Source of the DNA: Leeuwenhoekiella aequorea
GTDB lineage: Bacteria; Bacteroidota; Bacteroidia; Flavobacteriales; Flavobacteriaceae
Length of the DNA stretch: 64,000 bases
Reading direction: 5' to 3'
Assembly: GCF_004104375.1 (NCBI RefSeq)
Contig: NZ_QOVM01000002.1
Span: 186,001 to 250,000, forward strand
Below the pieces are notes generated by a model that saw only the letters and a program-made list of their open reading frames with translations, made no database searches and was not told where the DNA came from. Position numbers and translations under genes: made by a program. Positions 1 through 64,000 of the stretch are shown piece after piece (the stretch's first letter is position 1; each line of letters begins with the position of its first letter).

Positions 1-852
1 ATTAAAATGGTTGATAATACCCCTTTTGTCTGTTGTAATAATTGCGATAGATCCAGAGTTAAAAATCGCATTCATTTCTCGATTTGCCTTATTGAGAGCT
101 ATTTGAGAGCGTTTTATAGTATCTATATCTTGAAACATCCCCGATAATCGCACACATTTACCATCTACCATTTCTGGCTGGCCTATAGATCTAGCCCACA
201 CCGTCAATCCCTTAGCCGTAATAATCTCAACTTCAATATCAAAGGCTTCACCTTGATTTATAGCATTATTAACGGCATTTGTAATAGCCAATCTACTAGC
301 TCCTTCTTTATAAAAATCGATACTAGATTCAACATTTGGTTTATGGCTTTCTGATATTTCGTGTATTTCATAAACCACCTTACTCCAGAACACTTCCTGT
401 GTTAAAACATTTACTTCCCAAATGCCTATACGCGCAATCTCATTTGTTTTTTCAAGAACTTTCTCTATACGTTCCTTTTCAAAATCACGTTTTTTGAGAG
501 AGGTAATATCGCCGGAATGTATAATTATACCACCTACATTCTTATCTGAATCATACCAAGGGCGAACATCCCAATAAATCCATTGGACAGTTCCGTCAGC
601 TCTAACGAATTCTGCTCCGTCGCAAATATCTATGGCTCCATTGAGACATTTTTGATGATTTTCTTTCCATTCTTCACTAATTTCAGGAAAAACCTCATAA
701 TGTGAACACCCTATAATTTCTTGATTTTCGAGTTTATAATCTGTTATCCATTTTTTTGATACAGCTAAGTAAATCATATTTTTATCGAGCATAGCGATAG
801 CCGTTGGTGCTTGCTCAATTAAAATTTTATTATAGGATTCAAAATTTTCCAA
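1..852 (-). CDS. PAS-domain signalling protein, probably a sensor histidine kinase (C-terminus outside window)
   Basis: The frame is open to the left edge, so only the N-terminal part (about 284 residues) is visible. It holds two full PAS-like units and the start of a third. The first runs from the conserved APTAIAM stretch to a PAC-like WDVRPWYD segment, the second includes ARIGIWEVN, and the third begins at IFNSGSIAIITTDKRG just before the edge. Serial PAS domains are typical of cytoplasmic sensor kinases, but no kinase domain can be seen here. The start is uncertain. The first ATG (794-792) would remove the beginning of the first PAS fold, and an in-frame stop lies at 879-877. That leaves TTG at 852 or another non-ATG codon as the likely start. 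No partner response regulator is visible. Confidence 0.75.
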   Translation of the reverse strand, partial: MENFESYNKILIEQAPTAIAMLDKNMIYLAVSKKWITDYKLENQEIIGCSHYEVFPEISEEWKENHQKCLNGAIDICDGAEFVRADGTVQWIYWDVRPWYDSDKNVGGIIIHSGDITSLKKRDFEKERIEKVLEKTNEIARIGIWEVNVLTQEVFWSKVVYEIHEISESHKPNVESSIDFYKEGASRLAITNAVNNAINQGEAFDIEVEIITAKGLTVWARSIGQPEMVDGKCVRLSGMFQDIDTIKRSQIALNKANREMNAIFNSGSIAIITTDKRGIINHFN

Positions 853-1025
853 AATTTCTAATTTAGTGATAAAACTTTATAGACTCTAGTTTTCACGAGG
901 TAATAGGGACAATTGCAAATTAAAATAAACTTAATCTATTATTAACATTTATTATTTACATATATGTAGGATTTTTTAGAAGTCACCTCTGTTTATAAAG
1001 CACTTGCCTATTCTAAAGAATTAGA

Positions 1026-1063
1026 GAAGCCTCTTTAAATTTAATTTTAAAGAGGCTTCTTTT
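1026..1063. terminator. Probable intrinsic terminator
   Basis: A 14-bp perfect stem pairs GAAGCCTCTTTAAA (1026-1039) with its complement at 1046-1059, around a 6-nt loop. The T run (1060-1063) is on the plus side. The hairpin lies just downstream of the minus-strand hydrolase gene and probably ends its transcript; the poor T tract on that strand makes this less certain. Confidence 0.6.
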
Positions 1064-1086
1064 ATCATCACTTGCAAGAACTTTAT

Positions 1087-2355
1087 TTACTGTCCTGTAT
1101 TAGATTCTTGTAAAGCTTTATCAATTCTACCAGCAAGATACATGTGATCTGAAGCCGAATTTTTACGTAGAACATTCGTCATTAAACAAACGATATATTT
1201 GGGTCCGCCACCGGGGTGTTCAACTATTATTACTGAATTCATATAATTAAAAACATTTCCTGCATAATCTCCGCAAGCACCTTTAGATCTATCACACTTG
1301 TAAAAACTTCCACTTTTAAAATATACGGCAGCAGAATCAAGAGTTTTTGACTGTGCGTAGCGAATACGACGCTCTGTCTGGTACATAATACGTTTCATTT
1401 CTAAGCTAGAAAGAGAATCTACAGCTTTACCTTGTTCAATATTCACTAAAAATTTCATTAATCCCTTAGGCGAACCAATGCTACCCCCTTGACGACTAAC
1501 ATAACGTTCTGCACCATTTGTAAAAAAACCTCCTAAACGCCATTCATCTTCTGTAATACCTAAATCTCTAAGTGGCTGATTTACTACTTCAAAGGCAAGG
1601 TCTGAAATTTCCTTACGGTCTGTTTCTTTAAACCATTTCATCGCTTCCTCGTCGGTAAGGGTAAAATATTTTTCTCCAAAAACTTTCAATAAAAGTGCTT
1701 CCCTGTACACCACACTTGCTGCACCATTATTACTCACAGCTACCATATGATCTATCCACTCATACAAACTAAAAACATCATCTTCACGAGCTGTTCTCCT
1801 CGTTAATTTGTCTTGCTCAATATCATATAGTGGAATAGTATGATGATCATACACTGCAAATGGTCCGCCTTTTACTTTTTTATGCTTTAGTAAGCTTTCT
1901 CGCGCACCCCAGTCGTTTGGGCATAATTTTTCAAGCTGATCAAACATGGCAAGTAAGATTGCTAACTTACCTACGCTACCCGGTTGGTAACCTCTAGTTT
2001 CATTACGAGCAGCATATTTTAAATTTGTTGTATCACTCATATCCATAACAGAAATCGAGTAGCTAGCATCTAAGCCATAAAACAAACCAGATATTTTTTT
2101 CTGTAATTCTGGATCTTCAGTCATATAAGAACTGGCACTATCATTTTTTGAGGTGAGTCTTAATTTGATATCTTCAGTCTTTAAATAAGCTCCTGCAGGA
2201 ATTCGTGTATATTTTATACTGTCTTTCACGATTTTTTGTAGCTGTGCAAGTCTAGCTATTCCCGTACGCTCATAACCGTCAATAGGGTAGAAGTTAGGGC
2301 CTGTAAATGCAAGTACTAATAGTAAAACCGGTAATAAAAGAAGATATTTTTTCAT
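1087..2355 (-). CDS. Exported serine hydrolase of the beta-lactamase/penicillin-binding fold
   Basis: This 422-residue protein starts with a clear N-terminal signal/anchor (MKKY followed by a Leu-rich core to about residue 18), so it acts in the periplasm or at the envelope. The three active-site boxes of the class A beta-lactamase/DD-peptidase fold are present in order: SVGK (127-130, nucleophile Ser127), SNN (208-210) and KSGS (347-350). The length and the roughly 100-residue N-terminal extension suggest a peptidoglycan-directed hydrolase or an uncharacterised esterase rather than a dedicated antibiotic lactamase, and no Glu166-type omega loop is obvious. It lies 59 bp downstream of the exported dikinase gene on the same strand and may be co-transcribed with it. 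The substrate is unknown. Confidence 0.8.
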   Translation of the reverse strand: MKKYLLLLPVLLLVLAFTGPNFYPIDGYERTGIARLAQLQKIVKDSIKYTRIPAGAYLKTEDIKLRLTSKNDSASSYMTEDPELQKKISGLFYGLDASYSISVMDMSDTTNLKYAARNETRGYQPGSVGKLAILLAMFDQLEKLCPNDWGARESLLKHKKVKGGPFAVYDHHTIPLYDIEQDKLTRRTAREDDVFSLYEWIDHMVAVSNNGAASVVYREALLLKVFGEKYFTLTDEEAMKWFKETDRKEISDLAFEVVNQPLRDLGITEDEWRLGGFFTNGAERYVSRQGGSIGSPKGLMKFLVNIEQGKAVDSLSSLEMKRIMYQTERRIRYAQSKTLDSAAVYFKSGSFYKCDRSKGACGDYAGNVFNYMNSVIIVEHPGGGPKYIVCLMTNVLRKNSASDHMYLAGRIDKALQESNTGQ

Positions 2356-2414
2356 AGTAATTATATAATGGTGTTATCAAAACACTGCTAATAGCAAGTA
2401 TTCTATTTTGATAA

Positions 2415-5321
2415 TTAAAGTTTAGTGTCGAGATCTATATACTCCTCTAGGTTTGTTTTTGGCGATATCGAATCGAGATAACCATTGCTAAGTGCATTTT
2501 TATTTTCTACAAACGGGCGTATCTGAAATAACCATAATTTGTCGTCTTGAAAGCCTAATTCTACATCATAAGCACCTTCGTAATCGGTATCGGTTTGTTG
2601 TGGTATTTTCTCACGAATTTCCTTCGCTACTTCACGTAAACTTTCGATATTTTTTTGATTAATTATAGACTTTTCAAAACTTGTGCTGTATTTTTTTGTG
2701 CCACCAGTAGCAGGTAATCGTATATAATCAGGTTGACGAGCAGGAGCCAGTAATAAATCAGAAGTAGAAGATACAAGCCTGGTCTCTGCAGCTTGACCAT
2801 CTACAGCACCACCTGCTCCGCGACTAAAAGCAACGGTAAGATCTTCATCTGTACCTTCATTGATACCTTTTGTAATCATTACTCCCGAATATTCAACATC
2901 AACACTAGGAATAACTAATATAGAAGGAAATACATTCTCAGGATTTGAGAGGTAAACTTGTCTCCATTTAAAACTACGTTCAGTATAAGGAGAAGCCCAA
3001 ACGGATTTAATACCCTCTAAGATTTTTTGTTCTTCAACAACATTGAACAAGGTTAAGTTTAAACCTGCTCCAGTAAACTCCTTTAAATCCTCCATGTTGG
3101 TATCACTTCTAAGAAATACTGGAGTCTGACCTATAGGTTTGTCAAAATTTGTGATAAAAGACGCACGCAATTCACTTACAAATGCAGGCTTTAATTTCAT
3201 CTCTGCAATTGCAGCTCTTAATGTTGCAAGTTTATTTAATTGAAAAGCTTCGATTTGCCCCGTAGAAGTTCCTGCTTTTCTCATCTTATCAGCACTAGCA
3301 AACATATCAGTCAAAAATTGCCAATAGCTCAATGATTGACCTGGCATCGGTAAATCCATATGATCTCTAAATATCCCAAACGGAATAACTAAGCCTTCTA
3401 CAACGTGCTCCGGAAACATTTTCTTTAACTGACCTAAATTTGCTGCTTTTGGTCCTGCTAATTTTCCGCTGGCTGATGCATCAATATCTCTCATATTGAG
3501 AATATTTTTCAAATCAAGTCTTATTTTCTCAATAGGTACCGCTATTTTAGTTTGTTTCCGTTCTTCTTGTGAAAAAAGTTGCTTTTCTTCTTTCGACATA
3601 TCTTCGGCTAGTTTTAATATAACCGTTCCCTTATTAGAGACGGCATAGAAAACTTCTTTTCCATTAAACTCTTGAAGCGCTTCCAGATTTGAGTCTATTA
3701 AAGCAGCATTAGGAATTCCTAAATTGCGGGCTAGTAACTGCACGTGAGATACAAGGTTACCTTCATCAACAGTAGCTATACCTGCCACCGGTTTTAAATC
3801 TGAAGGTGGTCTTTTAAAAACATATATTTTATTGCTAGAAACTTCAACCGCATCGGGATTACCGGGTACTACCACTAATTCACCCATTGCGTATCCTGGA
3901 TTCAAACCATGAATTGCGCTTTGATTTGAAATGCGCATTACCTTATTTTCGAGGTTGAGTTTTTCTGAAACAAGATCTCCTAATTCGCTCACCGCTTTTC
4001 CCAAAGGTAGCGCAACAGATGATCTAACGCGATCATCAATAAAACCAGCTGACAACGCTTCAAACTCAGTATATTTTTCAACATCTGCATCGTAAGTAGC
4101 TTTTACCATTGCAGCACTCCATTGTACAACATTGCGTGAGGTTGTAAGCATACTATTTAATTCATCTAAAGATACATTTGTATACTTTATAGGAGCTAGG
4201 GTAGCGGCAATTTGCTCCCATTCCCAAACTTCGGTAAGACCTGTGCCTGCTGTAGCATAAGATAGGTGGTACACTTTATCTAGAAGCTCTCGTAAGTCTT
4301 TTGGCTCCCAGGAGGCTGCTTTTTTAAGTAACATTTCTTCAAGTTTTAGAGAAATATCTAAAATAGCCAGACGATCTGTAGGTTTTTGTAGTTGCGTAAT
4401 TTGCGTACGTATATTACAAAGTAAATCACTTATAGCAGGAATTACTACACTAGCCGGAGTATCATTGTTAATTGTAGTTGTGAAGTTTAATAATTGTTCT
4501 TTTACAGCTGCATCACTCTTTAAACTCGCTACTTTATTTTTGAGACCCTGTAAATTAATAGGAGCATAATACTCGTTTAGGGTTACAAGAAGGTTATCAA
4601 ATTCCGTATTTAATTTCGGACTCAGCTCATCTTGATATTTCTGCTGAAATTGTTGTACTAATGCGATGTCACTTACATCTGGCTGACCGTGGATCTTTAC
4701 CCGGGCATCCATAAATTTTGGAAATAATTCTGCTATAACTTTAGACTCACTACGCATACGTTGTGCGATATTATCATCACCAGCATGCGGTATATCTTTT
4801 AGCGACTGTCTTATCAAATAATAATTAGACTCTAGAATATTATCTTGTTTAAGTAAATCTTTATAAAAATCGATTCCCCAAGCTTCTTCGTCTTCAGATT
4901 GTATTGCACCCCGATAATATTGAGCGCGTTGCAAAATCCAACCATCATCAACACTTTGTAGATATTTGTTTATTTGATATTGCTTAATTCTACTATTGTT
5001 ATTTGCAGCATCCCAGAATTTTTTAGGATTTGCTGCTGCCAGAATCTCAGCAAAATACAACTGATTTTTATCTGCAATGCTTTTTGTAATTTCTTTGTAG
5101 CTAGCATGCTGTACACCGTCAACTCCTTCAGGACAAGGATCTTTAGGTTCTCGCATAGTACCATCTTCGCAAAACCATCTTATACGCAAGTAAGGTCCCC
5201 GGGCATCATTTTTAAATTCTTGAATCGTATTTTTAATAGTAGCTGTCGAATATTCTTGAGCTGTGGCTTGTAATCCTGTAAACAGGAGCAGTGTAAGACT
5301 ATAGCGTAATATTAAATGCAT
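2415..5321 (-). CDS. Exported PEP-synthase/glucan-water-dikinase-like phosphotransferase
   Basis: The protein has 968 residues and a signal peptide (MHLILRY, hydrophobic core, cleavage near ATA-QE). Residues 30-450 are largely helical and resemble nothing I recognise. Residues about 470-570 form a phosphohistidine swivel domain with His526 in NLVSHVQLLARNLGIP. Residues about 615-968 are a PPDK_N/ATP-grasp-like nucleotide domain, with GPKAANLGQL (623-632), FLRSDTNMEDL near 736-746, SPYTERSFKWR near 777-787 and a C-terminal LFQIRPF. The C-terminal PEP/pyruvate TIM barrel of PpsA is missing. The swivel domain precedes the ATP domain, as in plant alpha-glucan water dikinase, and the local motifs also look closer to GWD than to PpsA. 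An ATP-using enzyme with a signal peptide is unusual. The cellular role is unknown. Confidence 0.75.
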   Translation of the reverse strand: MHLILRYSLTLLLFTGLQATAQEYSTATIKNTIQEFKNDARGPYLRIRWFCEDGTMREPKDPCPEGVDGVQHASYKEITKSIADKNQLYFAEILAAANPKKFWDAANNNSRIKQYQINKYLQSVDDGWILQRAQYYRGAIQSEDEEAWGIDFYKDLLKQDNILESNYYLIRQSLKDIPHAGDDNIAQRMRSESKVIAELFPKFMDARVKIHGQPDVSDIALVQQFQQKYQDELSPKLNTEFDNLLVTLNEYYAPINLQGLKNKVASLKSDAAVKEQLLNFTTTINNDTPASVVIPAISDLLCNIRTQITQLQKPTDRLAILDISLKLEEMLLKKAASWEPKDLRELLDKVYHLSYATAGTGLTEVWEWEQIAATLAPIKYTNVSLDELNSMLTTSRNVVQWSAAMVKATYDADVEKYTEFEALSAGFIDDRVRSSVALPLGKAVSELGDLVSEKLNLENKVMRISNQSAIHGLNPGYAMGELVVVPGNPDAVEVSSNKIYVFKRPPSDLKPVAGIATVDEGNLVSHVQLLARNLGIPNAALIDSNLEALQEFNGKEVFYAVSNKGTVILKLAEDMSKEEKQLFSQEERKQTKIAVPIEKIRLDLKNILNMRDIDASASGKLAGPKAANLGQLKKMFPEHVVEGLVIPFGIFRDHMDLPMPGQSLSYWQFLTDMFASADKMRKAGTSTGQIEAFQLNKLATLRAAIAEMKLKPAFVSELRASFITNFDKPIGQTPVFLRSDTNMEDLKEFTGAGLNLTLFNVVEEQKILEGIKSVWASPYTERSFKWRQVYLSNPENVFPSILVIPSVDVEYSGVMITKGINEGTDEDLTVAFSRGAGGAVDGQAAETRLVSSTSDLLLAPARQPDYIRLPATGGTKKYSTSFEKSIINQKNIESLREVAKEIREKIPQQTDTDYEGAYDVELGFQDDKLWLFQIRPFVENKNALSNGYLDSISPKTNLEEYIDLDTKL

Positions 5322-5439
5322 ATAATGTTGTTTGTCACAAAAATAGAAGATCTAGTCAATTACCTCTTAAAATTAACTATGATTTATATAAATAGAGAGT
5401 TTATCAAGTCTATAAATAATTTAGAGTAGCCCTAAACAA

Positions 5440-5468
5440 ATATATCCCATCTTGAGGATGGGATATAT
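5440..5468 (-). terminator. Hairpin downstream of the sigma-factor operon
   Basis: A 12-bp perfect stem (ATATATCCCATC at 5440-5451 with its complement at 5457-5468) encloses a 5-nt loop. On the minus strand a short T-rich tail (TTGTTT) follows. It lies 30 bp after the stop of the membrane-protein gene, consistent with an intrinsic terminator. Confidence 0.55.
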
Positions 5469-5497
5469 GGATATATTTTAAATGAAAAGAGTATGAT

Positions 5498-6139
5498 CTA
5501 ATTCCTTAACTCTAATTTATTAAGTTCTTTATAATTGCGATGTAATCTGCGGAGTAGTATACCATACAGTAATTTATAGAATAACCAAAAAATACCTATC
5601 ATAAACAAGAACATCGCTAGAAATGAAATGATGAAACTCAATGGTAAAGTCGTAGAGCCATCTTCACCTACAATATAAAGTTTCTGAATTTTTGGGCTAT
5701 ACATGGCTGAAGCTATGAACACAATCATACCTATTACAAATGCCATTACCAGATTGTAAATCACATAATAATTCACAGTCTTACGTACTTTTAAGATACG
5801 TTTCATAAGTACACTGGTATTCTCTGTCGTTTGTACTTCTTTGTAGTTTTTGTAAAAAATATAAATAAAATAGATTAGAAGACAATAATGTATAATTGTC
5901 GCAACAATTTCAAATTCATATAAGTGTAATTCCTTAAGAGAGTTTAAGCTTTTAGTATTAATAGTAAATGCATTTAGTACAGTCCAAAATAAAAATTCTA
6001 TTATTGATATGTATAAAATCCACTTCATTATAGAAGATGATCTTTTATGAATCATTCTATATAGGGAGTCTATGCTCACCTTTGGAAGATCGGCTTCCTG
6101 CCGTTTCCAGTCTTCTTTTAAAAATTCAAGTTCATCCAT
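5498..6139 (-). CDS. Membrane protein paired with an ECF sigma factor (possible anti-sigma partner)
   Basis: The protein has 213 residues. A short cytoplasmic N-terminus (MDELEFLKEDWKRQE) is followed by four predicted membrane helices near residues 38-58, 75-97, 120-145 and 165-195, and then a basic C-terminal tail (RRLHRNYKELNKLELRN). It starts 6 bp after the stop of the sigma-factor gene, so the two are almost certainly co-transcribed. No zinc-binding anti-sigma HxxxCxxC motif is present, so an anti-sigma role is inferred from position only. Proteins of this kind are common next to ECF sigma factors in Flavobacteriia, often with misleading database names. Charged N-terminal residues could contact the sigma factor. 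Confidence 0.7.
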   Translation of the reverse strand: MDELEFLKEDWKRQEADLPKVSIDSLYRMIHKRSSSIMKWILYISIIEFLFWTVLNAFTINTKSLNSLKELHLYEFEIVATIIHYCLLIYFIYIFYKNYKEVQTTENTSVLMKRILKVRKTVNYYVIYNLVMAFVIGMIVFIASAMYSPKIQKLYIVGEDGSTTLPLSFIISFLAMFLFMIGIFWLFYKLLYGILLRRLHRNYKELNKLELRN

Positions 6140-6145
6140 CTGCTG

Positions 6146-6640
6146 CTACACATTTAATAAGTCTTTCAACTTTCCTTTAACACGATTCATCTTTACACGA
6201 GCATTAACCTCAGAGATACCTAACGTTTCAGAAATCTCACTATACGGTTTATCTTCCAAATACAAAAAAACAAGTGCTTTATCTATATCACTAAGTTGGC
6301 GAATTGCAGAGTACATCAATTTTAATTGTTCTTCAACCGTGTTATCATATTCTGTACTGGCAATTTTAAACATCACACTGTCATAATCCTGTGTGCGTAT
6401 ACTGCGCTTTGATTTTCTATAAAGTGTTATTGAGGTATTAAGTCCCACCCGATACATCCAGGTACTAAATTTTGAGTCGCCTCTAAACTTAGGGTATGCC
6501 TTAAATAATTGAATTGTAATTTCTTGAAACAAATCGTTATGTGATTCTTGATCGTGAGTATATAACCTACAGATCTTATGCACAATATTCTGGTTCGCTT
6601 CAAGCTGGGTTACAAATTGTTTTTCAAGTTGCGGATCCAA
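6146..6640 (-). CDS. ECF-type RNA polymerase sigma factor (sigma-70 family)
   Basis: The length of 164 residues is normal for an ECF sigma. Region 2 is visible at about residues 15-85, with DLFQEITIQLFKAYPKFRG and the core-binding/-10 segment KFSTWMYRVGLNT. Region 4 is at about residues 108-160, with DKALVFLYLEDKPYSEIS and an HTH ending NARVKMNRVKGKLK. The gene probably starts at TTG (6640-6638), because no ATG lies close upstream and the protein beginning matches the family's usual start. It precedes the membrane-protein gene and is divergent from ndh. The regulon and inducing signal cannot be read from the sequence. Confidence 0.9.
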   Translation of the reverse strand: MDPQLEKQFVTQLEANQNIVHKICRLYTHDQESHNDLFQEITIQLFKAYPKFRGDSKFSTWMYRVGLNTSITLYRKSKRSIRTQDYDSVMFKIASTEYDNTVEEQLKLMYSAIRQLSDIDKALVFLYLEDKPYSEISETLGISEVNARVKMNRVKGKLKDLLNV

Positions 6641-6740
6641 GAGCTAATTGATTAGTTATCTATTTGTATCTCCTACGGGAACTATGTTACAGATAAAGCT
6701 AAATTAATAATAAAGATTTATGGGTTTATCATCTGTTAAG

Positions 6741-6748
6741 TAACTTTG
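6741..6748 (+). promoter_or_regulatory. Probable -7 promoter element of ndh
   Basis: TAACTTTG matches the Bacteroidota -7 consensus TAnnTTTG and ends 15 bp before the ATG of ndh. It contains the TTG at 6746 that would otherwise be an upstream start codon, which argues for the ATG at 6764. No clear -33 TTTG/TTG box was found. Confidence 0.5.
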
Positions 6749-6763
6749 TTAAAACTAGCAGCT

Positions 6764-8059
6764 ATGAATATTCCTAAAACTCAAAAATCTCGTATTGTTA
6801 TAATTGGTGGAGGTTTTGGAGGAATTAATTTGATTAAAAATTTGAAGAAAACAGATTATCAAATAGTTCTTCTTGATAAGCGTAATTTTCACACATTCCA
6901 ACCTTTATTATATCAGGTTTCTACATCTGGATTAGAACCGGAATCTATAGCTTACCCGCTGAGAAAATTAATACGTAATCAAAAAAATATGCATTTCCGT
7001 CTTGCGGAAGTAGATCATATAGATACCAATCTCAAAAAAATACGTACAGATATAGGTGATCTTTCTTATGATTATCTTGTAATTGCTACAGGAACACGCA
7101 CCAATTTTTTTGGAAATAAAACTATAGAAGATAACGCAGTATGGATGAAAAGTCTCCCCCAAGCTTTAAACATTCGTAGTTTAATGTTTGAAAATCTTGA
7201 GCGTGCAAATCGTACCGAAGATCCTGTAAAGCGAAAAGAATTATTACGTTTTGTTATTGCTGGTGCAGGTCCTACTGGCGTCGAACTTAGTGGAGCATTT
7301 GCAGAATTACGTTCTAATGTATTACAAGCCGATTATCCTGATATGGATATAAGTGAGATCGAAATACACCTTGTTGAAGGAGCTGATCGCGTATTACCCC
7401 CATTTAGTGAATATTCTTCTAAGAAAGCTCAAAAGTTTTTGGAAGATATGGGAGTCACCATACATCTGGAAACCTTTGTAGATAATTACGAAAATAACCG
7501 AATGACAACAAAGGGTGATCTTATTTTAGATACAGCAACATTCATCTGGTCTGCAGGTGTTACTGGTGCTGCTATTTCAGGTTTTGAAGAAACTTCGCTA
7601 TTGCCTAAAATTAATAGGTACAAGGTTGATCGTTATAATAAAGTAGCCGGTTTTCAAGATATTTATGCAATAGGAGATATTGCTTTAATGCAAACCGAAG
7701 ATTTTCCGAAAGGTCATCCTCAGGTTGCACAACCCGCTATTCAGCAAGGAAAAAATTTAGCCATAAATTTCAAAAATAAACTGAAAAATAAAGAATTGAA
7801 ACCCTTTAGCTACTTTGATAAAGGTTCAATGGCAACCATAGGTAGAAATAAAGCGGTTGTTGATATAGGTAAAGTTCGTTTTGCAGGATTTTTTGCGTGG
7901 TTTATTTGGATGTTTATACATCTTTGGTTTTTAGTAGGTTTTAGAAACCGGGTGGTTACTTTCTTTAATTGGACGTATAGCTACATCAACTTTGACAAAG
8001 CTGCACGTTTAATAATTAGACCGTTTAAGCAAAATAAAATAATAGCAGAAGAGGATTAA
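6764..8059 (+). CDS. ndh: Type II NADH:quinone oxidoreductase (NDH-2)
   Basis: This is a single-subunit, non-proton-pumping flavoprotein that oxidises NADH and reduces quinone at the inner face of the membrane. From the ATG at 6764 it has 431 residues. The FAD-binding Rossmann motif GGGFGGINL is near residues 14-22 and the NADH-binding GAGPTGVELSG near residue 163. The late FAD motif YAIGDIA and the AQPAIQQGK quinone-site-like segment follow. The C-terminal amphipathic/hydrophobic segment FFAWFIWMFIHLWFLVGF is the family's membrane-anchoring end. The ATG is preferred over a TTG six codons upstream because that TTG lies inside a promoter-like element. The stop overlaps the stop of the convergent esterase gene by 4 bp. 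Confidence 0.93.
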   Translation: MNIPKTQKSRIVIIGGGFGGINLIKNLKKTDYQIVLLDKRNFHTFQPLLYQVSTSGLEPESIAYPLRKLIRNQKNMHFRLAEVDHIDTNLKKIRTDIGDLSYDYLVIATGTRTNFFGNKTIEDNAVWMKSLPQALNIRSLMFENLERANRTEDPVKRKELLRFVIAGAGPTGVELSGAFAELRSNVLQADYPDMDISEIEIHLVEGADRVLPPFSEYSSKKAQKFLEDMGVTIHLETFVDNYENNRMTTKGDLILDTATFIWSAGVTGAAISGFEETSLLPKINRYKVDRYNKVAGFQDIYAIGDIALMQTEDFPKGHPQVAQPAIQQGKNLAINFKNKLKNKELKPFSYFDKGSMATIGRNKAVVDIGKVRFAGFFAWFIWMFIHLWFLVGFRNRVVTFFNWTYSYINFDKAARLIIRPFKQNKIIAEED

Positions 8060-8886
8060 TTTATTCCCTCGGTAAATGCTTTAATTTCTTTGAAACGCGT
8101 ACTGAATGGCCAGAAAAACTGAGTTACCATAGGTACGTGTTTTTTATTTAAAATAATCAATTCAGCATCAGGTTGTACTTCTATAAGTTTCTGATGAAAC
8201 AAATCGTTGTAATAATATAATGATGGAATTGTTTTAGTACCCAAATAAGTTAAAATGGGTGGTGTGTTTTCATCTATAAAATAATAAGGTGATGCATCGA
8301 GCCAGGCTTCAGGATCCTTTGTCCAGGTAATATTATAATAGTCCTCTTTTGTAGGAGGATTTTCCTGTAGATATTTATATTGATCAAGTGCAGCAGCATC
8401 ATCTAAGATTAACCCTTTCACTAATGTGGGATCATTTAAGTACTTAGGATTCATAGTAGCCAGTGCTATTAAATGTCCGCCGGCAGAATGTCCCATTAAA
8501 AATATTCTATTAGGGTTACCACCATAAGATGTGATGTTTTCTTTTGTCCACAAGATAGCCTGAGTTATTTGCTGAGTCATCATATCATAATTAGCAAACG
8601 GACTTAAAGTATAGCCGGGAATTACCGTTACAAAATCTTTTTTAGCAAAATTACGACCTAATATAGAGTAGGTGCTTTTAGAGCCACTATCCCAATTTCC
8701 TCCATGAATAAAAATTAAAACATCGTGCTGTTGAGTAGAATCTTTAGGTTGAAAAATATTAAGCGTAGGCTTTGTCGCAGAAAGTTGGTAAGAGTTGTTT
8801 AAATAATCTAAATCTGTATGTTTGATTGATGAACAACTGGTAACTAAAAATATGGCTATAGCACTTAATATAAATAGTAATCTCAT
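8056..8886 (-). CDS. Lipoprotein alpha/beta-hydrolase (esterase, BD-FAE/acetyl-esterase-like)
   Basis: The protein has 276 residues with an SPII signal ending LVTSC (lipidated Cys18), so it is a membrane-anchored lipoprotein. The oxyanion-hole motif HGGNW is at 61-65, the nucleophile elbow GHSAG at 132-136 (Ser134), and a late His250 in NKKHVPM completes a plausible catalytic triad, with an acidic residue near 210-220. HGG plus GxSxG is the pattern of the hormone-sensitive-lipase/kynurenine-formamidase-like carboxylesterases. The gene converges on ndh and the two stop codons overlap by 4 bp. The substrate is unknown. Confidence 0.85.
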   Translation of the reverse strand: MRLLFILSAIAIFLVTSCSSIKHTDLDYLNNSYQLSATKPTLNIFQPKDSTQQHDVLIFIHGGNWDSGSKSTYSILGRNFAKKDFVTVIPGYTLSPFANYDMMTQQITQAILWTKENITSYGGNPNRIFLMGHSAGGHLIALATMNPKYLNDPTLVKGLILDDAAALDQYKYLQENPPTKEDYYNITWTKDPEAWLDASPYYFIDENTPPILTYLGTKTIPSLYYYNDLFHQKLIEVQPDAELIILNKKHVPMVTQFFWPFSTRFKEIKAFTEGIN

Positions 8887-8921
8887 AATTTAAGGAATAG
8901 TAATTTTAAATGGGTATCTAC

Positions 8922-9344
8922 TTATACAGCATTATATTTAGTCCTCATATAATCCGCCGACTCTTTGATAAGTTGCTTAAGTATAGTGATGTCAATATCT
9001 TCTATTTTATTGATATATAAGCAAGATGCTCCTGCTTTATGCTTGCCTAGTTTAGTTAATAAATGGGTATACATTTTAAAGCCGGGCATTATGTATATAG
9101 ATAAATTTTGTTTGCGTGGAGAAAATCCTGTGAGAAAGAAATCCCCTTCTCGGCCACTTTCATATTTGTAATGATATTCTCCATAGCCTATAAGCGACTC
9201 ACCCCCTAAAACCGCTTTTTCAGACATAATATTGTCAAAGAGATCAAGTAATACAAAAGGATCTTCACGTCGTTTATTGTTGTCGACAGTATTAAGATAA
9301 TCTATTACTGAACTTGATGTAGGTTGTGTTTTATTAGCAGCCAT
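8922..9344 (-). CDS. DUF1801 (YdhG-like) protein
   Basis: This small cytoplasmic protein has 140 residues from the ATG at 9344-9342; a TTG four codons further upstream would overlap the preceding gene. It matches the DUF1801 pattern: a VIDYLNTVDNNKRREDPFVLLDLFDNIM start, GYGEYHYKYESGREGDFF in the middle, and a KHKAGASCLYINKIEDID stretch near the end. Members are sometimes called iron-chaperone-like by remote resemblance to frataxin, but the function is not established. It starts 2 bp after the stop of the YdeI-like gene, so the pair is translationally linked. The pairing of two DUF1801-type proteins suggests recent duplication or joint function. Confidence 0.75.
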   Translation of the reverse strand: MAANKTQPTSSSVIDYLNTVDNNKRREDPFVLLDLFDNIMSEKAVLGGESLIGYGEYHYKYESGREGDFFLTGFSPRKQNLSIYIMPGFKMYTHLLTKLGKHKAGASCLYINKIEDIDITILKQLIKESADYMRTKYNAV

Positions 9345-9346
9345 AA

Positions 9347-9937
9347 TCAACAATTTTTATATTTATCATACAATCCCACTCCGTCTCGTATAAGCGGAAG
9401 TATTTTATTTAATCTTCTAAGACGTGTTTTTTCTTGCTTTGCTTCTAAAATATGTTTTGCAAACTCTTTTTGTCTTCTCGGAGTTAGATTTTCAAAGCAT
9501 TCTTTCAATGGTTGATCTTGTTCTAATGCAGACTCTAGTTCCTTTGGTATGTTTAGCTCTGATGTTGTTCTCTGGGATTTAATTTCTAATCCGTTTTTTT
9601 GATTCGCTATAGCCTCTTTCAGAAAACCTAATACTTTAGCCTCTACAATATCCTCTTCTTTATAAAACCGTAGTTGTCTCAAGGCTTTTGTTTTACCTTC
9701 CTGAGCATTGTGTAATTGAGATTTAGGATCATTAAGTAGCGCACCCTGAAAAAACCAAATACCAAAATGATTTTTAAATCGACCTAACCCAACTACATTT
9801 TTTCCATTAATGGTGTAAACAGGTGCATTCCATTTATAAGTTTCTTTCAGCTCAGTTTTTAATAGGAGAGCCCTTAACTTAGAAATAGCATCTTTAAACT
9901 GATCTGTAGTATTAAAATAATTTTCTAATGCATCCAT
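9347..9937 (-). CDS. YdeI/OmdA-type protein (DUF1801 plus C-terminal OmdA domain)
   Basis: The protein has 196 residues. The N-terminal half (about 1-115) is a DUF1801 domain with ETYKWNAPVYTINGKNVVGLGRFKNHFGIWFFQGA. The C-terminal part (about 125-190) has the OmdA/YdeI signature: IPKELESALEQDQPLKECFE, then LTPRRQKEFAKHILEAKQEKTRLRR. Family members were named for resistance to host peptides or bacteriocins in enterobacteria, but the mechanism is unclear. It is upstream of and tightly linked to the smaller DUF1801 gene, and 31 bp downstream of the MFS gene's stop, so all three may form one transcript. Confidence 0.85.
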   Translation of the reverse strand: MDALENYFNTTDQFKDAISKLRALLLKTELKETYKWNAPVYTINGKNVVGLGRFKNHFGIWFFQGALLNDPKSQLHNAQEGKTKALRQLRFYKEEDIVEAKVLGFLKEAIANQKNGLEIKSQRTTSELNIPKELESALEQDQPLKECFENLTPRRQKEFAKHILEAKQEKTRLRRLNKILPLIRDGVGLYDKYKNC

Positions 9938-9967
9938 AATTATTCTTATCTAATTATTCGAATAAAT

Positions 9968-11281
9968 TTATTCTACTTCAGGAAGTGTAGTACTCTTAAT
10001 GGCCCCAAAAATTCCTAAAATAGATAGAACAGCAATTATACCTTCAACAGAAATTAAAGAAGCCAAGGCGCTAACACCACCTGTTATCAATAATATAATG
10101 CCTATTACTGTATTACTAACCGCAACATAATCTGTACGCTGGTTTCCCTCAGCCATATCTACAATATAAGTCTTTCTTCCAAGTCGTACCCCTTGATGAG
10201 CGATTCCTAATATAAAAAATGCAACGGGATATAGCCAAATCTTATCCTTAAAAGCGGGTATAAATATAATGATAGCTATAACTAGAAGACCAAGTCCAGA
10301 AGTAATAAGAGCAGAATAGGTCATTACTTTTCTACTTGATTTATCTGCCATTTTTCCCCAAACAGGAGCACTTATAATAGAAGCTATTCCATTAGCAATA
10401 ACAAAAAAACCTAATAAATAAGCTTCTTTACCTACATAACGTTGTGCAAGCAGAACATAATAGGGAGCTGTAAGTGCAGAACATAATAAAAGTGATCTTG
10501 TAATTACAAAGTTTCTAAATTGCTTATCGGTTTTTAAAATTTCTATTTTCTTCCAAGCTTCTGCCAGACCATTATTTCCACCTTCGGTTTCACCGGGAAA
10601 TTCTTTAATATTTGCGTAGACAAATGCAGCGATGAGCCATAAACTTGCTGCAAAAAAGATGAGATAGCTATAAAATTCTATACCTACATCGTCTTGGGAT
10701 TTATAAACAATATATAACCCCGCAAGTAACACCAAAACTCCACTTATTGAAGCTGTATACCCTTTTAATTTTCCGCGCTTTTGCTTAGGAATTGTTTTTC
10801 CTAATACATCTTTAAAAGCTATAGAGCAAAGACCTCTTGCCAAACTAAATAGAATTAAACAGCCTATAATTAACCATCCTGCGGCCAGACCTTCAAAAAA
10901 AAGTGCAACCAATCCTATGCCTGCAACAGCTAAAAACTGAATCAGAGATCCCAACACCCATACATATTTACGTACTGGTTTTTTACGTATGTAATGCGCA
11001 ATCAATAACTGAGGTAACATGGAGCCAGATTCTCTTATAGGTACTATAAAACTTATAAGCATGACAGGGGCATTAACAAAACTCATTATCCACGTAAGAA
11101 CGGTTTTTGGATTACTTAATGTATCGCCCAATGAGGTAAGCATATTGCTTACTAGCAGTAAAAAATAATTATTAGGGGTTTCATTGCAAGCTTCTTCGTC
11201 AATGGCTTTGCACGTTCTGGCATCTTCTTCATCATTAAGGTAATCATAAAGCTGCTCCAGATTTGTATTCTTTGAAGTCAT
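9968..11281 (-). CDS. Major facilitator superfamily (MFS) transporter
   Basis: The 437-residue integral membrane protein has roughly twelve hydrophobic helices, starting near residue 65. A hydrophilic, acidic N-terminus of about 40 residues (LYDYLNDEEDARTCKAIDEEACNE) precedes the first helix. The sequence GKMADKSSRKVMT between helices in the C-terminal half corresponds to the MFS loop motif (GxxxDrxGRk), and RGLCSIAFKDVLGKTIPKQKRGKLKG is its counterpart in the first half. The transported substrate cannot be told. It lies upstream of the YdeI-like/DUF1801 pair and downstream of a 59-residue membrane ORF, all on the same strand. Confidence 0.85.
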   Translation of the reverse strand: MTSKNTNLEQLYDYLNDEEDARTCKAIDEEACNETPNNYFLLLVSNMLTSLGDTLSNPKTVLTWIMSFVNAPVMLISFIVPIRESGSMLPQLLIAHYIRKKPVRKYVWVLGSLIQFLAVAGIGLVALFFEGLAAGWLIIGCLILFSLARGLCSIAFKDVLGKTIPKQKRGKLKGYTASISGVLVLLAGLYIVYKSQDDVGIEFYSYLIFFAASLWLIAAFVYANIKEFPGETEGGNNGLAEAWKKIEILKTDKQFRNFVITRSLLLCSALTAPYYVLLAQRYVGKEAYLLGFFVIANGIASIISAPVWGKMADKSSRKVMTYSALITSGLGLLVIAIIIFIPAFKDKIWLYPVAFFILGIAHQGVRLGRKTYIVDMAEGNQRTDYVAVSNTVIGIILLITGGVSALASLISVEGIIAVLSILGIFGAIKSTTLPEVE

Positions 11282-11295
11282 TAAATTTATTTAAT

Positions 11296-11475
11296 CTACT
11301 TTTTTTTTAGTTTTCTTAATGCAATATAGCAACTAATGCCTGTGCATAGAAAACTTGTTAAAATGAGCAGAAATGTTAAGTCATAACCTTCATAATACCC
11401 TAAGACAACTGAAACAATACTAAATAGCGTACATACAGCAATCATAAATTTAAAAAATCGTGGATCTTCAATCAT
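11296..11475 (-). CDS. Small membrane protein of unknown function (59 residues)
   Basis: This short ORF is MIEDPRFFKFMIAVCTLFSI at the start, followed by two hydrophobic segments (about residues 9-27 and 35-54) and a basic tail (RKLKKK), a plausible two-helix membrane protein. Its ATG overlaps the stop codon of the upstream tesA-like gene by 8 bp (ATGATTGA), an arrangement that usually means translational coupling. Its stop is 14 bp before the MFS start. The helix-plus-basic-tail composition is unlike a random frame. No family was recognised. Confidence 0.6.
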   Translation of the reverse strand: MIEDPRFFKFMIAVCTLFSIVSVVLGYYEGYDLTFLLILTSFLCTGISCYIALRKLKKK

Positions 11476-12172
11476 TTAAATTCATTAGAGGCTTTAAGAT
11501 AGGGAAAATGTTTTTTGCAATAATCTTGTGGCCATCTGCAGTAGGGTGAATTCCGTCAGATTGATTAAGTTTTGCAATTCCACCTACATCTTCTAGTAAA
11601 AAGGGGATTAAAGTAAGATCATTTTTTTTGGCCAAATCGTAGAATGTTTGTTTAAAGTCCTGTGTATATTGAGTTCCTAGATTGGGCGGGAGTTGCATAC
11701 CGGCAAGAACTATTTGTACATCAGGAATCTTAGACTGAACACGATTTATTATATCCTGAAGGTTGTTTTTTGTTTCTGAAACTGGCAATCCTCGTAATCC
11801 ATCATTTGCTCCCAGCTCTAAAACAAAAATATCGATGTCTGTTTCTAAAATCCAATCTAATCTATTTTTTCCACCAGAAGTAGTTTCTCCACTAATTCCG
11901 GCATTTACAACCGTATAGTTTAACTGAAGACTATCAATCATTTTCTGAATCAAACCCGGAAAAGCATTTTCAGGATTATCAAGTCCGTAACCAGCAGTTA
12001 GGCTATCCCCGAAAAAAAGAATTGTTTTATTAATTGTGTCTGAAGTCTCAGTGATCTCAGAAGTTTCAGAATCTACTTGGGTAGATGTGGTTTTAGTTTT
12101 TGAAGTTTTATTATTACAAGATCCAAGACTTATAGAAATTAAAAAACAGCATACTAGTAAAAAGGTTCTCAA
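11468..12172 (-). CDS. tesA: TesA-like SGNH/GDSL hydrolase lipoprotein (arylesterase / lysophospholipase L1)
   Basis: The protein has 234 residues with a lipoprotein signal ending SLGSC (Cys19) and a Ser/Thr-rich linker to about residue 48. All four SGNH blocks are visible: GDSL (55-58, Ser57), the block II NAGISGETTSGG around Gly94, GAND (121-124, Asn123), and DGIHPTADGH (Asp206 and His209). It is close to E. coli TesA, a periplasmic multifunctional thioesterase, lysophospholipase and arylesterase. As in E. coli, the gene is divergent from a ybbA-ybbP-type ABC transporter, which supports orthology of the whole locus. Confidence 0.9.
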   Translation of the reverse strand: MRTFLLVCCFLISISLGSCNNKTSKTKTTSTQVDSETSEITETSDTINKTILFFGDSLTAGYGLDNPENAFPGLIQKMIDSLQLNYTVVNAGISGETTSGGKNRLDWILETDIDIFVLELGANDGLRGLPVSETKNNLQDIINRVQSKIPDVQIVLAGMQLPPNLGTQYTQDFKQTFYDLAKKNDLTLIPFLLEDVGGIAKLNQSDGIHPTADGHKIIAKNIFPILKPLMNLND

Positions 12173-12305
12173 GGTGATCTAATTTTAATTAATTGTAACT
12201 TATTTTTCCGCAGAACGGGTTAACAGTATAATGATAATCGCTATTTTCTGTAAGGTACTACCTCAATACTCCGTCAAATTAAACATTTGAACAAATATTC
12301 CTACA

Positions 12306-12995
12306 ATGACTTCCATACTAAAGATTTCAAATTTAGAAAAAACCTATACTAGTGGATCTAAAAAGCTTACTGTACTTGAAGATATTAACTTTAGTATAAC
12401 AAAAAACGAAACTTTTTCTATTGTAGGACCTTCGGGAAGTGGTAAAACTACATTGCTGGGAATTTGTGCAGGTCTAGACAAACCAGATTCTGGTACGGTT
12501 ACCTTGAATGGTATTGTTATGAATTCGCTTTCTGAAGATGAGCGTGCTGCTTTACGTAACCAACACGTAGGTTTTGTATTTCAGGATTTTCAGCTTTTAG
12601 CTACATTAACGGCTATTGAAAATGTAGCAATTCCTTTAGAATTAAGAGGAGCAAAAAATGCAATGGATCGTGCTAAAGGACTTCTAGAAAAAGTGGGATT
12701 AGGAAATCGAGGCAATCACTATCCTTCTCAATTATCTGGAGGTGAACAACAACGCGTAGCATTGGCTCGGGCATTTGCTAACGAACCCAAGATATTATTT
12801 GCTGATGAGCCAACTGGAAATCTAGATGCAGAAACCGGTGAGAGAGTTGTTGAATTGTTATTTGAATTGAATAAAGAGTTAGGAACAACACTTGTTCTTG
12901 TTACTCACGATATGGAACTGGCAAAAAAGACACAGAATATTCTTACTATAAAAGGCGGTAAAATCGCTAGCCTAACTCGTTCTACTCATGTCTAA
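12306..12995 (+). CDS. ABC transporter ATP-binding protein, YbbA/LolD type
   Basis: The protein has 229 residues. Walker A is GPSGSGKTT (41-49), the Q-loop is FVFQDFQLL, the ABC signature LSGGEQQR is at 143-150, Walker [13 protein letters not shown] starts at 163 and the H-loop is LVTHD. The MacB/LolD-like subfamily serves FtsX-type permeases and powers periplasmic mechanotransmission or lipoprotein release rather than simple uptake. Its end overlaps the start of the permease gene by 8 bp, so the two are translationally coupled. Position beside the tesA-like gene matches E. coli tesA/ybbA-ybbP. Confidence 0.92.
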
Positions 12996-15531
12996 AAGTT
13001 TAATAAACAGTGCAGGAATAAGTTGGTTGTGTAAAATGGCCTGGAGAGATTTTAAAGCCAGTGCTGGTAAGCTTAGCTTATTTATGCTCTCCATAGTTTT
13101 AGGTATTGCAGCAATTGTTTCAATACAATCTTTTGGAGAAACACTTAAAACAAATATAGCTCTGCAATCAAAGAGTTTGATGGGAGCTGATTTTAAAATT
13201 GATAGCGACAATGAGTTAACACAAGATGCTCAACAAATAGTAGATTCTTTGGGTGGCGCAGATGCTCGGGAGATTGCTTTCTCATCGATGGCGTTATTTA
13301 CAAAAAATCAATCAACTAAACTGATGCAGGTACGTGGCATTTCTAACGGATATCCATTTTACGGTAAAATTGAAACCACTCCAGCAGAGGCAGCGACCGT
13401 TTTTAATGTAAAAAAAGGAGCTCTCGTAGATGCAACCGTATTATTGCAATTAAATATAACACCAGGAGACAGTATAAAAATTGGAGCGGTAACTCTCCCT
13501 GTTTTAGGTGCTTTAAATGCACTGCCAGGTAGTAATGCCGTCTTTAGTGCAATTGCTCCGCCTGTCATAATTCCTTATGTAGTAATAGAAGAAACCGGTC
13601 TTGTACAAGTAGGAAGCCGTATAAAATATGAGTATTATTTTTATGCGCCGGGAACTGACTTAACAAAGCTTGAAGATGCTGTGTCTGATCGTTTAGATGC
13701 TGTTGAGGCAGATTTAGATACACATCTTGCTACCAGTGAGCGATTAGGTCGACGCTATGAGAATTTTGGAAAGTTTCTAAATCTTGTGGGTTTTATTGCA
13801 TTGCTTTTAGGATGTGTAGGAATAGCTAGTGCTACCACAATTTATATTCGTGAAAAATTAAAGTCTGTAGCTATACTTAAATGTTTAGGTGCGTCTAGCA
13901 ATCAGGCTTTTCAAATTTATTTAATTCAAATAGGTAGCTTAGGTTTTGTAGGTGGAATAATTGGAACAATTGCCGGTTTAATACTTCAACAACTTTTTCC
14001 ATTATTACTTCAGGATTTATTGCCGGTAGATGTTACGATAACAATTTCTTGGACTGTAGTTTTAATGGGAATTGTTACAGGTATATTTATGTCTGTACTT
14101 TTTGCATTATACCCATTATTAAATACCTTAAAAATATCACCACTTCAGGCGCTGCGTACTATAGAATCTGAAATGCAATCACGTAGAATAGCGGTTGCAG
14201 TAACACTTGCGATACTATCTTTTATATTTTTATATGCATTCTGGCTATTACAAGATTATAGATATGCTTTAGGTTTTTTAGCAGGTATTCTGGTTACATT
14301 CAGTATTCTGGCTGGTATCGCTCGAGGTTTTATGCGACTGATACGGCATTACTTTCCATCTACCTGGAGTTTTACATCACGGCAAAGTTTACGCAATCTC
14401 TTTAGACCAAAGAATCAAACTGTTGTTCTTATTTTAGCCATTGGAGTAGGGACATTTCTTATAAGTACACTTTATTTCACTAAAGATATCCTATTATCAC
14501 AAGCAGCTTTGGATGGCAAAACGGAGAATGCAAATATGATTCTTCTAGATGTACAAAAAGATGAAATGCAAAATATCGTCGCTACATTAGAAGAAAATAA
14601 CTTAAGCGCACTTGAACAAATTCCTATTGTCACAATGCGTGTTCACAGTATTAATGGTCGTACAAATACAGATTTAAAAATTGACAGTACTAGCCAGATT
14701 AACCGGTGGATTCTTAATCACGAATTTAGAACAACCTATAGAGATTCGTTAATTGATTCAGAGACATTGCAAGCTGGTTCATTTACAAAATCGGTGGAAT
14801 CTAATACTGGAAACATACCTATTTCAGTAAGTGATAATTTTGCAACAGATGCGCAGGTAGAATTAGGAGACGAAGTAGTTTTTAATGTGCAGGGTAAATT
14901 GATTACCACGCAAATAGGAAGTATACGCCTGGTGGACTGGAGCAGAATGCAATTAAACTTTTCCATTGTATTTCCAAAAGGGGTTTTAGAAACAGCACCT
15001 CAGTTTGGAATTGTAACAACCAAGGTTATAGATAATCAAACATCTGCAGATATACAACGTATTCTTGTAACACAATATCCTACACTTTCAATTCTAGATT
15101 TGCGTCAGGTACTTACAGTTATTGAAAAGCTTCTTACAAAAATTAGCTATATCATAAACTTCATGGCATTCTTTAGTATTTTAATTGGTGTAATAGTATT
15201 GCTTGGCGCTGTGCGTACCAGCAAATATCAGCGTATTAGAGAAAGTGTTTTGCTAAGGACAATGGGAGCCAAGAGCAAGGACATATTAAAGATACAAGGT
15301 CTGGAATATTTATATTTGGGACTTTTAGGAGCATTATCGGGGATATTACTTTCTTTAATAGGAAGTCTTGCACTAGCTTATTTCGTATTTGAAACAACAT
15401 TTACTCCGTCAATCATACCATTTGTAGTTTTATTACCAGGTATTACATTATTAGTACTTATAATAGGTCTGAGTAATAGTAGAAGTGTAATCAAAAGTAC
15501 ACCGCTCGAAGTTTTGAGAACTACCAGATAA
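12988..15531 (+). CDS. FtsX-family ABC permease, YbbP type
   Basis: The protein has 847 residues. There is an N-terminal transmembrane segment at about 22-42, followed by a large periplasmic domain (about 45-255). A three-helix FtsX unit follows at about 265-395, with ASATTIYIREKLKSVAILKCLGAS as the conserved cytoplasmic loop. Two more helices come at about 405-450, and a second periplasmic region at about 500-710. A second FtsX unit ends the protein (about 715-845), with ESVLLRTMGAKSKDILKIQ mirroring the first loop. Duplicated FtsX domains with ten helices are characteristic of YbbP. The substrate is not known; a lipid or lipoprotein-related role is inferred from tesA linkage. Confidence 0.9.
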   Translation: MSKSLINSAGISWLCKMAWRDFKASAGKLSLFMLSIVLGIAAIVSIQSFGETLKTNIALQSKSLMGADFKIDSDNELTQDAQQIVDSLGGADAREIAFSSMALFTKNQSTKLMQVRGISNGYPFYGKIETTPAEAATVFNVKKGALVDATVLLQLNITPGDSIKIGAVTLPVLGALNALPGSNAVFSAIAPPVIIPYVVIEETGLVQVGSRIKYEYYFYAPGTDLTKLEDAVSDRLDAVEADLDTHLATSERLGRRYENFGKFLNLVGFIALLLGCVGIASATTIYIREKLKSVAILKCLGASSNQAFQIYLIQIGSLGFVGGIIGTIAGLILQQLFPLLLQDLLPVDVTITISWTVVLMGIVTGIFMSVLFALYPLLNTLKISPLQALRTIESEMQSRRIAVAVTLAILSFIFLYAFWLLQDYRYALGFLAGILVTFSILAGIARGFMRLIRHYFPSTWSFTSRQSLRNLFRPKNQTVVLILAIGVGTFLISTLYFTKDILLSQAALDGKTENANMILLDVQKDEMQNIVATLEENNLSALEQIPIVTMRVHSINGRTNTDLKIDSTSQINRWILNHEFRTTYRDSLIDSETLQAGSFTKSVESNTGNIPISVSDNFATDAQVELGDEVVFNVQGKLITTQIGSIRLVDWSRMQLNFSIVFPKGVLETAPQFGIVTTKVIDNQTSADIQRILVTQYPTLSILDLRQVLTVIEKLLTKISYIINFMAFFSILIGVIVLLGAVRTSKYQRIRESVLLRTMGAKSKDILKIQGLEYLYLGLLGALSGILLSLIGSLALAYFVFETTFTPSIIPFVVLLPGITLLVLIIGLSNSRSVIKSTPLEVLRTTR

Positions 15532-15609
15532 TTGATTTACTTATCTAGAAGTAGTATTAGCGGTGTGTAATAATGAGGTGGTAAGGTGGAATTATAATAA
15601 CAAATAGGA

Positions 15610-16155
15610 TTAGTCCTTTTCTTCTTCCTCTTCAATTTCATCTTCAGAAATCAAATAATGATCTTTTTCTAAGCCTACAATGGTTATAATATTGGTGACC
15701 GTTGTATATAATAATAGTATTACGGTTACCATCATACCACTTATCAAGGATGAAAAAAATAAGGTTATCCAGTATAAATACTTGAACCATTCCGTATGCA
15801 TATCTTCAGACTCTGTAAGTGGAATATTGAACATTTGAAACATAATAAGCGCCGAAATAAAAAGGACTGTATCTAATTTAGCAATATTTAATACCTGGAT
15901 GTAATGTGCTTTTTTAAGCTTAGAATTTGATCCAGTACTTATACCCAATAGCGTAAGTAATAAAGCTAAAATCGTTGCAGATCCTAGTACAATTGTGTTG
16001 CACAACATATTGAGGCCAGAAAGAGAAACTTCTATTAATTCTTTTGCCTTGTAACCACTAATATCACCTAAAAAAAATACTGCGATTCCTAAAAACACAA
16101 ACGTAATTAAGCCTCCATATATTGAAAGCTTATTTTTAGTAAAGAAATTATCCAT
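15610..16155 (-). CDS. Four-helix membrane protein of unknown function
   Basis: The protein has 181 residues with predicted membrane helices at about residues 12-32, 45-68, 90-110 and 128-155, and a strongly acidic C-terminal tail (SEDEIEEEEEKD). I do not recognise a family. The start is 4 bp after the stop of the SemiSWEET gene, so it is the last gene of a four-gene minus-strand cluster with SemiSWEET, the DUF1989 protein and the YqcI/YcgG protein. It converges on the ybbP-type permease, 78 bp away. Confidence 0.65.
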   Translation of the reverse strand: MDNFFTKNKLSIYGGLITFVFLGIAVFFLGDISGYKAKELIEVSLSGLNMLCNTIVLGSATILALLLTLLGISTGSNSKLKKAHYIQVLNIAKLDTVLFISALIMFQMFNIPLTESEDMHTEWFKYLYWITLFFSSLISGMMVTVILLLYTTVTNIITIVGLEKDHYLISEDEIEEEEEKD

Positions 16156-16159
16156 AGAA

Positions 16160-16417
16160 TTAGTTTTTAGAATACTTCAATTTCACATAAACCATTGTTC
16201 CATTAAATATAAACGAAAGTCCATTAGTAATAATAATAGGCCAATCTTCTTTTGCTATACCATAAAGCGTCCACGATCCAACACCAATTAGTAAACAGAC
16301 AAACATCCACATAGAAATATCTTCTGCGGATTTTGTTTTAATAACTTTAAAAACCTGAGGTAGCACGGCAATTGTTGTGAATGCACCGGCAATAATCCCT
16401 AGTATGGTTATGAGCAT
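16160..16417 (-). CDS. SemiSWEET-type transporter (PQ-loop, MtN3/saliva family)
   Basis: At 85 residues this is the normal size of a bacterial SemiSWEET, which has three helices and works as a homodimer. The PQ-loop motif LPQVFKVIKTKSAEDIS in helix 1 is typical of the family (Pro-Gln around residues 20-21), followed by WMFVCLLIGVGSWTLYGI and a third helix containing the conserved Asn (IITNGLSFIFNGTMVY). Characterised SemiSWEETs move sugars by facilitated diffusion. Here the substrate might be a small metabolite of the neighbouring enzymes, but that is inference only. Confidence 0.9.
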   Translation of the reverse strand: MLITILGIIAGAFTTIAVLPQVFKVIKTKSAEDISMWMFVCLLIGVGSWTLYGIAKEDWPIIITNGLSFIFNGTMVYVKLKYSKN

Positions 16418-16456
16418 ATTATCTATAGCGCGTAAACGAATTAAGTAATAAGATAG

Positions 16457-17044
16457 TTAAAGTGAATCTAAAACTTCAAATTGAATAGGTTTAAAAGATC
16501 CTCCATTGCTATCACTTGCCGAACAAGCAGTAAGTGCCCCAACCAAATCACGCTCAGCTTGAAAAATAACGTAATCTCCAGCCTTAGAAGTAGGAGGTAA
16601 GACCGATATTTTTCCGTTCTGATCAAATTGTACATTCATAAATACATTAAATGCAGTAGGAATGTCGTAATGCGGAATATCAAAACGTTTTAAGGCATTC
16701 ATAAGATTGTTAAAACAACTTGGGTGAAAATCCTTAATGCCATACATAATTTCGAACGTCTCCTGAGAACAAGGCGCTAATAAAAAATCATTTCTACCAT
16801 TTGTATCTTCTATTATTTTAAGCAATTTATTTCCTAAATTACTCCAAAGATAATTTCCTGTAGTAAGTAAAATAGACTCCTCAAAATCCATACTTTTTCC
16901 TGCGGAAAGTTTCTCGTGATGGTTTTCTGCATCAAAGACAACAAGATCGCTAACTTGTTCTCCTTTAATATCTATTACTTTTAAGTATTGTCCTTTTTTA
17001 AGGGTAAATGAATCTCCAGATTGTTTTGGAATTGTTTTTAGCAT
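16457..17044 (-). CDS. DUF1989 protein (urea-carboxylase-associated / carboxyguanidine deiminase-like)
   Basis: The protein has 195 residues and matches DUF1989: KKGQYLKVIDIKGEQVSDLV near the start, SAGKSMDFEE, LLAPCSQETFEIMYG and FHPSCFNNLMNAL in the middle, and DIPTAFNVFMNVQFD plus DYVIFQAERDLVGALTACSA near the end. The HPSC and TACSA cysteines are the conserved, probably metal- or substrate-binding positions. Some DUF1989 members work with urea/guanidine carboxylase as carboxyguanidine deiminase. No carboxylase is encoded nearby, so the substrate here is open. It starts 3 bp after the stop of the YqcI/YcgG gene, so the pair is one operon. Confidence 0.85.
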   Translation of the reverse strand: MLKTIPKQSGDSFTLKKGQYLKVIDIKGEQVSDLVVFDAENHHEKLSAGKSMDFEESILLTTGNYLWSNLGNKLLKIIEDTNGRNDFLLAPCSQETFEIMYGIKDFHPSCFNNLMNALKRFDIPHYDIPTAFNVFMNVQFDQNGKISVLPPTSKAGDYVIFQAERDLVGALTACSASDSNGGSFKPIQFEVLDSL

Positions 17045-17047
17045 AGT

Positions 17048-17716
17048 TTAATGTTTAAATGGGCATTCCCATTTTTCAGTAATATTACGACCACTGTACT
17101 GAAGGGCTTCAGAACTTTTTCCAAAATCTGCAAGCATTGGATTTATTGAACCGTTTTTTTCCTCGTCTCTTTTACGTATGCGATCACGTACGTTTGTATA
17201 AACCCCCATTTGTCTAAGAATTTCAAACTGGTGGTGTAGATTAAATACTAATGTTACATTTTGTGTACTTCGTGCATTGCGAGAACTGTTAGGATGCATT
17301 CCTATTATATAGAAAGCATTTCCTAAAAGGCTATAACTATAATTAGTATCATATACATCGGAACTCACCGAAGGATCCCATTCACATTTATCGTGTTTTT
17401 TTAAACGCTCTAAAAATGCCCAAAGGTCTTTTTCAAATTCAAGCTCAGATTTTGAATAAGAGTCTGTAAACTCTACTATAAAAGTCTGAAATTTTTTAGA
17501 ATTGAAATCATATGATTCTAAATAGTTCTTAAGTCTATGAATTATAGCAAGGTCATTTGAAGGATTTTCAATAGTATCAAATTTATAATGACTAACTGCT
17601 TTAGTTTTAAAAACGGTTTGAGCCATTACGCATGGATGATCATTTTCAACTATAAAATCTTTTAAATTTTCGCCCTCAGATATACTATTATGACTTGAAT
17701 TCTTAAGTGATTTCAT
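17048..17716 (-). CDS. YqcI/YcgG-family protein (GntA-type heme-dependent N-hydroxylase-like)
   Basis: The protein has 222 residues and no signal peptide. Family features are HPCVMAQTVFKT near residue 27, FQTFIVEFTD, DPSVSSDVYDTNYSYSLLGNAFYIIGMHPNSSR in the centre (HPNSSR is highly typical), FNLHHQFEILRQMG, and a C-terminal CPFKH at the very end. In guanitoxin biosynthesis, GntA of this family is a heme-dependent enzyme that N-hydroxylates a cyclic guanidine. Most bacterial homologues have no assigned substrate. It is the first gene of the cluster with DUF1989 and SemiSWEET. Coupling to a DUF1989 protein, a family that acts on guanidine derivatives, is suggestive. Confidence 0.8.
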   Translation of the reverse strand: MKSLKNSSHNSISEGENLKDFIVENDHPCVMAQTVFKTKAVSHYKFDTIENPSNDLAIIHRLKNYLESYDFNSKKFQTFIVEFTDSYSKSELEFEKDLWAFLERLKKHDKCEWDPSVSSDVYDTNYSYSLLGNAFYIIGMHPNSSRNARSTQNVTLVFNLHHQFEILRQMGVYTNVRDRIRKRDEEKNGSINPMLADFGKSSEALQYSGRNITEKWECPFKH

Positions 17717-17866
17717 GGATTCTTTATTTTATAAATCTTAGAGAATATGAGTACTCAATAAGAGTTTATAAAAGTAGAATTATGATTCCGCTGTATGTGA
17801 TAAGGAAATACTAAATAGTTTTAAATAATACTTAATATTCAGCAAATGAAAAAATCATTTGACTTT

Positions 17867-19930
17867 TTAGCTAAAATCCATTCCTAAATCAAGATCTATA
17901 GTGTTTGCTTTCTTTGCATCTGTAACAGGGGCAGTAAAGCTTTTTGGAGAAGTTTGCAGCGCTAAATGTTCGGGTAAACCCTCTAAAAAATAAGCACTAT
18001 CTGAAGTATCATCTTCATCCTTGTCTGTTTGATGATGGTAAGCATTAATAGATTCTTTTGAGCGGGTTATGATCAAATCATTTTTTGCTCTGGTAAGGGC
18101 CACATATAATACTCTTCGATCTTCTTCAACTTCTTCTATATTTCCTAAACTATAAGCAGAGGGGTAGGTTTTAGGTGAAACATTTAATACAAAACATACA
18201 TCTGCTTCTAATCCTTTTGCAGAATGTACGGTAGAGATTGTGACGTGGTCTTTTAATTCTGCGGTGTTAATTTTAGAGCCGCCTAAGGTATTACTTCCGG
18301 CTACATTTGCAGAATTATCTAATATACCTTCAGATATAAATTCACCCAGGGTTGCATAATTTTCTGACAATATCTCAAGCACAGGAAAATCTCCCTTTCG
18401 TTTTTCGTACCAGTCTTTACTGTATTTCATCGCCAGATCAAACTCCATCGTTTTGTATAAATCTTTGATAGCCATCTTGACATTTCCACGGTTTTGGTAA
18501 GCGGCATCATAATAACTTTTAGCTTTAATGCCTTCTTTACCGGGAATTATTGAAGTAAGGTCCAGACCGTGTACATTTTCTGGTTCTATTCGCATAACTT
18601 CAGACATATAACTGGTAGCTCGCACGGCTCCAATCCCATGAATAAACGTGAAAAACCGAATCCAGGCAATCTCATCCATAGGGTTATTTATCACCCTTAA
18701 AACTGAAACTAGATCTTTTATATGCGCGGCCTCCAGAAATTTTCGACCACCAAAAGTCTGATATGGAATTTTCTTTTGTAGAAAAACAGCTTGCAATGGA
18801 CGGGTATAATATTGAGATCTACTAAGTATTAGAAAATCTGTAAACGAATTTCCTCCTTCAGAAAAACTTTCTAAAATATGATTCGCAATATAATTTGCCT
18901 CTTCAAATTGATTAGCCACATTCACAATTGTAGGTTGTTTTCCCGCACCTCGACTAGCTGTTAATCGTTTGTTATAATTAATAGGTGAAGTCTCCAGCAG
19001 CCAGTTTGAAAGGTCTAGAATTTCTTGAGTAGATCTGTAATTTTTATCTAGTACTTTAATTTCAGAATTAGCAACTCGTTCTTGAAACAGATGAACATTC
19101 TTAAAATCGGCACCTCTAAAACTATATATTGATTGTGCATCATCACCTACGCAAAATAGGTGACATATATTTTCAAATGGTTTCAACAAATACCATTGTA
19201 AGGGATTTGTATCCTGCATTTCATCAATTAATATATGATCATATGCTTTAGCTAGTATTTCTCGAGCTTCCGCATCTTTATTTAAACGGTTTGCAACAAC
19301 TAACAATAGATCATCATAATCAAGATACTGTTGTCGCAATTTTTGACTTTGATATTCCTTTATTAGTAACTCAACTTGAGGTTTTAAAGCATTGATATCT
19401 TCGGTAGTCTGTAAATCATCTTTGCCCTTAAATAGTAGTTTGCGTAAGGTTTCAGTAAGATTTATACGAGTATTTCTAGCAAAAGAGAAAAGATCTAAAA
19501 GTTGTTGCGGCTTAAGACGTGTTTTGCCATAATCTTCACTGGCTGCTCCACAAGCCATTTTCATAATGCTTAATTGATCATCAGGATCAATAACGGTATA
19601 ATTTGCAGCTCCAAAAAGATTAGGAAATTTTATAATAAGTTGATTGCACCAGCTATGAAATGTAGATCCATTAAGTGATCGAACATCTTGATCTGAAATA
19701 CCTGCTTTAACACGTTCTACAATCTCACTCGCAGCACGTTTTGTAAACGTGAGAATTTGAATTTTTTCTGGTCGGTATCCCTGGTTAATTAGATACTCTG
19801 CTCTACCAACAATTGTTTTTGTTTTACCGGTGCCGGCTCCTGCCAATAACAACAAATGTTTTCCCGAAAAAGCAATAGCCTCTCGCTGCTTCTCATTATA
19901 ACTCTCTGAAATAGTATTTTTATCAATCAC
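17867..19930 (-). CDS. UvrD/Rep-like superfamily I DNA helicase
   Basis: This is a 3'-5' DNA helicase of 687 residues. Visible motifs are the Q-motif YNEKQREAIA, Walker A GAGTGKT (31-37), motif Ia ILTFTKRAA, motif II ILIDEMQDTN, motif III FCVGDDAQSIYSFRGA, motif IV LDKNYRSTQEIL, motif V VSTVHSAKGLEADVCFVLN and motif VI RRVLYVALTRAK. The length is close to UvrD/PcrA (about 720). The C-terminus is short and lacks a recognisable extension. It probably acts in repair or replication restart. It is divergent from the exonuclease/GIY-YIG gene, which is also a DNA-processing protein. It may not be the main UvrD of the cell, as Bacteroidota often carry several. Confidence 0.9.
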   Translation of the reverse strand: MIDKNTISESYNEKQREAIAFSGKHLLLLAGAGTGKTKTIVGRAEYLINQGYRPEKIQILTFTKRAASEIVERVKAGISDQDVRSLNGSTFHSWCNQLIIKFPNLFGAANYTVIDPDDQLSIMKMACGAASEDYGKTRLKPQQLLDLFSFARNTRINLTETLRKLLFKGKDDLQTTEDINALKPQVELLIKEYQSQKLRQQYLDYDDLLLVVANRLNKDAEAREILAKAYDHILIDEMQDTNPLQWYLLKPFENICHLFCVGDDAQSIYSFRGADFKNVHLFQERVANSEIKVLDKNYRSTQEILDLSNWLLETSPINYNKRLTASRGAGKQPTIVNVANQFEEANYIANHILESFSEGGNSFTDFLILSRSQYYTRPLQAVFLQKKIPYQTFGGRKFLEAAHIKDLVSVLRVINNPMDEIAWIRFFTFIHGIGAVRATSYMSEVMRIEPENVHGLDLTSIIPGKEGIKAKSYYDAAYQNRGNVKMAIKDLYKTMEFDLAMKYSKDWYEKRKGDFPVLEILSENYATLGEFISEGILDNSANVAGSNTLGGSKINTAELKDHVTISTVHSAKGLEADVCFVLNVSPKTYPSAYSLGNIEEVEEDRRVLYVALTRAKNDLIITRSKESINAYHHQTDKDEDDTSDSAYFLEGLPEHLALQTSPKSFTAPVTDAKKANTIDLDLGMDFS

Positions 19931-19985
19931 ATCGCAAATGTAGGAATAAATTCATAATTTTGGAATTTTTCCAACAATCCCTTTG

Positions 19986-21311
19986 ATGATTGCTTTTTTA
20001 GATATTCAAACTACTTCTAATAATTATAAGTTAGCATCCATTGTAGCTTTTTCAGTGGTCGTAATAGATGATGATCGCATTATTCATAGTATCGAGCGAA
20101 CGGTAAAACCTCTTAACGTTTTATCGTCTATGGAGGAACGCTCTTCGGGATATTCAAATAGCGAATTAAGATCACAAAATTGTTTTGCCGATTATTTTGC
20201 GGAGCTTGTTGAAATTTTAGGAGATGCAGTGGTAATCTTTTTTGATAAATTTTCTGAGATGATATGGAGAAAATCCTTACGAGAAATAGGTTTTCCCGTA
20301 AATAAATCTCAACAGATTATTCAAGAATTGTTAATACGCAGAGGCATTTTAAATCAAAAGACAAGTCTTGATTCTTTATGTAATTTATTGAAAAAAGATA
20401 CAAGTCTTAACCGTTTAGGATTGAATGCAAATGTGCTGGCTGCTATTTACACAGAATATGTTTTAGCAGATAATGGGAGTGAAGCTATTAATCAACCGTT
20501 TGCTGATTATAAAGTGGTTACCGACTTTGATAATTTACCTAAAAATCCTGGAGTATATTATTTTTTTGATAGTGAGAAAGCGGTAATATACGTTGGAAAA
20601 GCAATTAATCTGAAAGAACGTATAAAAGCGCACTTTTCTAGTAAAATACAATTTGAATTAACTCTTACCGAGTCCACTTTCTCTATTGAATATAAAGAGA
20701 CCGGAAATGAACTAATTTCATTGCTTCTGGAATCTGCCGAAATAGCGCGTTTAAAACCTCTTTACAATACGCAGCAAATAGAAGATATTCTACCCTGGAC
20801 AATAGAATCCAGAATCGATAAAAAAGGAATATTTAGAATTTTTCCGAAGGAAAAAAGTTATTCAGACAACTATCATAGTATTTCATTCAATCGTGATTCT
20901 GTTATTACAAAACTTAAAAATCTCGCTTTGCAATTTTCTTTGTGTTATCGATTTTTAGGTATAGAAAGAACTTCAGGTTCTTGCTCTAGTCCGCTATGTA
21001 AAGGAGTATGCACAGGTATGGAAACACGTGAAGCATATAATAAAAGAGCTCAAAAAGCATTTGATTCCCTACAATCTAATAAAGAATCTTATTTTTTAAA
21101 ATTATCTGGAAGAGTTAAGTCTGAAGAAGCGTTTGTACTTGTAAAGGATGGTGTATATGAAGGTTTTGGATTTATTCCTTTAGAATATCCGGTGCGATCT
21201 ATAGCAGATTTTGAAGCCTTTATTGAGCCTTATGATAATACTTATTTTACAAATAGAAGTATTCATCAATACTTGAATAAGAAAGGAATCGTCAAATACA
21301 ATCTTCCCTAA
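19986..21311 (+). CDS. Degenerate DnaQ-like exonuclease domain fused to GIY-YIG nuclease (UvrC-N/Cho-like)
   Basis: The protein has 441 residues. Residues 1-160 align by pattern to a DEDD (DnaQ-type) exonuclease domain and about 175-260 to a GIY-YIG domain, with NPGVYYFFDSEKAVIYVGKAINLKERI as its catalytic core. The C-terminal region has four cysteines in SCSSPLCKGVC, the usual Cys-rich segment of this fusion. The exonuclease half has lost key residues: DIQTT replaces DxET, and the late HxAxxDA block reads LNANVLAA. The start ATG at 19986 is chosen over the adjacent upstream TTG. Active homologues are thought to act in DNA repair. It is divergent from the UvrD-like helicase gene, 55 bp away. 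Confidence 0.8.
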   Translation: MIAFLDIQTTSNNYKLASIVAFSVVVIDDDRIIHSIERTVKPLNVLSSMEERSSGYSNSELRSQNCFADYFAELVEILGDAVVIFFDKFSEMIWRKSLREIGFPVNKSQQIIQELLIRRGILNQKTSLDSLCNLLKKDTSLNRLGLNANVLAAIYTEYVLADNGSEAINQPFADYKVVTDFDNLPKNPGVYYFFDSEKAVIYVGKAINLKERIKAHFSSKIQFELTLTESTFSIEYKETGNELISLLLESAEIARLKPLYNTQQIEDILPWTIESRIDKKGIFRIFPKEKSYSDNYHSISFNRDSVITKLKNLALQFSLCYRFLGIERTSGSCSSPLCKGVCTGMETREAYNKRAQKAFDSLQSNKESYFLKLSGRVKSEEAFVLVKDGVYEGFGFIPLEYPVRSIADFEAFIEPYDNTYFTNRSIHQYLNKKGIVKYNLP

Positions 21312-21426
21312 CAAAGTGTTTCTATTTTGAAGGTGCTAACATCTTTGCGTTAAATATTCATAAGTTTTTAATTTTCAATTGAGATGCGACTTAATTTGGT
21401 GTCATTGACAGTACAAATTAAAAGAA

Positions 21427-22824
21427 ATGAATAAAACTAACGGACTGGTCTGGTTTAAAAATGATCTTAGATTATTGGATAATGAAGTGCTTTGCAAAGC
21501 GATAGCCAGTTGTGATGCTATACTACCTGTTTATATTTTTGACGAAAGACAGTTTAAGAAATTACACTTAGGTCTTCCAAAAGCAGACTTTAATAGATTT
21601 GAATATTTAGTGCAAACACTAGCTGTTTTAAGATCCAATTTAAAAGAATTAGGCTCAAATTTATTGATCAAAATAGGTAAACCTGAGGATATTATTCCGC
21701 AATTAATAAGCAATTATCATATTGAATCTGTATTTGCAGAACAGGAATATGCACCTGAAGAATTAACAATAGCTAGCCGCGTTGCAAAGAATGTCCAAGT
21801 GCCTTGTAATTATATTTGGGGTAAAACACTTTATCATATAGATGACATTCCATACGATATTGAAGCAGTGCCCCTTACCAGCAAAGCCTTTAGGACTAAC
21901 ACTACTAAAAAAGCAACTGTTAGAAATCTTTTTGATATCCCAGATCACATTAAAACACTCGACCTCGACAATTGGGGAAAATTACCCAATTCTGAAGACT
22001 TTAATTTAAATAGAGGAAGTGCTAAAGAACTATTTATGCCTGCGGGTGAAGATGAGGCTCTCAAACGTTTAGCATATTATACTAAAGAGAGCGAATTGCT
22101 CACATCTTACAAGTGGACGAGAAACAAGTCGTTAGGAATGGATTATAGTAGTAAGTTATCTCCATACCTTGCTGTAGGAGCCTTATCACCGCGTACTATT
22201 TATTTTTCAGTAAAAAAATATGAAGAGCATATTAAAAAGAATATAAGTACCTGGTGGTTACTATTTGAAGTTATTTGGAGAGATTTTTTCACATTCAAAG
22301 GCATGCGTATGGGATCATCCATTTTTAAAACAGCTGGTTTTAAAAATAAAGATTTAGATTTTGAAAATGATTCCAATATCTTTAAGAAGTGGTGTGCTGG
22401 TAAGACTGGAATACCATTTATCGATGCTCATATGCGTCAATTGAATGAAACTGGTTTTATGAGTAATCGAGGACGTGTAAATTGTGCAAGTTATCTCATT
22501 CACGATCTAAAGGTGGACTGGACTTGGGGTGCATCTTATTTTGAAAGTAAGTTAATTGATTATGACGTTACTTCAAATTGGATGAACTGGCATATGCAGG
22601 CTTATGAAACTTGGTACACCAACCCGGTGAATCAATCTATAAAATATGATGCTACAGATTTTTTGAAAAAATGGATTCCAGAGCTTAGGGAGGTTAAAGG
22701 TGAACTTATACATATTCCCTGGAAAATTAAATCAACGAAAATCGAATACATAAAACCAATAGAAGTTTACGATAAATGGAGTAGGGCAGAGAATAAAATT
22801 TTAAAACTCGTAAATGGAAAATAG
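21427..22824 (+). CDS. Cryptochrome DASH / photolyase-family flavoprotein
   Basis: The protein has 465 residues. The N-terminal photolyase alpha/beta domain begins GLVWFKNDLRLLDNEVL and covers about 1-130; the FAD-binding helical domain occupies roughly 210-450. FAD-pocket elements include GALSPRTIYFSV, WWLLFEVIWRDFF, TGIPFIDAHMRQLNETGFMSNRGR (the conserved Asn/Arg region) and DYDVTSNWMNWHMQ. CRY-DASH proteins repair pyrimidine dimers in single-stranded DNA and may signal light. Oddly, the typical WGNW...GVGNDPR run after the last motif is altered to WMNWHMQAYETWYTNPVNQ, so FAD-adjacent chemistry could differ. A long intrinsic terminator follows. Confidence 0.88.
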   Translation: MNKTNGLVWFKNDLRLLDNEVLCKAIASCDAILPVYIFDERQFKKLHLGLPKADFNRFEYLVQTLAVLRSNLKELGSNLLIKIGKPEDIIPQLISNYHIESVFAEQEYAPEELTIASRVAKNVQVPCNYIWGKTLYHIDDIPYDIEAVPLTSKAFRTNTTKKATVRNLFDIPDHIKTLDLDNWGKLPNSEDFNLNRGSAKELFMPAGEDEALKRLAYYTKESELLTSYKWTRNKSLGMDYSSKLSPYLAVGALSPRTIYFSVKKYEEHIKKNISTWWLLFEVIWRDFFTFKGMRMGSSIFKTAGFKNKDLDFENDSNIFKKWCAGKTGIPFIDAHMRQLNETGFMSNRGRVNCASYLIHDLKVDWTWGASYFESKLIDYDVTSNWMNWHMQAYETWYTNPVNQSIKYDATDFLKKWIPELREVKGELIHIPWKIKSTKIEYIKPIEVYDKWSRAENKILKLVNGK

Positions 22825-22908
22825 ATTTTGAAACTTCTATAGTCTTAAGCAGCAGAATAGCATTTTGTCACGTTTTAAATATTCATTTTAATTACTTCAA
22901 TCAATAAA

Positions 22909-22941
22909 AAAATCCTGACAATTTAAAATTGTCAGGATTTT
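22909..22941. terminator. Bidirectional intrinsic terminator between the cryptochrome gene and tRNA-Pro
   Basis: A 15-bp perfect stem (AAAATCCTGACAATT at 22909-22923 with its complement at 22927-22941) has a 3-nt loop, preceded by A and followed by T residues, so it can serve both strands. It sits between the plus-strand cryptochrome gene and the minus-strand tRNA. Confidence 0.75.
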
Positions 22942-22959
22942 CAAGTAATAAAAGAAGTG

Positions 22960-23034
22960 TCGGGATGAGAGGATTCGAACCTCCGCTCTCGCGCCCCCCA
23001 GACGCGCACTTTAACCGGACTAAGCTACATCCCG
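22960..23034 (-). tRNA. tRNA-Pro (GGG)
   Basis: The 75-nt cloverleaf folds on the minus strand. A 7-bp acceptor stem pairs CGGGATG with CATCCCG, followed by discriminator A. The D-stem is GCTT/AAGT. The anticodon stem CGCGT/GCGCG encloses the loop CTGGGGG, giving anticodon GGG at 22999-22997. The T-arm GGAGG/CCTCT carries the TTCGAAT loop. CCA is not encoded, since CA then follows, so it must be added after transcription. Decodes CCC and CCU. Confidence 0.95.
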
Positions 23035-23255
23035 AGTTGTAAGCCGTTTTTTTGCAAGATTGCAAATATAAATAAATGCGTCAGACTGCAAACTGAAATT
23101 CTTAAAGAATAAAGTCTATTACAAAAACTTATACTGATTGTTATATTATTACTGAATCATACGTTGTGTAATAAAATAAATTTATATGCTATAATTTTAT
23201 TGTTGAATATTTAATTTTTGTAACTTAATAGTGCTAATAATTAAATAGTTATATC

Positions 23256-23702
23256 ATGAAATTACAAATACTAAGTATTGCAACATTTATAGCATTTATG
23301 GCACTTCCATTTGTTCAGGTAAATGAGACTCCAGTCGAAACTTCCATTCAAGGCACTTGGGAACTTAAAGATTTTTATTATTATGATGATAATAAAATTA
23401 TTGACACCGTAGGAGCTACAGATGGTTATCGACAAATTAAAATGTATACAAATGATCGTGTGATGTGGACGCGTTATGTGCCTAAGGATTCTGTGGAATG
23501 GTTCGGATATGGAAAATATTCAGTAAGTAATGATCAATTAATAGAAACTCTCGAATATGGATCGGAAAGCATGATGGAAGTTATAGATACCTTACGCATT
23601 TTTACCTTCGAATTAGAATATACAGATAATTCTTACAGCCAAATAAGCACAGATGCAGAGGGAAATCGTATTTTTTCTGAAAACTATATACGTATTGAGT
23701 GA
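23256..23702 (+). CDS. Exported lipocalin-like small protein of unknown function
   Basis: The protein has 148 residues. It starts with a likely signal peptide (MKLQILSIATFIAFMALPFVQV). The mature part is rich in aromatic residues and beta strands: IQGTWELKDFYYYDDNKI, YRQIKMYTNDRVMWTRYV, WFGYGKYSVSNDQLIETLEYG. The opening G-T-W-E and following strand pattern suggest a lipocalin-like beta barrel, with low certainty. Similar proteins are widespread in Flavobacteriia without assigned function. The gene stands alone between the tRNA and a convergent cytochrome gene with only 2 bp between the stops. Confidence 0.7.
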   Translation: MKLQILSIATFIAFMALPFVQVNETPVETSIQGTWELKDFYYYDDNKIIDTVGATDGYRQIKMYTNDRVMWTRYVPKDSVEWFGYGKYSVSNDQLIETLEYGSESMMEVIDTLRIFTFELEYTDNSYSQISTDAEGNRIFSENYIRIE

Positions 23703-23704
23703 AG

Positions 23705-24151
23705 TTAGTTGTTAATCAATTGTACATCCTTTTCTGTAACTAGTTTACTCGTATTTCCCCAGCTGTTTGATATGTAATTCATAACATCTGCTACTTCGTC
23801 ATCATAGAGACCTAGTGGTGGCATTGTACTATTATATATTCCACCATTGACTGTGATTTTACCTTTAATACCATATTTAATTGCTCTTATGGATTCTTGC
23901 TTATTAGTTAACAAAAAATCTGCCTTGGCAAGTGGAGGATATGTATTTCTAACTCCATCTCCATTTTCCATATGACATTGTACACAAAAATCTGCGTATA
24001 TAATAGCACCTCTTTTTATACTTTTTGTTAAAGTGGTATCAGTAATTGTTCTTTCTGCCGATAGATAGTTTTTACTGTCTCTAGTTGAATAGGGGTTTTG
24101 CGAGAATGAAAAGTATTCAATAATAAGTAATACAATTAAATATAGTCTCAT
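23705..24151 (-). CDS. Periplasmic c-type cytochrome
   Basis: The protein has 148 residues with an N-terminal signal or anchor (MRLYLIVLLIIEYFSFS). Class I cytochrome c features are visible: heme attachment CVQCH (Cys56, Cys59, His60) followed by MENGDG, YPPLAKADF, IKYGIKGKI, and the distal Met ligand in STMPPLG (Met110), with helix DDEVADVMNYISNSWGN at the end. The start overlaps the end of the upstream PQQ-dehydrogenase gene by 4 bp (ATGA type), so the two are co-translated; the cytochrome very probably takes electrons from the dehydrogenase. Confidence 0.9.
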   Translation of the reverse strand: MRLYLIVLLIIEYFSFSQNPYSTRDSKNYLSAERTITDTTLTKSIKRGAIIYADFCVQCHMENGDGVRNTYPPLAKADFLLTNKQESIRAIKYGIKGKITVNGGIYNSTMPPLGLYDDEVADVMNYISNSWGNTSKLVTEKDVQLINN

Positions 24152-25275
24152 TTTTTTACCAGCTTTATAACTCCTACACCTTCAACACCTGCATAGATAT
24201 AACCATCTGGTCCCTGAACTATGCTTCGCACCCGACCAATACCGTCTAATAATTTTTCCCGCTTTACTACTTGGTTATTATCTAAGTGAAGAGCTTCAAG
24301 GTAAACGAACTTCAGAGAACCTACTAATAAACTTCCTTTGAGATCAGGATAACGAGAGCTTGTAATCAGAGCCATACCGCTTGGTGCAATTGATGGAATC
24401 CAATAATAAAGAGGTTGTTCCATTCCTTCTTGTTCTGTTTTATCGGTTATATCTGTGCCGCTGTAATTCACACCATACGTAATTACCGGCCATCCATAAT
24501 TTGCACCTTTTTTAATAATATTAATTTCATCGCCACCCTGAGGACCATGTTCATGAACCCAAATTTCATTAGAAGTTGAATTATAAATCATTCCTTGAGG
24601 ATTGCGATGACCGTAAGACCAAATAGCTGGTTTAGCATTTACTTGATTGATAAACGGGTTATCTTTTGGAATGCTACCATCTAAATTTAAACGATAAATC
24701 TTACCATTATCTCGAGTGAGATCCTGCGGATTTATGTCACGCTCTCCACGCTCACCTGCACTAAAGAATACGTGACCTTCTGTATCAAAAGCAATTCTAC
24801 TCCCAAAATGTTGTCCCTTTGTGGTGTTTGGCGATGCTTTATATAGTACCTTCTGAGAAATTAACTGATTATCTTCTAATTTTGCGCGCATTAAGGCTGT
24901 GTTACCGCCCTTGCCTTCACCTTCATTAGAAGAGTAGGTAATATATAGAAAGCGATCTTCAGAATAATTGGGGCTTAACTGAATATCTAATAATCCGCCT
25001 TGACCTCGGTTATAAACCTCGGGTACTCCAGAGACTTCAATTTTTTCACCTTTGCTAAAATGAATAAGTTTTCCTTCTTTTTCGGTTATTAGCATACTAC
25101 CATCTGGGAGAAAAACTATTCCCCAAGGATTTATTAGATCAGTAACGATAACTTCGTGGTCGTATGAATTAGAAATTTCAATAGGTATATCATTATTTTT
25201 TTGCTCGTTAGGACTCTGTCCACACGCAGAAATGGCAAGAAAAAAAGGTAGAACTAAAATACTTATATGTTTCAT
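24148..25275 (-). CDS. PQQ-dependent aldose/sugar dehydrogenase (lipoprotein)
   Basis: The protein has 375 residues with a lipoprotein signal ending ISACG (Cys18). It matches the soluble PQQ glucose/sorbosone dehydrogenase family with a six-bladed propeller: LINPWGIVFLPDGSMLITEKEGKL, QGGLLDIQLSPNY, GQHFGSRIAFDTEGHVFFSAGERG, SYGHRNPQG and VHEHGPQGGDEINII. These are the PQQ- and Ca-binding and catalytic His/Arg segments. It oxidises aldoses at C1 in the periplasm. The downstream cytochrome c, overlapping by 4 bp, is the likely acceptor. No PQQ synthesis genes lie in the window, so the cofactor may be imported or made elsewhere. Confidence 0.9.
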   Translation of the reverse strand: MKHISILVLPFFLAISACGQSPNEQKNNDIPIEISNSYDHEVIVTDLINPWGIVFLPDGSMLITEKEGKLIHFSKGEKIEVSGVPEVYNRGQGGLLDIQLSPNYSEDRFLYITYSSNEGEGKGGNTALMRAKLEDNQLISQKVLYKASPNTTKGQHFGSRIAFDTEGHVFFSAGERGERDINPQDLTRDNGKIYRLNLDGSIPKDNPFINQVNAKPAIWSYGHRNPQGMIYNSTSNEIWVHEHGPQGGDEINIIKKGANYGWPVITYGVNYSGTDITDKTEQEGMEQPLYYWIPSIAPSGMALITSSRYPDLKGSLLVGSLKFVYLEALHLDNNQVVKREKLLDGIGRVRSIVQGPDGYIYAGVEGVGVIKLVKK

Positions 25276-25409
25276 CTATATATTTTTAATAAATATAATT
25301 AAGTAAAATTCTTTATAAAGTCTAATTAGCAATTAATTGTAAATTTTTACTATTGATAACGACTTATAAATCGAGTGACTTACCTTTTTCCTAAGTCTTT
25401 TTAAAAGGG

Positions 25410-25417
25410 TATTTTTG
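25410..25417 (+). promoter_or_regulatory. Probable -7 promoter element of trxB
   Basis: TATTTTTG matches TAnnTTTG and ends 21 bp before the trxB ATG. It contains the TTG at 25415, which therefore is unlikely to be a start codon. Confidence 0.5.
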
Positions 25418-25438
25418 TCTAAGATTAAAAAACTAAAA

Positions 25439-26395
25439 ATGGCAGTAGAACGAATTAAATGTTTAATTATAGGCTCTGGCCCCGCTGGATATACAGCGGC
25501 AATATATGCCTCAAGAGCAGATTTAAAACCTATAATGTACACAGGTATGGAACCGGGCGGACAATTAACTACAACTACTGAAGTTGATAATTTTCCGGGA
25601 TATCCAGATGGTATTGATGGTCCTACAATGATGATGCAACTGCAGAAGCAGGCAGAACGTTTTGGTACCGAAGTACGTATAGGAATGATCACAAAAATAG
25701 ATTTAGCTCAAGAAGCAGGCGGTATTCATAAAGCTGTTGTAGATAATACAACCGAAATTGAAGCAGAAACTGTGATTATTTCTACAGGTGCTACTGCACG
25801 CTATTTAGGATTACCTAGTGAACAACGTCTACGTGGTGGTGGTGTTTCTGCTTGTGCTGTTTGTGATGGTTTCTTTTATAAAAATCAACGCGTAGCAATC
25901 GTAGGTGGTGGTGATACAGCGGCAGAAGAAGCAACTTACCTTGCAAATATTTGTGAGCATGTAACGATGCTTGTGCGTAAAGATGAAATGCGGGCTTCAA
26001 AAGCTATGCAACATCGCGTTACTTCTCGTAAAAATATTACTGTTTTATATAATACTGAGGTTGAAGAAGTTTTAGGTGAGCAGGTAGTAGAAGGTCTTAA
26101 AATGATAAATAATGAGACTAAAGAGGTTACCGAAATTGATATTACCGGTCTTTTCATTGCAATAGGGCATAAGCCAAATACTGATATTTTTAAAGGTCAG
26201 TTAGAAATGGATGATACAGGTTATATTATTACAGAACCAAAATCTACAAAAACTGGAAAACCTGGTGTTTTTGCTAGTGGCGATGTTCAAGACAAAGACT
26301 ATAGACAAGCAATAACTGCTGCAGGAAGTGGTTGTATGGCAGCTTTAGATGCAGAACGTTACTTATCTGAAATAGAAAAGCCGGTTGAAGCTTAG
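25439..26395 (+). CDS. trxB: Thioredoxin reductase
   Basis: This NADPH-dependent flavoenzyme reduces thioredoxin in the cytoplasm. From the ATG at 25439 it has 318 residues, normal for the low-molecular-weight type. The FAD motif GSGPAGYTAA is at 12-21, the redox-active CAVC (Cys139/Cys142) lies in GVSACAVCDGFF, the NADPH motif is GGGDTAAEEA and the second FAD motif is VFASGDVQD. The TTG start eight codons upstream is rejected because it overlaps the -7 element. The gene is divergent from the PQQ dehydrogenase and ends at a strong terminator. Confidence 0.95.
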   Translation: MAVERIKCLIIGSGPAGYTAAIYASRADLKPIMYTGMEPGGQLTTTTEVDNFPGYPDGIDGPTMMMQLQKQAERFGTEVRIGMITKIDLAQEAGGIHKAVVDNTTEIEAETVIISTGATARYLGLPSEQRLRGGGVSACAVCDGFFYKNQRVAIVGGGDTAAEEATYLANICEHVTMLVRKDEMRASKAMQHRVTSRKNITVLYNTEVEEVLGEQVVEGLKMINNETKEVTEIDITGLFIAIGHKPNTDIFKGQLEMDDTGYIITEPKSTKTGKPGVFASGDVQDKDYRQAITAAGSGCMAALDAERYLSEIEKPVEA

Positions 26396-26430
26396 TCTTC
26401 AAAGTATAGAAAAAATATTTTTCAAAATAA

Positions 26431-26460
26431 AAAAGCTCCTAATAAGTATTAGGAGCTTTT
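26431..26460. terminator. Intrinsic terminator of trxB (bidirectional)
   Basis: A 14-bp stem (AAAAGCTCCTAATA / TATTAGGAGCTTTT) with a 2-nt minimal loop is followed by TTTTATTTATA. The matching A run upstream makes it usable for the convergent minus-strand gene as well. Confidence 0.85.
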
Positions 26461-26480
26461 TTTATTTATAACTTAAAGAT

Positions 26481-26831
26481 TTAGTCAATATCATCTTCGT
26501 CATCGACATCGACATCGTCGATAGGTTCATCTACAATATCATCATCATCTTCATTGATAATTTTTTCTGGTAAGTCAACGATAGGTTCATTAAGATCATC
26601 AACATCATAATCATCTACGTCATAATTTTCCATAGATGTTTCTAGTTTTTTACTAACCTTAACGAGATAAATTGTATCTGCCGTACGAACTTCAACACAT
26701 TCGATCAATTCGTTCTTAGCATTCTTAAATGAAATGATTTGATCATCATCATATCCATATGGATACTTATCAACTAAGAGAGCAAGTATTTCTGGTGTAA
26801 GTTTTTTATAATCAACGATAACGCGTCGCAT
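26481..26831 (-). CDS. Conserved hypothetical protein with an acidic Asp/Val-rich tail
   Basis: The protein has 116 residues and is soluble, with no signal peptide. Residues 1-65 form a compact domain (RRVIVDYKKLTPEILALLVDKYPYGYDDDQIISFKNAKNELIECVEVRTADTIY has the helix-strand-strand look). Residues 70-116 are a low-complexity tail of repeated DVDD and EPI units, ending DVDVDDEDDID. I recall similar short proteins beside aroB in Flavobacteriia, sometimes labelled DNA primase without support; no primase motif is seen here. The gene is 76 bp downstream of aroB on the same strand and may be in its operon. The function is unknown; the acidic tail could bind a basic partner or metal ions. Confidence 0.75.
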   Translation of the reverse strand: MRRVIVDYKKLTPEILALLVDKYPYGYDDDQIISFKNAKNELIECVEVRTADTIYLVKVSKKLETSMENYDVDDYDVDDLNEPIVDLPEKIINEDDDDIVDEPIDDVDVDDEDDID

Positions 26832-26906
26832 ATATAGTTTTTAAGAGTTATTCCTATTTGAGGTTAAATGTAAAAAAAAACGTTTTGCATAGACAACACA
26901 AATGTC

Positions 26907-27986
26907 TTATTTATTCCATAAATTTTTATAAAAATCAAAAGCGTTGAAAATCAAATCGTTAGATACAGTTTGATTTAATTTTACTTTGCCTATATCTTCT
27001 AGAAGAACAAAATAAATAGATCCGTGGCTATTCTTTTTGTCATATTTAAGTAAAGTTATGATGGCTTCAATATCAGAATCGTCAAACTGCACAAAGGGGT
27101 ATATCTTAGTAATTGCTTTGGCGCTATCTAAAGCTTCTTGAGCGTTTAAACCTGTAAGTTGTGTTGAAATAAAATTTGCTAAGATCATACCTATAGCAAT
27201 TGCTTCACCATGTAAAAGACGGGTTTTAGATGGAGACTCCATAAAATAGGATTCAATAGCGTGTCCTAAAGTATGTCCGTAATTAAGACTTTTACGAATT
27301 CCCTTTTCAAAAGGATCTTCTAACACCACTTCATTTTTTATAAGAATAGATTTATGAATCAAATCTCCCAGATCTTTAAATGCGGAATACGAAGAGGAGG
27401 TAACATCATCCCAGTAACTCTTAGAATGAATTAAACCGTGTTTAAGCATTTCTGCATAACCACTACGTAATTCTTCTTCAGGTAGGGTTTCTAAAAATAC
27501 AGGATCTACAAGTACTAATTGTGGATTGCTAATTACACCTATTTGATTTTTTAAGGGTCCTAAATCTACCCCTGTTTTACCCCCTACAGATGCATCTACC
27601 ATTGCAAGTAGTGTTGTGGGAATATTGATGAAATCTATTCCTCTTTTAAAACAACAAGCTACAAAGCCTCCGAGGTCTGTTACTACACCGCCCCCCAGAT
27701 TAATAAGTAAGCTTTGACGATCTGCGTTTAGCTCAGATAATGCAGACCACACACCCTCACAAGTTTCTAAATTTTTAAATTCTTCTCCGGGTTCTATTTC
27801 AATTATTTCGATGGTTAGTGTAGTAATGACATTCTGTAAAAATTGCGATAGGCAGTTTTCATGAGTATTACTATCTACAAGTACAAAGAGAATACTGTAG
27901 TCCTTTTGTTTTAAAATAGAGTTGAGTTTTTCGTATCCAGTTTCAGTAAAAACTATATCGTAGTTTTTTGCGTGTATGGCTTGCAT
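26907..27986 (-). CDS. aroB: 3-dehydroquinate synthase
   Basis: Catalyses the second step of the shikimate pathway, DAHP to 3-dehydroquinate, using NAD and zinc. It has 359 residues, the family's normal length. Motifs are GEEFKNLETCEGVWSAL, the NAD-binding INLGGGVVTDLGGFVACCFKRG, PTTLLAMVDASVGGKTGVD, FLETLPEEELRSGYAEMLKHGLI with the zinc-binding Glu, and SLNYGHTLGHAIES with HGEAIAIGM carrying the two zinc His residues. It is divergent from the proline dehydrogenase gene with 89 bp between. No other aro genes are nearby. Confidence 0.95.
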   Translation of the reverse strand: MQAIHAKNYDIVFTETGYEKLNSILKQKDYSILFVLVDSNTHENCLSQFLQNVITTLTIEIIEIEPGEEFKNLETCEGVWSALSELNADRQSLLINLGGGVVTDLGGFVACCFKRGIDFINIPTTLLAMVDASVGGKTGVDLGPLKNQIGVISNPQLVLVDPVFLETLPEEELRSGYAEMLKHGLIHSKSYWDDVTSSSYSAFKDLGDLIHKSILIKNEVVLEDPFEKGIRKSLNYGHTLGHAIESYFMESPSKTRLLHGEAIAIGMILANFISTQLTGLNAQEALDSAKAITKIYPFVQFDDSDIEAIITLLKYDKKNSHGSIYFVLLEDIGKVKLNQTVSNDLIFNAFDFYKNLWNK

Positions 27987-28032
27987 GTTAAAGTGCTTTA
28001 AGAAGTGTGAAATTAGTATCTTTTTGTAAAAC

Positions 28033-28040
28033 TACCTTTG
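28033..28040 (+). promoter_or_regulatory. Probable -7 promoter element of proline dehydrogenase
   Basis: TACCTTTG matches the TAnnTTTG consensus and lies 35 bp before the ATG. No good -33 box was found at the usual spacing. Confidence 0.5.
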
Positions 28041-28075
28041 CGATTGTGATTATATTTGGCGCCTAAAGTTGAATT

Positions 28076-29248
28076 ATGTTAGAACAAAAGATATTTGATA
28101 ATACAAAAAATGCATTTTCTTTAAAAACAGACAGTGAACTCGAGCGTGCATATTTTCTATTCAAGATGATTTCAAAACAACCTCTAGTAAAAATCGGAAC
28201 TACGGTAACCCGTTTTGCATTAAATGCAAATCTTCCAGTTGAGGGTCTTATCAGAGCTACGGTATTTGACCACTTTTGTGGAGGTATTAGCGAAAAGGAT
28301 TGCGTATCTACTATCGAGAAGATGTATGAGAAAGGAGTGCATTCTGTATTGGATTTTTCAGTAGAAGGTAAAGAGACTGAAAATCTTTTTGATGAGGCTT
28401 TAGAACGTGTTGTCAGTCTTGTTCAGTTTGCAAAGGATAAACCAGGTATGCCTTTTTCAGTATTTAAACCTACAGGCTTTGGAAGATTTGAATTATTTAG
28501 AAAGGTGACTGAAAAGGAATCACTTACTCCAGCTGAAGAAGATGAGTGGGATCGCATAGTTCAAAGATTTGATAAAGTTTGTAAGATAGCCAAGGAATGC
28601 GATATCAAATTATTAGTAGATTCTGAAGAAAGTTGGATGCAAGGAGCTGCAGATGATCTGGTACTGAATATGATGCGTAAATACAATACTGAAAAACCTA
28701 TTGTGTTTAATACTTTACAATGTTATCGATGGGATAGGTTAGCTTATTTAAAAGAATTGCATCAGGATTCTATGGAAAAAGGCTATAAGCTGGGAATGAA
28801 AATCGTTCGTGGAGCTTATATGGAAAAAGAAAGAGCTCGTGCAAAAGAAAAGGGATATGATTCACCAATTTGTAAAGATAAACCAGAAACAGATGCGCAT
28901 TTTAATGCAATGCTTGTATATGTTCTAGACAATTTAAGTGATATCTGGGCATTTGTAGGTTCACATAACGAAGAAAGTAATTATTTAGCTATCGAAATTA
29001 TGGAACAAAAAGAAATTCCTCGTAATGATCCACGTATTTGGTTTGGACAGCTTTACGGGATGAGCGATCATATAAGCTTTAATCTTGCTGAAAATGGCTA
29101 TAATGTTGCAAAGTATGTTCCCTTTGGTCCTGTTAAGGATGTAATGCCATACTTAATACGTAGAGCAGAAGAAAATACTTCGGTTGCCGGTCAAACAAAT
29201 AGAGAATTAACGCTTTTAAAGCAAGAAAGAGAACGAAGAGATATTTAA
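28076..29248 (+). CDS. Proline dehydrogenase (monofunctional)
   Basis: The protein has 390 residues and a PRODH beta/alpha barrel. It oxidises L-proline to delta-1-pyrroline-5-carboxylate using FAD and passes electrons to quinone. Signature segments are TRFALNANLPVEGLIRATVFDHF near the start, FSVFKPTGFGRFE, KLLVDSEESWMQGAADDL, FNTLQCYRWDRLAYL, LGMKIVRGAYMEKERARAKE, VGSHNEESNYLAIEIM and FGQLYGMSDHISFNL with a late FGPVKDVMPYLIRRAEEN. The C-terminal RRAEEN motif binds FAD/proline in this family. It lacks the P5C dehydrogenase half of PutA, which must be elsewhere. It ends at a strong terminator. Confidence 0.95.
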   Translation: MLEQKIFDNTKNAFSLKTDSELERAYFLFKMISKQPLVKIGTTVTRFALNANLPVEGLIRATVFDHFCGGISEKDCVSTIEKMYEKGVHSVLDFSVEGKETENLFDEALERVVSLVQFAKDKPGMPFSVFKPTGFGRFELFRKVTEKESLTPAEEDEWDRIVQRFDKVCKIAKECDIKLLVDSEESWMQGAADDLVLNMMRKYNTEKPIVFNTLQCYRWDRLAYLKELHQDSMEKGYKLGMKIVRGAYMEKERARAKEKGYDSPICKDKPETDAHFNAMLVYVLDNLSDIWAFVGSHNEESNYLAIEIMEQKEIPRNDPRIWFGQLYGMSDHISFNLAENGYNVAKYVPFGPVKDVMPYLIRRAEENTSVAGQTNRELTLLKQERERRDI

Positions 29249-29250
29249 GT

Positions 29251-29288
29251 AAAAAAAATAGGCAGTTTTAACTGCCTATTTTTTTTTC
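29251..29288. terminator. Bidirectional terminator at the end of the proline dehydrogenase gene
   Basis: Stem AATAGGCAGTT / AACTGCCTATT is flanked by eight A before and nine T after. The 3' end of the convergent DUF4258-like gene reaches into it, so the stem encodes the last residues (KKIGS) of that protein. Confidence 0.85.
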
Positions 29289-29660
29289 AATATTTAGAAC
29301 CGTAAATTTCTCATCACAATTCTCTAAGCTAGCAGTGATAGGTAATTCTACTGATTTTTGAGAATATATACTGTAAAAACCACAGGGCTCTCTACGCGTA
29401 TCACTTTTATCAAAATCAACTTCACCTTCTAGGAAAAGAATATTTAAATCTGTGGTATCTAGTTGAAGAGCTTTTAATTGTTGTTCTGCATTTTCAGAAA
29501 GTGTATAGCCATTGTTACGTATGGTTTTTAAAACTCGTGCATTTGGCATATAATCGCAGGAAGGCAGTTCAACACCACTTCCCTTAACAAAAAAGGCTAA
29601 TAAAACGAGGCCTATAGAAAAACCTCCTAGGTAATAGCCGGTTCTGTGTAATACTCTCAT
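29268..29660 (-). CDS. DUF4258-like protein with N-terminal membrane segment
   Basis: The protein has 130 residues. A single hydrophobic segment (GYYLGGFSIGLVLLAFFV, about residues 8-25) is followed by a soluble domain with DYMPNARVLKTIRNNGYTLSENAEQQLKAL and EVDFDKSDTRREPCGFYSI. The overall plan resembles the DUF4258 proteins that neighbour alanine dehydrogenase and proline dehydrogenase in Flavobacteriia; the assignment is from memory of that family. It starts 17 bp after the ald stop and is probably in the ald transcript. The function is unknown; orientation would place the domain outside the cytoplasm. Confidence 0.6.
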   Translation of the reverse strand: MRVLHRTGYYLGGFSIGLVLLAFFVKGSGVELPSCDYMPNARVLKTIRNNGYTLSENAEQQLKALQLDTTDLNILFLEGEVDFDKSDTRREPCGFYSIYSQKSVELPITASLENCDEKFTVLNIEKKIGS

Positions 29661-29677
29661 AAGTAGTTATATAAAGT

Positions 29678-30874
29678 TTAAAAAAACAAGAGATTTATAT
29701 CTCTAAAAGGAAGATCAAACCAATCTGCAACAGATTTACTGGTAAGAATTCCGCGGTAAAAATACAATCCATTTTTTAAACCTTTATTCATACGTAAGCT
29801 ATTTTCCAATCCGCCGTGTTCACCTATTTCTAAAAGATAAGGAGTGAAAATGTTACTAATTGATATTGAGGAGGTACGTGCATATCTAGAAGGAATATTA
29901 GGCACACAATAATGAATAACTCCGTGTTTAACGAATGTAGGTTTATCATGAGTAGTTACTTCGCTGGTTTCAAAACAACCACCCATATCAATACTTACAT
30001 CTATGATAATAGAACCCGGCTTCATAAACTCGATCATAGATTCGGTGACAATAACCGGTGAACGATCTTTACCACGTACGGCTCCTATAGCAACATCACA
30101 ACGTCTAAGTGCTTTCAATAAATTTTTTGGCTGAATGGTAGAAGTATAAATGGGTCGACCCACATTTACTTGTAGCGTACGTAATTTTGTAAGCGAGTTA
30201 TCAAAAACCTTTACGTTAGCTCCAAGACCTAAAGCAGATCGTGTAGCAAATTCACCAACGGTCCCTGCGCCTACAATTACAACTTCTGTAGGAGGAACAC
30301 CGCTAATATTACCAAACATCAATCCGTTACCTTGATTTTGTCTGGACATTAATTCTGATGCCAATAAAATAGAAGCGGTACCGGCAATTTCACTCAAAGC
30401 ACGAACAGCAGGGTAGGTACCATCTGCATCTTTTATAAATTCAAAAGCAAGTGCAGTAATACGTTTTGTAGCTAAAACTTTAAAATATTCCTTTTTTTGA
30501 GTTTTAAGTTGAAGTGCTGATATTATTACAGTTTGCGGATTTATTAAATCTAATTCTTCCAGGGATGGGGGTTCTACTTTAAGAACCATAGGACACCCAA
30601 AGACCTTAGCCTTATCAGACGTGATTTCTGCACCAGCTTCAGAATAATCGTGATCAGAAAACCGAGCATCTTCGCCGGCATTTGTTTCCATAAGCACGCG
30701 ATGACCGTGAGCTACTAAAGCTCCTACAGCATCTGGAGTAAGACACACCCGCTTTTCTTGAAAATGATTTTCTTTAGGAATACCTATAAACAACGAACCT
30801 TTTCGCTGTTCAATTTCCAGTTTTTCTTCTTGAGGAAGTAGTTCTTCCCGGGTAAACGGACTATTTGAAATCAT
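29678..30874 (-). CDS. ald: Alanine dehydrogenase family protein
   Basis: The protein has 398 residues and catalyses reversible NAD-dependent deamination of alanine to pyruvate. Visible features are the N-terminal IGIPKENHFQEKRVCLTPDAV (substrate-binding Arg/Lys), the Rossmann motif VIVGAGTVGEFATRSALGLGANV, RPIYTSTIQPKNL, DVAIGAVRGKDRSPVIVTESMIEFMKPGSIIIDVSIDMGG, and HYCVPNIPSRYARTSS. It is slightly longer than bacillary Ald (about 370) because of an N-terminal extension of about 25 residues. It precedes the DUF4258-like gene; upstream is the porX-tsaE region on the same strand. Confidence 0.88.
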   Translation of the reverse strand: MISNSPFTREELLPQEEKLEIEQRKGSLFIGIPKENHFQEKRVCLTPDAVGALVAHGHRVLMETNAGEDARFSDHDYSEAGAEITSDKAKVFGCPMVLKVEPPSLEELDLINPQTVIISALQLKTQKKEYFKVLATKRITALAFEFIKDADGTYPAVRALSEIAGTASILLASELMSRQNQGNGLMFGNISGVPPTEVVIVGAGTVGEFATRSALGLGANVKVFDNSLTKLRTLQVNVGRPIYTSTIQPKNLLKALRRCDVAIGAVRGKDRSPVIVTESMIEFMKPGSIIIDVSIDMGGCFETSEVTTHDKPTFVKHGVIHYCVPNIPSRYARTSSISISNIFTPYLLEIGEHGGLENSLRMNKGLKNGLYFYRGILTSKSVADWFDLPFRDINLLFF

Positions 30875-30959
30875 CTGAATGTTTATCGTATTCTAGTTAT
30901 CAAAATACGTAAAATATAATAAGAAAAAAAGATGTAGAATTTTGATTGTCGAAGTTGGA

Positions 30960-31547
30960 TTAACCCATAAATAATGGTTCATCATCTTCATCATCATCTT
31001 CGTCATCATCTTCATATTGATTAGATAATCCATCTTCATCTTTAATATCACCTTTTAAAGAAACACGCTCTAGCTCAGTAAGATCTATATTATGAATACG
31101 ATCAAAAATTTTCATTCTAATACCATAACTAAAGATTAGCATAATAAAAATTAGTGGTGCCAAAAAGAAAATTTCATTACTATCGACAAATGATAAATCA
31201 TCATTAAGTGTAGAATAAATCTGAAAAGCAAACATTAAAATAGGTATCAATATCGCATGATACCACCAATGCTTACACGTAAAAAACCATATAAGCATAA
31301 ATACAAAAGGAATTATTTTCCCCGAAAGCGTCCAAGCAACTACATAAATACTTTTATAATAGGTACTATCATATTTTAAATTAAGACCAAAAAAAGAGGT
31401 TTCCCAAACTTGATCGTCTGGGAAACCTTCATATAAGTAAAAAAAATAGGGTGAGGCCACTAGAATGGCCGCTATAATACTACCCGCGACTAGGGACGAT
31501 GATCCTACTTTTTTCGATTTTTTTTGCTGCATAATCTGCATTGTCAT
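30960..31547 (-). CDS. Membrane protein with acidic C-terminal tail, unknown function
   Basis: From the ATG at 31547 (MTMQIMQQ) it has about 195 residues; a TTG start 36 bp upstream is less likely. Four hydrophobic segments are visible around VAGSIIAAILVASPYFFYLY, YKSIYVVAWTLSGKIIPFVFMLIWFF, WWYHAILIPILMFAFQIY and IFFLAPLIFIMLIFSYGI. The C-terminus is highly acidic (NQYEDDDEDDDEDDEPLFMG). Between lies a short loop with a conserved-looking DRIHNIDLTELERVSLKGDIKDEDG. No family was recognised. Its start lies inside a 45-codon ORF in another frame, so the two may be coupled. Confidence 0.65.
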   Translation of the reverse strand: MTMQIMQQKKSKKVGSSSLVAGSIIAAILVASPYFFYLYEGFPDDQVWETSFFGLNLKYDSTYYKSIYVVAWTLSGKIIPFVFMLIWFFTCKHWWYHAILIPILMFAFQIYSTLNDDLSFVDSNEIFFLAPLIFIMLIFSYGIRMKIFDRIHNIDLTELERVSLKGDIKDEDGLSNQYEDDDEDDDEDDEPLFMG

Positions 31548-31617
31548 TTTGTACTGAGTAAGTAACTGCTGTTGCGCCTGCAATTAAAAGACCTAGGAGT
31601 AAAGCTTTGATTTTCAT
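31480..31617 (-). CDS. Possible 45-residue exported small protein overlapping the next gene
   Basis: The short ORF starts MKIKALLLGLLIAGATAVTY, which looks like a signal peptide, and continues SVQNDNADYAAKKIEKSRI before stopping. It overlaps the start of the downstream membrane-protein gene by 68 bp in a +1 frame. A run of eight A (near 31523-31530) lies in the overlap. A signal-peptide-like start right at the promoter-proximal position makes translation plausible, and ribosomes could reinitiate on or shift to the main frame. This is inference; a chance ORF is possible. Confidence 0.35.
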   Translation of the reverse strand: MKIKALLLGLLIAGATAVTYSVQNDNADYAAKKIEKSRIIVPSRG

Positions 31618-31872
31618 AATGTAATGTGTTTGAGTGTTAATGATTTGTTGATACAAAGATGCTCAACACAGAACACAATACATAATTCAAAATAATACCT
31701 ACTTTCGCAGGCCATTAAATCCTATGAAGAAATTAAATTCTTCTATTAATTTAGAACTAAGTTAACAATTATAACTTTATCTGAAAATAAAATCATTCTA
31801 TCATTGTGAAATGAAAGCTAGTAAGAAAAAACTTACTTATAGCATATTCAAGAAATTTTTAATTTTAACATT

Positions 31873-32280
31873 TCAATTAAATTTTAATCTGCGCATACTT
31901 TCATTCACCGAAATAATTGTCGCCGAATGAACGGCAAATGTATTAAAAATGTTAATTCTTTCTGGCCATTCAATAAATTTCCAACAGTCACGTTCTAAAT
32001 ATTCTTCAATTCCAATATCATAAGCTTCTTCTTCACTGTTTAATCTGTACAAATCAAAATGAAGAATTACGTTATTATCTGTTGTTGCATATTCATTAAC
32101 TATAGAAAATGTAGGGCTTGATACAGTATCTTCAGATCCTAACTTAGATACTAAGCTTTTTATTAATGTAGTTTTACCCGCACCAAGATCTCCGTGAAAG
32201 AGAATGATCTTATGTTCTGCATGCTTTAGTATTGAATCTGCAACCTCATCAACTTGGGTTAAATCATACGTTAGTTCCAT
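31873..32280 (-). CDS. tsaE: tRNA threonylcarbamoyladenosine biosynthesis ATPase TsaE
   Basis: The protein has 135 residues, the usual size. Walker A is GDLGAGKTT (30-38), followed by VSSPTFSIVNEY (switch region), LHFDLYRLNSEEEAYDIG (Walker-B-like Asp) and FIEWPERI. TsaE works with TsaB/TsaD to make the t6A37 modification of ANN-decoding tRNAs; its ATPase activity resets the complex. It starts 27 bp after the porX stop, so it is co-transcribed with porX, an arrangement I recall as common in Flavobacteriia. Confidence 0.95.
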   Translation of the reverse strand: MELTYDLTQVDEVADSILKHAEHKIILFHGDLGAGKTTLIKSLVSKLGSEDTVSSPTFSIVNEYATTDNNVILHFDLYRLNSEEEAYDIGIEEYLERDCWKFIEWPERINIFNTFAVHSATIISVNESMRRLKFN

Positions 32281-32307
32281 TTTTACAAATATTTTATGCA
32301 GTTCTAC

Positions 32308-33858
32308 CTATCTCGGATTTAATACAACAAAAGGAATTACCATTTCTTCGAGAGAAACTCCCCCGTGTTGGTATGAATTTCTATAATAGCTCACATAATG
32401 ATTATAGTTATTAGGATATGCAAAAAACAGATCTCCCTTTGCAAATATAAATGAGCTACTCATATTAATAGATGGAAGATGAATAGCTTTAGGATCTTTA
32501 GCAGCTAACACGTCTTTATCTTCATAAGTAAGACTACGACCTGTTTTGTACCTTAGGTTAAGGCTTGTGTTTTTATCTCCTATTACTTTTGAAGGATTTT
32601 TCACATTAATAGTTCCGTGGTCTGTAGTAAGTATAATCTTAAATCCTAATTGTTGAGATTTTTGAATCATCTCTAAAAGGGGAGAGTTTTTAAACCAACT
32701 TTCAGTAAGTGATCTGTAAGACTTATCATTTGATGCAAGTTCTTTTATAACCTCCATTTCAGTTTTACTGTGACTTAACATGTCCACAAAATTGTAAACC
32801 AGAACGGTGAGATCATTATTTTTTAATGAATTGAAGTTTTCGACTAACTTCTTACCACTTTTTAAGTTCGTGATTTTATGATATTCCCATTTTAAGTTTA
32901 AACCGAGACGTTTTAATTGTGCTTCTAAAAACTTATCCTCATTCATATTTTTACCACCATCTTCGGTATCATTCAACCAGAGATCTGGATGTCTCTTTTC
33001 CATATCACTTGGCATCAAACCTGAGAAAATAGCATTACGTGCATACTGCGTAGCTGTGGGTAGAATGCTGTAATACGTGCTTTCACTCTCCTTTTTGTAA
33101 TAATTATTTATGATAGGCTCAAATGATTTCCACTGATCGTATCTAAGGTTGTCTATCACAATAAGTAAGACTGGAGCGTCGCTATCTGTTAGATGAGGGG
33201 CAATTCTTTCTTTAAATAGGGTATGAGACATTGTTGGTTTTTCTTCTTCTGAAAACCAATCTTCATAATTACGCTCTATAAATTTAAAAAATTGATTATT
33301 AGCTTCAGTCTTTTGAGATTCAAGTATTTCCTGCATACTTTGATCTTCTATGTTTTCTAATTCTAATTCCCAATAAATCAATTTTTGATACAGTTCTGCC
33401 CAAGACTCAAAAGAGTTTACCTGAGCCATATCCATCGCAATTTTTCTAAATTCTTGTTGGTAGTTGAGAGTTGTCTTTTCAGAAACTAATCTACTTGTGT
33501 CTAGATTTTTCTTTAAACTCAATAAAATCTGATTCGGATTAACTGGTTTAATAAGGTAATCAGCAATTTTTGATCCTATCGCTTCTTCCATAATATATTC
33601 TTCCTCACTTTTAGTTATCATAATAACTGGTAAGGTATCTCGCTTGGCTTTAATTTCGCTAAGCGTCTCTAAACCCGTTAATCCCGGCATGTTTTCATCG
33701 AGAAAAACAATATCAAAATTTTCTTCTTCTACAAGTTCAATAGCTTCAGTACCACTTTGACAGGTTGAAACGTGGTAATTTTTCTTTTCTAAAAAAAGTA
33801 TATGTGGTTTGAGTAAATCGATTTCATCATCTACCCAAAGTATCTTTATAGTATTCAT
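32308..33858 (-). CDS. porX: PorX-type response regulator with PglZ phosphodiesterase/phosphatase domain
   Basis: The protein has 516 residues. Residues 1-125 are a CheY-like receiver with acidic pair Asp10/Asp11, phosphoacceptor Asp54 in VFLDENMPG, and Lys83 in MITKSEEEY. A helical linker covers about 130-200. Residues about 215-510 are a PglZ/alkaline-phosphatase-superfamily domain with DNLRYDQW (metal Asp), YSILPTATQYARNAIFSGLMP, DMLSHSKTEME and LTTDHGTINVKNP (metal Asp-His). In Porphyromonas and Flavobacterium, PorX controls type IX secretion with the PorY kinase, and the PglZ domain hydrolyses oligonucleotides. No porY lies in the window. It is followed by tsaE and divergent from the HD-hydrolase gene. 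Confidence 0.93.
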   Translation of the reverse strand: MNTIKILWVDDEIDLLKPHILFLEKKNYHVSTCQSGTEAIELVEEENFDIVFLDENMPGLTGLETLSEIKAKRDTLPVIMITKSEEEYIMEEAIGSKIADYLIKPVNPNQILLSLKKNLDTSRLVSEKTTLNYQQEFRKIAMDMAQVNSFESWAELYQKLIYWELELENIEDQSMQEILESQKTEANNQFFKFIERNYEDWFSEEEKPTMSHTLFKERIAPHLTDSDAPVLLIVIDNLRYDQWKSFEPIINNYYKKESESTYYSILPTATQYARNAIFSGLMPSDMEKRHPDLWLNDTEDGGKNMNEDKFLEAQLKRLGLNLKWEYHKITNLKSGKKLVENFNSLKNNDLTVLVYNFVDMLSHSKTEMEVIKELASNDKSYRSLTESWFKNSPLLEMIQKSQQLGFKIILTTDHGTINVKNPSKVIGDKNTSLNLRYKTGRSLTYEDKDVLAAKDPKAIHLPSINMSSSFIFAKGDLFFAYPNNYNHYVSYYRNSYQHGGVSLEEMVIPFVVLNPR

Positions 33859-33936
33859 AATAGTATATTTGTTATATAATTGGTTTAAACTCCAATTGTA
33901 ACACGCGAAGTTTTATTCAATTAAAAGGATTTCTGT

Positions 33937-35166
33937 TTGAAGACCAGCCACAAACTTACGATAATTAACGACCCTATATATGGGTTTATTACTATACCCA
34001 AAGGACTCATATTTGACTTAATACAGCATAAATATTTTCAGCGATTGAGGCGTATCTCACAAATGGGTTTGTCATATCTAGTTTATCCAGGTGCACATCA
34101 CACACGTTTTCATCATGCGATAGGATGTTTGCACATTATGCAAAAAGCCCTTGAAAAGCTTGTTGAGAAAGGTGTTATGATATCTGCAGAGGAAAAAGAA
34201 GCAACAATGATCGCGATATTGTTACACGATATAGGGCACGGTCCTTTTTCTCATGCTATGGAAAATAGTATCGTAGAAGAGGTGCATCATGAGCAAATAT
34301 CCCTTCAATTTATGGAAACTTTGAATGCGGAGTTTAACGGAAGTTTAACCCTTGCCTTAAGGATCTTCAAAGGAGACTATCACAGACCATTTTTGCATCA
34401 GCTTGTCTCAGGACAATTAGATATGGATCGTACCGACTATTTAAAAAGAGATAGCTTCTATACTGGTATGGCAGAAGGTAATATTAACACAGATCGCATT
34501 CTAGCTATGCTGAATGTAAAAGATGATGTGTTAATGATTGAGGAAAAAGGAATTTATACTATCGAAAAATTTTTAGTAGCCCGTAGATTAATGTACTGGC
34601 AAGTTTACCTGCATAAAACAAGCCTAGTTGCAGAGCAAGTCTTAGTTCGTGTTTTAAAACGTGCAAAAGAACTTACCAATAAGGGTGTAGCATTAGAAGC
34701 TAGTAAACCTTTGTCCTTTTTTTTAAAGAAAAAAAATGCAGAAGGTGTTTTTAATACTCAGGCACTTGATATATTTTCGGCTCTTGATGATTATGATATT
34801 GTTTCTGCGATGAAAACCTGGTGTGATCACGAGGACTACGTTTTGAGCAGGTTGTCTCAAATAATCATATACAGAAACCTTCCTAGAATTAAAATCAAAA
34901 AGAAACCTTTTGCTAAAGATTTCATAGAAGCAGAAAGACAGCGTGCAAAAAAAATGTTTAAACTAAGTGACCACGAAGTAGACTTTTTTGTTTTTACGGG
35001 TACAATCTCAAATCAAGCTTATACTCTTAAAAAAGAAGCAATAAACATATTAACCAGAAAAGGAAAGGTTATAGATGTTGTGGCCGCAAGCGATCAACTT
35101 AGTCTCAAAGCCTTATCCAAGGTGATTACAAAAAACTATATATGCTACCCTAAGCATTTAAATTAA
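33937..35166 (+). CDS. HD-domain phosphohydrolase (dNTPase-like)
   Basis: The protein has 409 residues. The start is TTG, since no ATG lies near and homologues begin with nearly the same first residues (KLTIINDPIYGFITIP). HD metal ligands are in TRFHHAIGCLHIM and ILLHDIGHGPFSHAME, with the distal Asp in GQLDMDRTDYLKRDSFYTG. The layout with QRLRRISQMG upstream of the first His is that of the SAMHD1/YwfO-like dNTP triphosphohydrolases. A possible role is control of dNTP pools or nucleotide signals. It is divergent from porX and 24 bp upstream of lpxD. Confidence 0.88.
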   Translation: MKTSHKLTIINDPIYGFITIPKGLIFDLIQHKYFQRLRRISQMGLSYLVYPGAHHTRFHHAIGCLHIMQKALEKLVEKGVMISAEEKEATMIAILLHDIGHGPFSHAMENSIVEEVHHEQISLQFMETLNAEFNGSLTLALRIFKGDYHRPFLHQLVSGQLDMDRTDYLKRDSFYTGMAEGNINTDRILAMLNVKDDVLMIEEKGIYTIEKFLVARRLMYWQVYLHKTSLVAEQVLVRVLKRAKELTNKGVALEASKPLSFFLKKKNAEGVFNTQALDIFSALDDYDIVSAMKTWCDHEDYVLSRLSQIIIYRNLPRIKIKKKPFAKDFIEAERQRAKKMFKLSDHEVDFFVFTGTISNQAYTLKKEAINILTRKGKVIDVVAASDQLSLKALSKVITKNYICYPKHLN

Positions 35167-35177
35167 GGCTTTTTTTC

Positions 35178-35185
35178 TATTTTTG
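35178..35185 (+). promoter_or_regulatory. Possible -7 promoter element close to lpxD
   Basis: TATTTTTG matches the TAnnTTTG consensus but ends only 5 bp before the lpxD ATG, so a transcript from it would be leaderless or nearly so. It lies in the 24-bp gap after the HD-hydrolase gene. It could be chance in AT-rich sequence. Confidence 0.4.
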
Positions 35186-35190
35186 TCAAG

Positions 35191-36219
35191 ATGAAATTTA
35201 CCGCCGAACAGATTGCAGGGATTTTAGAAGGCTCAGTTGATGGAGACCCAAATGCAGAAGTTTCTAAACTTTCTAAGATAGAAGAAGGAACTGAAGGGTC
35301 GCTAACATTTTTAGCCAATCTTAAATACACGCCTTATATATATAAGACTAAAGCTACTATAGCTATAGTCGACCATGATTTTCAACCTGAACATGATATT
35401 TCTATTACACTTATTCGTGTAGAGAATGCTTATAAAGCATTTTCAAAATTATTGGAATATTACAATCAGGTCAAATTAAATAAATCAGGAATAGAGAATC
35501 CCGTATATATTTCTGAAAGTGCTAAATACGGAGATAATATTTATCTTGGTGCTTTCAGTCATATTGGAGACAATGTTAGAATAGGAGACAACGTTAAAAT
35601 TTACCCTAATGTCTATATTGGGGACAATTGTGTAATAGGAGATAATTGCGTTTTATTTTCTGGTGTAAAAATTTATTCAGATTGCATCCTTGGGGATACC
35701 GTTTATGCACATAGTGGTGTGGTTATAGGAGCAGATGGTTTTGGATTTTCTCCTGATGAATCTGGAGTATTTAGCCGAGTTCCGCAGATAGGAAATGTTA
35801 TTATTGAAGATCATGTGGATATAGGAGCAGGAACATCAATTGATAGGGCTACATTAGGTTCTACGATAATAAGAAAAGGTGTAAAACTCGATAATCAAAT
35901 ACAAATTGCCCACAACGTAGAAATAGGAGAGCATACAGCAATTGCTGCTCAAACAGGAATTGCAGGTTCAACTAAAATTGGCAAATTTTGCCGAATAGGC
36001 GGTCAGGTAGGAATAGTGGGTCATCTTACTATAGGAGATCGTGTAAAAATTCAAGCGCAATCAGGAATAGGCCGTAATTTAAAAGATGATGAGACCGTAC
36101 AAGGTTCTCCAGCTTTAGCCTATAGTGATTACAATAAATCATACGTTCATTTTAAAAATTTACCAAGTCTGGTTCAACAAATAAATAATTTGGAAAAACA
36201 AAAGTCCAATGATAAGTAA
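35191..36219 (+). CDS. lpxD: UDP-3-O-acylglucosamine N-acyltransferase
   Basis: Third step of lipid A synthesis: adds a 3-hydroxyacyl chain from ACP to the glucosamine amine. It has 342 residues, the normal length. An N-terminal uridine-binding domain (1-100) is followed by a left-handed beta-helix of hexapeptide repeats (INIGDNV-type units from about 110 to 290), then a C-terminal helix. The catalytic His lies in [14 protein letters not shown]. It overlaps the start of lpxC-fabZ by 11 bp, forming an lpxD-lpxC/fabZ-lpxA-efp-lpxD2 operon. Confidence 0.95.
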
Positions 36220-37612
36220 AGCTGAAGGAAAGCAGAAAACAATCGCCGGTGAGGTTTCCCTGACCGGCGTTGGTTTACATACAGGTAAAAATGTTACACT
36301 AACATTTAAGCCATCAGAAGAAAATACAGGAATGTATTTTAAACGTATAGATATTGAAGGTCAACCTATAATTGAGGCAAATGCAGATTACGTTGTAAAT
36401 ACACAACGTGGTACTAACCTAGAAAAACTAGGTGTTCATATTCAAACAAGTGAACACGTTCTTGCTGCTTGTGTAGGGCTAGGAATAGACAATATTTGCT
36501 TAGAAATGGATTCTCCTGAGCCACCTATTATGGACGGTTCTTCTAAGTTTTTTGTAGAAGCTCTTGAGAAAGTAGGGCTTGTGGAGCAAGAAGCTTGTAG
36601 AGAAGAATTTGTTGTGACAGAGGTTATAAGCTATCTCGATGAGAAGACAGGAAGCGAAATTATCCTGATGCCTGCAGATGAATATCAACTTACAACAATG
36701 GTTGATTTTGGTACAAAAATTCTTGGCACTCAAAATGCCAGTATTAAGAGTATAACCGAATTTAAAGATCAAATTTCAGATTCAAGAACATTCAGTTTTT
36801 TACATGAAATTGAAATGTTATTGGAGCATGGGTTGATAAAAGGAGGAGATCTTAATAACGCCATAGTTTATGTAGATAAAGAATTGTCTGAGGAAACGAT
36901 GGCAAAACTTAGAAAGGCTTTTAATAAAGATTCTATTTCGGTTAAGTCTAATGGTATTTTAGATAATCTCACTCTTAATCATCCTAATGAAGCAGCACGA
37001 CATAAATTGCTGGATGTTATTGGAGATTTAGCTTTAGTTGGTATGCCTATTAAAGGTAAAGTTATCGCCAATAAACCAGGACATCACGTGAATACAGAGT
37101 TTGCAAAAAAACTGAAGAAAATAATAAAGACAGAAAAACGAAATAATATACCTGTTTTTGATTTAACTAAACCACCGGTTAAAGATGTGAATGACATCAT
37201 GGCGATGTTACCACATAGGCCACCTTTTTTGCTAGTTGACAAAATTTTAGAGATTTCTGACAACCATGTTATCGGACTAAAGAATGTGACTATGAACGAA
37301 CCATTCTTTGTAGGTCACTTTCCGGGAGCCCCAGTTATGCCCGGTGTACTGCAAGTAGAAGCAATGGCTCAAACAGGTGGAATTTTGGTACTTAGTACGG
37401 TTCCTGACCCTGAAAATTACCTTACTTATTTTATGAAAATTGATAATGTGAGGTTTAAACAGCAAGTCCTACCGGGAGATACACTTATTTTTAAATTAGT
37501 TTTACTATCTCCAATACGTCGTGGTATCTGTCATATGCAGGGTAATGCCTATGTTAATGGAAAATTAGTATCTGAAGCAGAACTAATGGCTCAGATTGTT
37601 AAAGTCAAGTAA
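36209..37612 (+). CDS. lpxC-fabZ: Bifunctional UDP-3-O-acyl-GlcNAc deacetylase / 3-hydroxyacyl-ACP dehydratase
   Basis: The 467-residue fusion has LpxC at about 1-310 and FabZ at about 325-467. LpxC zinc ligands are His83 in QTSEHVLA and the HKLLD pair His265/Asp269. LpxC catalyses the committed deacetylation step of lipid A synthesis. FabZ shows [13 protein letters not shown], then [12 protein letters not shown] with catalytic His370 and Glu384 in VEAMAQ; it dehydrates 3-hydroxyacyl-ACP. The fusion is a recognised trait of Bacteroidota and balances the hydroxyacyl pool between lipid A and fatty acids. It overlaps lpxD and is followed 15 bp later by lpxA. Confidence 0.95.
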
Positions 37613-37627
37613 AGAAAGAAAAGATTT

Positions 37628-38413
37628 ATGAATCAACCCTTAGCATACGTACATCCTGGAGCTAAAATCGCTAAAAATGTAGTGATTGAACCGTTTACAA
37701 CAATCAATAATAATGTTGTAATCGGTGAAGGTAGCTGGATAGGATCTAATGTTACCATAATGGAAGGTGCCAGAATAGGCAAAAATGTAAATATATTTCC
37801 AGGAGCGGTTATATCTGCTGTTCCTCAAGATAAGAAGTTTGAAGACGAAGATACTGTTACAATAATTGGTGATAATACAACAATTAGAGAGTGTGTTACA
37901 ATCAACAGAGGTACTTCAGATAGAATGAAAACACAGATAGGTAATAACTGTTGGATTATGGCTTATTGTCATATTGCCCACGATTGTATTGTAGGTGATA
38001 ATTGCATATTTTCAAATAACAGTACTTTAGCTGGTCATATTACAGTAGGGGATCATGTTGTTCTAGCAGGTATGGCTGCTGTGCAACAATTTTGCACAAT
38101 AGGTAATCATGCATTTGTGACAGGTGGCTCATTAGTGCGTAAAGATGTTCCTCCTTATGTAAAAGCGGGTAGAGAGCCGTTATCATATGTAGGTATCAAC
38201 TCTATAGGATTGCGAAGAAGAGGATTTACAACCGAAAAAATAAGAGAGATACAAGATATTTACAGAATCTTATATCAGAAAAATTATAACAATACGCAAG
38301 CTGTTAATATTATTGAAGTAGAAATGGAAGCAACTCCAGAGCGAGACGAGATACTTCAGTTTATACGTAATTCACAGCGTGGTATTATGAAAGGTTATTT
38401 TACAACTAATTAA
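37628..38413 (+). CDS. lpxA: Acyl-ACP--UDP-N-acetylglucosamine O-acyltransferase
   Basis: First step of lipid A synthesis. The protein has 261 residues: a left-handed beta-helix of hexapeptide repeats from residue 5 to about 185, then a helical C-terminal domain. Family motifs are INRGTSDRMKTQIG, MAYCHIAHDCIVGDNCIFSNN with the catalytic His, AGHITVGDHVVLAGMAAVQQF, and GREPLSYVGINSIGLRRRGF. It is next to lpxC-fabZ in the same operon. Confidence 0.95.
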   Translation: MNQPLAYVHPGAKIAKNVVIEPFTTINNNVVIGEGSWIGSNVTIMEGARIGKNVNIFPGAVISAVPQDKKFEDEDTVTIIGDNTTIRECVTINRGTSDRMKTQIGNNCWIMAYCHIAHDCIVGDNCIFSNNSTLAGHITVGDHVVLAGMAAVQQFCTIGNHAFVTGGSLVRKDVPPYVKAGREPLSYVGINSIGLRRRGFTTEKIREIQDIYRILYQKNYNNTQAVNIIEVEMEATPERDEILQFIRNSQRGIMKGYFTTN

Positions 38414-38448
38414 AAGTTCCTTATTATAAGGAATAAGAACTAAAATTT

Positions 38449-39015
38449 ATGGCAAATACATCAGATATACGTAATGGAATGTGTATTCATTACAATCACG
38501 ATATTTATAAAATAATTGAATTTTTACACGTTAAACCTGGAAAGGGACCTGCATTTGTAAGAACGAAATTAAAAAGTGTTACTAACGGAAAAGTACTAGA
38601 TAACACATTTTCTGCAGGTCACAAGATTGATGAAGTACGTGTAGAAACTAAAGGATTTCAATTCTTATATAACGACGGCGAGTGGTATCATTTTATGAAT
38701 ACAGAAGATTATACTCAAATCAGATTATTAGAATCTGCATTAGATCAACCGGGATTATTAAAAGAAGGAGAGGTAGTTACAATTGCTATTAATACAGAAG
38801 ATAATATGCCACTTTCTGTAGATATGCCTGCGCACGTTATTCTTACAGTTACTGCAACCGAACCTGGTTTAAAAGGTAATACAGCCACAAATGCAACAAA
38901 GCCTGCAACTGTAGAAACAGGTGCGGAAGTTAATGTTCCTTTATTTATAAATGAAGGGGATAAAATTAAGATTGAGACTGAAAAAGGAACATATAAGGAG
39001 CGAATTAAAGAATAG
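38449..39015 (+). CDS. efp: Translation elongation factor P
   Basis: The protein has 188 residues, the standard length, with three OB-like barrels. EF-P rescues ribosomes stalled at proline runs. The modification-loop segment HVKPGKGPAFVRTKLKS is clear; the Lys in PGKG is the usual site of lysylation or other modification, but no modifying enzyme (EpmA or EarP) is present nearby. The C-terminal segment INEGDKIKIETEKGTYKERI is typical. It stands between lpxA and a second lpxD-like gene; this placement within the lipid A operon may be family-wide. Confidence 0.95.
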   Translation: MANTSDIRNGMCIHYNHDIYKIIEFLHVKPGKGPAFVRTKLKSVTNGKVLDNTFSAGHKIDEVRVETKGFQFLYNDGEWYHFMNTEDYTQIRLLESALDQPGLLKEGEVVTIAINTEDNMPLSVDMPAHVILTVTATEPGLKGNTATNATKPATVETGAEVNVPLFINEGDKIKIETEKGTYKERIKE

Positions 39016-39017
39016 TT

Positions 39018-39950
39018 TTGAAATTTCCTCAAAAACATACCCTAGAGCAAATTGCCACAATTCTCAATGTAGAATATGTAGGAGCTGCTGATTTTCCTGT
39101 AACTGGCATCAATGAAATTCACGTTGTTGAACCGGGTGATATTGTTTTTGTAGATCATCCTAAATATTATGATAAGGCTCTTCAATCTGCAGCTACAATT
39201 GTATTAATAAATAAAAAAGTTGAGTGCCCGGCAGGTAAAGCATTGCTAATTTCTGATGATCCGTTTCGAGATTTTAATAAGTTAACTAAATACTTTAAGC
39301 CTTTTCAAAAAGCGACTAGTGCAATTTCAGAATCAGCTAGGATTGGCACTAATTCTGTAATTCAGCCTAATTGTTTCATTGGTAATAATGTAGAGATAGG
39401 AGATAATTGTATGCTTCATGCAGGGGTTACTATCTATGACAATACAATCATTGGGAATAATGTGACTATACACTCGGGAACTATATTGGGAGCTGATGCT
39501 TTTTATTATAAAAAGAGAGATACAGGTTTTGATAAATTACTTTCCGGAGGTCGTGTAATTATTAAAGATTTTGTTGATGTTGGTGCCGCTTGTACTATAG
39601 ATAAAGGTGTATCTGGAGATACAATTATAGGTCGAGGATCTAAATTAGATAATCAGGTACATATAGGTCACGATACACAAATAGGAGAGCAGGTGCTTAT
39701 CGCTGCTCAAACCGGGATAGCAGGTTGTGTTGTGGTTGAAAATGATGTCGTAATCTGGGGTCAGGTAGGCGTAGCTAGTGGAGTGACTATTAAAGAAAAA
39801 GCCGTTATATTTGGGCAAAGTGGAGTAGGCAGAACTTTAGATGGAGGTAAATCTTATTTAGGCTCACCTGCAGAGGATAGCAAGAAAAAATTCAGGGAAT
39901 TGGCTTCTATTCGTCAAATACCCTATATTCTAGAACAAATAAAAAAGTAA
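39018..39950 (+). CDS. Second LpxD-like hexapeptide N-acyltransferase
   Basis: The protein has 310 residues and starts with TTG 2 bp after the efp stop. An LpxD-type N-terminal domain (EQIATILNVEYVGAADFPVTGINEIHVVEPGDIVFVDHPKYYDKAL) is followed by a beta-helix and by [27 protein letters not shown], which retains the catalytic His. It is shorter than the first copy and more divergent. Two LpxD-like genes in one operon could mean different acyl-chain or acceptor preferences; the acceptor is unproven. It is followed directly by an NTF2-like gene with a 1-bp gap. Confidence 0.85.
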   Translation: MKFPQKHTLEQIATILNVEYVGAADFPVTGINEIHVVEPGDIVFVDHPKYYDKALQSAATIVLINKKVECPAGKALLISDDPFRDFNKLTKYFKPFQKATSAISESARIGTNSVIQPNCFIGNNVEIGDNCMLHAGVTIYDNTIIGNNVTIHSGTILGADAFYYKKRDTGFDKLLSGGRVIIKDFVDVGAACTIDKGVSGDTIIGRGSKLDNQVHIGHDTQIGEQVLIAAQTGIAGCVVVENDVVIWGQVGVASGVTIKEKAVIFGQSGVGRTLDGGKSYLGSPAEDSKKKFRELASIRQIPYILEQIKK

Positions 39951-39951
39951 A

Positions 39952-40365
39952 ATGAGTAAATCAGCTAAAGATCTCGTAAGAGGTTTATATGAGTCAGACT
40001 TTTTTAATGATTCAAGTGTTTTAAAAAAATATTTACATAAGGATGCAGAATTATACTGGAATGCATCTACTGGTTTTTCAAAGATGACCTATAAGGACAT
40101 TTCTGATATGTCATCAGAAATGGGCAAATCATTTGTGTCTTTACGTTCTTCTATTACCCATTTAATGGCTGAAGATAATCAGGTATCTATACGATTAACT
40201 TACTACATTAGAACTGTAGAAAATCCTGAAGAAGAAGTGGGGATTATTCATTTTATGGCAATCTGGGAACTTAAAGATGGTTTGCTCTATAAGGGATATC
40301 AAATAAGTCAACCTAGTGATCAGGATCCTCAAAATTTAGATGCACACATACGTATAAAGTCTTAA
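39952..40365 (+). CDS. NTF2/SnoaL-like cone-fold protein
   Basis: The protein has 137 residues, single domain, no signal peptide. The pattern (KDLVRGLYESDFFNDSSVLKKYLHKDAELYWN, then DMSSEMGKSFVSLRSSITHLMAEDNQVSIRLTYYIRT and HFMAIWELKDGLLYKGYQISQ) is that of the SnoaL/NTF2-like superfamily, a helix-plus-curved-sheet fold that forms small pockets. Catalytic function cannot be deduced. It starts 1 bp after the second lpxD stop and ends the operon before the sucD promoter. Confidence 0.75.
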   Translation: MSKSAKDLVRGLYESDFFNDSSVLKKYLHKDAELYWNASTGFSKMTYKDISDMSSEMGKSFVSLRSSITHLMAEDNQVSIRLTYYIRTVENPEEEVGIIHFMAIWELKDGLLYKGYQISQPSDQDPQNLDAHIRIKS

Positions 40366-40394
40366 AATTCCTTTAGGGTTCTCCCATAAAAAAT

Positions 40395-40402
40395 TACTTT
40401 TG
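40395..40402 (+). promoter_or_regulatory. Probable -7 promoter element of sucD
   Basis: TACTTTTG matches TAnnTTTG and ends 22 bp before the sucD ATG. It lies in the 59-bp gap after the NTF2-like gene, so sucD is likely a separate transcript. Confidence 0.55.
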
Positions 40403-40424
40403 TACCACAAAATTCAAACAACTC

Positions 40425-41297
40425 ATGAGCGTTTTAGTAAATAAAGATTCCAAAATTATTGTACAAGGTTTTACCGGTAGTGAAGGTACATTTCACGCAG
40501 GTCAAATGATAGATTACGGCACTAATGTAGTTGGTGGTGTAACACCTGGGAAAGGTGGTCAAAAGCACCTTGATAAGCCTGTATTTAATACAGTTTCTGA
40601 AGCTGTTAAAGAAACAGGAGCAGATGTGTCTATTATCTTTGTACCACCTGCATTTGCTGCAGATGCAATTATGGAGTCTGCTGACGCTGGGATTAAGGTA
40701 ATTATTACAATTACTGAAGGTATTCCTGTATCAGATATGATAAAGGCTTCAAATTATATAAAGAATATTGACTGTAGGTTAATAGGTCCTAATTGTCCTG
40801 GTGTTATTACTCCCGGTGAAGCTAAAGTGGGAATTATGCCTGGCTTTGTATTCAAAAAAGGAAAAGTTGGTATTGTTTCAAAATCAGGAACACTTACATA
40901 CGAAGCTGCTGATCAGGTAGTGAAGCAAGGTCTAGGTATTACAACGGCAATAGGTATTGGTGGGGATCCAATAATTGGAACGACAACTAAAGAAGCTGTT
41001 GAATTATTAATTAATGATCCTGATACCGATGCAGTGGTTATGATTGGTGAAATAGGTGGTCAATTAGAGGCAGAGGCTGCACGCTGGATAAAGGCTAGTG
41101 GTACAACAAAGCCGGTAATTGGATTTATAGCAGGTGAAACCGCTCCTGCTGGAAGAACAATGGGTCACGCAGGTGCAATTGTTTCGGGTGAAGGTGAGTC
41201 TGCTGCAGACAAGAAAAAAATATTAAGAGAATGTGGAGTTCACGTTGTAGATTCTCCAGCTGAAATAGGAAAAAAGGTTGCTGAACTTTTAGCTTAA
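40425..41297 (+). CDS. sucD: Succinate--CoA ligase, alpha subunit
   Basis: TCA-cycle enzyme: binds CoA and carries the phosphohistidine. It has 290 residues, the usual size. The CoA-binding start is [24 protein letters not shown], then [35 protein letters not shown] and [13 protein letters not shown], with [17 protein letters not shown] containing the phosphorylated His. The beta-subunit gene sucC is not in the window, so the pair is split in this genome. A terminator follows. Confidence 0.95.
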
Positions 41298-41316
41298 TCT
41301 AATTTTCAAGATACTT

Positions 41317-41347
41317 GAAAAACCGGCACGCAATGTGTCGGTTTTTT
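41317..41347 (+). terminator. Intrinsic terminator of sucD
   Basis: The stem pairs AAAACCGGCAC with GTGTCGGTTTT (one G-U pair) and is followed by a run of T to 41347. It lies 19 bp after the sucD stop. Confidence 0.8.
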
Positions 41348-41417
41348 TATGCGCAAACACCTCAAGTTTGCTATATTTACTTACGTTCGTAGAAAATAAC
41401 CATTCAATAAAATTAGA

Positions 41418-42164
41418 ATGAAACTTTTAGAAGGAAAAAATACAATAATAACAGGTGCCAGCCGTGGAATAGGAAATGGTATCGCTAAAGTTTTTGCTCA
41501 AAATGGAGCTAACGTTGCTTTTACTTACAGCTCATCTGCCGGTCCTGCAGAAGACCTAGAAAAAGAACTTATCGCATTAGGAGTAAAGGCAAAGGCTTAT
41601 AAATCAAATGCAGCTTCATTTGAAGATTGTCAAGAGTTAATCAAGCAAATAAGTGAAGATTTTGAGAGTATTGACATACTCGTAAATAATGCTGGTATTA
41701 CAAAAGATAATTTGCTTATGCGTATGAGTGAAGCAGATTTTGATCAGGTTATTGAGGTTAACCTAAAGTCTATTTTTAATATGACCAAAGCAGTACAACG
41801 TACTATGCTTAAACAACGCTATGGCAGTATTATTAATATGAGTTCTGTAGTAGGTGTTAAAGGCAATGCAGGACAAGCTAATTATGCGGCTTCTAAAGCC
41901 GGTATAATAGGTTTCTCAAAGTCTATGGCTTTAGAGTTAGGTTCTCGTAACATACGAACAAATGTTGTAGCTCCTGGTTTTATAGAAACTGAAATGACTG
42001 CAAAACTGGATGAGAAAACAGTTGCTGGTTGGCGAGATGCTATTCCTCTTAAAAGAGGTGGATCTACAGAAGACATTGCAAATGCTTGCGTTTTCCTAGG
42101 AAGCGATATGAGTGCTTATATTACCGGCCAGGTTTTACAAGTAGATGGAGGTATGCTTACCTAA
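41418..42164 (+). CDS. fabG: 3-oxoacyl-ACP reductase
   Basis: The short-chain dehydrogenase has 248 residues. The NADPH motif is TGASRGIGNGIA at about 12-22, with NNAG near 86, catalytic Ser in NMSSVVG and the YAASKAG motif (Tyr and Lys). The GQVLQVDGGM end is typical of FabG. It reduces beta-ketoacyl-ACP in fatty acid elongation. Next is the VWA membrane protein, 22 bp away, probably in the same operon. Confidence 0.93.
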   Translation: MKLLEGKNTIITGASRGIGNGIAKVFAQNGANVAFTYSSSAGPAEDLEKELIALGVKAKAYKSNAASFEDCQELIKQISEDFESIDILVNNAGITKDNLLMRMSEADFDQVIEVNLKSIFNMTKAVQRTMLKQRYGSIINMSSVVGVKGNAGQANYAASKAGIIGFSKSMALELGSRNIRTNVVAPGFIETEMTAKLDEKTVAGWRDAIPLKRGGSTEDIANACVFLGSDMSAYITGQVLQVDGGMLT

Positions 42165-42186
42165 ATTTTAGATAGATATTATATAT

Positions 42187-44220
42187 ATGGCAGTATCAAC
42201 AATTTTATATATTATCCTCATTGGGGTAATAGCGTTGATTACTGCCATATTTTTTTATTTCTATAAACCTGAACGTTCCAGAAATTTAAGATATATTTTA
42301 AGTAGTCTTAGATTTTTATCAATTTTTACAATTCTACTTCTTCTATTAAATCCTGAAATTAAACAGGTAACGTACACTACAATTAAACCAAAACTTGCTC
42401 TTGCTGTAGATAATTCAGAATCTATAGAATACTTAAGAGCTAAAAGTGGAGTTAAGTCGTTGGTCAACAAACTTATTAATGACAAGCGTTTAAATAAGCG
42501 TTTTGAAATTGATACGTACAAATTTGGTGGCGAGTTACAAGTTCTTGATAGTTTGGATTTTTTAGAGAATACAACAGATGTAGCTAATGCTATTTCGAGA
42601 TTATCAAAAATCTACAAGGATGATTCCTATATCCCTATTTTAATTTCAGATGGTAATTCAAATTTGGGTGCTAACTACCGTTATAGCAATACTTCCTTAA
42701 AAAAGACACCTCTCAATTTTGTCGTTGTTGGCGATACAACTCAATATGAAGATTTAAGTATTCTACGTACAAACGTAAATAAGTACGCCTATCTCAAAAA
42801 TGAATTTCCAGTCGAAATTACAACCAGCTATCAAGGTGTGCAACAGGTAAATGCGATTTTGACTGTAAAGCATAAAGGCTCTGTTGTATATACGGAAATG
42901 CACTTATATTCAGAAAGTTCAAACTCGAAAAAATTTAATTTTCATTTAAAAGCATCAGAAATAGGTATTCAAAATTATACAGCTACTATTACTGGTCTGA
43001 GTAACGAAAAAAATACAGTTAATAACACCATAAATTTTGCTGTTGAAGTTATAGATCAGCGCTCTAAGATTTTAATTACTTATTCTGTATTACATCCTGA
43101 TTTGGGTACTTTGAAAAAAAGTATTGAGCAAAATCAGTTGAGATCAGCAGATATAAAAAATATTAACTCCGTTAAATCTACAGACATAAACGCCTACGAT
43201 TTAATTATCTTATTTGAACCTGATTCGCAATTTGAAAATATATATAACGAATTAAATAAGCTTAATAAAAACAGATTTATAATAGCTGGCAAAGCAACTA
43301 ATCGGCGCTTCTTTAATACCATTCAAAAGGTTGTTTCTTTACCATTAAATAATCAAACTGAAGAGGTTCAGCCGCTACTCAATAAAGATTTCTCAACATT
43401 TCAACTTGAGGATTTAGACCTTAAAAATTATCCGCCTATTCAAGCTCAGTTCGGAACTGTAAAAATTTCGGGTCAAAGCGATATATTAGCGTATCAAAGA
43501 ATAAATGGAGTAGCGACTAAAAATCCGTTATTGGGAGTAACAACTCTAGCGGGTAGAAAAGAGGTCTATTTATTTGGAACAGGTATTCATCAATGGAGAA
43601 TGCAGAATTTTATCGCTGAAGCTAATTTTAAAGAATTTGATAAGCTAATTGATAAATTAGTTCAATTTGCAGCTTCAAACGATCGTAAAGATCGCTTACT
43701 GGTAGATTTTGAACGTTTTTATTATGGCGGTAATTCAATTAAACTAAGTGCCAGATTTTTTGATCAAAATTATATTTTTGATCCTAATGCGCAATTAACT
43801 ATAAAAATTAGTGGTAGCGATTCAACTTATGAATCCCCGCTTGCTTTTAAGGGAACAGCATTTGAAGCTACATTATCCAATTTAACTCCAGATACGTATA
43901 CATTTTCAGTGATAGAGAAGAGAAGTGGCTTATCCTATTCTGGAGGATTTACGATTATTCCTTATAATCTGGAACATCAGAATATGAATGCAGATTATAA
44001 TAAAATGAAACTTGTTGCTCAAGAATCTGAAGGGATCATTGTTACCTCTACACATTTAGACGATCTGATTGATCAACTTTTAAACGATGATAGATATACT
44101 CCCGTGCAGCGAGCCACAGAAAGAAATGTCTCTGTAATAAATTATATTATATTATTAATTATTATCGCTTCGAGTTTATCTTGTGAGTGGTTTATTAGAA
44201 AATACAACGGACTTATATAA
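42187..44220 (+). CDS. Membrane-anchored VWA-domain protein
   Basis: The protein has 677 residues. Two N-terminal helices (about 5-25 and 38-56) are followed by a VWA-like domain with MIDAS motif DNSES (DxSxS) at about residue 75 and ISDGNSN near 145. A long extracytoplasmic region with repeated beta-rich units follows (about 175-630), and a final helix lies near YIILLIIIASSLSCEWFI. The two-helix/VWA/C-terminal-helix plan resembles proteins that act with MoxR-type ATPases, but no MoxR gene lies here. Function unknown. Confidence 0.8.
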   Translation: MAVSTILYIILIGVIALITAIFFYFYKPERSRNLRYILSSLRFLSIFTILLLLLNPEIKQVTYTTIKPKLALAVDNSESIEYLRAKSGVKSLVNKLINDKRLNKRFEIDTYKFGGELQVLDSLDFLENTTDVANAISRLSKIYKDDSYIPILISDGNSNLGANYRYSNTSLKKTPLNFVVVGDTTQYEDLSILRTNVNKYAYLKNEFPVEITTSYQGVQQVNAILTVKHKGSVVYTEMHLYSESSNSKKFNFHLKASEIGIQNYTATITGLSNEKNTVNNTINFAVEVIDQRSKILITYSVLHPDLGTLKKSIEQNQLRSADIKNINSVKSTDINAYDLIILFEPDSQFENIYNELNKLNKNRFIIAGKATNRRFFNTIQKVVSLPLNNQTEEVQPLLNKDFSTFQLEDLDLKNYPPIQAQFGTVKISGQSDILAYQRINGVATKNPLLGVTTLAGRKEVYLFGTGIHQWRMQNFIAEANFKEFDKLIDKLVQFAASNDRKDRLLVDFERFYYGGNSIKLSARFFDQNYIFDPNAQLTIKISGSDSTYESPLAFKGTAFEATLSNLTPDTYTFSVIEKRSGLSYSGGFTIIPYNLEHQNMNADYNKMKLVAQESEGIIVTSTHLDDLIDQLLNDDRYTPVQRATERNVSVINYIILLIIIASSLSCEWFIRKYNGLI

Positions 44221-44235
44221 ATTGAATATTACATT

Positions 44236-45051
44236 ATGGATAAATTACCGAAGTTAGGAATACCGATAATTATCGGAGCAATCGTTATTATCATTTTGAT
44301 AGCAAAATCTGCTGTTACAATCGACTCTGGTGAAGCCGGAGTGCTTTATCAACCATTTAATGGCGGAGTTGTTACAGATAAACCACCACTTGGAGAAGGG
44401 TTTCATATTGTCGCCCCTTGGAATAAAGTCTTCATTTATGAAGTGAGAAGGCAAGAACTTAAAGAAATCATGAATGTTTTATCTTCTAATGGTTTAGATA
44501 TTAAATTAGAAGCCTCTGTATGGTATCAACCGGAAGCTAAAAATCTTGGAAAATTACACCAGGAAATAGGTGGTGATTACCTCAATAGAATTTTACTTCC
44601 TACCATACGATCTGCTGCTCGATCTGTCGTAGGTCGTTATACCCCAGAACAGCTATATTCATCAAAGCGAGATGCTATTCAAGCTGAAATTTTTGACGAA
44701 ACAAAGAAAATAATCAAAAATCAGTATATACAACTTGATGAAGTTCTTGTGCGTGATGTTACACTTCCTGCGACTATTAAAGAGGCTATAGAGCGAAAGC
44801 TTAAGCAAGAACAAGAATCTTTAGAATATGAGTTTAGGTTAATCTCTGCGCAAAAAGAAGCAGAGCGTCAAGTAATTGAAGCGCAAGGTAAATCTGACGC
44901 AAACCGAATTTTAAGTCAGTCGCTTAATGATCAAATCTTAAAAGATAAAGGTATTGAAGCAACCTTAATGTTAGCCAAATCGACTAATGCGAAAGTAGTT
45001 GTAATTGGGTCGGGGAAAGATGGAATGCCTCTAATACTTGGAAATAATTGA
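44236..45051 (+). CDS. SPFH/prohibitin-family membrane protein
   Basis: The protein has 271 residues. An N-terminal hydrophobic segment (GIPIIIGAIVIIILIAKSAV) is followed by an SPFH domain (about 30-190: TIDSGEAGVLYQPFNGGVVTDKPPLGEGFHIVAPWN is the prohibitin start) and a coiled-coil (about 185-235: RKLKQEQESLEYEFRLISAQKEAERQ). Prohibitin-type proteins assemble into large membrane rings and often modulate proteases such as FtsH. It is 15 bp after the VWA gene, so likely in its operon. A very strong terminator follows. Confidence 0.9.
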   Translation: MDKLPKLGIPIIIGAIVIIILIAKSAVTIDSGEAGVLYQPFNGGVVTDKPPLGEGFHIVAPWNKVFIYEVRRQELKEIMNVLSSNGLDIKLEASVWYQPEAKNLGKLHQEIGGDYLNRILLPTIRSAARSVVGRYTPEQLYSSKRDAIQAEIFDETKKIIKNQYIQLDEVLVRDVTLPATIKEAIERKLKQEQESLEYEFRLISAQKEAERQVIEAQGKSDANRILSQSLNDQILKDKGIEATLMLAKSTNAKVVVIGSGKDGMPLILGNN

Positions 45052-45068
45052 TCTTCACAGTACAACAC

Positions 45069-45100
45069 AAAAAAGCTCCGATGAAAATCGGAGCTTTTTT
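45069..45100. terminator. Strong bidirectional terminator
   Basis: The 14-bp stem AAAAAAGCTCCGAT pairs with its complement around a GAAA tetraloop and continues into T on the plus strand. It separates the SPFH gene from the convergent HhH gene, whose stop codon abuts it. Confidence 0.9.
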
Positions 45101-45714
45101 TATGCTTTTTTCATTCGTATGGGATGCGCTTTATACGCTTTGCGTTTACTTTCGGCAAGCATTTTGGCTTTAGAAACCCAGTGATCATTAAGAATTCGAT
45201 CTGGAAAAAATTGAATAAGTTCTGTAACGATTTCGATATCCCTTGAATTGAATTTGCTTATTTGATCAAAGGTAAAAATGCCAATATCATTTAATTTTTC
45301 TTCAGTATAAGGTCCTATACCTGTAATTTTTTGAAGATTATCAGCATCGCTTTCATCTGCATGACCCAGTCGGTCAAAATCAAGTTGACCATCCTTAACT
45401 GTCGATTGTGGATATGATTTAGCTCTTCTTCTTGGAGGTTTAGCTAGATTCTTAAGAGTAGCTACTTTCTTGTAAGGCTCGTCATTTACTTCTTCAATGA
45501 GTTCGTTATGTATTTGATCTTCTTCCGTACCGGTTAAGTCTAATAATTTCTGAAGCTTATTCATCTTCTTTAAGTACTTTGATTTCTGATAATAGAAAGC
45601 AAAAAAGTAACCTATCAAAAATGACGCTAGCATTAAAAAGAAAACCTCAATGTAAATCAAAGGAATTGATATCATATCTGAATTTTTCTGTATGTAAATT
45701 AAATAAGGTATCAT
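45100..45714 (-). CDS. Membrane-anchored helix-hairpin-helix protein
   Basis: The protein has 204 residues. One N-terminal helix (IPLIYIEVFFLMLASFLIGYFFAFYY, about 16-42) is followed by a charged linker with basic segment PPRRRAKSYP. The C-terminal domain (about 125-190: DADNLQKITGIGPYTEEKLNDIGIFTFDQIS, then IVTELIQFFPDRI and WVSKAKML) is a helix-hairpin-helix unit of the type predicted in 5' nuclease-like or L21-like proteins. It might tether DNA or nucleic acid at the membrane; function is unknown. Its start overlaps the OmpA-like gene's stop by 4 bp, so the two are coupled. Confidence 0.8.
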   Translation of the reverse strand: MIPYLIYIQKNSDMISIPLIYIEVFFLMLASFLIGYFFAFYYQKSKYLKKMNKLQKLLDLTGTEEDQIHNELIEEVNDEPYKKVATLKNLAKPPRRRAKSYPQSTVKDGQLDFDRLGHADESDADNLQKITGIGPYTEEKLNDIGIFTFDQISKFNSRDIEIVTELIQFFPDRILNDHWVSKAKMLAESKRKAYKAHPIRMKKA

Positions 45715-46421
45715 TCGATTACAACTTCTATTCTGTTATTCTTCTTTCTTTCAGATTCATTTGTATTTAAAACAATAGGATCACTTTCACCTTTGGAATA
45801 CGCAAAAATTTGATTTTCAGGCAATTTTAGGCGTACTAAGATATAATTTCTTACTTGAACGGCCTCTTTATAAGCTACTTTATAGTTGTCAATTTCACTT
45901 CCTACATAATCTGTGTATCCTATGACTTTTACTTTTGCCTTAGGTTTTTTCTCTAACCTTAACTTTATATAATCTAGAAAATCTTGAGACGATAAATTAT
46001 CTACAACTCTTCCGCCTATGGAGAATTCTGGATAAAATGTATAATCCACCCGACGCGAATTAGTAGATTTATTATTAATCCCAGATTGAAGCTGAGCTTC
46101 TCTCAAACGTTCCTTATCTTTTTCTAAAGCTTGTGTATTAGATTCAATATTTTTTGTGAGCGTTTCAATTAACTGTTCATTACTGCGACTTAAATTATTA
46201 TCAACAAACGAATTTATATTTGAATCTTCTAACCCTTTATTGGAAAGGGTGTTTAAAGAATCATCATCATTTAGATTTATTCCCGTACCGGCCAATTCGG
46301 TTGCAGGCGCATAGGAGCTAAAAATACTTTTTCTATTTAAAGCATCGCTTGCATTTAAAAAATAGAGACCAATGGCACTCCATCCTAAAAACACTAAAAA
46401 AGCTATCGAAAAATTTTTCAT
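45711..46421 (-). CDS. OmpA-C domain protein (peptidoglycan-binding)
   Basis: The protein has 236 residues. An N-terminal signal anchor (FSIAFLVFLGWSAIGLYFL) is followed by a low-complexity and coiled-coil segment (about 80-115), then an OmpA-C domain (about 125-236). The domain shows FYPEFSIGGRVVDNLSSQDFLDYI, KVKVIGYTDYVGSEIDNYKVAYKEAVQVRNYIL with the conserved Asp, and SERKKNNRIEVVI at the end with the conserved Arg. It probably anchors the inner membrane or envelope to peptidoglycan. It is the first gene of a pair with the HhH protein, divergent from the his leader region. Confidence 0.88.
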   Translation of the reverse strand: MKNFSIAFLVFLGWSAIGLYFLNASDALNRKSIFSSYAPATELAGTGINLNDDDSLNTLSNKGLEDSNINSFVDNNLSRSNEQLIETLTKNIESNTQALEKDKERLREAQLQSGINNKSTNSRRVDYTFYPEFSIGGRVVDNLSSQDFLDYIKLRLEKKPKAKVKVIGYTDYVGSEIDNYKVAYKEAVQVRNYILVRLKLPENQIFAYSKGESDPIVLNTNESERKKNNRIEVVIE

Positions 46422-46459
46422 ACCCTACTTTTAATCAAAAATAACACTTTAACTTAAAT

Positions 46460-46487
46460 AATATACTTTACATCTAAAAAGTATATT
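46460..46487. promoter_or_regulatory. Perfect 10-bp palindrome, possible operator
   Basis: AATATACTTT (46460-46469) and its complement AAAGTATATT (46478-46487) surround an 8-nt spacer. It lies in the intergenic region between the divergent OmpA-like gene and hisL. It could be a regulator site, a weak hairpin, or chance in AT-rich DNA. Confidence 0.35.
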
Positions 46488-46534
46488 AATAGAAGCTCAC
46501 ATTCTATTATTTTTTTATAAATTCGCTTTCACAT

Positions 46535-46591
46535 ATGAAAAGAACAGCTTTACATCATCATCATTTTTATTCACGCACTCAAGCGAGGTAA
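46535..46591 (+). CDS. hisL: His operon leader peptide with four consecutive histidines
   Basis: The 18-residue ORF reads MKRTALHHHHFYSRTQAR, with four CAT codons in a row at 46553-46564. It lies 98 bp upstream of the hisG ATG. An 11-bp terminator hairpin and an alternative antiterminator pairing follow. This is the arrangement of the his attenuator of enterobacteria, whose leader has seven His codons. Translation would sense charged tRNA-His. The ORF is too short for ordinary gene finders. The start codon has no strong Shine-Dalgarno, which is normal in this phylum. Confidence 0.85.
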   Translation: MKRTALHHHHFYSRTQAR

Positions 46592-46638
46592 AAATGTTGT
46601 GTATAGCTAAATTATAAATAACAGTAACCCGTTTGAGT
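46577..46638 (+). promoter_or_regulatory. Antiterminator pairing of the his attenuator
   Basis: ACTCAAGCG(A)GGT at 46577-46589 can pair with ACCCGTTTGAGT at 46627-46638. It forms 12 base pairs with one bulged A and one G-U pair. The left arm is inside hisL just past the His codons and covers the first base of its stop. A ribosome paused on His codons would leave the left arm free, so the antiterminator forms. A ribosome reaching the stop would cover it. The right arm is the left arm of the terminator, so the two structures exclude each other. Confidence 0.75.
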
Positions 46639-46662
46639 CATTCAAACGGGTTTTCTGTTTTT
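46626..46662 (+). terminator. His attenuator terminator hairpin
   Basis: The stem AACCCGTTTGA (46626-46636) pairs perfectly with TCAAACGGGTT (46642-46652) around a 5-nt loop, followed by T-rich TTCTGTTTTT. It lies between hisL and hisG, so it would stop transcription before the operon. Confidence 0.88.
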
Positions 46663-46689
46663 GAATGGCTCAAGCCTAACAATCAAAAA

Positions 46690-47550
46690 ATGACAAAAAA
46701 AATTCGAATTGCTATTCAAAAATCTGGTAGACTGAATGAGGAATCGCTCCAAATTCTAAAAGATTGTGGTGTCTCTATCGACAATGGTCGTGACCAATTA
46801 AAAGCTAGTGCTGCAAACTTCCCACTTGAAGTGTTTTATTTACGTAATGGGGATATTCCGCAGTATTTACGGGATGGTGTAGTTGACATTGCTATTCTAG
46901 GTGAGAATGTGCTTGTTGAAAAAGGTGAAGATATTTCTATTGCTCAGAAATTAGGATTCTCAAAATGTCGTGTTTCGCTTGCAGTGCCAAAGGGAACAAA
47001 ATATGAATCTGTAAAAGATTTTGAAGGAAAGAAAATTGCAACTTCATATCCCAATACTGTAATAAATTATCTGGAACAGTACGGAGTAAAGGCAGATTTA
47101 CACATTATTAACGGTTCCGTAGAAATAGCTCCAAACATTGGTCTTGCTGATGCGATTTGTGATATTGTTTCCAGCGGAAGCACCCTTTTTAAAAATAATT
47201 TAAAAGAAGTTGAAGTAATGCTGAAGTCTGAAGCGGTACTTGCAGTTTCTTCAAAAATAGACCTGGAACGTCAGGAAATTTTAGATAAACTCCTTTTTAG
47301 ATTTAAAGCTGTATTAAAAGGAAGAGATTATAAATATGTTCTTTTAAATGCTCCTAACGATCGTCTTGATGATATTATTAAGATGTTGCCGGGTATGAAA
47401 AGCCCTACGGTTCTTCCGCTTGCAGAAGAAGGCTGGAGCAGTGTACACTCTGTAATAGATAAGCAAGCATTTTGGGAAGTTATAGATAACCTTAAAGATG
47501 CTGGTGCACAAGGGATATTAGTTAGTGATATTGAAAAAATGGTACTTTAG
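46690..47550 (+). CDS. hisG: ATP phosphoribosyltransferase (long form)
   Basis: First step of histidine synthesis. From the ATG at 46690 it has 286 residues, the long, self-contained form that carries its own C-terminal regulatory domain (about 210-286) and so does not need HisZ. Motifs are IAIQKSGRLNEES, PLEVFYLRNGDIPQYLRDGVVDIAILGENVL and the PRPP-binding NGSVEIAPNIGLADAICDIVSSGSTL. Long-form HisG is feedback-inhibited by histidine at the C-terminal domain. An in-frame TTG at 46633 is rejected because it lies inside the terminator stem. Confidence 0.95.
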   Translation: MTKKIRIAIQKSGRLNEESLQILKDCGVSIDNGRDQLKASAANFPLEVFYLRNGDIPQYLRDGVVDIAILGENVLVEKGEDISIAQKLGFSKCRVSLAVPKGTKYESVKDFEGKKIATSYPNTVINYLEQYGVKADLHIINGSVEIAPNIGLADAICDIVSSGSTLFKNNLKEVEVMLKSEAVLAVSSKIDLERQEILDKLLFRFKAVLKGRDYKYVLLNAPNDRLDDIIKMLPGMKSPTVLPLAEEGWSSVHSVIDKQAFWEVIDNLKDAGAQGILVSDIEKMVL

Positions 47551-47573
47551 CTATCGCATTTAATTGAGGTATT

Positions 47574-48872
47574 ATGATCAAAATAGACAACCCAGATCGT
47601 TCTTCGTGGGATGAACTTTTAAAAAGACCTACGCAGACTTATGCACAAATTGAAGGCACCGTACTTGAAGTTTTTAAAGAAATACAAGCTAAAGGTGATG
47701 ATGCTGTAAATTTTTATACTCAGAAGTTCGACGGAATTCAATTAAAAAAAATACAGGTTTCAGATTCTGAAATTAACTTAGCAAATGATCGAGTAAATCT
47801 GGATCTTAAAAATGCTATAAAGCTTGCTAAGCAGAATATAGAAAAATTTCACAAAGCTCAAGTAACATCACCTATTTATGTTGAGACTAGTGAAGGTGTG
47901 AATTGCTGGCAAGAAAAGAGACCTATTCAAAAAGTAGGATTGTATATTCCCGGAGGCACAGCCCCGCTATTTTCTACGATTCTTATGCTTGCAATTCCTG
48001 CTAAAATTGCGGGATGCAAGGAAATTATATTATGCACTCCTCCAGATAAAAATGGAAATATCAATCCGGCAATTTTATTTACAGCTGCCTTATGCGGTAT
48101 AGATAAAATTTTTAAAGTAGGAGGTATTCAAGCTATAGGTGCAATGACTTTTGGTACAGAAACTATTTCTAAAGTTTACAAAATATTTGGTCCCGGAAAT
48201 CAATTTGTAACGGTCGCTAAACAAATGGCTACAAAATACAATGTAAGTATAGATATGCCTGCAGGACCATCAGAATTATTAGTTGTAGCAGATGATACAG
48301 CAGAACCCTCTTTTGTTGCCTCAGATCTTTTAAGTCAGGCAGAGCACGGCGCAGATAGCCAGGTAATTCTGGTTTCTACTTCAAAAGAATTAATTTATTC
48401 GGTAGAACGTGAAATAGAATCGCAATTAGCCGTGCTACCTCGGAAAAAATTAGCAGAACAAGCAATTGCCAACAGCAAACTCATTTTTGTCGAAGATCAC
48501 AAAACTGCATTGGAGTTAATTGATGAATATGGTCCTGAGCATTTTATTGTTGCTACAAATGACAATGATTATTATGTAGAAAATATAGCTAACGCAGGTT
48601 CCGTTTTTATTGGGAATTATACTCCTGAATCTGCAGGAGACTACGCCTCCGGAACAAATCATACCTTGCCTACAAATGGATATGCGAAGCAGTATAGCGG
48701 AGTGAACCTCGACAGTTTTATGAAAAGTATGACTTTTCAAGAATTAACTCCTCAAGGTATCCAAAATATAGGTACCCAAATTGAACTTATGGCTGTGGCA
48801 GAAGGATTACAAGCACACAAAAATGCAGTAACCTTACGTCTTAACAAATTAAAACAAAATCCGAATGCATAA
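47574..48872 (+). CDS. hisD: Histidinol dehydrogenase
   Basis: Catalyses the last two steps, histidinol to histidine, with NAD and zinc. It has 432 residues, normal length. Signature stretches are VGLYIPGGTAPLFSTILMLAIPAKIAGCKEI, GGIQAIGAMTFGT, KIFGPGNQFVTVAKQ, DMPAGPSELLVVAD, LLSQAEHGADSQVILVS (metal His) and YGPEHFIVATN (catalytic Glu-His). The end overlaps hisC by 8 bp. Confidence 0.97.
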   Translation: MIKIDNPDRSSWDELLKRPTQTYAQIEGTVLEVFKEIQAKGDDAVNFYTQKFDGIQLKKIQVSDSEINLANDRVNLDLKNAIKLAKQNIEKFHKAQVTSPIYVETSEGVNCWQEKRPIQKVGLYIPGGTAPLFSTILMLAIPAKIAGCKEIILCTPPDKNGNINPAILFTAALCGIDKIFKVGGIQAIGAMTFGTETISKVYKIFGPGNQFVTVAKQMATKYNVSIDMPAGPSELLVVADDTAEPSFVASDLLSQAEHGADSQVILVSTSKELIYSVEREIESQLAVLPRKKLAEQAIANSKLIFVEDHKTALELIDEYGPEHFIVATNDNDYYVENIANAGSVFIGNYTPESAGDYASGTNHTLPTNGYAKQYSGVNLDSFMKSMTFQELTPQGIQNIGTQIELMAVAEGLQAHKNAVTLRLNKLKQNPNA

Positions 48873-49917
48873 TCAAACATTCTACTTAGAAAAATTGGTT
48901 CGTGATAACGTGGCTAAGCTTAAGCCTTATTCCTCTGCACGAGATGAGTTTAAAGATTTTCACGAGGATATGGTATTTTTAGATGCCAACGAAAATCCTT
49001 ATAATACCGGTGTTAATAGATATCCAGATCCACAGCAAGTTACTTTAAAACAACATTTATCATCTGTAAAACGCGTTCCTGTAGATCAGATTTTATTAGG
49101 TAATGGTAGTGATGAAGTTCTTGATTTGTTGTTTAGAGCCTTCTGCGAACCTAATGTAGATAATGTGGTTACACTTCCACCTACTTATGGTATGTATGCT
49201 GTTCTTGCTGCTACTAATGCTATTGCTAATAGAGAAGTTTTATTATCTAAAGATTTTCAGCCAGATGTAAATTCTATTCTGGATCAGGTAGATCATCAAA
49301 CGAAAATGATTTTCTTATGCTCACCAAACAATCCAACTGCGAATAGTTTTGAAGCAGCGTCTATAACCTATTTGCTGGAAAATTTTAAAGGTTTAGTGGT
49401 TGTTGATGAAGCCTATATTGATTTTTCGGCTGCGGAAAGTTGGTCTACTCAATTACATAATTATCCTAATCTTGTAATTATTCAAACCTTGTCTAAAGCA
49501 TATGGTTTAGCAGGAATACGATTGGGAATTTGTTATGCTTCCGCTGAAATAATAGGTGTACTTAATAAAATTAAGCCTCCTTATAATGTAAATGAATTAA
49601 CGCAGAAACGAGCTCTTGAACGTATTCTTAATTATGAATCAGTAGCAAGTGAGATTAATTCAATATTAAAGCAAAGAGATGCTTTATCTAAAGTTTTACT
49701 TGAAGTGAATTATGTAAATAAAGTTTATCCTTCAGAAGCCAACTTTATTTTGGCTCGGGTTGATGATGCTAATAAAAGATACAATCAATTACTTGAGAAA
49801 GGAATCGTAGTGCGTAATAGAAGTAGTCAAGCTTTATGTGAGAATACATTGCGATTTACTGTAGGGACAACTGAGGAAAATGAAAAACTAATTGCAGTTT
49901 TAAAAGAGCTGGCATAA
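48865..49917 (+). CDS. hisC: Histidinol-phosphate aminotransferase
   Basis: PLP-dependent transamination of imidazole-acetol phosphate. It has 350 residues, normal length. Motifs are FLDANENPYN, ILLGNGSDEVLDLLFRAFCEP, VVDEAYIDFSA, the PLP lysine in TLSKAYGLAGIRLGICYAS, and VRNRSSQALCENTLRFTVGT. It starts within the last codons of hisD and is followed by hisB after 9 bp, so coupling is likely along the operon. Confidence 0.96.
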   Translation: MHNQTFYLEKLVRDNVAKLKPYSSARDEFKDFHEDMVFLDANENPYNTGVNRYPDPQQVTLKQHLSSVKRVPVDQILLGNGSDEVLDLLFRAFCEPNVDNVVTLPPTYGMYAVLAATNAIANREVLLSKDFQPDVNSILDQVDHQTKMIFLCSPNNPTANSFEAASITYLLENFKGLVVVDEAYIDFSAAESWSTQLHNYPNLVIIQTLSKAYGLAGIRLGICYASAEIIGVLNKIKPPYNVNELTQKRALERILNYESVASEINSILKQRDALSKVLLEVNYVNKVYPSEANFILARVDDANKRYNQLLEKGIVVRNRSSQALCENTLRFTVGTTEENEKLIAVLKELA

Positions 49918-49926
49918 ACGTATTTA

Positions 49927-51084
49927 ATGAAATCTAATCAAAATAATATAGGTCGAAAAGTGCTTTTTATAGATCGGGACGGTACCTTGATTAAAGAAAC
50001 TGTCGACGAGCAAATAGACGCATTTGAGAAAATGATATTTTATCCTAAAGCATTTACATATATGAGTAAAATTGCACAGGAACTCGATTATGAATTGGTA
50101 ATGATTACAAATCAAGACGGTTTGGGTACAGATTCGTTTCCAGAAGATACCTTCTGGCCAGTGCATAATTTTATAATGAAATCTTTTGAGAATGAAGGTG
50201 TTGTTTTTGATGCTGTTTATCTAGATCGCACATTTCCTCATGAAAATGCAGTTACTCGTAAACCAGGGACCGGTTTACTTACCAGCTACTTCTCTGATAA
50301 ATATGATCTTGAAAACAGCTATGTAATAGGAGATCGCCTTACCGACATTGAGTTGGCAAAAAATTTAGGTGCTAAGGGAATTTTTATAAATGACAATACC
50401 GAGTTAGGTACTGGTGAAACTACAGTAGATCGAAGCGAGCTAGATTCTATAATTGCTTTAGAAAGCAATGACTGGCAAAAAATATATGAATTTTTAAAGC
50501 TGGAGGCACGCACTGCATCTATAGTAAGGAAAACTAATGAAACCGACATTAAAATTGAACTTAATCTAGATGGGACCGGTAAGAGTGATATAAAAACAGG
50601 GTTAGCTTTTTTTGATCATATGCTCGATCAATTAGCGAGGCACGGTTCTATGGATCTCAATATATATGTCAACGGGGATCTTGAGGTAGATGAACATCAC
50701 ACGATAGAAGATACGGCTATTGCGTTAGGTGAAGTTTTTGCAATGGCTTTAGGCAATAAATTAGGAATAGAGCGCTATGGTTTTTGCTTGCCTATGGATG
50801 ACTGTCTGGCGCAGGTTGCTATAGATTTTGGAGGTCGTAATTGGTTAGTATGGGAAGCAGATTTTAAACGTGAGAAAATAGGAGAAATGCCTACAGAAAT
50901 GTTTTACCATTTCTTTAAATCATTTACAGATGGTGCTCGTGCAAATCTTAATATTAAAGCTGAAGGTGTAAATGAGCATCATAAAATAGAAGCGATTTTT
51001 AAGGCTTTTGCTAAAGCGATAAAGGTAGCAGTGAAGCGAGATTCAGAAAAAATGATACTGCCTAGTACTAAGGGGATGCTATAA
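49927..51084 (+). CDS. hisB: Bifunctional histidinol-phosphatase / imidazoleglycerol-phosphate dehydratase
   Basis: The protein has 385 residues. The N-terminal HAD phosphatase (about 1-165) has nucleophile/acid pair Asp16/Asp18 in [25 protein letters not shown] and [17 protein letters not shown]. The C-terminal IGP dehydratase (about 195-385) shows [28 protein letters not shown] and [16 protein letters not shown]. The HAD half lacks the Cys residues that bind zinc in E. coli (there CPH...CDC); here the loop reads [16 protein letters not shown]. The fusion order is the same as in E. coli. Confidence 0.95.
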
Positions 51085-51119
51085 AATTTTAGCTATACCA
51101 AGATGATAAAAAGAATACA

Positions 51120-51701
51120 ATGAAATTAGTTATTATTAATTACGGAGCAGGTAATATACAGAGTATAAAATTTGCTTTTAAACGGCTGGGCGTTGATGCA
51201 GTTTTATCTGATGATGCTGAAGAGATTAAAGCTGCTGATAAAGTGATATTTCCGGGAGTAGGAGAGGCTAGTAGCGCTATGGCAAAATTGCGAGATACCG
51301 GTCTAGATAAACTTATTCCGACTTTAACGCAACCGGTTTTAGGTATTTGTCTGGGTATGCAGTTAATGTGTAAGCATTCAACTGAAGGAGATACTACAGG
51401 CTTAGGAATATTTGATGTATCTGTTACGAAATTTTCTAACAGCGTTAAAGTTCCGCAAATAGGTTGGAATGAAGTATCAAATTTAAATAGTCCATTATTT
51501 GAGGGAATTCCTGAGAATTCGCATATGTATCTGGTACATAGTTTTTATGCTCCTAAATGTGAGGAGTTGATAGCAGAAACAATGTATGATGTGAAGTATG
51601 CTTCGGCTTTACAAAAAGACAATTTTTATGGCGTTCAATTTCACCCAGAAAAATCAGGATTAGTTGGTGAACAGGTTTTGAAGAATTTCCTACAAATGTA
51701 A
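51120..51701 (+). CDS. hisH: Imidazole glycerol phosphate synthase, glutaminase subunit
   Basis: The glutamine amidotransferase partner of HisF has 193 residues. Motifs are INYGAGNIQSIKFAFKRLG, PGVGEASSAM, the nucleophile in VLGICLGMQLMCKHS, VPQIGWNEV and the His-Glu of FYGVQFHPEKSG. It delivers ammonia to HisF for the ring-closing step. A 270-bp gap follows before hisA. Confidence 0.95.
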   Translation: MKLVIINYGAGNIQSIKFAFKRLGVDAVLSDDAEEIKAADKVIFPGVGEASSAMAKLRDTGLDKLIPTLTQPVLGICLGMQLMCKHSTEGDTTGLGIFDVSVTKFSNSVKVPQIGWNEVSNLNSPLFEGIPENSHMYLVHSFYAPKCEELIAETMYDVKYASALQKDNFYGVQFHPEKSGLVGEQVLKNFLQM

Positions 51702-51971
51702 ATCGGTGAAACGAACTTAAAAAGTAGTAGACGACTTAAAAGTTAGAACAAACCCTTTTAAATTGACTGTTGGAATCTCTGTTCTAATCTTTTTAAACCA
51801 GAATATATAAAATGGGTGTTTTGTTTTAATGAATCTTACTTTTGGTTAGAATTTTACAAGAAGCTTCAGAATTATTTATAATTACTGTAGACTCAATCAA
51901 TACAATGATGAAAACTAAATAGGAAAACTAGTAAAATCGAATTTCGTTTTTTTTAATTTTTACTTTATACA
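51702..51971 (+). other. Non-coding gap inside the his operon with a possible hairpin
   Basis: No credible ORF is found; only short fragments occur (six or fewer codons). An 8-bp inverted repeat (TTAGAACA at 51743-51750 and TGTTCTAA at 51780-51787) is followed by a TCTTTTT tract and could be an internal terminator or processing site. The rest is AT-rich with no promoter I can assert. Confidence 0.5.
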
Positions 51972-52694
51972 ATGAGAATAATTCCGGCAATTGATATTAT
52001 AGATGGTAAGTGTGTACGACTATCTAAAGGCGATTACAATACCAAAAAAATCTATAATGAAAATCCGTTAGAGGTGGCTAAGCAGTTTGAAGCACACGGT
52101 ATTCAATATTTGCATCTCGTAGACCTTGACGGGGCAAAAAGCAAACACATTGTAAATCATCATATACTTGAGCAAATTGCGACCCATACTAAGTTAAAAA
52201 TTGATTTTGGAGGCGGTTTAAAAACCGATGATGACTTACGTATTGCATTTGAGAGTGGCGCACAGCAGATTACAGGTGGTAGTATAGCTGTGAAAGATCG
52301 GGAGACCTTCATCAATTGGCTCTCAAAATTTGGTAGTGATAAGATTATTCTTGGTGCAGATGCGATGAATGAAAAAGTTGCAGTAAGCGGATGGTTAGAA
52401 GAGTCTAAAGAAGAATTAATACCATTTATAAAAGGGTATCAAAAAGAAGGAATTTCCTATGTTATTTGCACAGATATAAGTAAAGATGGTATGCTTGAAG
52501 GACCTTCTTTTGATTTATATAAGCGTATTTTAGAAGAAACTGAAAATTTAAAACTTATCGCCTCAGGTGGGATTTCTGAATTTGACGAACTGCCGAAACT
52601 TGCCGAAATGGGTTGTGAAGGAACCATCATAGGTAAAGCTATATATGAGGGTAGAATATCTATGAAACAACTGGAATCATTTATTCTCGGTTAA
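51972..52694 (+). CDS. hisA: ProFAR isomerase
   Basis: Amadori isomerisation step of histidine synthesis. It has 240 residues, the normal (beta/alpha)8 length. Key features are [20 protein letters not shown] with the first catalytic Asp near residue 8, [29 protein letters not shown], the second catalytic Asp in [15 protein letters not shown] and [12 protein letters not shown]. HisA and HisF come from one ancestor by duplication, visible in the two half-barrel phosphate sites. Confidence 0.96.
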
Positions 52695-52748
52695 TAGTAC
52701 ATACTGAAAAAATAAAATTTCGCTTTCGCGGAATACTAAAAAAGAAGA

Positions 52749-53504
52749 ATGCTTACAAAACGAATAATACCTTGTTTAGATATTAAAAATGGAAGAACTG
52801 TTAAAGGTGTAAATTTTATTGATTTACGCGATGCAGGGGATCCGGTCGAACTTGCAGCAAAATATGCTGAAACCGGTGCAGACGAATTGGTTTTTCTTGA
52901 TATTTCGGCAACAGAAGAACGTCGTAAAACTTTAGCAGATTTGGTTTTGCGTGTTGCTGAGAAAATTAATATTCCCTTTACAGTAGGTGGTGGTATATCT
53001 TCTGTAGAGGATGTAGATATTCTACTTCAAAACGGGGCAGATAAAGTTTCTATTAACTCTTCCGCAGTTAAAAATCCGAAGTTAATCAATGAGCTTGCTG
53101 CAAAGTTTGGTTCGCAATGTGTTGTTGTTGCAATTGATGCAAAGCAGATAAATGGTAAGTGGACAGTACATCTGGTAGGTGGTAAAGTGCCAACAGATTT
53201 AGATCTTTTTGAGTGGGCACAAGAAGTTGAATCTCGCGGTGCCGGGGAAATTCTATTCACCTCAATGGATCATGATGGCACAAAAGCAGGTTTCGCAGAT
53301 GAGGCACTTGCACGATTGAGTGAATTATTAAATATACCGGTTATTGCATCTGGCGGAGCGGGAACTATGCAGCATTTTACAGATACTTTTACCAGCGGTA
53401 AGGCTGATGCAGCATTAGCAGCGAGTGTATTTCATTTTCACGAAATTGATATTCCACTATTAAAATTAGAATTAAAAAGTAAAAATATACCTATTCGATT
53501 GTAA
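52749..53504 (+). CDS. hisF: Imidazole glycerol phosphate synthase, cyclase subunit
   Basis: It has 251 residues. Motifs are [19 protein letters not shown] with the catalytic Asp (about 11), [28 protein letters not shown] and the second catalytic Asp in [13 protein letters not shown], with [10 protein letters not shown] for phosphate binding. Works with HisH to make IGP and AICAR. It is 54 bp downstream of hisA. Confidence 0.97.
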
Positions 53505-53550
53505 ATTCTTAGGAAATACCATGCGATTAATAGGACAAAATTAAAAGAGA

Positions 53551-54144
53551 ATGAAAATTACATATGACGAGAAAGGTCTCGTTCCTGCTATAATTCAAGA
53601 TGCTAAAACGAAAACCGTTTTAATGTTAGGTTATATGAACGAGGAAGCATATCTCAAAACTAATGAGACAAAAAAAGTTACATTTTATAGTCGTAGTAAA
53701 CAACGTTTATGGACAAAAGGAGAGGAAAGTGGAAACTTTTTAAACCTTGTATCCATAAAAAATGATTGTGACAGTGATTCCTTACTTATAGCAGTAAATC
53801 CTCAAGGACCAACGTGCCATAAAGGGACAGATAATTGCTGGGGAGATACTAATACACAAGATTTTGGTTTTTTTAGCGACTTAGAAACTACAATAGCCGA
53901 TAGACAAGCTAATCAAGAAAATGAGAAGAGTTATGTGGCAGATTTGTTCCGAAAAGGAATAAATAAAATTGCACAAAAAGTAGGAGAGGAAGCTGTTGAA
54001 GTCGTAATTGAAGCTAAGGATGAAAACGATGATTTGTTCTTAAATGAAAGTGCAGATTTGCTTTTTCATTATTTAATACTTCTTAAGGCAAAAGGTTTTG
54101 GTCTTCAAGATATTGAGCAAGTTTTAATAAACCGGAAAAAATAA
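53551..54144 (+). CDS. hisIE: Bifunctional phosphoribosyl-AMP cyclohydrolase / phosphoribosyl-ATP pyrophosphohydrolase
   Basis: The 197-residue fusion holds HisI at about 1-110 (VLMLGYMNEEAYLKTNETKKVTFYSRSKQRLWTKGEESG and the metal-binding DCDSDSLLI, GPTCHKGTDNCW cysteines) and HisE at about 115-195 (YVADLFRKGINKIAQKVGEEAVEVVIEAKDEN and ADLLFHYLILLKAKG). Steps two and three of the pathway. It is the last gene of the operon and a bidirectional terminator follows at once. Confidence 0.96.
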   Translation: MKITYDEKGLVPAIIQDAKTKTVLMLGYMNEEAYLKTNETKKVTFYSRSKQRLWTKGEESGNFLNLVSIKNDCDSDSLLIAVNPQGPTCHKGTDNCWGDTNTQDFGFFSDLETTIADRQANQENEKSYVADLFRKGINKIAQKVGEEAVEVVIEAKDENDDLFLNESADLLFHYLILLKAKGFGLQDIEQVLINRKK

Positions 54145-54177
54145 AAAAAGCCCCATAATCAAATTATGGGCTTTTTT
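54144..54177. terminator. Terminator at the end of the his operon
   Basis: Stem AAAAAAGCCCCATAAT / ATTATGGGCTTTTTT (one bulged C) with a loop around CAA and a T run. It also lies downstream of the convergent peroxiredoxin gene, so it can serve both. Confidence 0.85.
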
Positions 54178-54187
54178 AAATTTAGAT

Positions 54188-54697
54188 TTATTTTCCGCCA
54201 CGTGCGGGATAATCTTCTTTTTCAACAAAATCTATAGCCTTAAGAACAGCATCTAATTCTGGTCTTGCAAACGGCATAGTTTGAATGGAAGAGAAATATA
54301 ATGTTCCATCGGCTCGTATCAAGAACATACCGGGTTCAGAAAATACTTCTGGTTCTGGATCTTTTACCGAATGTGATATGTATAATCCCCATTCTCTCGC
54401 TTTATCTTCAGATAAACCGTATCCAATAGGTAAATCACCTGTTTCCCACTTTTCTGCAGAAAGTTTGGCTCTCTTTTCGGTGTCCATACTTACGGCAATT
54501 ACATTCACGCCTCTAGATTTAAAATCTTCAGTTTTTGAAGCTAAATCCTGTAATTGTTTTTTACAAACAGGGCAATGCAGACCTCTGTAAAATACAATTA
54601 ATGTATATTTTTCTGGCTTTTGATTCTCAAGAATCCATTTAGTATCATTGATTAAATCTAATTGTAATTCCGGGACTTTATTTTTTGGTTTGATCAT
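54188..54697 (-). CDS. AhpC/TSA-type peroxiredoxin-like protein
   Basis: The protein has 169 residues with no signal peptide. The active site is VFYRGLHCPVCKKQLQDLA, with Cys42 and Cys45 in a CPVC motif rather than the T/S-x-x-C of typical Prx, followed by NVIAVSMDTEKRAKLSAEKW. The end segment GMFLIRADGTLYFSSIQTMPFARPELD is usual for the AhpC/TSA-like subgroup. It probably reduces peroxides or acts as a thiol oxidoreductase. It stands alone, convergent with the his operon. Confidence 0.8.
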   Translation of the reverse strand: MIKPKNKVPELQLDLINDTKWILENQKPEKYTLIVFYRGLHCPVCKKQLQDLASKTEDFKSRGVNVIAVSMDTEKRAKLSAEKWETGDLPIGYGLSEDKAREWGLYISHSVKDPEPEVFSEPGMFLIRADGTLYFSSIQTMPFARPELDAVLKAIDFVEKEDYPARGGK

Positions 54698-55138
54698 AAT
54701 TTATATCTTTTCTTTAAAAGTACTCATAGCATTCTTGCTTGTAAGTCAAAGCTTTATTAAAACTGCGTTAATAATCTTAAAAAAAAGCTTTTAAGTAATC
54801 TATTACCCAAGAGAAATTTTCGAAAATTTAATGTATTTGATAAGCCAATTCAAAATAGTCTAAAATAGAATATTTGTACAAGTACATTTTAATTTAATGC
54901 ATATCTGGGATAAAATTGCCATAAAAGCTTCAATATCTTGTAATATAAAACTTACAATTATTGGTTATTACTAGTAAAATATGCCAATTGATAGAATCGG
55001 AAAAATCAGAATTGTTGGAAAAATGAATAAAATTAGATTCGAAAATGCTTCCAAAGTTCAATATATCAACACTTAAACCTGATTTATTGTATTTCATCGT
55101 ATTTATTTAGATCTTTAGAAGGTAGTAATTACGTAGAG
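54698..55138. other. 441-bp AT-rich intergenic region
   Basis: No gene is supported. Two short ORFs (54899 for 25 codons and 54981 for 31 codons) have no signal, start context or family likeness. I see no hairpin strong enough to call a terminator and no clear TAnnTTTG promoter. It separates the minus-strand peroxiredoxin gene from the plus-strand C1q-like gene, so promoters for both are expected here. Confidence 0.5.
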
Positions 55139-55810
55139 ATGCATAAATTTTTAATAGTCCTGTATCTATTTTCAAGTGCTGCCTATTCTCAAATAGGCAT
55201 AGGTACTGTTACTCCACATCCAGATGTGATTTTAGATGTTAATGGCGCCTTACGCGTGCGTAATTATTCAGAAGGTAAAGATAGTGCTGCAAAAGATTCA
55301 TTAGTAGTTTTTGATGGTAGAGGCGTACTGCAAAGAATTTCAACTAAAAAATTATTATCAAATATTGATAAATCTTTGGTTAAGGCTAAACTTACCACCA
55401 ATCAAAGTATTTCTGTAGCTTCATATATTACGATAGTATTTAATTCTAAGGATTTTGATTTAAAAAATGAGTTCAATACGGCTACTGGCGTATTCAGCGC
55501 AAAGGATTCTGGAATCTACAGAGTTTCTGCACAAATCAGAACAGCAGGATTAAGTGCTGGTGATTTGGGACTTGCGGTATATAAAAGTGATTCAGGAGGT
55601 AGTAATTTGAAAAAAATTGCTGAAGAGCGGTTTCTCAATTTTTCTGTTTTAGGAATTAATGTTTCTCCACCTACACGTTCGGTTTCTACCTTAGTTGAAC
55701 TTTCGGCAGGTGAAGAAATATCTTTTAAATTATACACGCTTGTAGGTTTAAGTCTGGCAGGTTCTTCATCAGGGTTTGACTCTTTCTGTGCTATAGAACA
55801 AGTTCATTAA
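55139..55810 (+). CDS. Exported C1q/TNF-like jelly-roll protein
   Basis: The protein has 223 residues with a signal peptide ([17 protein letters not shown]). The start of the mature part ([29 protein letters not shown]) is the common N-terminal segment of Flavobacteriia surface proteins that carry tail-fibre-like or C1q-like domains. Residues about 95-220 are beta-rich, with [40 protein letters not shown] and [15 protein letters not shown], the pattern of a C1q-like domain. No T9SS sorting domain is seen at the C-terminus. The gene end overlaps the convergent recQ end by 4 bp. Confidence 0.75.
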
Positions 55811-57924
55811 GCTTTATTGAGTTCTAAGATCGTTAAGCCTAAACGTATTTTGTGGTAGTCCATTTTTTCTTCAAAATGCTCAAAATATGCTTTTAGTGTT
55901 TCTGGGTTATCCAAGGTTACTTTTGCTTTTTCGATCTGAGATACTTCTTTTTGAGAAACATATTGAAAAAGATCTATTTGTTCACCATCTAGAGCCAGTT
56001 TGGCGATATGAGAATAAATAGTTGTGTCTTTAAGGTCTCTTTTCTTGGCAATTTCTTCGATTGATAAACCGTCTTTAATTAAGGAGTAGGTTACTTGATG
56101 TGTTGCGGTTTTGCTACCTTTTTTCTTTAATTTTTCAGATTGAAATTCTTGAATGGCTTGTATGAAATCATCACCGTACACCTCTAATTTACGCTGTCCC
56201 ACTCCGCTTATTTCTAACAATTCCATTTCGCTCAGAGGTCGTACACGCTCCATTTCTTGAAGTGTTTTATCACTAAAAACTAAATAGGCAGGAATTCCTT
56301 CATCTTTTGCAATATCTGCACGTAGTAAACGTAATTTTTCAAATAAAGCATTGGTTTTTTTAGATTTCTTTTTCTCAACCGTAACCGTTTCATGTTCTGG
56401 TAATTCTACAGGTATCGTTAAGCTTACCTTTTTTCCTTCAAATAAAACCGCCTTGCTTGATGCTGTAAGGTGTAAACTATTACGTAAGTGAAACGCTATT
56501 TCACAATACCCTTGATTAATTAATTGTAAAAAGTAATGCTGCCAATCTTTCCAAGATAGATCAGATCCAATCCCGTATGTACTAAGTTGGTCAAGTTCTT
56601 TGTCTAATATTGCTGCATTTTTAGCCCCTCTTAGAATATCAATTAGAATACCTATAGGCTGACTCTCTTTTGCGCGAGCAATTGTACTAAGAGCTTTCTG
56701 TGCGATTATAGTACCGTCAAAAAATTGAGGCGGATTTTTACAGACATCGCAATTGCCGCAATCTTCTTCTAAAAACTGACCAAAGTAACTGAGTAGTATT
56801 TTTCTTCGGCATGTAGTTGCTTCGGCATATTGTTTCATGCGATCCAACTTGGCATTTTGCACATCTTCGTTAGCCGCACCTTGAGTAAAGCGTTTCAGTT
56901 GTAGTACATCTGCATAACTATGGAATAATAATGCATTTGATTTTAAACCATCACGACCGGCCCTTCCAATTTCTTGATAATACCCCTCCAGATTTTTAGG
57001 CATATTATAATGTATTACCCATCTCACATTAGACTTATCTATTCCCATCCCAAAAGCTACAGTCGCACAAACCACCTGAGTTTTATCATAAATAAAATCT
57101 TCTTGTACACGGGTACGTTCTTCAAAGTCTAGACCCGCGTGATACGAGGTAGATTTGATTCCAATCGCATTTAAGGCATCAGAAACACTTTCTGTAGTTT
57201 TTCTACTCAGGCAATAGATGATTCCGCTTGTGCCAGATCGCTTTTTTAAAAATTCTTTAATCTGGTCTAATCTTTTATCTGCAGCACGAACTTCTAATTC
57301 AATATTAGGTCGATCAAACGAACTTAAGAATTGTTGTGCATTTGAAATTGCAAGTTGGTCTGCAATATCTTTTCGTGTAGCCTTATCTGCTGTGGCAGTT
57401 AAAGCTATTACCGGTGTATTAGGCAGCGACTTTTTTAAGAAGCCTAATTGCTGGTAGGAAGGTCTAAAGTCGTGTCCCCAAGATGAGATACAATGCGCCT
57501 CATCTATAGCTATCATACTTATATACGTCTCACTCAGTAATGGAGTAAGGCCAGATAAACTTTCTGGGGCAACATAGAGTAATTTAAGTTTTCCCTCTGC
57601 AGCTCTAGCGATGATATCTTGTTGTTCGTGCGTTGTTTGACTACTATTGTAGAAATCTGCCTCAATTCCGTTTGCTTTAAGACCATCTACCTGATCTTTC
57701 ATCAAAGCGATTAATGGGGAAATTACAAGTGTAAATCCCTTAAATAACAATGCCGGTAATTGAAAGCAAATAGATTTACCACCACCGGTAGGCATAATCA
57801 CGATTGCGTCATTACCTTCAACGACTGTCTTAATTATGGCGCCTTGTTGATTTCTAAAACTATCATAACCAAAATAGGTTTTGAGCGTGGTTAAAAGGGT
57901 GGCACTATCTATCTCAGGATGCAT
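55807..57924 (-). CDS. recQ: RecQ-family ATP-dependent DNA helicase
   Basis: From the ATG at 57924 it has 705 residues; a TTG 13 codons upstream is less likely. Motifs are [15 protein letters not shown], Walker [17 protein letters not shown], the DEAH box in [26 protein letters not shown], and in lobe 2 [41 protein letters not shown] zinc site follows with [12 protein letters not shown]...CGNCDVC, then an RQC winged helix (about 405-510) and an HRDC domain (about 525-600). A C-terminal helical part includes a HTH-like [23 protein letters not shown]. Used in recombination and fork repair. Confidence 0.95.
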
Positions 57925-58244
57925 AAAATAATTTTGTGCAAAAAAACGGAATTTTGAAGCCAATTACACCCCTTTTGAGATCTAAATGATAGTGTCGTGA
58001 GAGTAGAAATGCTAAGATACTGAAAGTATTCAGAGTAAGGTTTTATACTGAAAATGTACTGATTAAATGTAATAAAAGACATTGACAGTTGCAGGATTTC
58101 TTAAGAAAGATCAATTAGTAGTATTTATAAATTTAGAATTAGAATAAATGTATCTAACGGTTTTACTGAATAAAATTAAATGCTGTTAAATTGAATAAAA
58201 ACCTACACGTTTAAAAACGTACCTTTGCATCAAATTTACTTCAC
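57925..58244. other. 320-bp intergenic region between recQ and the DEAD-box gene
   Basis: The divergent promoters of recQ and the DEAD-box helicase gene lie here. Only the -7 element at 58220 can be named. The first 40 bp can also encode a TTG-started extension of recQ. No ORF, tRNA or repeat was found in the rest, and no strong hairpin. Confidence 0.5.
58220..58227 (+). promoter_or_regulatory. Probable -7 promoter element of the DEAD-box gene
   Basis: TACCTTTG matches TAnnTTTG and ends 17 bp before the ATG at 58245. Confidence 0.55.
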
Positions 58245-59591
58245 ATGCAGTCATTTGACGATTTTAAAATAAACAAACAACTTCGATACGCAATAGAAGA
58301 TCTGGGCTTTACCCATCCTACGCCTATTCAACAAGAGGCATTTTCTGTGGTACGTTCTGGCCGCGATGTTGTAGGAATTGCACAAACCGGTACCGGTAAA
58401 ACTTTTGCTTATACCTTACCTATACTTGAAGGTTTAAAATTTTCAAAACAAGTAAATCCACGTGTTTTAATAATGGTTCCTACTCGAGAGCTGGTTATAC
58501 AAGTTGTGGATCAAGTAAAAAGTTACGGTAAGTATAGCTCCATACGTGTGCTTGGTATTTATGGTGGTGCAAATATAAATGTTCAAAGACAAGAGGTTGC
58601 CCAGGGATGTGATATCCTCGTTGCTACTCCAGGACGTTTATACGACCTCGCTGTAAGTCGTAATCTTGAATTAAAATCTGTCAAGCAACTAATTATTGAT
58701 GAAGTAGATGTGATGCTTGACTTAGGCTTTAGATATCAACTTGTAAATATTTTTGATTTAATGCCACCGCGCAGGCAAAATATTATGTTTTCTGCGACAA
58801 TGACTGATGAAGTTGATGAATTGATGGACACCTTTTTTACGGCTCCAGAACGTATTCAAGTCGCTTTAAGTGGTACGCCTCTAGAATCAATTGAACAATC
58901 GTACTACGAGTTACCTAATTTTTATACTAAAGCCAACTTACTTATTAAGCTATTAAAAGATAAGCAGGAGTATACGAAGAACTTGGTTTTTGTTTCAAAT
59001 AAAAAACACGCTGATCGTTTATACACGGTTCTTGAAGAAGTTTATGGTAACGAGGTAGGAGTGATACACGCTAATAAAACTCAGAATTACCGTATTAATG
59101 CTATAGGTCAATTTGATGCTGGTAGCTACCGTATTTTAGTAACAACTGATGTTATGGCTCGCGGACTCGATCTCGATCAAGTTACGCACGTTTTTAATAT
59201 GGATGTTCCTCGTTTTCCTGAAAACTATATGCATCGTATAGGACGTACAGGTAGAGCCGGTACTACAGGTAAAAGTATTTTAATGGGAACTCCTGACGAA
59301 CTTGAAAAAAGACAGGAGATCGAAGCATTAATGGAAAAGTCCATTAGTCAAAAGGAACTGCCGGAAGATCTTGAAATTTCTACACGATTATTACCTGAAG
59401 AGGAACCAGAATATGTAGAAATAAATAATCCGAATAAGCGTAATGAGTCTAAAGGAGCTAGTTTCCACGAAAAAAGTGAGAAAAATCAAAAAGTGAACTT
59501 AGGAGGTAGTTACCGCAGAGAAATAGCTAAAAAATATAAAAAACCTAAAACCCGCGGGGATAAAAACTACAACCGCCGTAACAAAAAATAA
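58245..59591 (+). CDS. DEAD-box ATP-dependent RNA helicase
   Basis: The protein has 448 residues. The Q-motif is FTHPTPIQQEAFSVV, Walker A AQTGTGKT, motif Ia PTRELVIQV, motif Ib TPGRL, motif II IIDEVDVML (DEVD rather than DEAD), motif III SATM, motif V TTDVMARGLDLDQV and motif VI HRIGRTGRAG. The C-terminal tail (about 385-448) is basic and Lys/Asn/Arg-rich, typical of RNA-binding tails of RhlE/CsdA-type enzymes. Likely role: ribosome assembly or mRNA turnover, especially in the cold. A terminator follows. Confidence 0.93.
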   Translation: MQSFDDFKINKQLRYAIEDLGFTHPTPIQQEAFSVVRSGRDVVGIAQTGTGKTFAYTLPILEGLKFSKQVNPRVLIMVPTRELVIQVVDQVKSYGKYSSIRVLGIYGGANINVQRQEVAQGCDILVATPGRLYDLAVSRNLELKSVKQLIIDEVDVMLDLGFRYQLVNIFDLMPPRRQNIMFSATMTDEVDELMDTFFTAPERIQVALSGTPLESIEQSYYELPNFYTKANLLIKLLKDKQEYTKNLVFVSNKKHADRLYTVLEEVYGNEVGVIHANKTQNYRINAIGQFDAGSYRILVTTDVMARGLDLDQVTHVFNMDVPRFPENYMHRIGRTGRAGTTGKSILMGTPDELEKRQEIEALMEKSISQKELPEDLEISTRLLPEEEPEYVEINNPNKRNESKGASFHEKSEKNQKVNLGGSYRREIAKKYKKPKTRGDKNYNRRNKK

Positions 59592-59618
59592 ATTTCGGTT
59601 TTTAAGATTTTAAATTAT

Positions 59619-59658
59619 AAAAAAATAAGCTCTTGGATTTCCAAGGGCTTATTTTTTT
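59619..59658. terminator. Terminator after the DEAD-box gene (bidirectional)
   Basis: Stem AAAAAATAAGCTCTTGG pairs with CCAAGGGCTTATTTTTTT around ATTT with one G-U pair and poly-T at the end. It also lies downstream of the minus-strand DoxX-like pair. Confidence 0.85.
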
Positions 59659-59662
59659 ATAA

Positions 59663-60022
59663 TTAAATTCCGAATGTTATGTCCCAGAACCCGAATACAA
59701 TAATGGCATTAACAAGCATAAATATAAATGCAGGAGATGATTTTATAAAACCATCTTTAATATAAAGTCTGGTTATAAATCCCATAAACATAAGAAGTGA
59801 TAAACCACCTGCACTAAATATAACTAAGGTAGTATTTAGAAAAAGACCGATAAGTAAGCCCGCGCCACCCATTATCTGCAAATAACCAACGAGTATGCGC
59901 CATTTAGAAAGATTAAAACGATCAAATTCGTTTATCATTTGCTGTGTAGTCAGGCAACTCATACCATATAGAATAAAGCTTAATCCGGTAATAAGCGCTA
60001 AACCTTGATAGACCATCAGCAC
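59663..60022 (-). CDS. DoxX-like small membrane protein
   Basis: The protein has 119 residues with four hydrophobic segments (about 5-22, 45-64, 65-90, 96-115) and the DoxX-like segment RILVGYLQIMGGAGLLIGLFLN. This family includes DoxX/DoxD-type and related quinone- or redox-associated proteins of four helices; the function is unknown. It overlaps the following-frame neighbour (60022-60375) by 1 bp, so the two form a coupled pair and probably a heteromeric or duplicated unit. Confidence 0.7.
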   Translation of the reverse strand: MLMVYQGLALITGLSFILYGMSCLTTQQMINEFDRFNLSKWRILVGYLQIMGGAGLLIGLFLNTTLVIFSAGGLSLLMFMGFITRLYIKDGFIKSSPAFIFMLVNAIIVFGFWDITFGI

Positions 60023-60375
60023 TAGTTAATAAGTTTAAGATGTACCGCTGCAACAAATAAACTTAAAACTAATAACAGCAAGGATGGGAGATATTTATGA
60101 AAAGGATTTTTAACTTTTATATGCGCAAGTTGAGCACAAATCATTAAAAAAGCCATTATAAGTGCAGGAACTGCAACTAGCTTATCATACCATATACCTG
60201 CAACTAGTAATGTAGAAAGCGCAATTTTAGTAGCACCTACACAGTTTCGCGTTAGATCTGATAAACCATACTCTTTAAATTCATTTACAATATTTTCCCA
60301 TCTAAAAACCCAGACAATTACTATAGATAAGGCAATTATAAGTTGTGCAATTGTAGCTATTAATTCCATATACAT
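60022..60375 (-). CDS. DoxX-like small membrane protein (second copy)
   Basis: The protein has 117 residues and four predicted helices. It has the same overall plan as its downstream neighbour: WRWENIVNEFKEYGL-like sequence near residues 24-40 (VFRWENIVNEFKEYGLSDLTRN) parallels NEFDRFNLSKWR, then GATKIALSTLLVAGIWYDKL. Resemblance within the pair suggests tandem duplication. Role unknown. A 177-bp gap precedes the flavoprotein gene on the other strand. Confidence 0.7.
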   Translation of the reverse strand: MYMELIATIAQLIIALSIVIVWVFRWENIVNEFKEYGLSDLTRNCVGATKIALSTLLVAGIWYDKLVAVPALIMAFLMICAQLAHIKVKNPFHKYLPSLLLLVLSLFVAAVHLKLIN

Positions 60376-60564
60376 TTTTTGATGAAATTATAGATATGTT
60401 AGCTACAAATTGGTTTATGTGAATTAATCTTTAGTTAAAAGACTTTCAAAAAATATGAACACATTATTTTGATACCAATTTTGATAATGAAATCGGAATA
60501 TGATTGTTAAATTGGTCTCTTATAAAAGACGGTATTTTATAAAGTATACCAGTTGAGAATATTT

Positions 60565-61824
60565 ATGAAACGCAAAGACGAGGTTAATTTATATATAGTA
60601 GGTGCTGGAGTTAGTGGTTTAATTGCTGCACAAATTTTAGAAAGTAAAGGATATAGTCCTACTATTATCGAAGCCACAGATCGGGTAGGAGGAAGAATTA
60701 AAACAGATCTAGTTGAAGGTTACCAATTAGATCATGGTTTTCAAGTAATGCTTGAGGCGTATCCCAAATCGCAAGAATATTTAGATTATGAATCTCTGGA
60801 ATTGCAACCTCTTTTACCGGGAGCGATACTACTTAAAGACGGAAGCACTCAAACTCTGGGCGATCCATTGCGTACATTAAGTCTGGCTATACCTACCGTA
60901 CTAGCTTCTGCAGGAAGTATTAGAGATAAAATTAAAATTCTAAAACTTAACAATGCGCTATCAGATAAAAGTCTTGAAGCTATTTTTAATTCTGAAGAGC
61001 TTACAACCTTAAAGTATCTGAAGAACTATGGGTTTTCAGATCGTATTATAAATTCTTTTTTCAAACCTTTCTTTAGCGGTATTTTCTTAGAGGGAGAGCT
61101 ACAAACATCAAGCAGAATGTTTGAGTTCATTTATAAGATGTTTGGTGAAGGATTAGCTGTTATTCCCAAAGCGGGAATAGGCGCTATTGCAGATCAATTA
61201 AAAGGTAAATTAAAGAAGACAAAATTTTTATTTAATACAAGAGTTCAGCAAATTACAAGTGAGAAAATTATTCTTGAAGATAATACGGAATTAATTTCTG
61301 ACAGTACACTAATTGCAACTGAAGCGAGTACTTTAGTAAGTAACCTAAAAAATCAAGGCGTAGACTGGAAATCAGTTGATAATCTTTACTTTGAGGTAGA
61401 TTCACTGCGCATTGATAAGCCTATAATAGGTTTGTTTCATAAAAAATCAAGTTTGATAAATAATATTTTTTATCCCAGTATTCTGGAGACAGAATCTTCT
61501 GGTAAAAAACATATATTATCGGTATCAATTGTTCGAGAACATAATTTTTCAGAAAGTGAACTTATCGAAGCCATAAAACTAGAACTTAAGGAACAAGCTA
61601 ATATTTTGAACTGTAGGTTTCTCAAACGATATCATATTGCTAAGGCACTACCTAAACTTGAAAATGTACGCTACAGTATTCCTCCCACCGAAACTCAACT
61701 TATGACAGGCATATTTCTTGCAGGTGATCAGCAACTCAACGGTTCGCTTAACGCAGCAATTTTAAGTGGTGAACAGGCAGCTCTAGGATTATTACAAGTA
61801 CTTGAAGGTGGTTTGATTAAATAA
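60565..61824 (+). CDS. FAD-dependent amine-oxidase-like flavoprotein
   Basis: From the ATG at 60565 the protein has 419 residues; a TTG four codons upstream is unlikely. The dinucleotide-binding motif YIVGAGVSGLIAAQILESKG is followed by the second FAD segment GGRIKTDLVEGYQLDHGFQVMLEAYP and a C-terminal FLAGDQQLNGSLNAAILSGEQAA. This is the amine oxidase/phytoene-desaturase-like/protoporphyrinogen-oxidase-like superfamily. The substrate is not evident. No cofactor or carotenoid genes adjoin. Confidence 0.85.
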   Translation: MKRKDEVNLYIVGAGVSGLIAAQILESKGYSPTIIEATDRVGGRIKTDLVEGYQLDHGFQVMLEAYPKSQEYLDYESLELQPLLPGAILLKDGSTQTLGDPLRTLSLAIPTVLASAGSIRDKIKILKLNNALSDKSLEAIFNSEELTTLKYLKNYGFSDRIINSFFKPFFSGIFLEGELQTSSRMFEFIYKMFGEGLAVIPKAGIGAIADQLKGKLKKTKFLFNTRVQQITSEKIILEDNTELISDSTLIATEASTLVSNLKNQGVDWKSVDNLYFEVDSLRIDKPIIGLFHKKSSLINNIFYPSILETESSGKKHILSVSIVREHNFSESELIEAIKLELKEQANILNCRFLKRYHIAKALPKLENVRYSIPPTETQLMTGIFLAGDQQLNGSLNAAILSGEQAALGLLQVLEGGLIK

Positions 61825-61829
61825 TGAAT

Positions 61830-62408
61830 TTAAATAGCACCATCCCAATCTAAAACATCACCGGGTTGCATAGTACTTAAATTTAAATTCCCCACCCGTA
61901 CACGAACTAATCGTAAGGTAGGACAGTTTATTGCAGAGGTCATTTTACGCACTTGTCTAAACTTTCCTTCTTTAATAATTATACTCAGCCACGTAGTAGG
62001 ACCATGGCGCGCGTCGCGTATTTTTTTGCCACGTTCTGGAAAGTTAGGCAGTTGCTCTATACGCTTTACAGTACAGGGTTTTGTTATATACTTTTTACCG
62101 TCAAATCCTATTTTAATACCAGCTCGCAATTGATCGAGTTCATATTCATTAGGATCGCCATCAACAAGAGCATAATATTCTTTCTCAATACCACTTCGAT
62201 TTATGAGATCACTCAATTTACCATCTGTAGTCATAAGTAATAGACCTTCAGACTTTTCATCTAGCCTGCCGATAGGCATACTACCAGAAGGCCAATCATA
62301 TAATTCTGCCAGAAATTTTTTCTTACGTGTTTGATGTAAATCATTAGATCCTAACTGACTAATCACCCCATAGGGTTTAAAAAGAAGGTAATGCTTAGGT
62401 TGACTCAA
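61830..62408 (-). CDS. Pseudouridine synthase, RsuA/RluE type
   Basis: The protein has 192 residues with no N-terminal S4 domain, as in RluE. The catalytic Asp is Asp50 in MPIGRLDEKSEGLLLMTTDG, with KEYYALVDGDP, the KPCTVKRI linker, WLSIIIKEGKFRQVRKM and LRLVRVRVGNL following. RluE modifies a uridine in 23S rRNA (E2457 in E. coli numbering); RsuA modifies 16S. The short form favours RluE. It converges on the flavoprotein gene with a 5-bp gap. Confidence 0.88.
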   Translation of the reverse strand: MSQPKHYLLFKPYGVISQLGSNDLHQTRKKKFLAELYDWPSGSMPIGRLDEKSEGLLLMTTDGKLSDLINRSGIEKEYYALVDGDPNEYELDQLRAGIKIGFDGKKYITKPCTVKRIEQLPNFPERGKKIRDARHGPTTWLSIIIKEGKFRQVRKMTSAINCPTLRLVRVRVGNLNLSTMQPGDVLDWDGAI

Positions 62409-62543
62409 TGCTCAAATATTTGGTATCACAAAAATAAGATAAATGCGCACATCTGGTAGCTGCTTCAGGTTTAACAAGATCTCATGCTGTCGTTTGAGGT
62501 AATGATTTATTTTTGATTTTTATATTCAATTGCCAAACCCTAT

Positions 62544-63113
62544 ATGTCTTTAAAAAAGAAACGGAAAAATCAAGCAAAAATCTTAAGAAATTTTAGAGCG
62601 CTTCACCGCTCCATGGGTGCATTATTATTTGTGTTCTTCTTTGTGATTTCAATCTCAGGTCTACTTTTAGGTATTAAAAAAAATAGTGGTTCTTTAATGC
62701 TTCCGAAGACACAAACGGGAACAACTTCAGAGTTAAAAAACTGGCTGCCCTTGTCTGATTTAAAAGAAAAAGCCATACGTGTTTTAGAAGATTCTGTTTC
62801 GTCAGAGTTATCCACAGAATTAGATAGAATAGATGTGCGTGATGAAAAAGGCATCGTCAAATTCATTTTTGCAAAACATTATTATGGGATTCAATTAGAT
62901 GGGGCAACGGGAGCAGTTTTGAGTATTGGTAAGCGAAGATCTGATGTAGTAGAAAACATACACGACGGCTCAATTATAGACAATTATTTGGGAACTAATG
63001 GATATGTGAAACTTATATATACCATTGTAATGAGTGTCGCATTACTTGTATTTACCATAACCGGTTTCTGGTTGTGGTATGGCCCAAAATATATGCGTAA
63101 AACCAGTAGATAA
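62544..63113 (+). CDS. PepSY-domain membrane protein
   Basis: The protein has 189 residues. A basic N-terminus (SLKKKRKNQAKIL) precedes the start of the PepSY-associated unit, RNFRALHRSMGALLFVFFFVISISGLLLGI (helix about 25-45). A PepSY domain spans about 68-140 (IDVRDEKGIVKFIFAKHYYGIQLDGATGAVLSIGKR), and a second helix LIYTIVMSVALLVFTITGFWLWYG closes it. Such proteins often occur with iron or siderophore-related reductases. Only 19 bp separate it from the next gene, so a joint transcript is likely. Confidence 0.85.
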   Translation: MSLKKKRKNQAKILRNFRALHRSMGALLFVFFFVISISGLLLGIKKNSGSLMLPKTQTGTTSELKNWLPLSDLKEKAIRVLEDSVSSELSTELDRIDVRDEKGIVKFIFAKHYYGIQLDGATGAVLSIGKRRSDVVENIHDGSIIDNYLGTNGYVKLIYTIVMSVALLVFTITGFWLWYGPKYMRKTSR

Positions 63114-63132
63114 TAATTTTTGAGTGTAAAAT

Positions 63133-64000
63133 ATGTTTAAACAATTTGGCGGTAAAATTACTCCAGAATTAGTCAAACGCTATCAGAAATCACCAAATTG
63201 GAGAGATGGTAAATTCCATAATCTGGAAGAAACATCTATGGATGTGCGTCTTTCAGAAATGCCCGGATTGTTATATAAATTATTCTTTGGAAAAGGATCG
63301 GGTTTTACTCCAGATAAAAATTTAGCCATTGAAGAATTTAATACGGATGCATTTTTAGCTCCATCTAATTCTACAAAATATATTTGGTATGGACACGGTG
63401 TATATCTCTTACGAATAAATAACAAAACGCTTCTCATCGACCCTATGTTGGGACCCGATTCTGCTCCTATATCTCCAGCAACAACTCCGCGTTTTTCAAA
63501 GAATACATTAGCCTTAATTGATGATTTTCCTCCTATAGATTTAATGCTTTTAACTCACGATCATTATGACCACCTTGATTACGCGAGTATGAAAAAATTA
63601 ATTCCTAAAATAAAGAACTTTTATGTGGCTTTGGGATGTGGAAGACATTTAGAATCTTGGGGAGTAAATGCTAGAAATATTCAAGAGTTTGACTGGTGGA
63701 ATTCTGCAAATTTTGAAGGTATTAAAATAACGTTTACTCCAAGTCGTCATTTCTCTGGTCGTGGTTTGTTAGACCGTGCAAAATCGCTTTGGGGTGGCTG
63801 GGTATTTGATACCTCTACCGAAAAATTATATCATTCTGGTGATGGTGGTTATGGCAAACATTTTAAAGAAATAGGTGAAAAGCTGGGGCCGTTTGATCTT
63901 GGTTTTATGGAGTGTGGTCAATATGGTGAAAAATGGCATCAAATACATATGTTTCCAGAGGAAAGTATCCAGGCTGCGCTAGATGCAAAGGTAAATTTAG
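63133..64000 (+). CDS. Metallo-beta-lactamase-fold hydrolase, NAPE-PLD/UlaG-like (C-terminus outside window)
   Basis: The first 289 residues are visible; the frame is open at the right edge. The metal-binding LLTHDHYDHLDY (HxHxDH) is near 138-149, the preceding core IWYGHGVYLLRINNKTLLIDPMLGP is typical of the fold, TPSRHFSGRGLLDR carries the next His and LYHSGDGGYG the bridging Asp. The pattern WxGHxxxLxxxxxxxLxDP and SRHxSGR matches N-acylphosphatidylethanolamine-phospholipase-D-like hydrolases of bacteria. The substrate is unproven. The start ATG follows the PepSY gene closely. Confidence 0.88.
   Translation, partial: MFKQFGGKITPELVKRYQKSPNWRDGKFHNLEETSMDVRLSEMPGLLYKLFFGKGSGFTPDKNLAIEEFNTDAFLAPSNSTKYIWYGHGVYLLRINNKTLLIDPMLGPDSAPISPATTPRFSKNTLALIDDFPPIDLMLLTHDHYDHLDYASMKKLIPKIKNFYVALGCGRHLESWGVNARNIQEFDWWNSANFEGIKITFTPSRHFSGRGLLDRAKSLWGGWVFDTSTEKLYHSGDGGYGKHFKEIGEKLGPFDLGFMECGQYGEKWHQIHMFPEESIQAALDAKVNL

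Follow-up and report, generated by a model that had tools for sequence, protein, structure and literature searches.

The his attenuator of enterobacteria is built from six arms, and its leader peptide carries seven His in a row. His attenuators were found in 17 Firmicutes genomes in 2022, with His-codon leaders (three to five in a row) and with attenuator, terminator and antiterminator helices upstream (PMC9413887); the word 'Bacteroidetes' does not occur in the main text of that study. A trp leader of the Bacteroidetes is on record as Bacteroid-trp (RF01692; in Rfam, the Bacteroidete tryptophan peptide leader; PMC2864571). For Flavobacterium psychrophilum, leader-peptide attenuation was proposed in 2021 before amino-acid operons, and a structured 5' element of hisG was reported that is conserved in further genera of the Flavobacteriaceae and has no Rfam hit (PMC9723704). 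The first-pass annotation of the DNA analysed here had called such control rarely described in the phylum, which is right in part and has to be qualified by the trp leader and the F. psychrophilum element. The mechanism is classical and of a known kind, and it has hardly been dissected in this group so far; among the literature matches listed, we found no paper that dissects a Bacteroidetes his leader. Lopatovskaya 2010 (Mol Biol 44:128) may already list Bacteroidetes his leaders. Canestrari 2020 is said to describe leaderless polycysteine attenuators of mycobacteria, which also place regulatory codons in a leaderless short ORF, there for cysteine.

The locus described here lies in Leeuwenhoekiella aequorea (Flavobacteriaceae), in a window of 64,000 nucleotides (contig NZ_QOVM01000002.1, positions 186,001 to 250,000), by which we mean the whole stretch of DNA that was analysed and whose numbering is used throughout. 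On its + strand, 46690-54144 holds hisG, D, C, B, H, A, F and IE, eight genes confirmed by NCBIfam. The HisG protein shares 91-92% identity with those of three named species of Leeuwenhoekiella and 90% with that of a metagenome-assembled Leeuwenhoekiella, and a genome with a HisG match of 92% identity is assigned to the same genus. In front of hisG, we find what is very probably a ribosome-mediated transcription attenuator of the operon. It shares with the enterobacterial his attenuator (RF00514) a His-codon leader peptide, an intrinsic terminator before hisG and an alternative antiterminator, but it has three hairpins in trp-like order and a promoter box that abuts the leader ATG. The Firmicutes attenuators (PMC9413887) likewise combine His-codon leaders with three such helices, and Bacteroid-trp, from the same phylum, also has a leader ORF and a terminator, with Trp codons there and His codons here. 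The F. psychrophilum hisG 5' element (PMC9723704) and the present leader are very probably the same element. What is new is the reach across the class, the modelled 1-2-3-4 anatomy and a predicted near-leaderless start. The features, with the evidence for each, are as follows.

46518..46525, + strand: predicted -7 box TAAATTCG, one mismatch to the consensus TAnnTTTG (sequence; spacing in relatives)
46535..46591, + strand: leader ORF of 18 codons plus TAA (46589-46591), peptide MKRTALHHHHFYSRTQAR (direct reading; conservation in relatives)
46553..46564, + strand: four His codons (CAT x4), predicted ribosome stall site (sequence; codon-by-codon conservation)
46562..46596, + strand: hairpin 1:2 (46562-46576 with 46583-46596), putative anti-antiterminator or pause hairpin (folds; covariation counts)
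46577..46589, + strand: arm 2, the left antiterminator arm ACTCAAGCGAGGT (sequence; fold; pairing in relatives)
46595..46623, + strand: inner stem (46595-46606 with 46612-46623) in the antiterminator loop, extending the antiterminator (fold only)
46627..46638, + strand: arm 3 ACCCGTTTGAGT, common to antiterminator and terminator (sequence; fold; pairing in relatives)
46626..46662, + strand: hairpin 3:4, intrinsic terminator (46626-46636 with 46642-46652) and T-rich tail (sequence; pairing)
46690..47550, + strand: hisG, ATG at 46690, first gene of the controlled operon (ORF list; NCBIfam)

The nearest gene of at least 100 aa upstream of the leader (45711-46421) lies on the - strand and is divergent from the his operon, so that the terminator is unlikely to be part of an upstream + strand gene and should act on transcripts entering from the his promoter. 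Between this gene and hisG follow the box TAAATTCG, the leader ORF with its four CAT codons, the terminator and the T-rich tail. A His-rich short ORF thus stands upstream of the first gene with an intrinsic terminator between the two, inside the his transcript and 37 nt 5' of the hisG ATG. The terminator reads AACCCGTTTGA/gtcat/TCAAACGGGTT (46626-46652, 11 bp), followed by TTCTGTTTTT. The alternative 2:3 helix joins 46577-46589 to 46627-46638 through 12 pairs with one bulged A and one G-U, and its arm 2 overlaps the final leader codons plus the first base of the stop codon. The leader ORF, the CAT run, the terminator and the alternative pairing had all been placed by the first-pass annotation, and every coordinate holds on direct reading, including the start of arm 2 at 12 nt past the last His codon. 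To these 2:3 and 3:4 helices our analysis adds the -7 box and hairpin 1:2, which begins within the last His codon and buries half of arm 2. With 1:2 and 3:4 together as the modelled off state and 2:3 as the on state, the textbook three-helix design would be complete. The folding energy of RNA 46535-46665 is -38.6 kcal/mol, where shuffles average -19.5 (z -5.7); for RNA 46577-46640 it is -20.3 kcal/mol, where they average -7.5 (z -5.4). None of 200 shuffles was as stable in either case, so the folds are not due to chance.

From this anatomy, its conservation, the covariation of hairpin 1:2 and the mutual exclusion of helices in folding models, we infer stalling, termination, read-through, a start site and a response to histidine as follows. 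Transcription would begin only a few bases 5' of the leader AUG, with a ribosome loading at or very near the 5' end. When charged tRNA-His is scarce, the ribosome would stall on the CAT run and cover arm 1, leaving arm 2 free to pair with the emerging arm 3; the terminator would then not form, and hisG-hisIE would be transcribed. With ample histidine, the ribosome would reach the stop codon and cover arm 2, arm 3 would pair with arm 4, and transcription would end near 46660. Once the ribosome has gone, hairpin 1:2 would sequester arm 2 and the switch would stay off.

Relatives were collected at two distances. The close set joins the best 80 of 450 loci from named genomes with the best 30 of 251 from a HisG search that matched in 251 of 299 family genomes; it comprises 110 loci, 98 of them distinct. 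The class search covered 256 genomes, 113 with hisG, of which 9 belong to the window's family and 104 lie outside it; the 600 nt upstream of hisG were read in all 104, in a first set of 80 and a last set of 24. Covariation was counted in an alignment (A1) of 56 of the 98 distinct close loci, hand-picked for diversity.

A short ORF with a His run stands upstream of hisG in 110/110 close loci (best 80 of 450, best 30 of 251), mostly with three or four His per leader (77/95 close leaders). In the 56 aligned sequences, codons 7-10 keep His while switching between CAT and CAC, with one exception each at codons 7, 8 and 10. Synonymous change with the residue kept is also seen at codons 16 (Q) and 17 (A); their bases belong to arm 2, where CAA and CAG both pair, and the whole terminal QAR is spelled by arm 2 bases. 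At most codons outside the His run and QAR, amino-acid changes outnumber synonymous ones, although codons 3, 11 and 13 favour one residue (N in 39/56, F in 43/56 and T in 37/56). As read from these sequences, what is kept is the His run, the start, the stop and the arm 2 bases, not the whole peptide, and selection on the regulatory codons exceeds that on the rest of the peptide.

This pattern bears on the idea that the ORF encodes a functional small peptide, for example a metal-binding one, with the hairpins incidental. His-rich peptides can bind metal, such a peptide is encoded in all 110 close loci (best 80 of 450 plus best 30 of 251), and the residues favoured at codons 3, 11 and 13 would fit. 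The free variation elsewhere and the coincidence of QAR with arm 2 speak against it, as does the fact that across families only the His run and its place before a terminator are kept, in a leader search that covered the region in front of hisG. A family covariance model built with the 1:2 and 3:4 helices points the same way. It matched at E <= 0.01 in 265/299 family genomes, some of the weakest matches probably being chance, and when 30 of the 31 best were checked against the HisG places, all 30 ended 0-146 nt before hisG. We regard a functional peptide as extremely unlikely. One family genome (G027) has a match at E 6.2e-13 although the HisG search found no hisG there; a leader without hisG and a missed or broken hisG are candidate readings.

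The three helices are supported to different degrees. Hairpin 1:2 is paired in 84.7% of cells of A1 (56 sequences), against 34-54% for slid versions, and contains 29 double-change cells, where shuffles average 9.4 and slid controls give 2-18, with U-A to C-G exchanges at five pairs. Two further counts are not clearly above the controls: double changes affect 6 pairs (a value reached by 77/500 shuffles and by some slid versions), and there are 19 pair types (reached by 24/500 shuffles, with up to 21 in slid versions). The 3:4 terminator is paired in 616/616 cells with two double changes. The 2:3 helix is paired in 95.1% of cells (22-55% in slid controls) and has no double change in the 56 close-relative sequences, its arms being frozen, since arm 3 serves two helices and arm 2 serves two helices plus coding; it is therefore supported by pairing and not by covariation. 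RNAalifold on the whole alignment recovered only the terminator, and 1:2 was counted after being named. The comparison of relatives proposed in the first-pass annotation hence gave His codons kept across CAT-to-CAC changes, covariation that is clear in 1:2, slight in the terminator and absent in 2:3, and a leader, terminator and arm 2 that are all conserved; the lack of conservation that would have refuted the attenuator was not observed.

The near-frozen state of arms 2, 3 and 4 in close relatives, beyond what pairing needs, is also what a binding site would show, and the hairpins could in principle form a protein- or ligand-binding attenuator (a riboswitch, a T-box or a target of an RNA-binding protein) that overlaps the ORF by chance. 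Such an attenuator leaves the conserved His codons unexplained, the three exclusive helices and the codons already constrain the arm bases, and the arm sequences differ in other families. No Rfam family reaches its gathering threshold in this stretch; the T-box models match neither at that threshold nor up to E 10, and the 12 Rfam matches up to E 10 include no T-box or riboswitch. Taken together, a bound ligand or protein is very unlikely to be the agent. As for the known leaders, the proteobacterial His_leader (RF00514) had no match up to E 10 over 46430-46720 and none at gathering score, and the RF01692 model does not match the his leader. The best sub-threshold Rfam match, L10_leader (E 0.069, 23.1 bits, gathering 44), lies 3' of the terminator and an A/U-rich spacer; we discounted it as a chance match.

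The switch of a ribosome-mediated attenuator was modelled by barring bases -15 to +17 of the P site from pairing, at the point where arm 3 has emerged but arm 4 has not. A ribosome on the first His codon left arm 3 in the antiterminator in 95/95 close leaders and in 58/63 leaders of other families; for a ribosome on the last His codon the counts were 83/95 and 52/63, and for one at the stop codon 4/95 and 12/63. The full switch, with the antiterminator formed at the first His and not at the stop, was present in 91/95 close and 47/63 other leaders, against 91/285 and 56/189 controls in which the stretch between His run and terminator was shuffled. In the last set of 24 it was found in 5/9, bringing the total outside the family to 52/72. 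In these models the antiterminator excludes the terminator and ribosome position gates the choice, which reproduces the earlier proposal that a stall on His codons frees arm 2 and a ribosome at the stop masks it.

Timing would be essential to such a switch. When the full-length leader is folded with a ribosome placed on the first His codon, the terminator is favoured over the antiterminator in 90/95 close leaders, the window being an exception in which the antiterminator persists. Since the finished RNA thus prefers the terminator, the antiterminator has to prevail by folding earlier. With no ribosome at the decision point, arm 3 pairs upstream in 60/95 close leaders, in 22/63 others and in the window, which makes basal termination without translation uncertain.

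Outside the family, a short ORF with a His cluster precedes hisG in 86/104 loci (70/80 in the first set, 16/24 in the last); in the first 80, dinucleotide shuffles gave 27/1600 and the reverse strand 1/80. The leader pattern was HHH, HH.H or H.HH and missed L122 (HHRTH) and perhaps L260 (MHQFHHAS), so that 86 is a floor. In family f42, the 600 nt upstream of hisG contained no His leader (0/5: L261, L262, L264, L268 and L270); other coding sequence seems to reach hisG there, and hisG may therefore not be the first gene of its operon. Five leaders in families f3, f16 and f48 (L140, L150, L158, L169, L182) end in HH-Ser-Ser-stop, with last codons TCCTCC or TCCTCT facing GAGGA or GGAGGA just past the stop; a small hairpin at the stop with a Shine-Dalgarno-like 3' arm, and so a different design, is possible.

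A terminator-like hairpin with a T run lies before hisG in 72/86 class leaders against 38/430 shuffles, and a hairpin below -12 kcal/mol in 68/86 against 3/430. The stems come in several unrelated sequences (CCCGTTTGA, GGCTTACC, CCCGCC, CCACGC, CCCCATCGG, CCTACCTG, CCCTGACC and others). No terminator was detected in 14/86 class leaders, belonging to families f39 (9/9), f16 (3), f3 (1) and f44 (1). Such leaders lend some weight to the view that leader translation controls hisG through translational coupling or Rho, with the terminator of the window a minor part. Against this, a terminator with a T tract stands 3' of the leader in the window and in 95/95 distinct close leaders scanned, and for the window we consider control by coupling or Rho improbable. 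The nine f39 loci (L186, L188, L189, L190, L263, L265, L266, L267 and L269) have His-rich leaders close to hisG, and regulation in this family may work at the level of translation or by way of Rho.

Arm pairing was assessed in the 63 loci of the first 80 that have both leader and terminator. Arm 2 pairs with its own arm 3 at p <= 0.05 in 40/63 and at p <= 0.01 in 21/63 (mononucleotide shuffles). When arms were swapped between families, the cognate pairing fell in the best 5% for 14/63 and in the best 10% for 21/63, a weak contrast that is due in part to many families sharing a GGCTTACC-like arm. The onset of arm 2 has a median of 12 nt after the last His codon both in the close set and in other families (first 80), with a 10-90% spread of 0-13 nt and 3-17 nt, respectively; 12 nt is the edge of the ribosome model when the last His codon occupies the A site.

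Promoters were sought as the TAnnTTTG box, which lies at -12 to -5 in F. psychrophilum (PMC9723704). In the window, TAAATTCG ends 9 nt before the leader ATG, and from the sequence the transcript is predicted to start at about 46530, with a 5' UTR of about 5 nt. Allowing one mismatch at most, 95/98 distinct close loci have a box that ends 6-10 nt 5' of the leader ATG, compared with 8.9% of shuffles; 34/98 have the full consensus there, compared with 0.5%. For the best-scoring box, the distance to the leader ATG is 7 nt in 63/98 distinct close loci and 8 nt in 20/98, a spacing that predicts a 5' UTR of 3-4 nt in most of them. The box TAAATTCG is common to 5/6 leaders that come from Leeuwenhoekiella-titled genomes or are the window itself. 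In other families (first 80 loci), a full box lies within 26 nt of the ATG in 49/70 leaders against 2.5% of shuffles; its gap is 4-14 nt in 26 of the 49 and 16-26 nt in 23, and the latter indicate that very short spacing is not universal. Leaderless mRNAs make up only 5.5% in F. psychrophilum (PMC9723704), and in Bacteroides thetaiotaomicron only about 3.7% of 5' UTRs are shorter than 10 nt (PMC7366714). A sigma-70 promoter scan found 36 matches where 39.9 were expected; it is uninformative for the phylum, and the TAnnTTTG box was used instead. Within the operon, the 270-nt gap between hisH and hisA (window 51702-51971) contains a TTTACA-18-TATAAT match (11/12) at 51853-51882, which is a possible internal start, such matches being at chance level overall.

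The same genome holds two further leaders, their hairpins read by eye. The trpE gene is preceded by the leader MKNKALNIWWWISQQ, a terminator-like hairpin AGGCCTGTC..GACAGGCCT and a T run (L237 1298-1417, G000:C8), with a -7 box 8 nt before the ATG and an RF01692 match of 54.7 bits (gathering 49). A pheA-type leader MLNVPYFYSRYYFFFFIRETGPL (L197, G000:C1) lies about 190 nt upstream of a PF00800 match and has its box 22 nt before the ATG; it is accompanied by the terminator-like hairpin TCCCGATTT..AAATCGGGA and a T run. For ilvB no leader was seen; the gene closely follows an upstream gene in this genome.

It is quite possible, though we would stop short of calling it probable, that the system is widespread in the class Bacteroidia, as His and Trp attenuators with leader ORFs starting essentially at the transcript 5' end. 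If this were true, ribosome loading would be tied to the 5' end and not to internal sites, so that every transcript would be caught by a ribosome on leaving the polymerase. It would also solve how translation is coupled to attenuation where ribosomes hardly use Shine-Dalgarno sites.

The leaders found at 86/104 loci outside the family suggest that translation-coupled attenuation of histidine synthesis is the common arrangement among hisG-bearing Bacteroidia, with unrelated sequences apparently doing the same attenuator job across the class. Such an arrangement would imply tight coupling of transcription and translation in a group whose promoters are unusual and which makes little use of Shine-Dalgarno sites, and for which the leader may offer a compact natural reporter of both coupling and 5'-end initiation.
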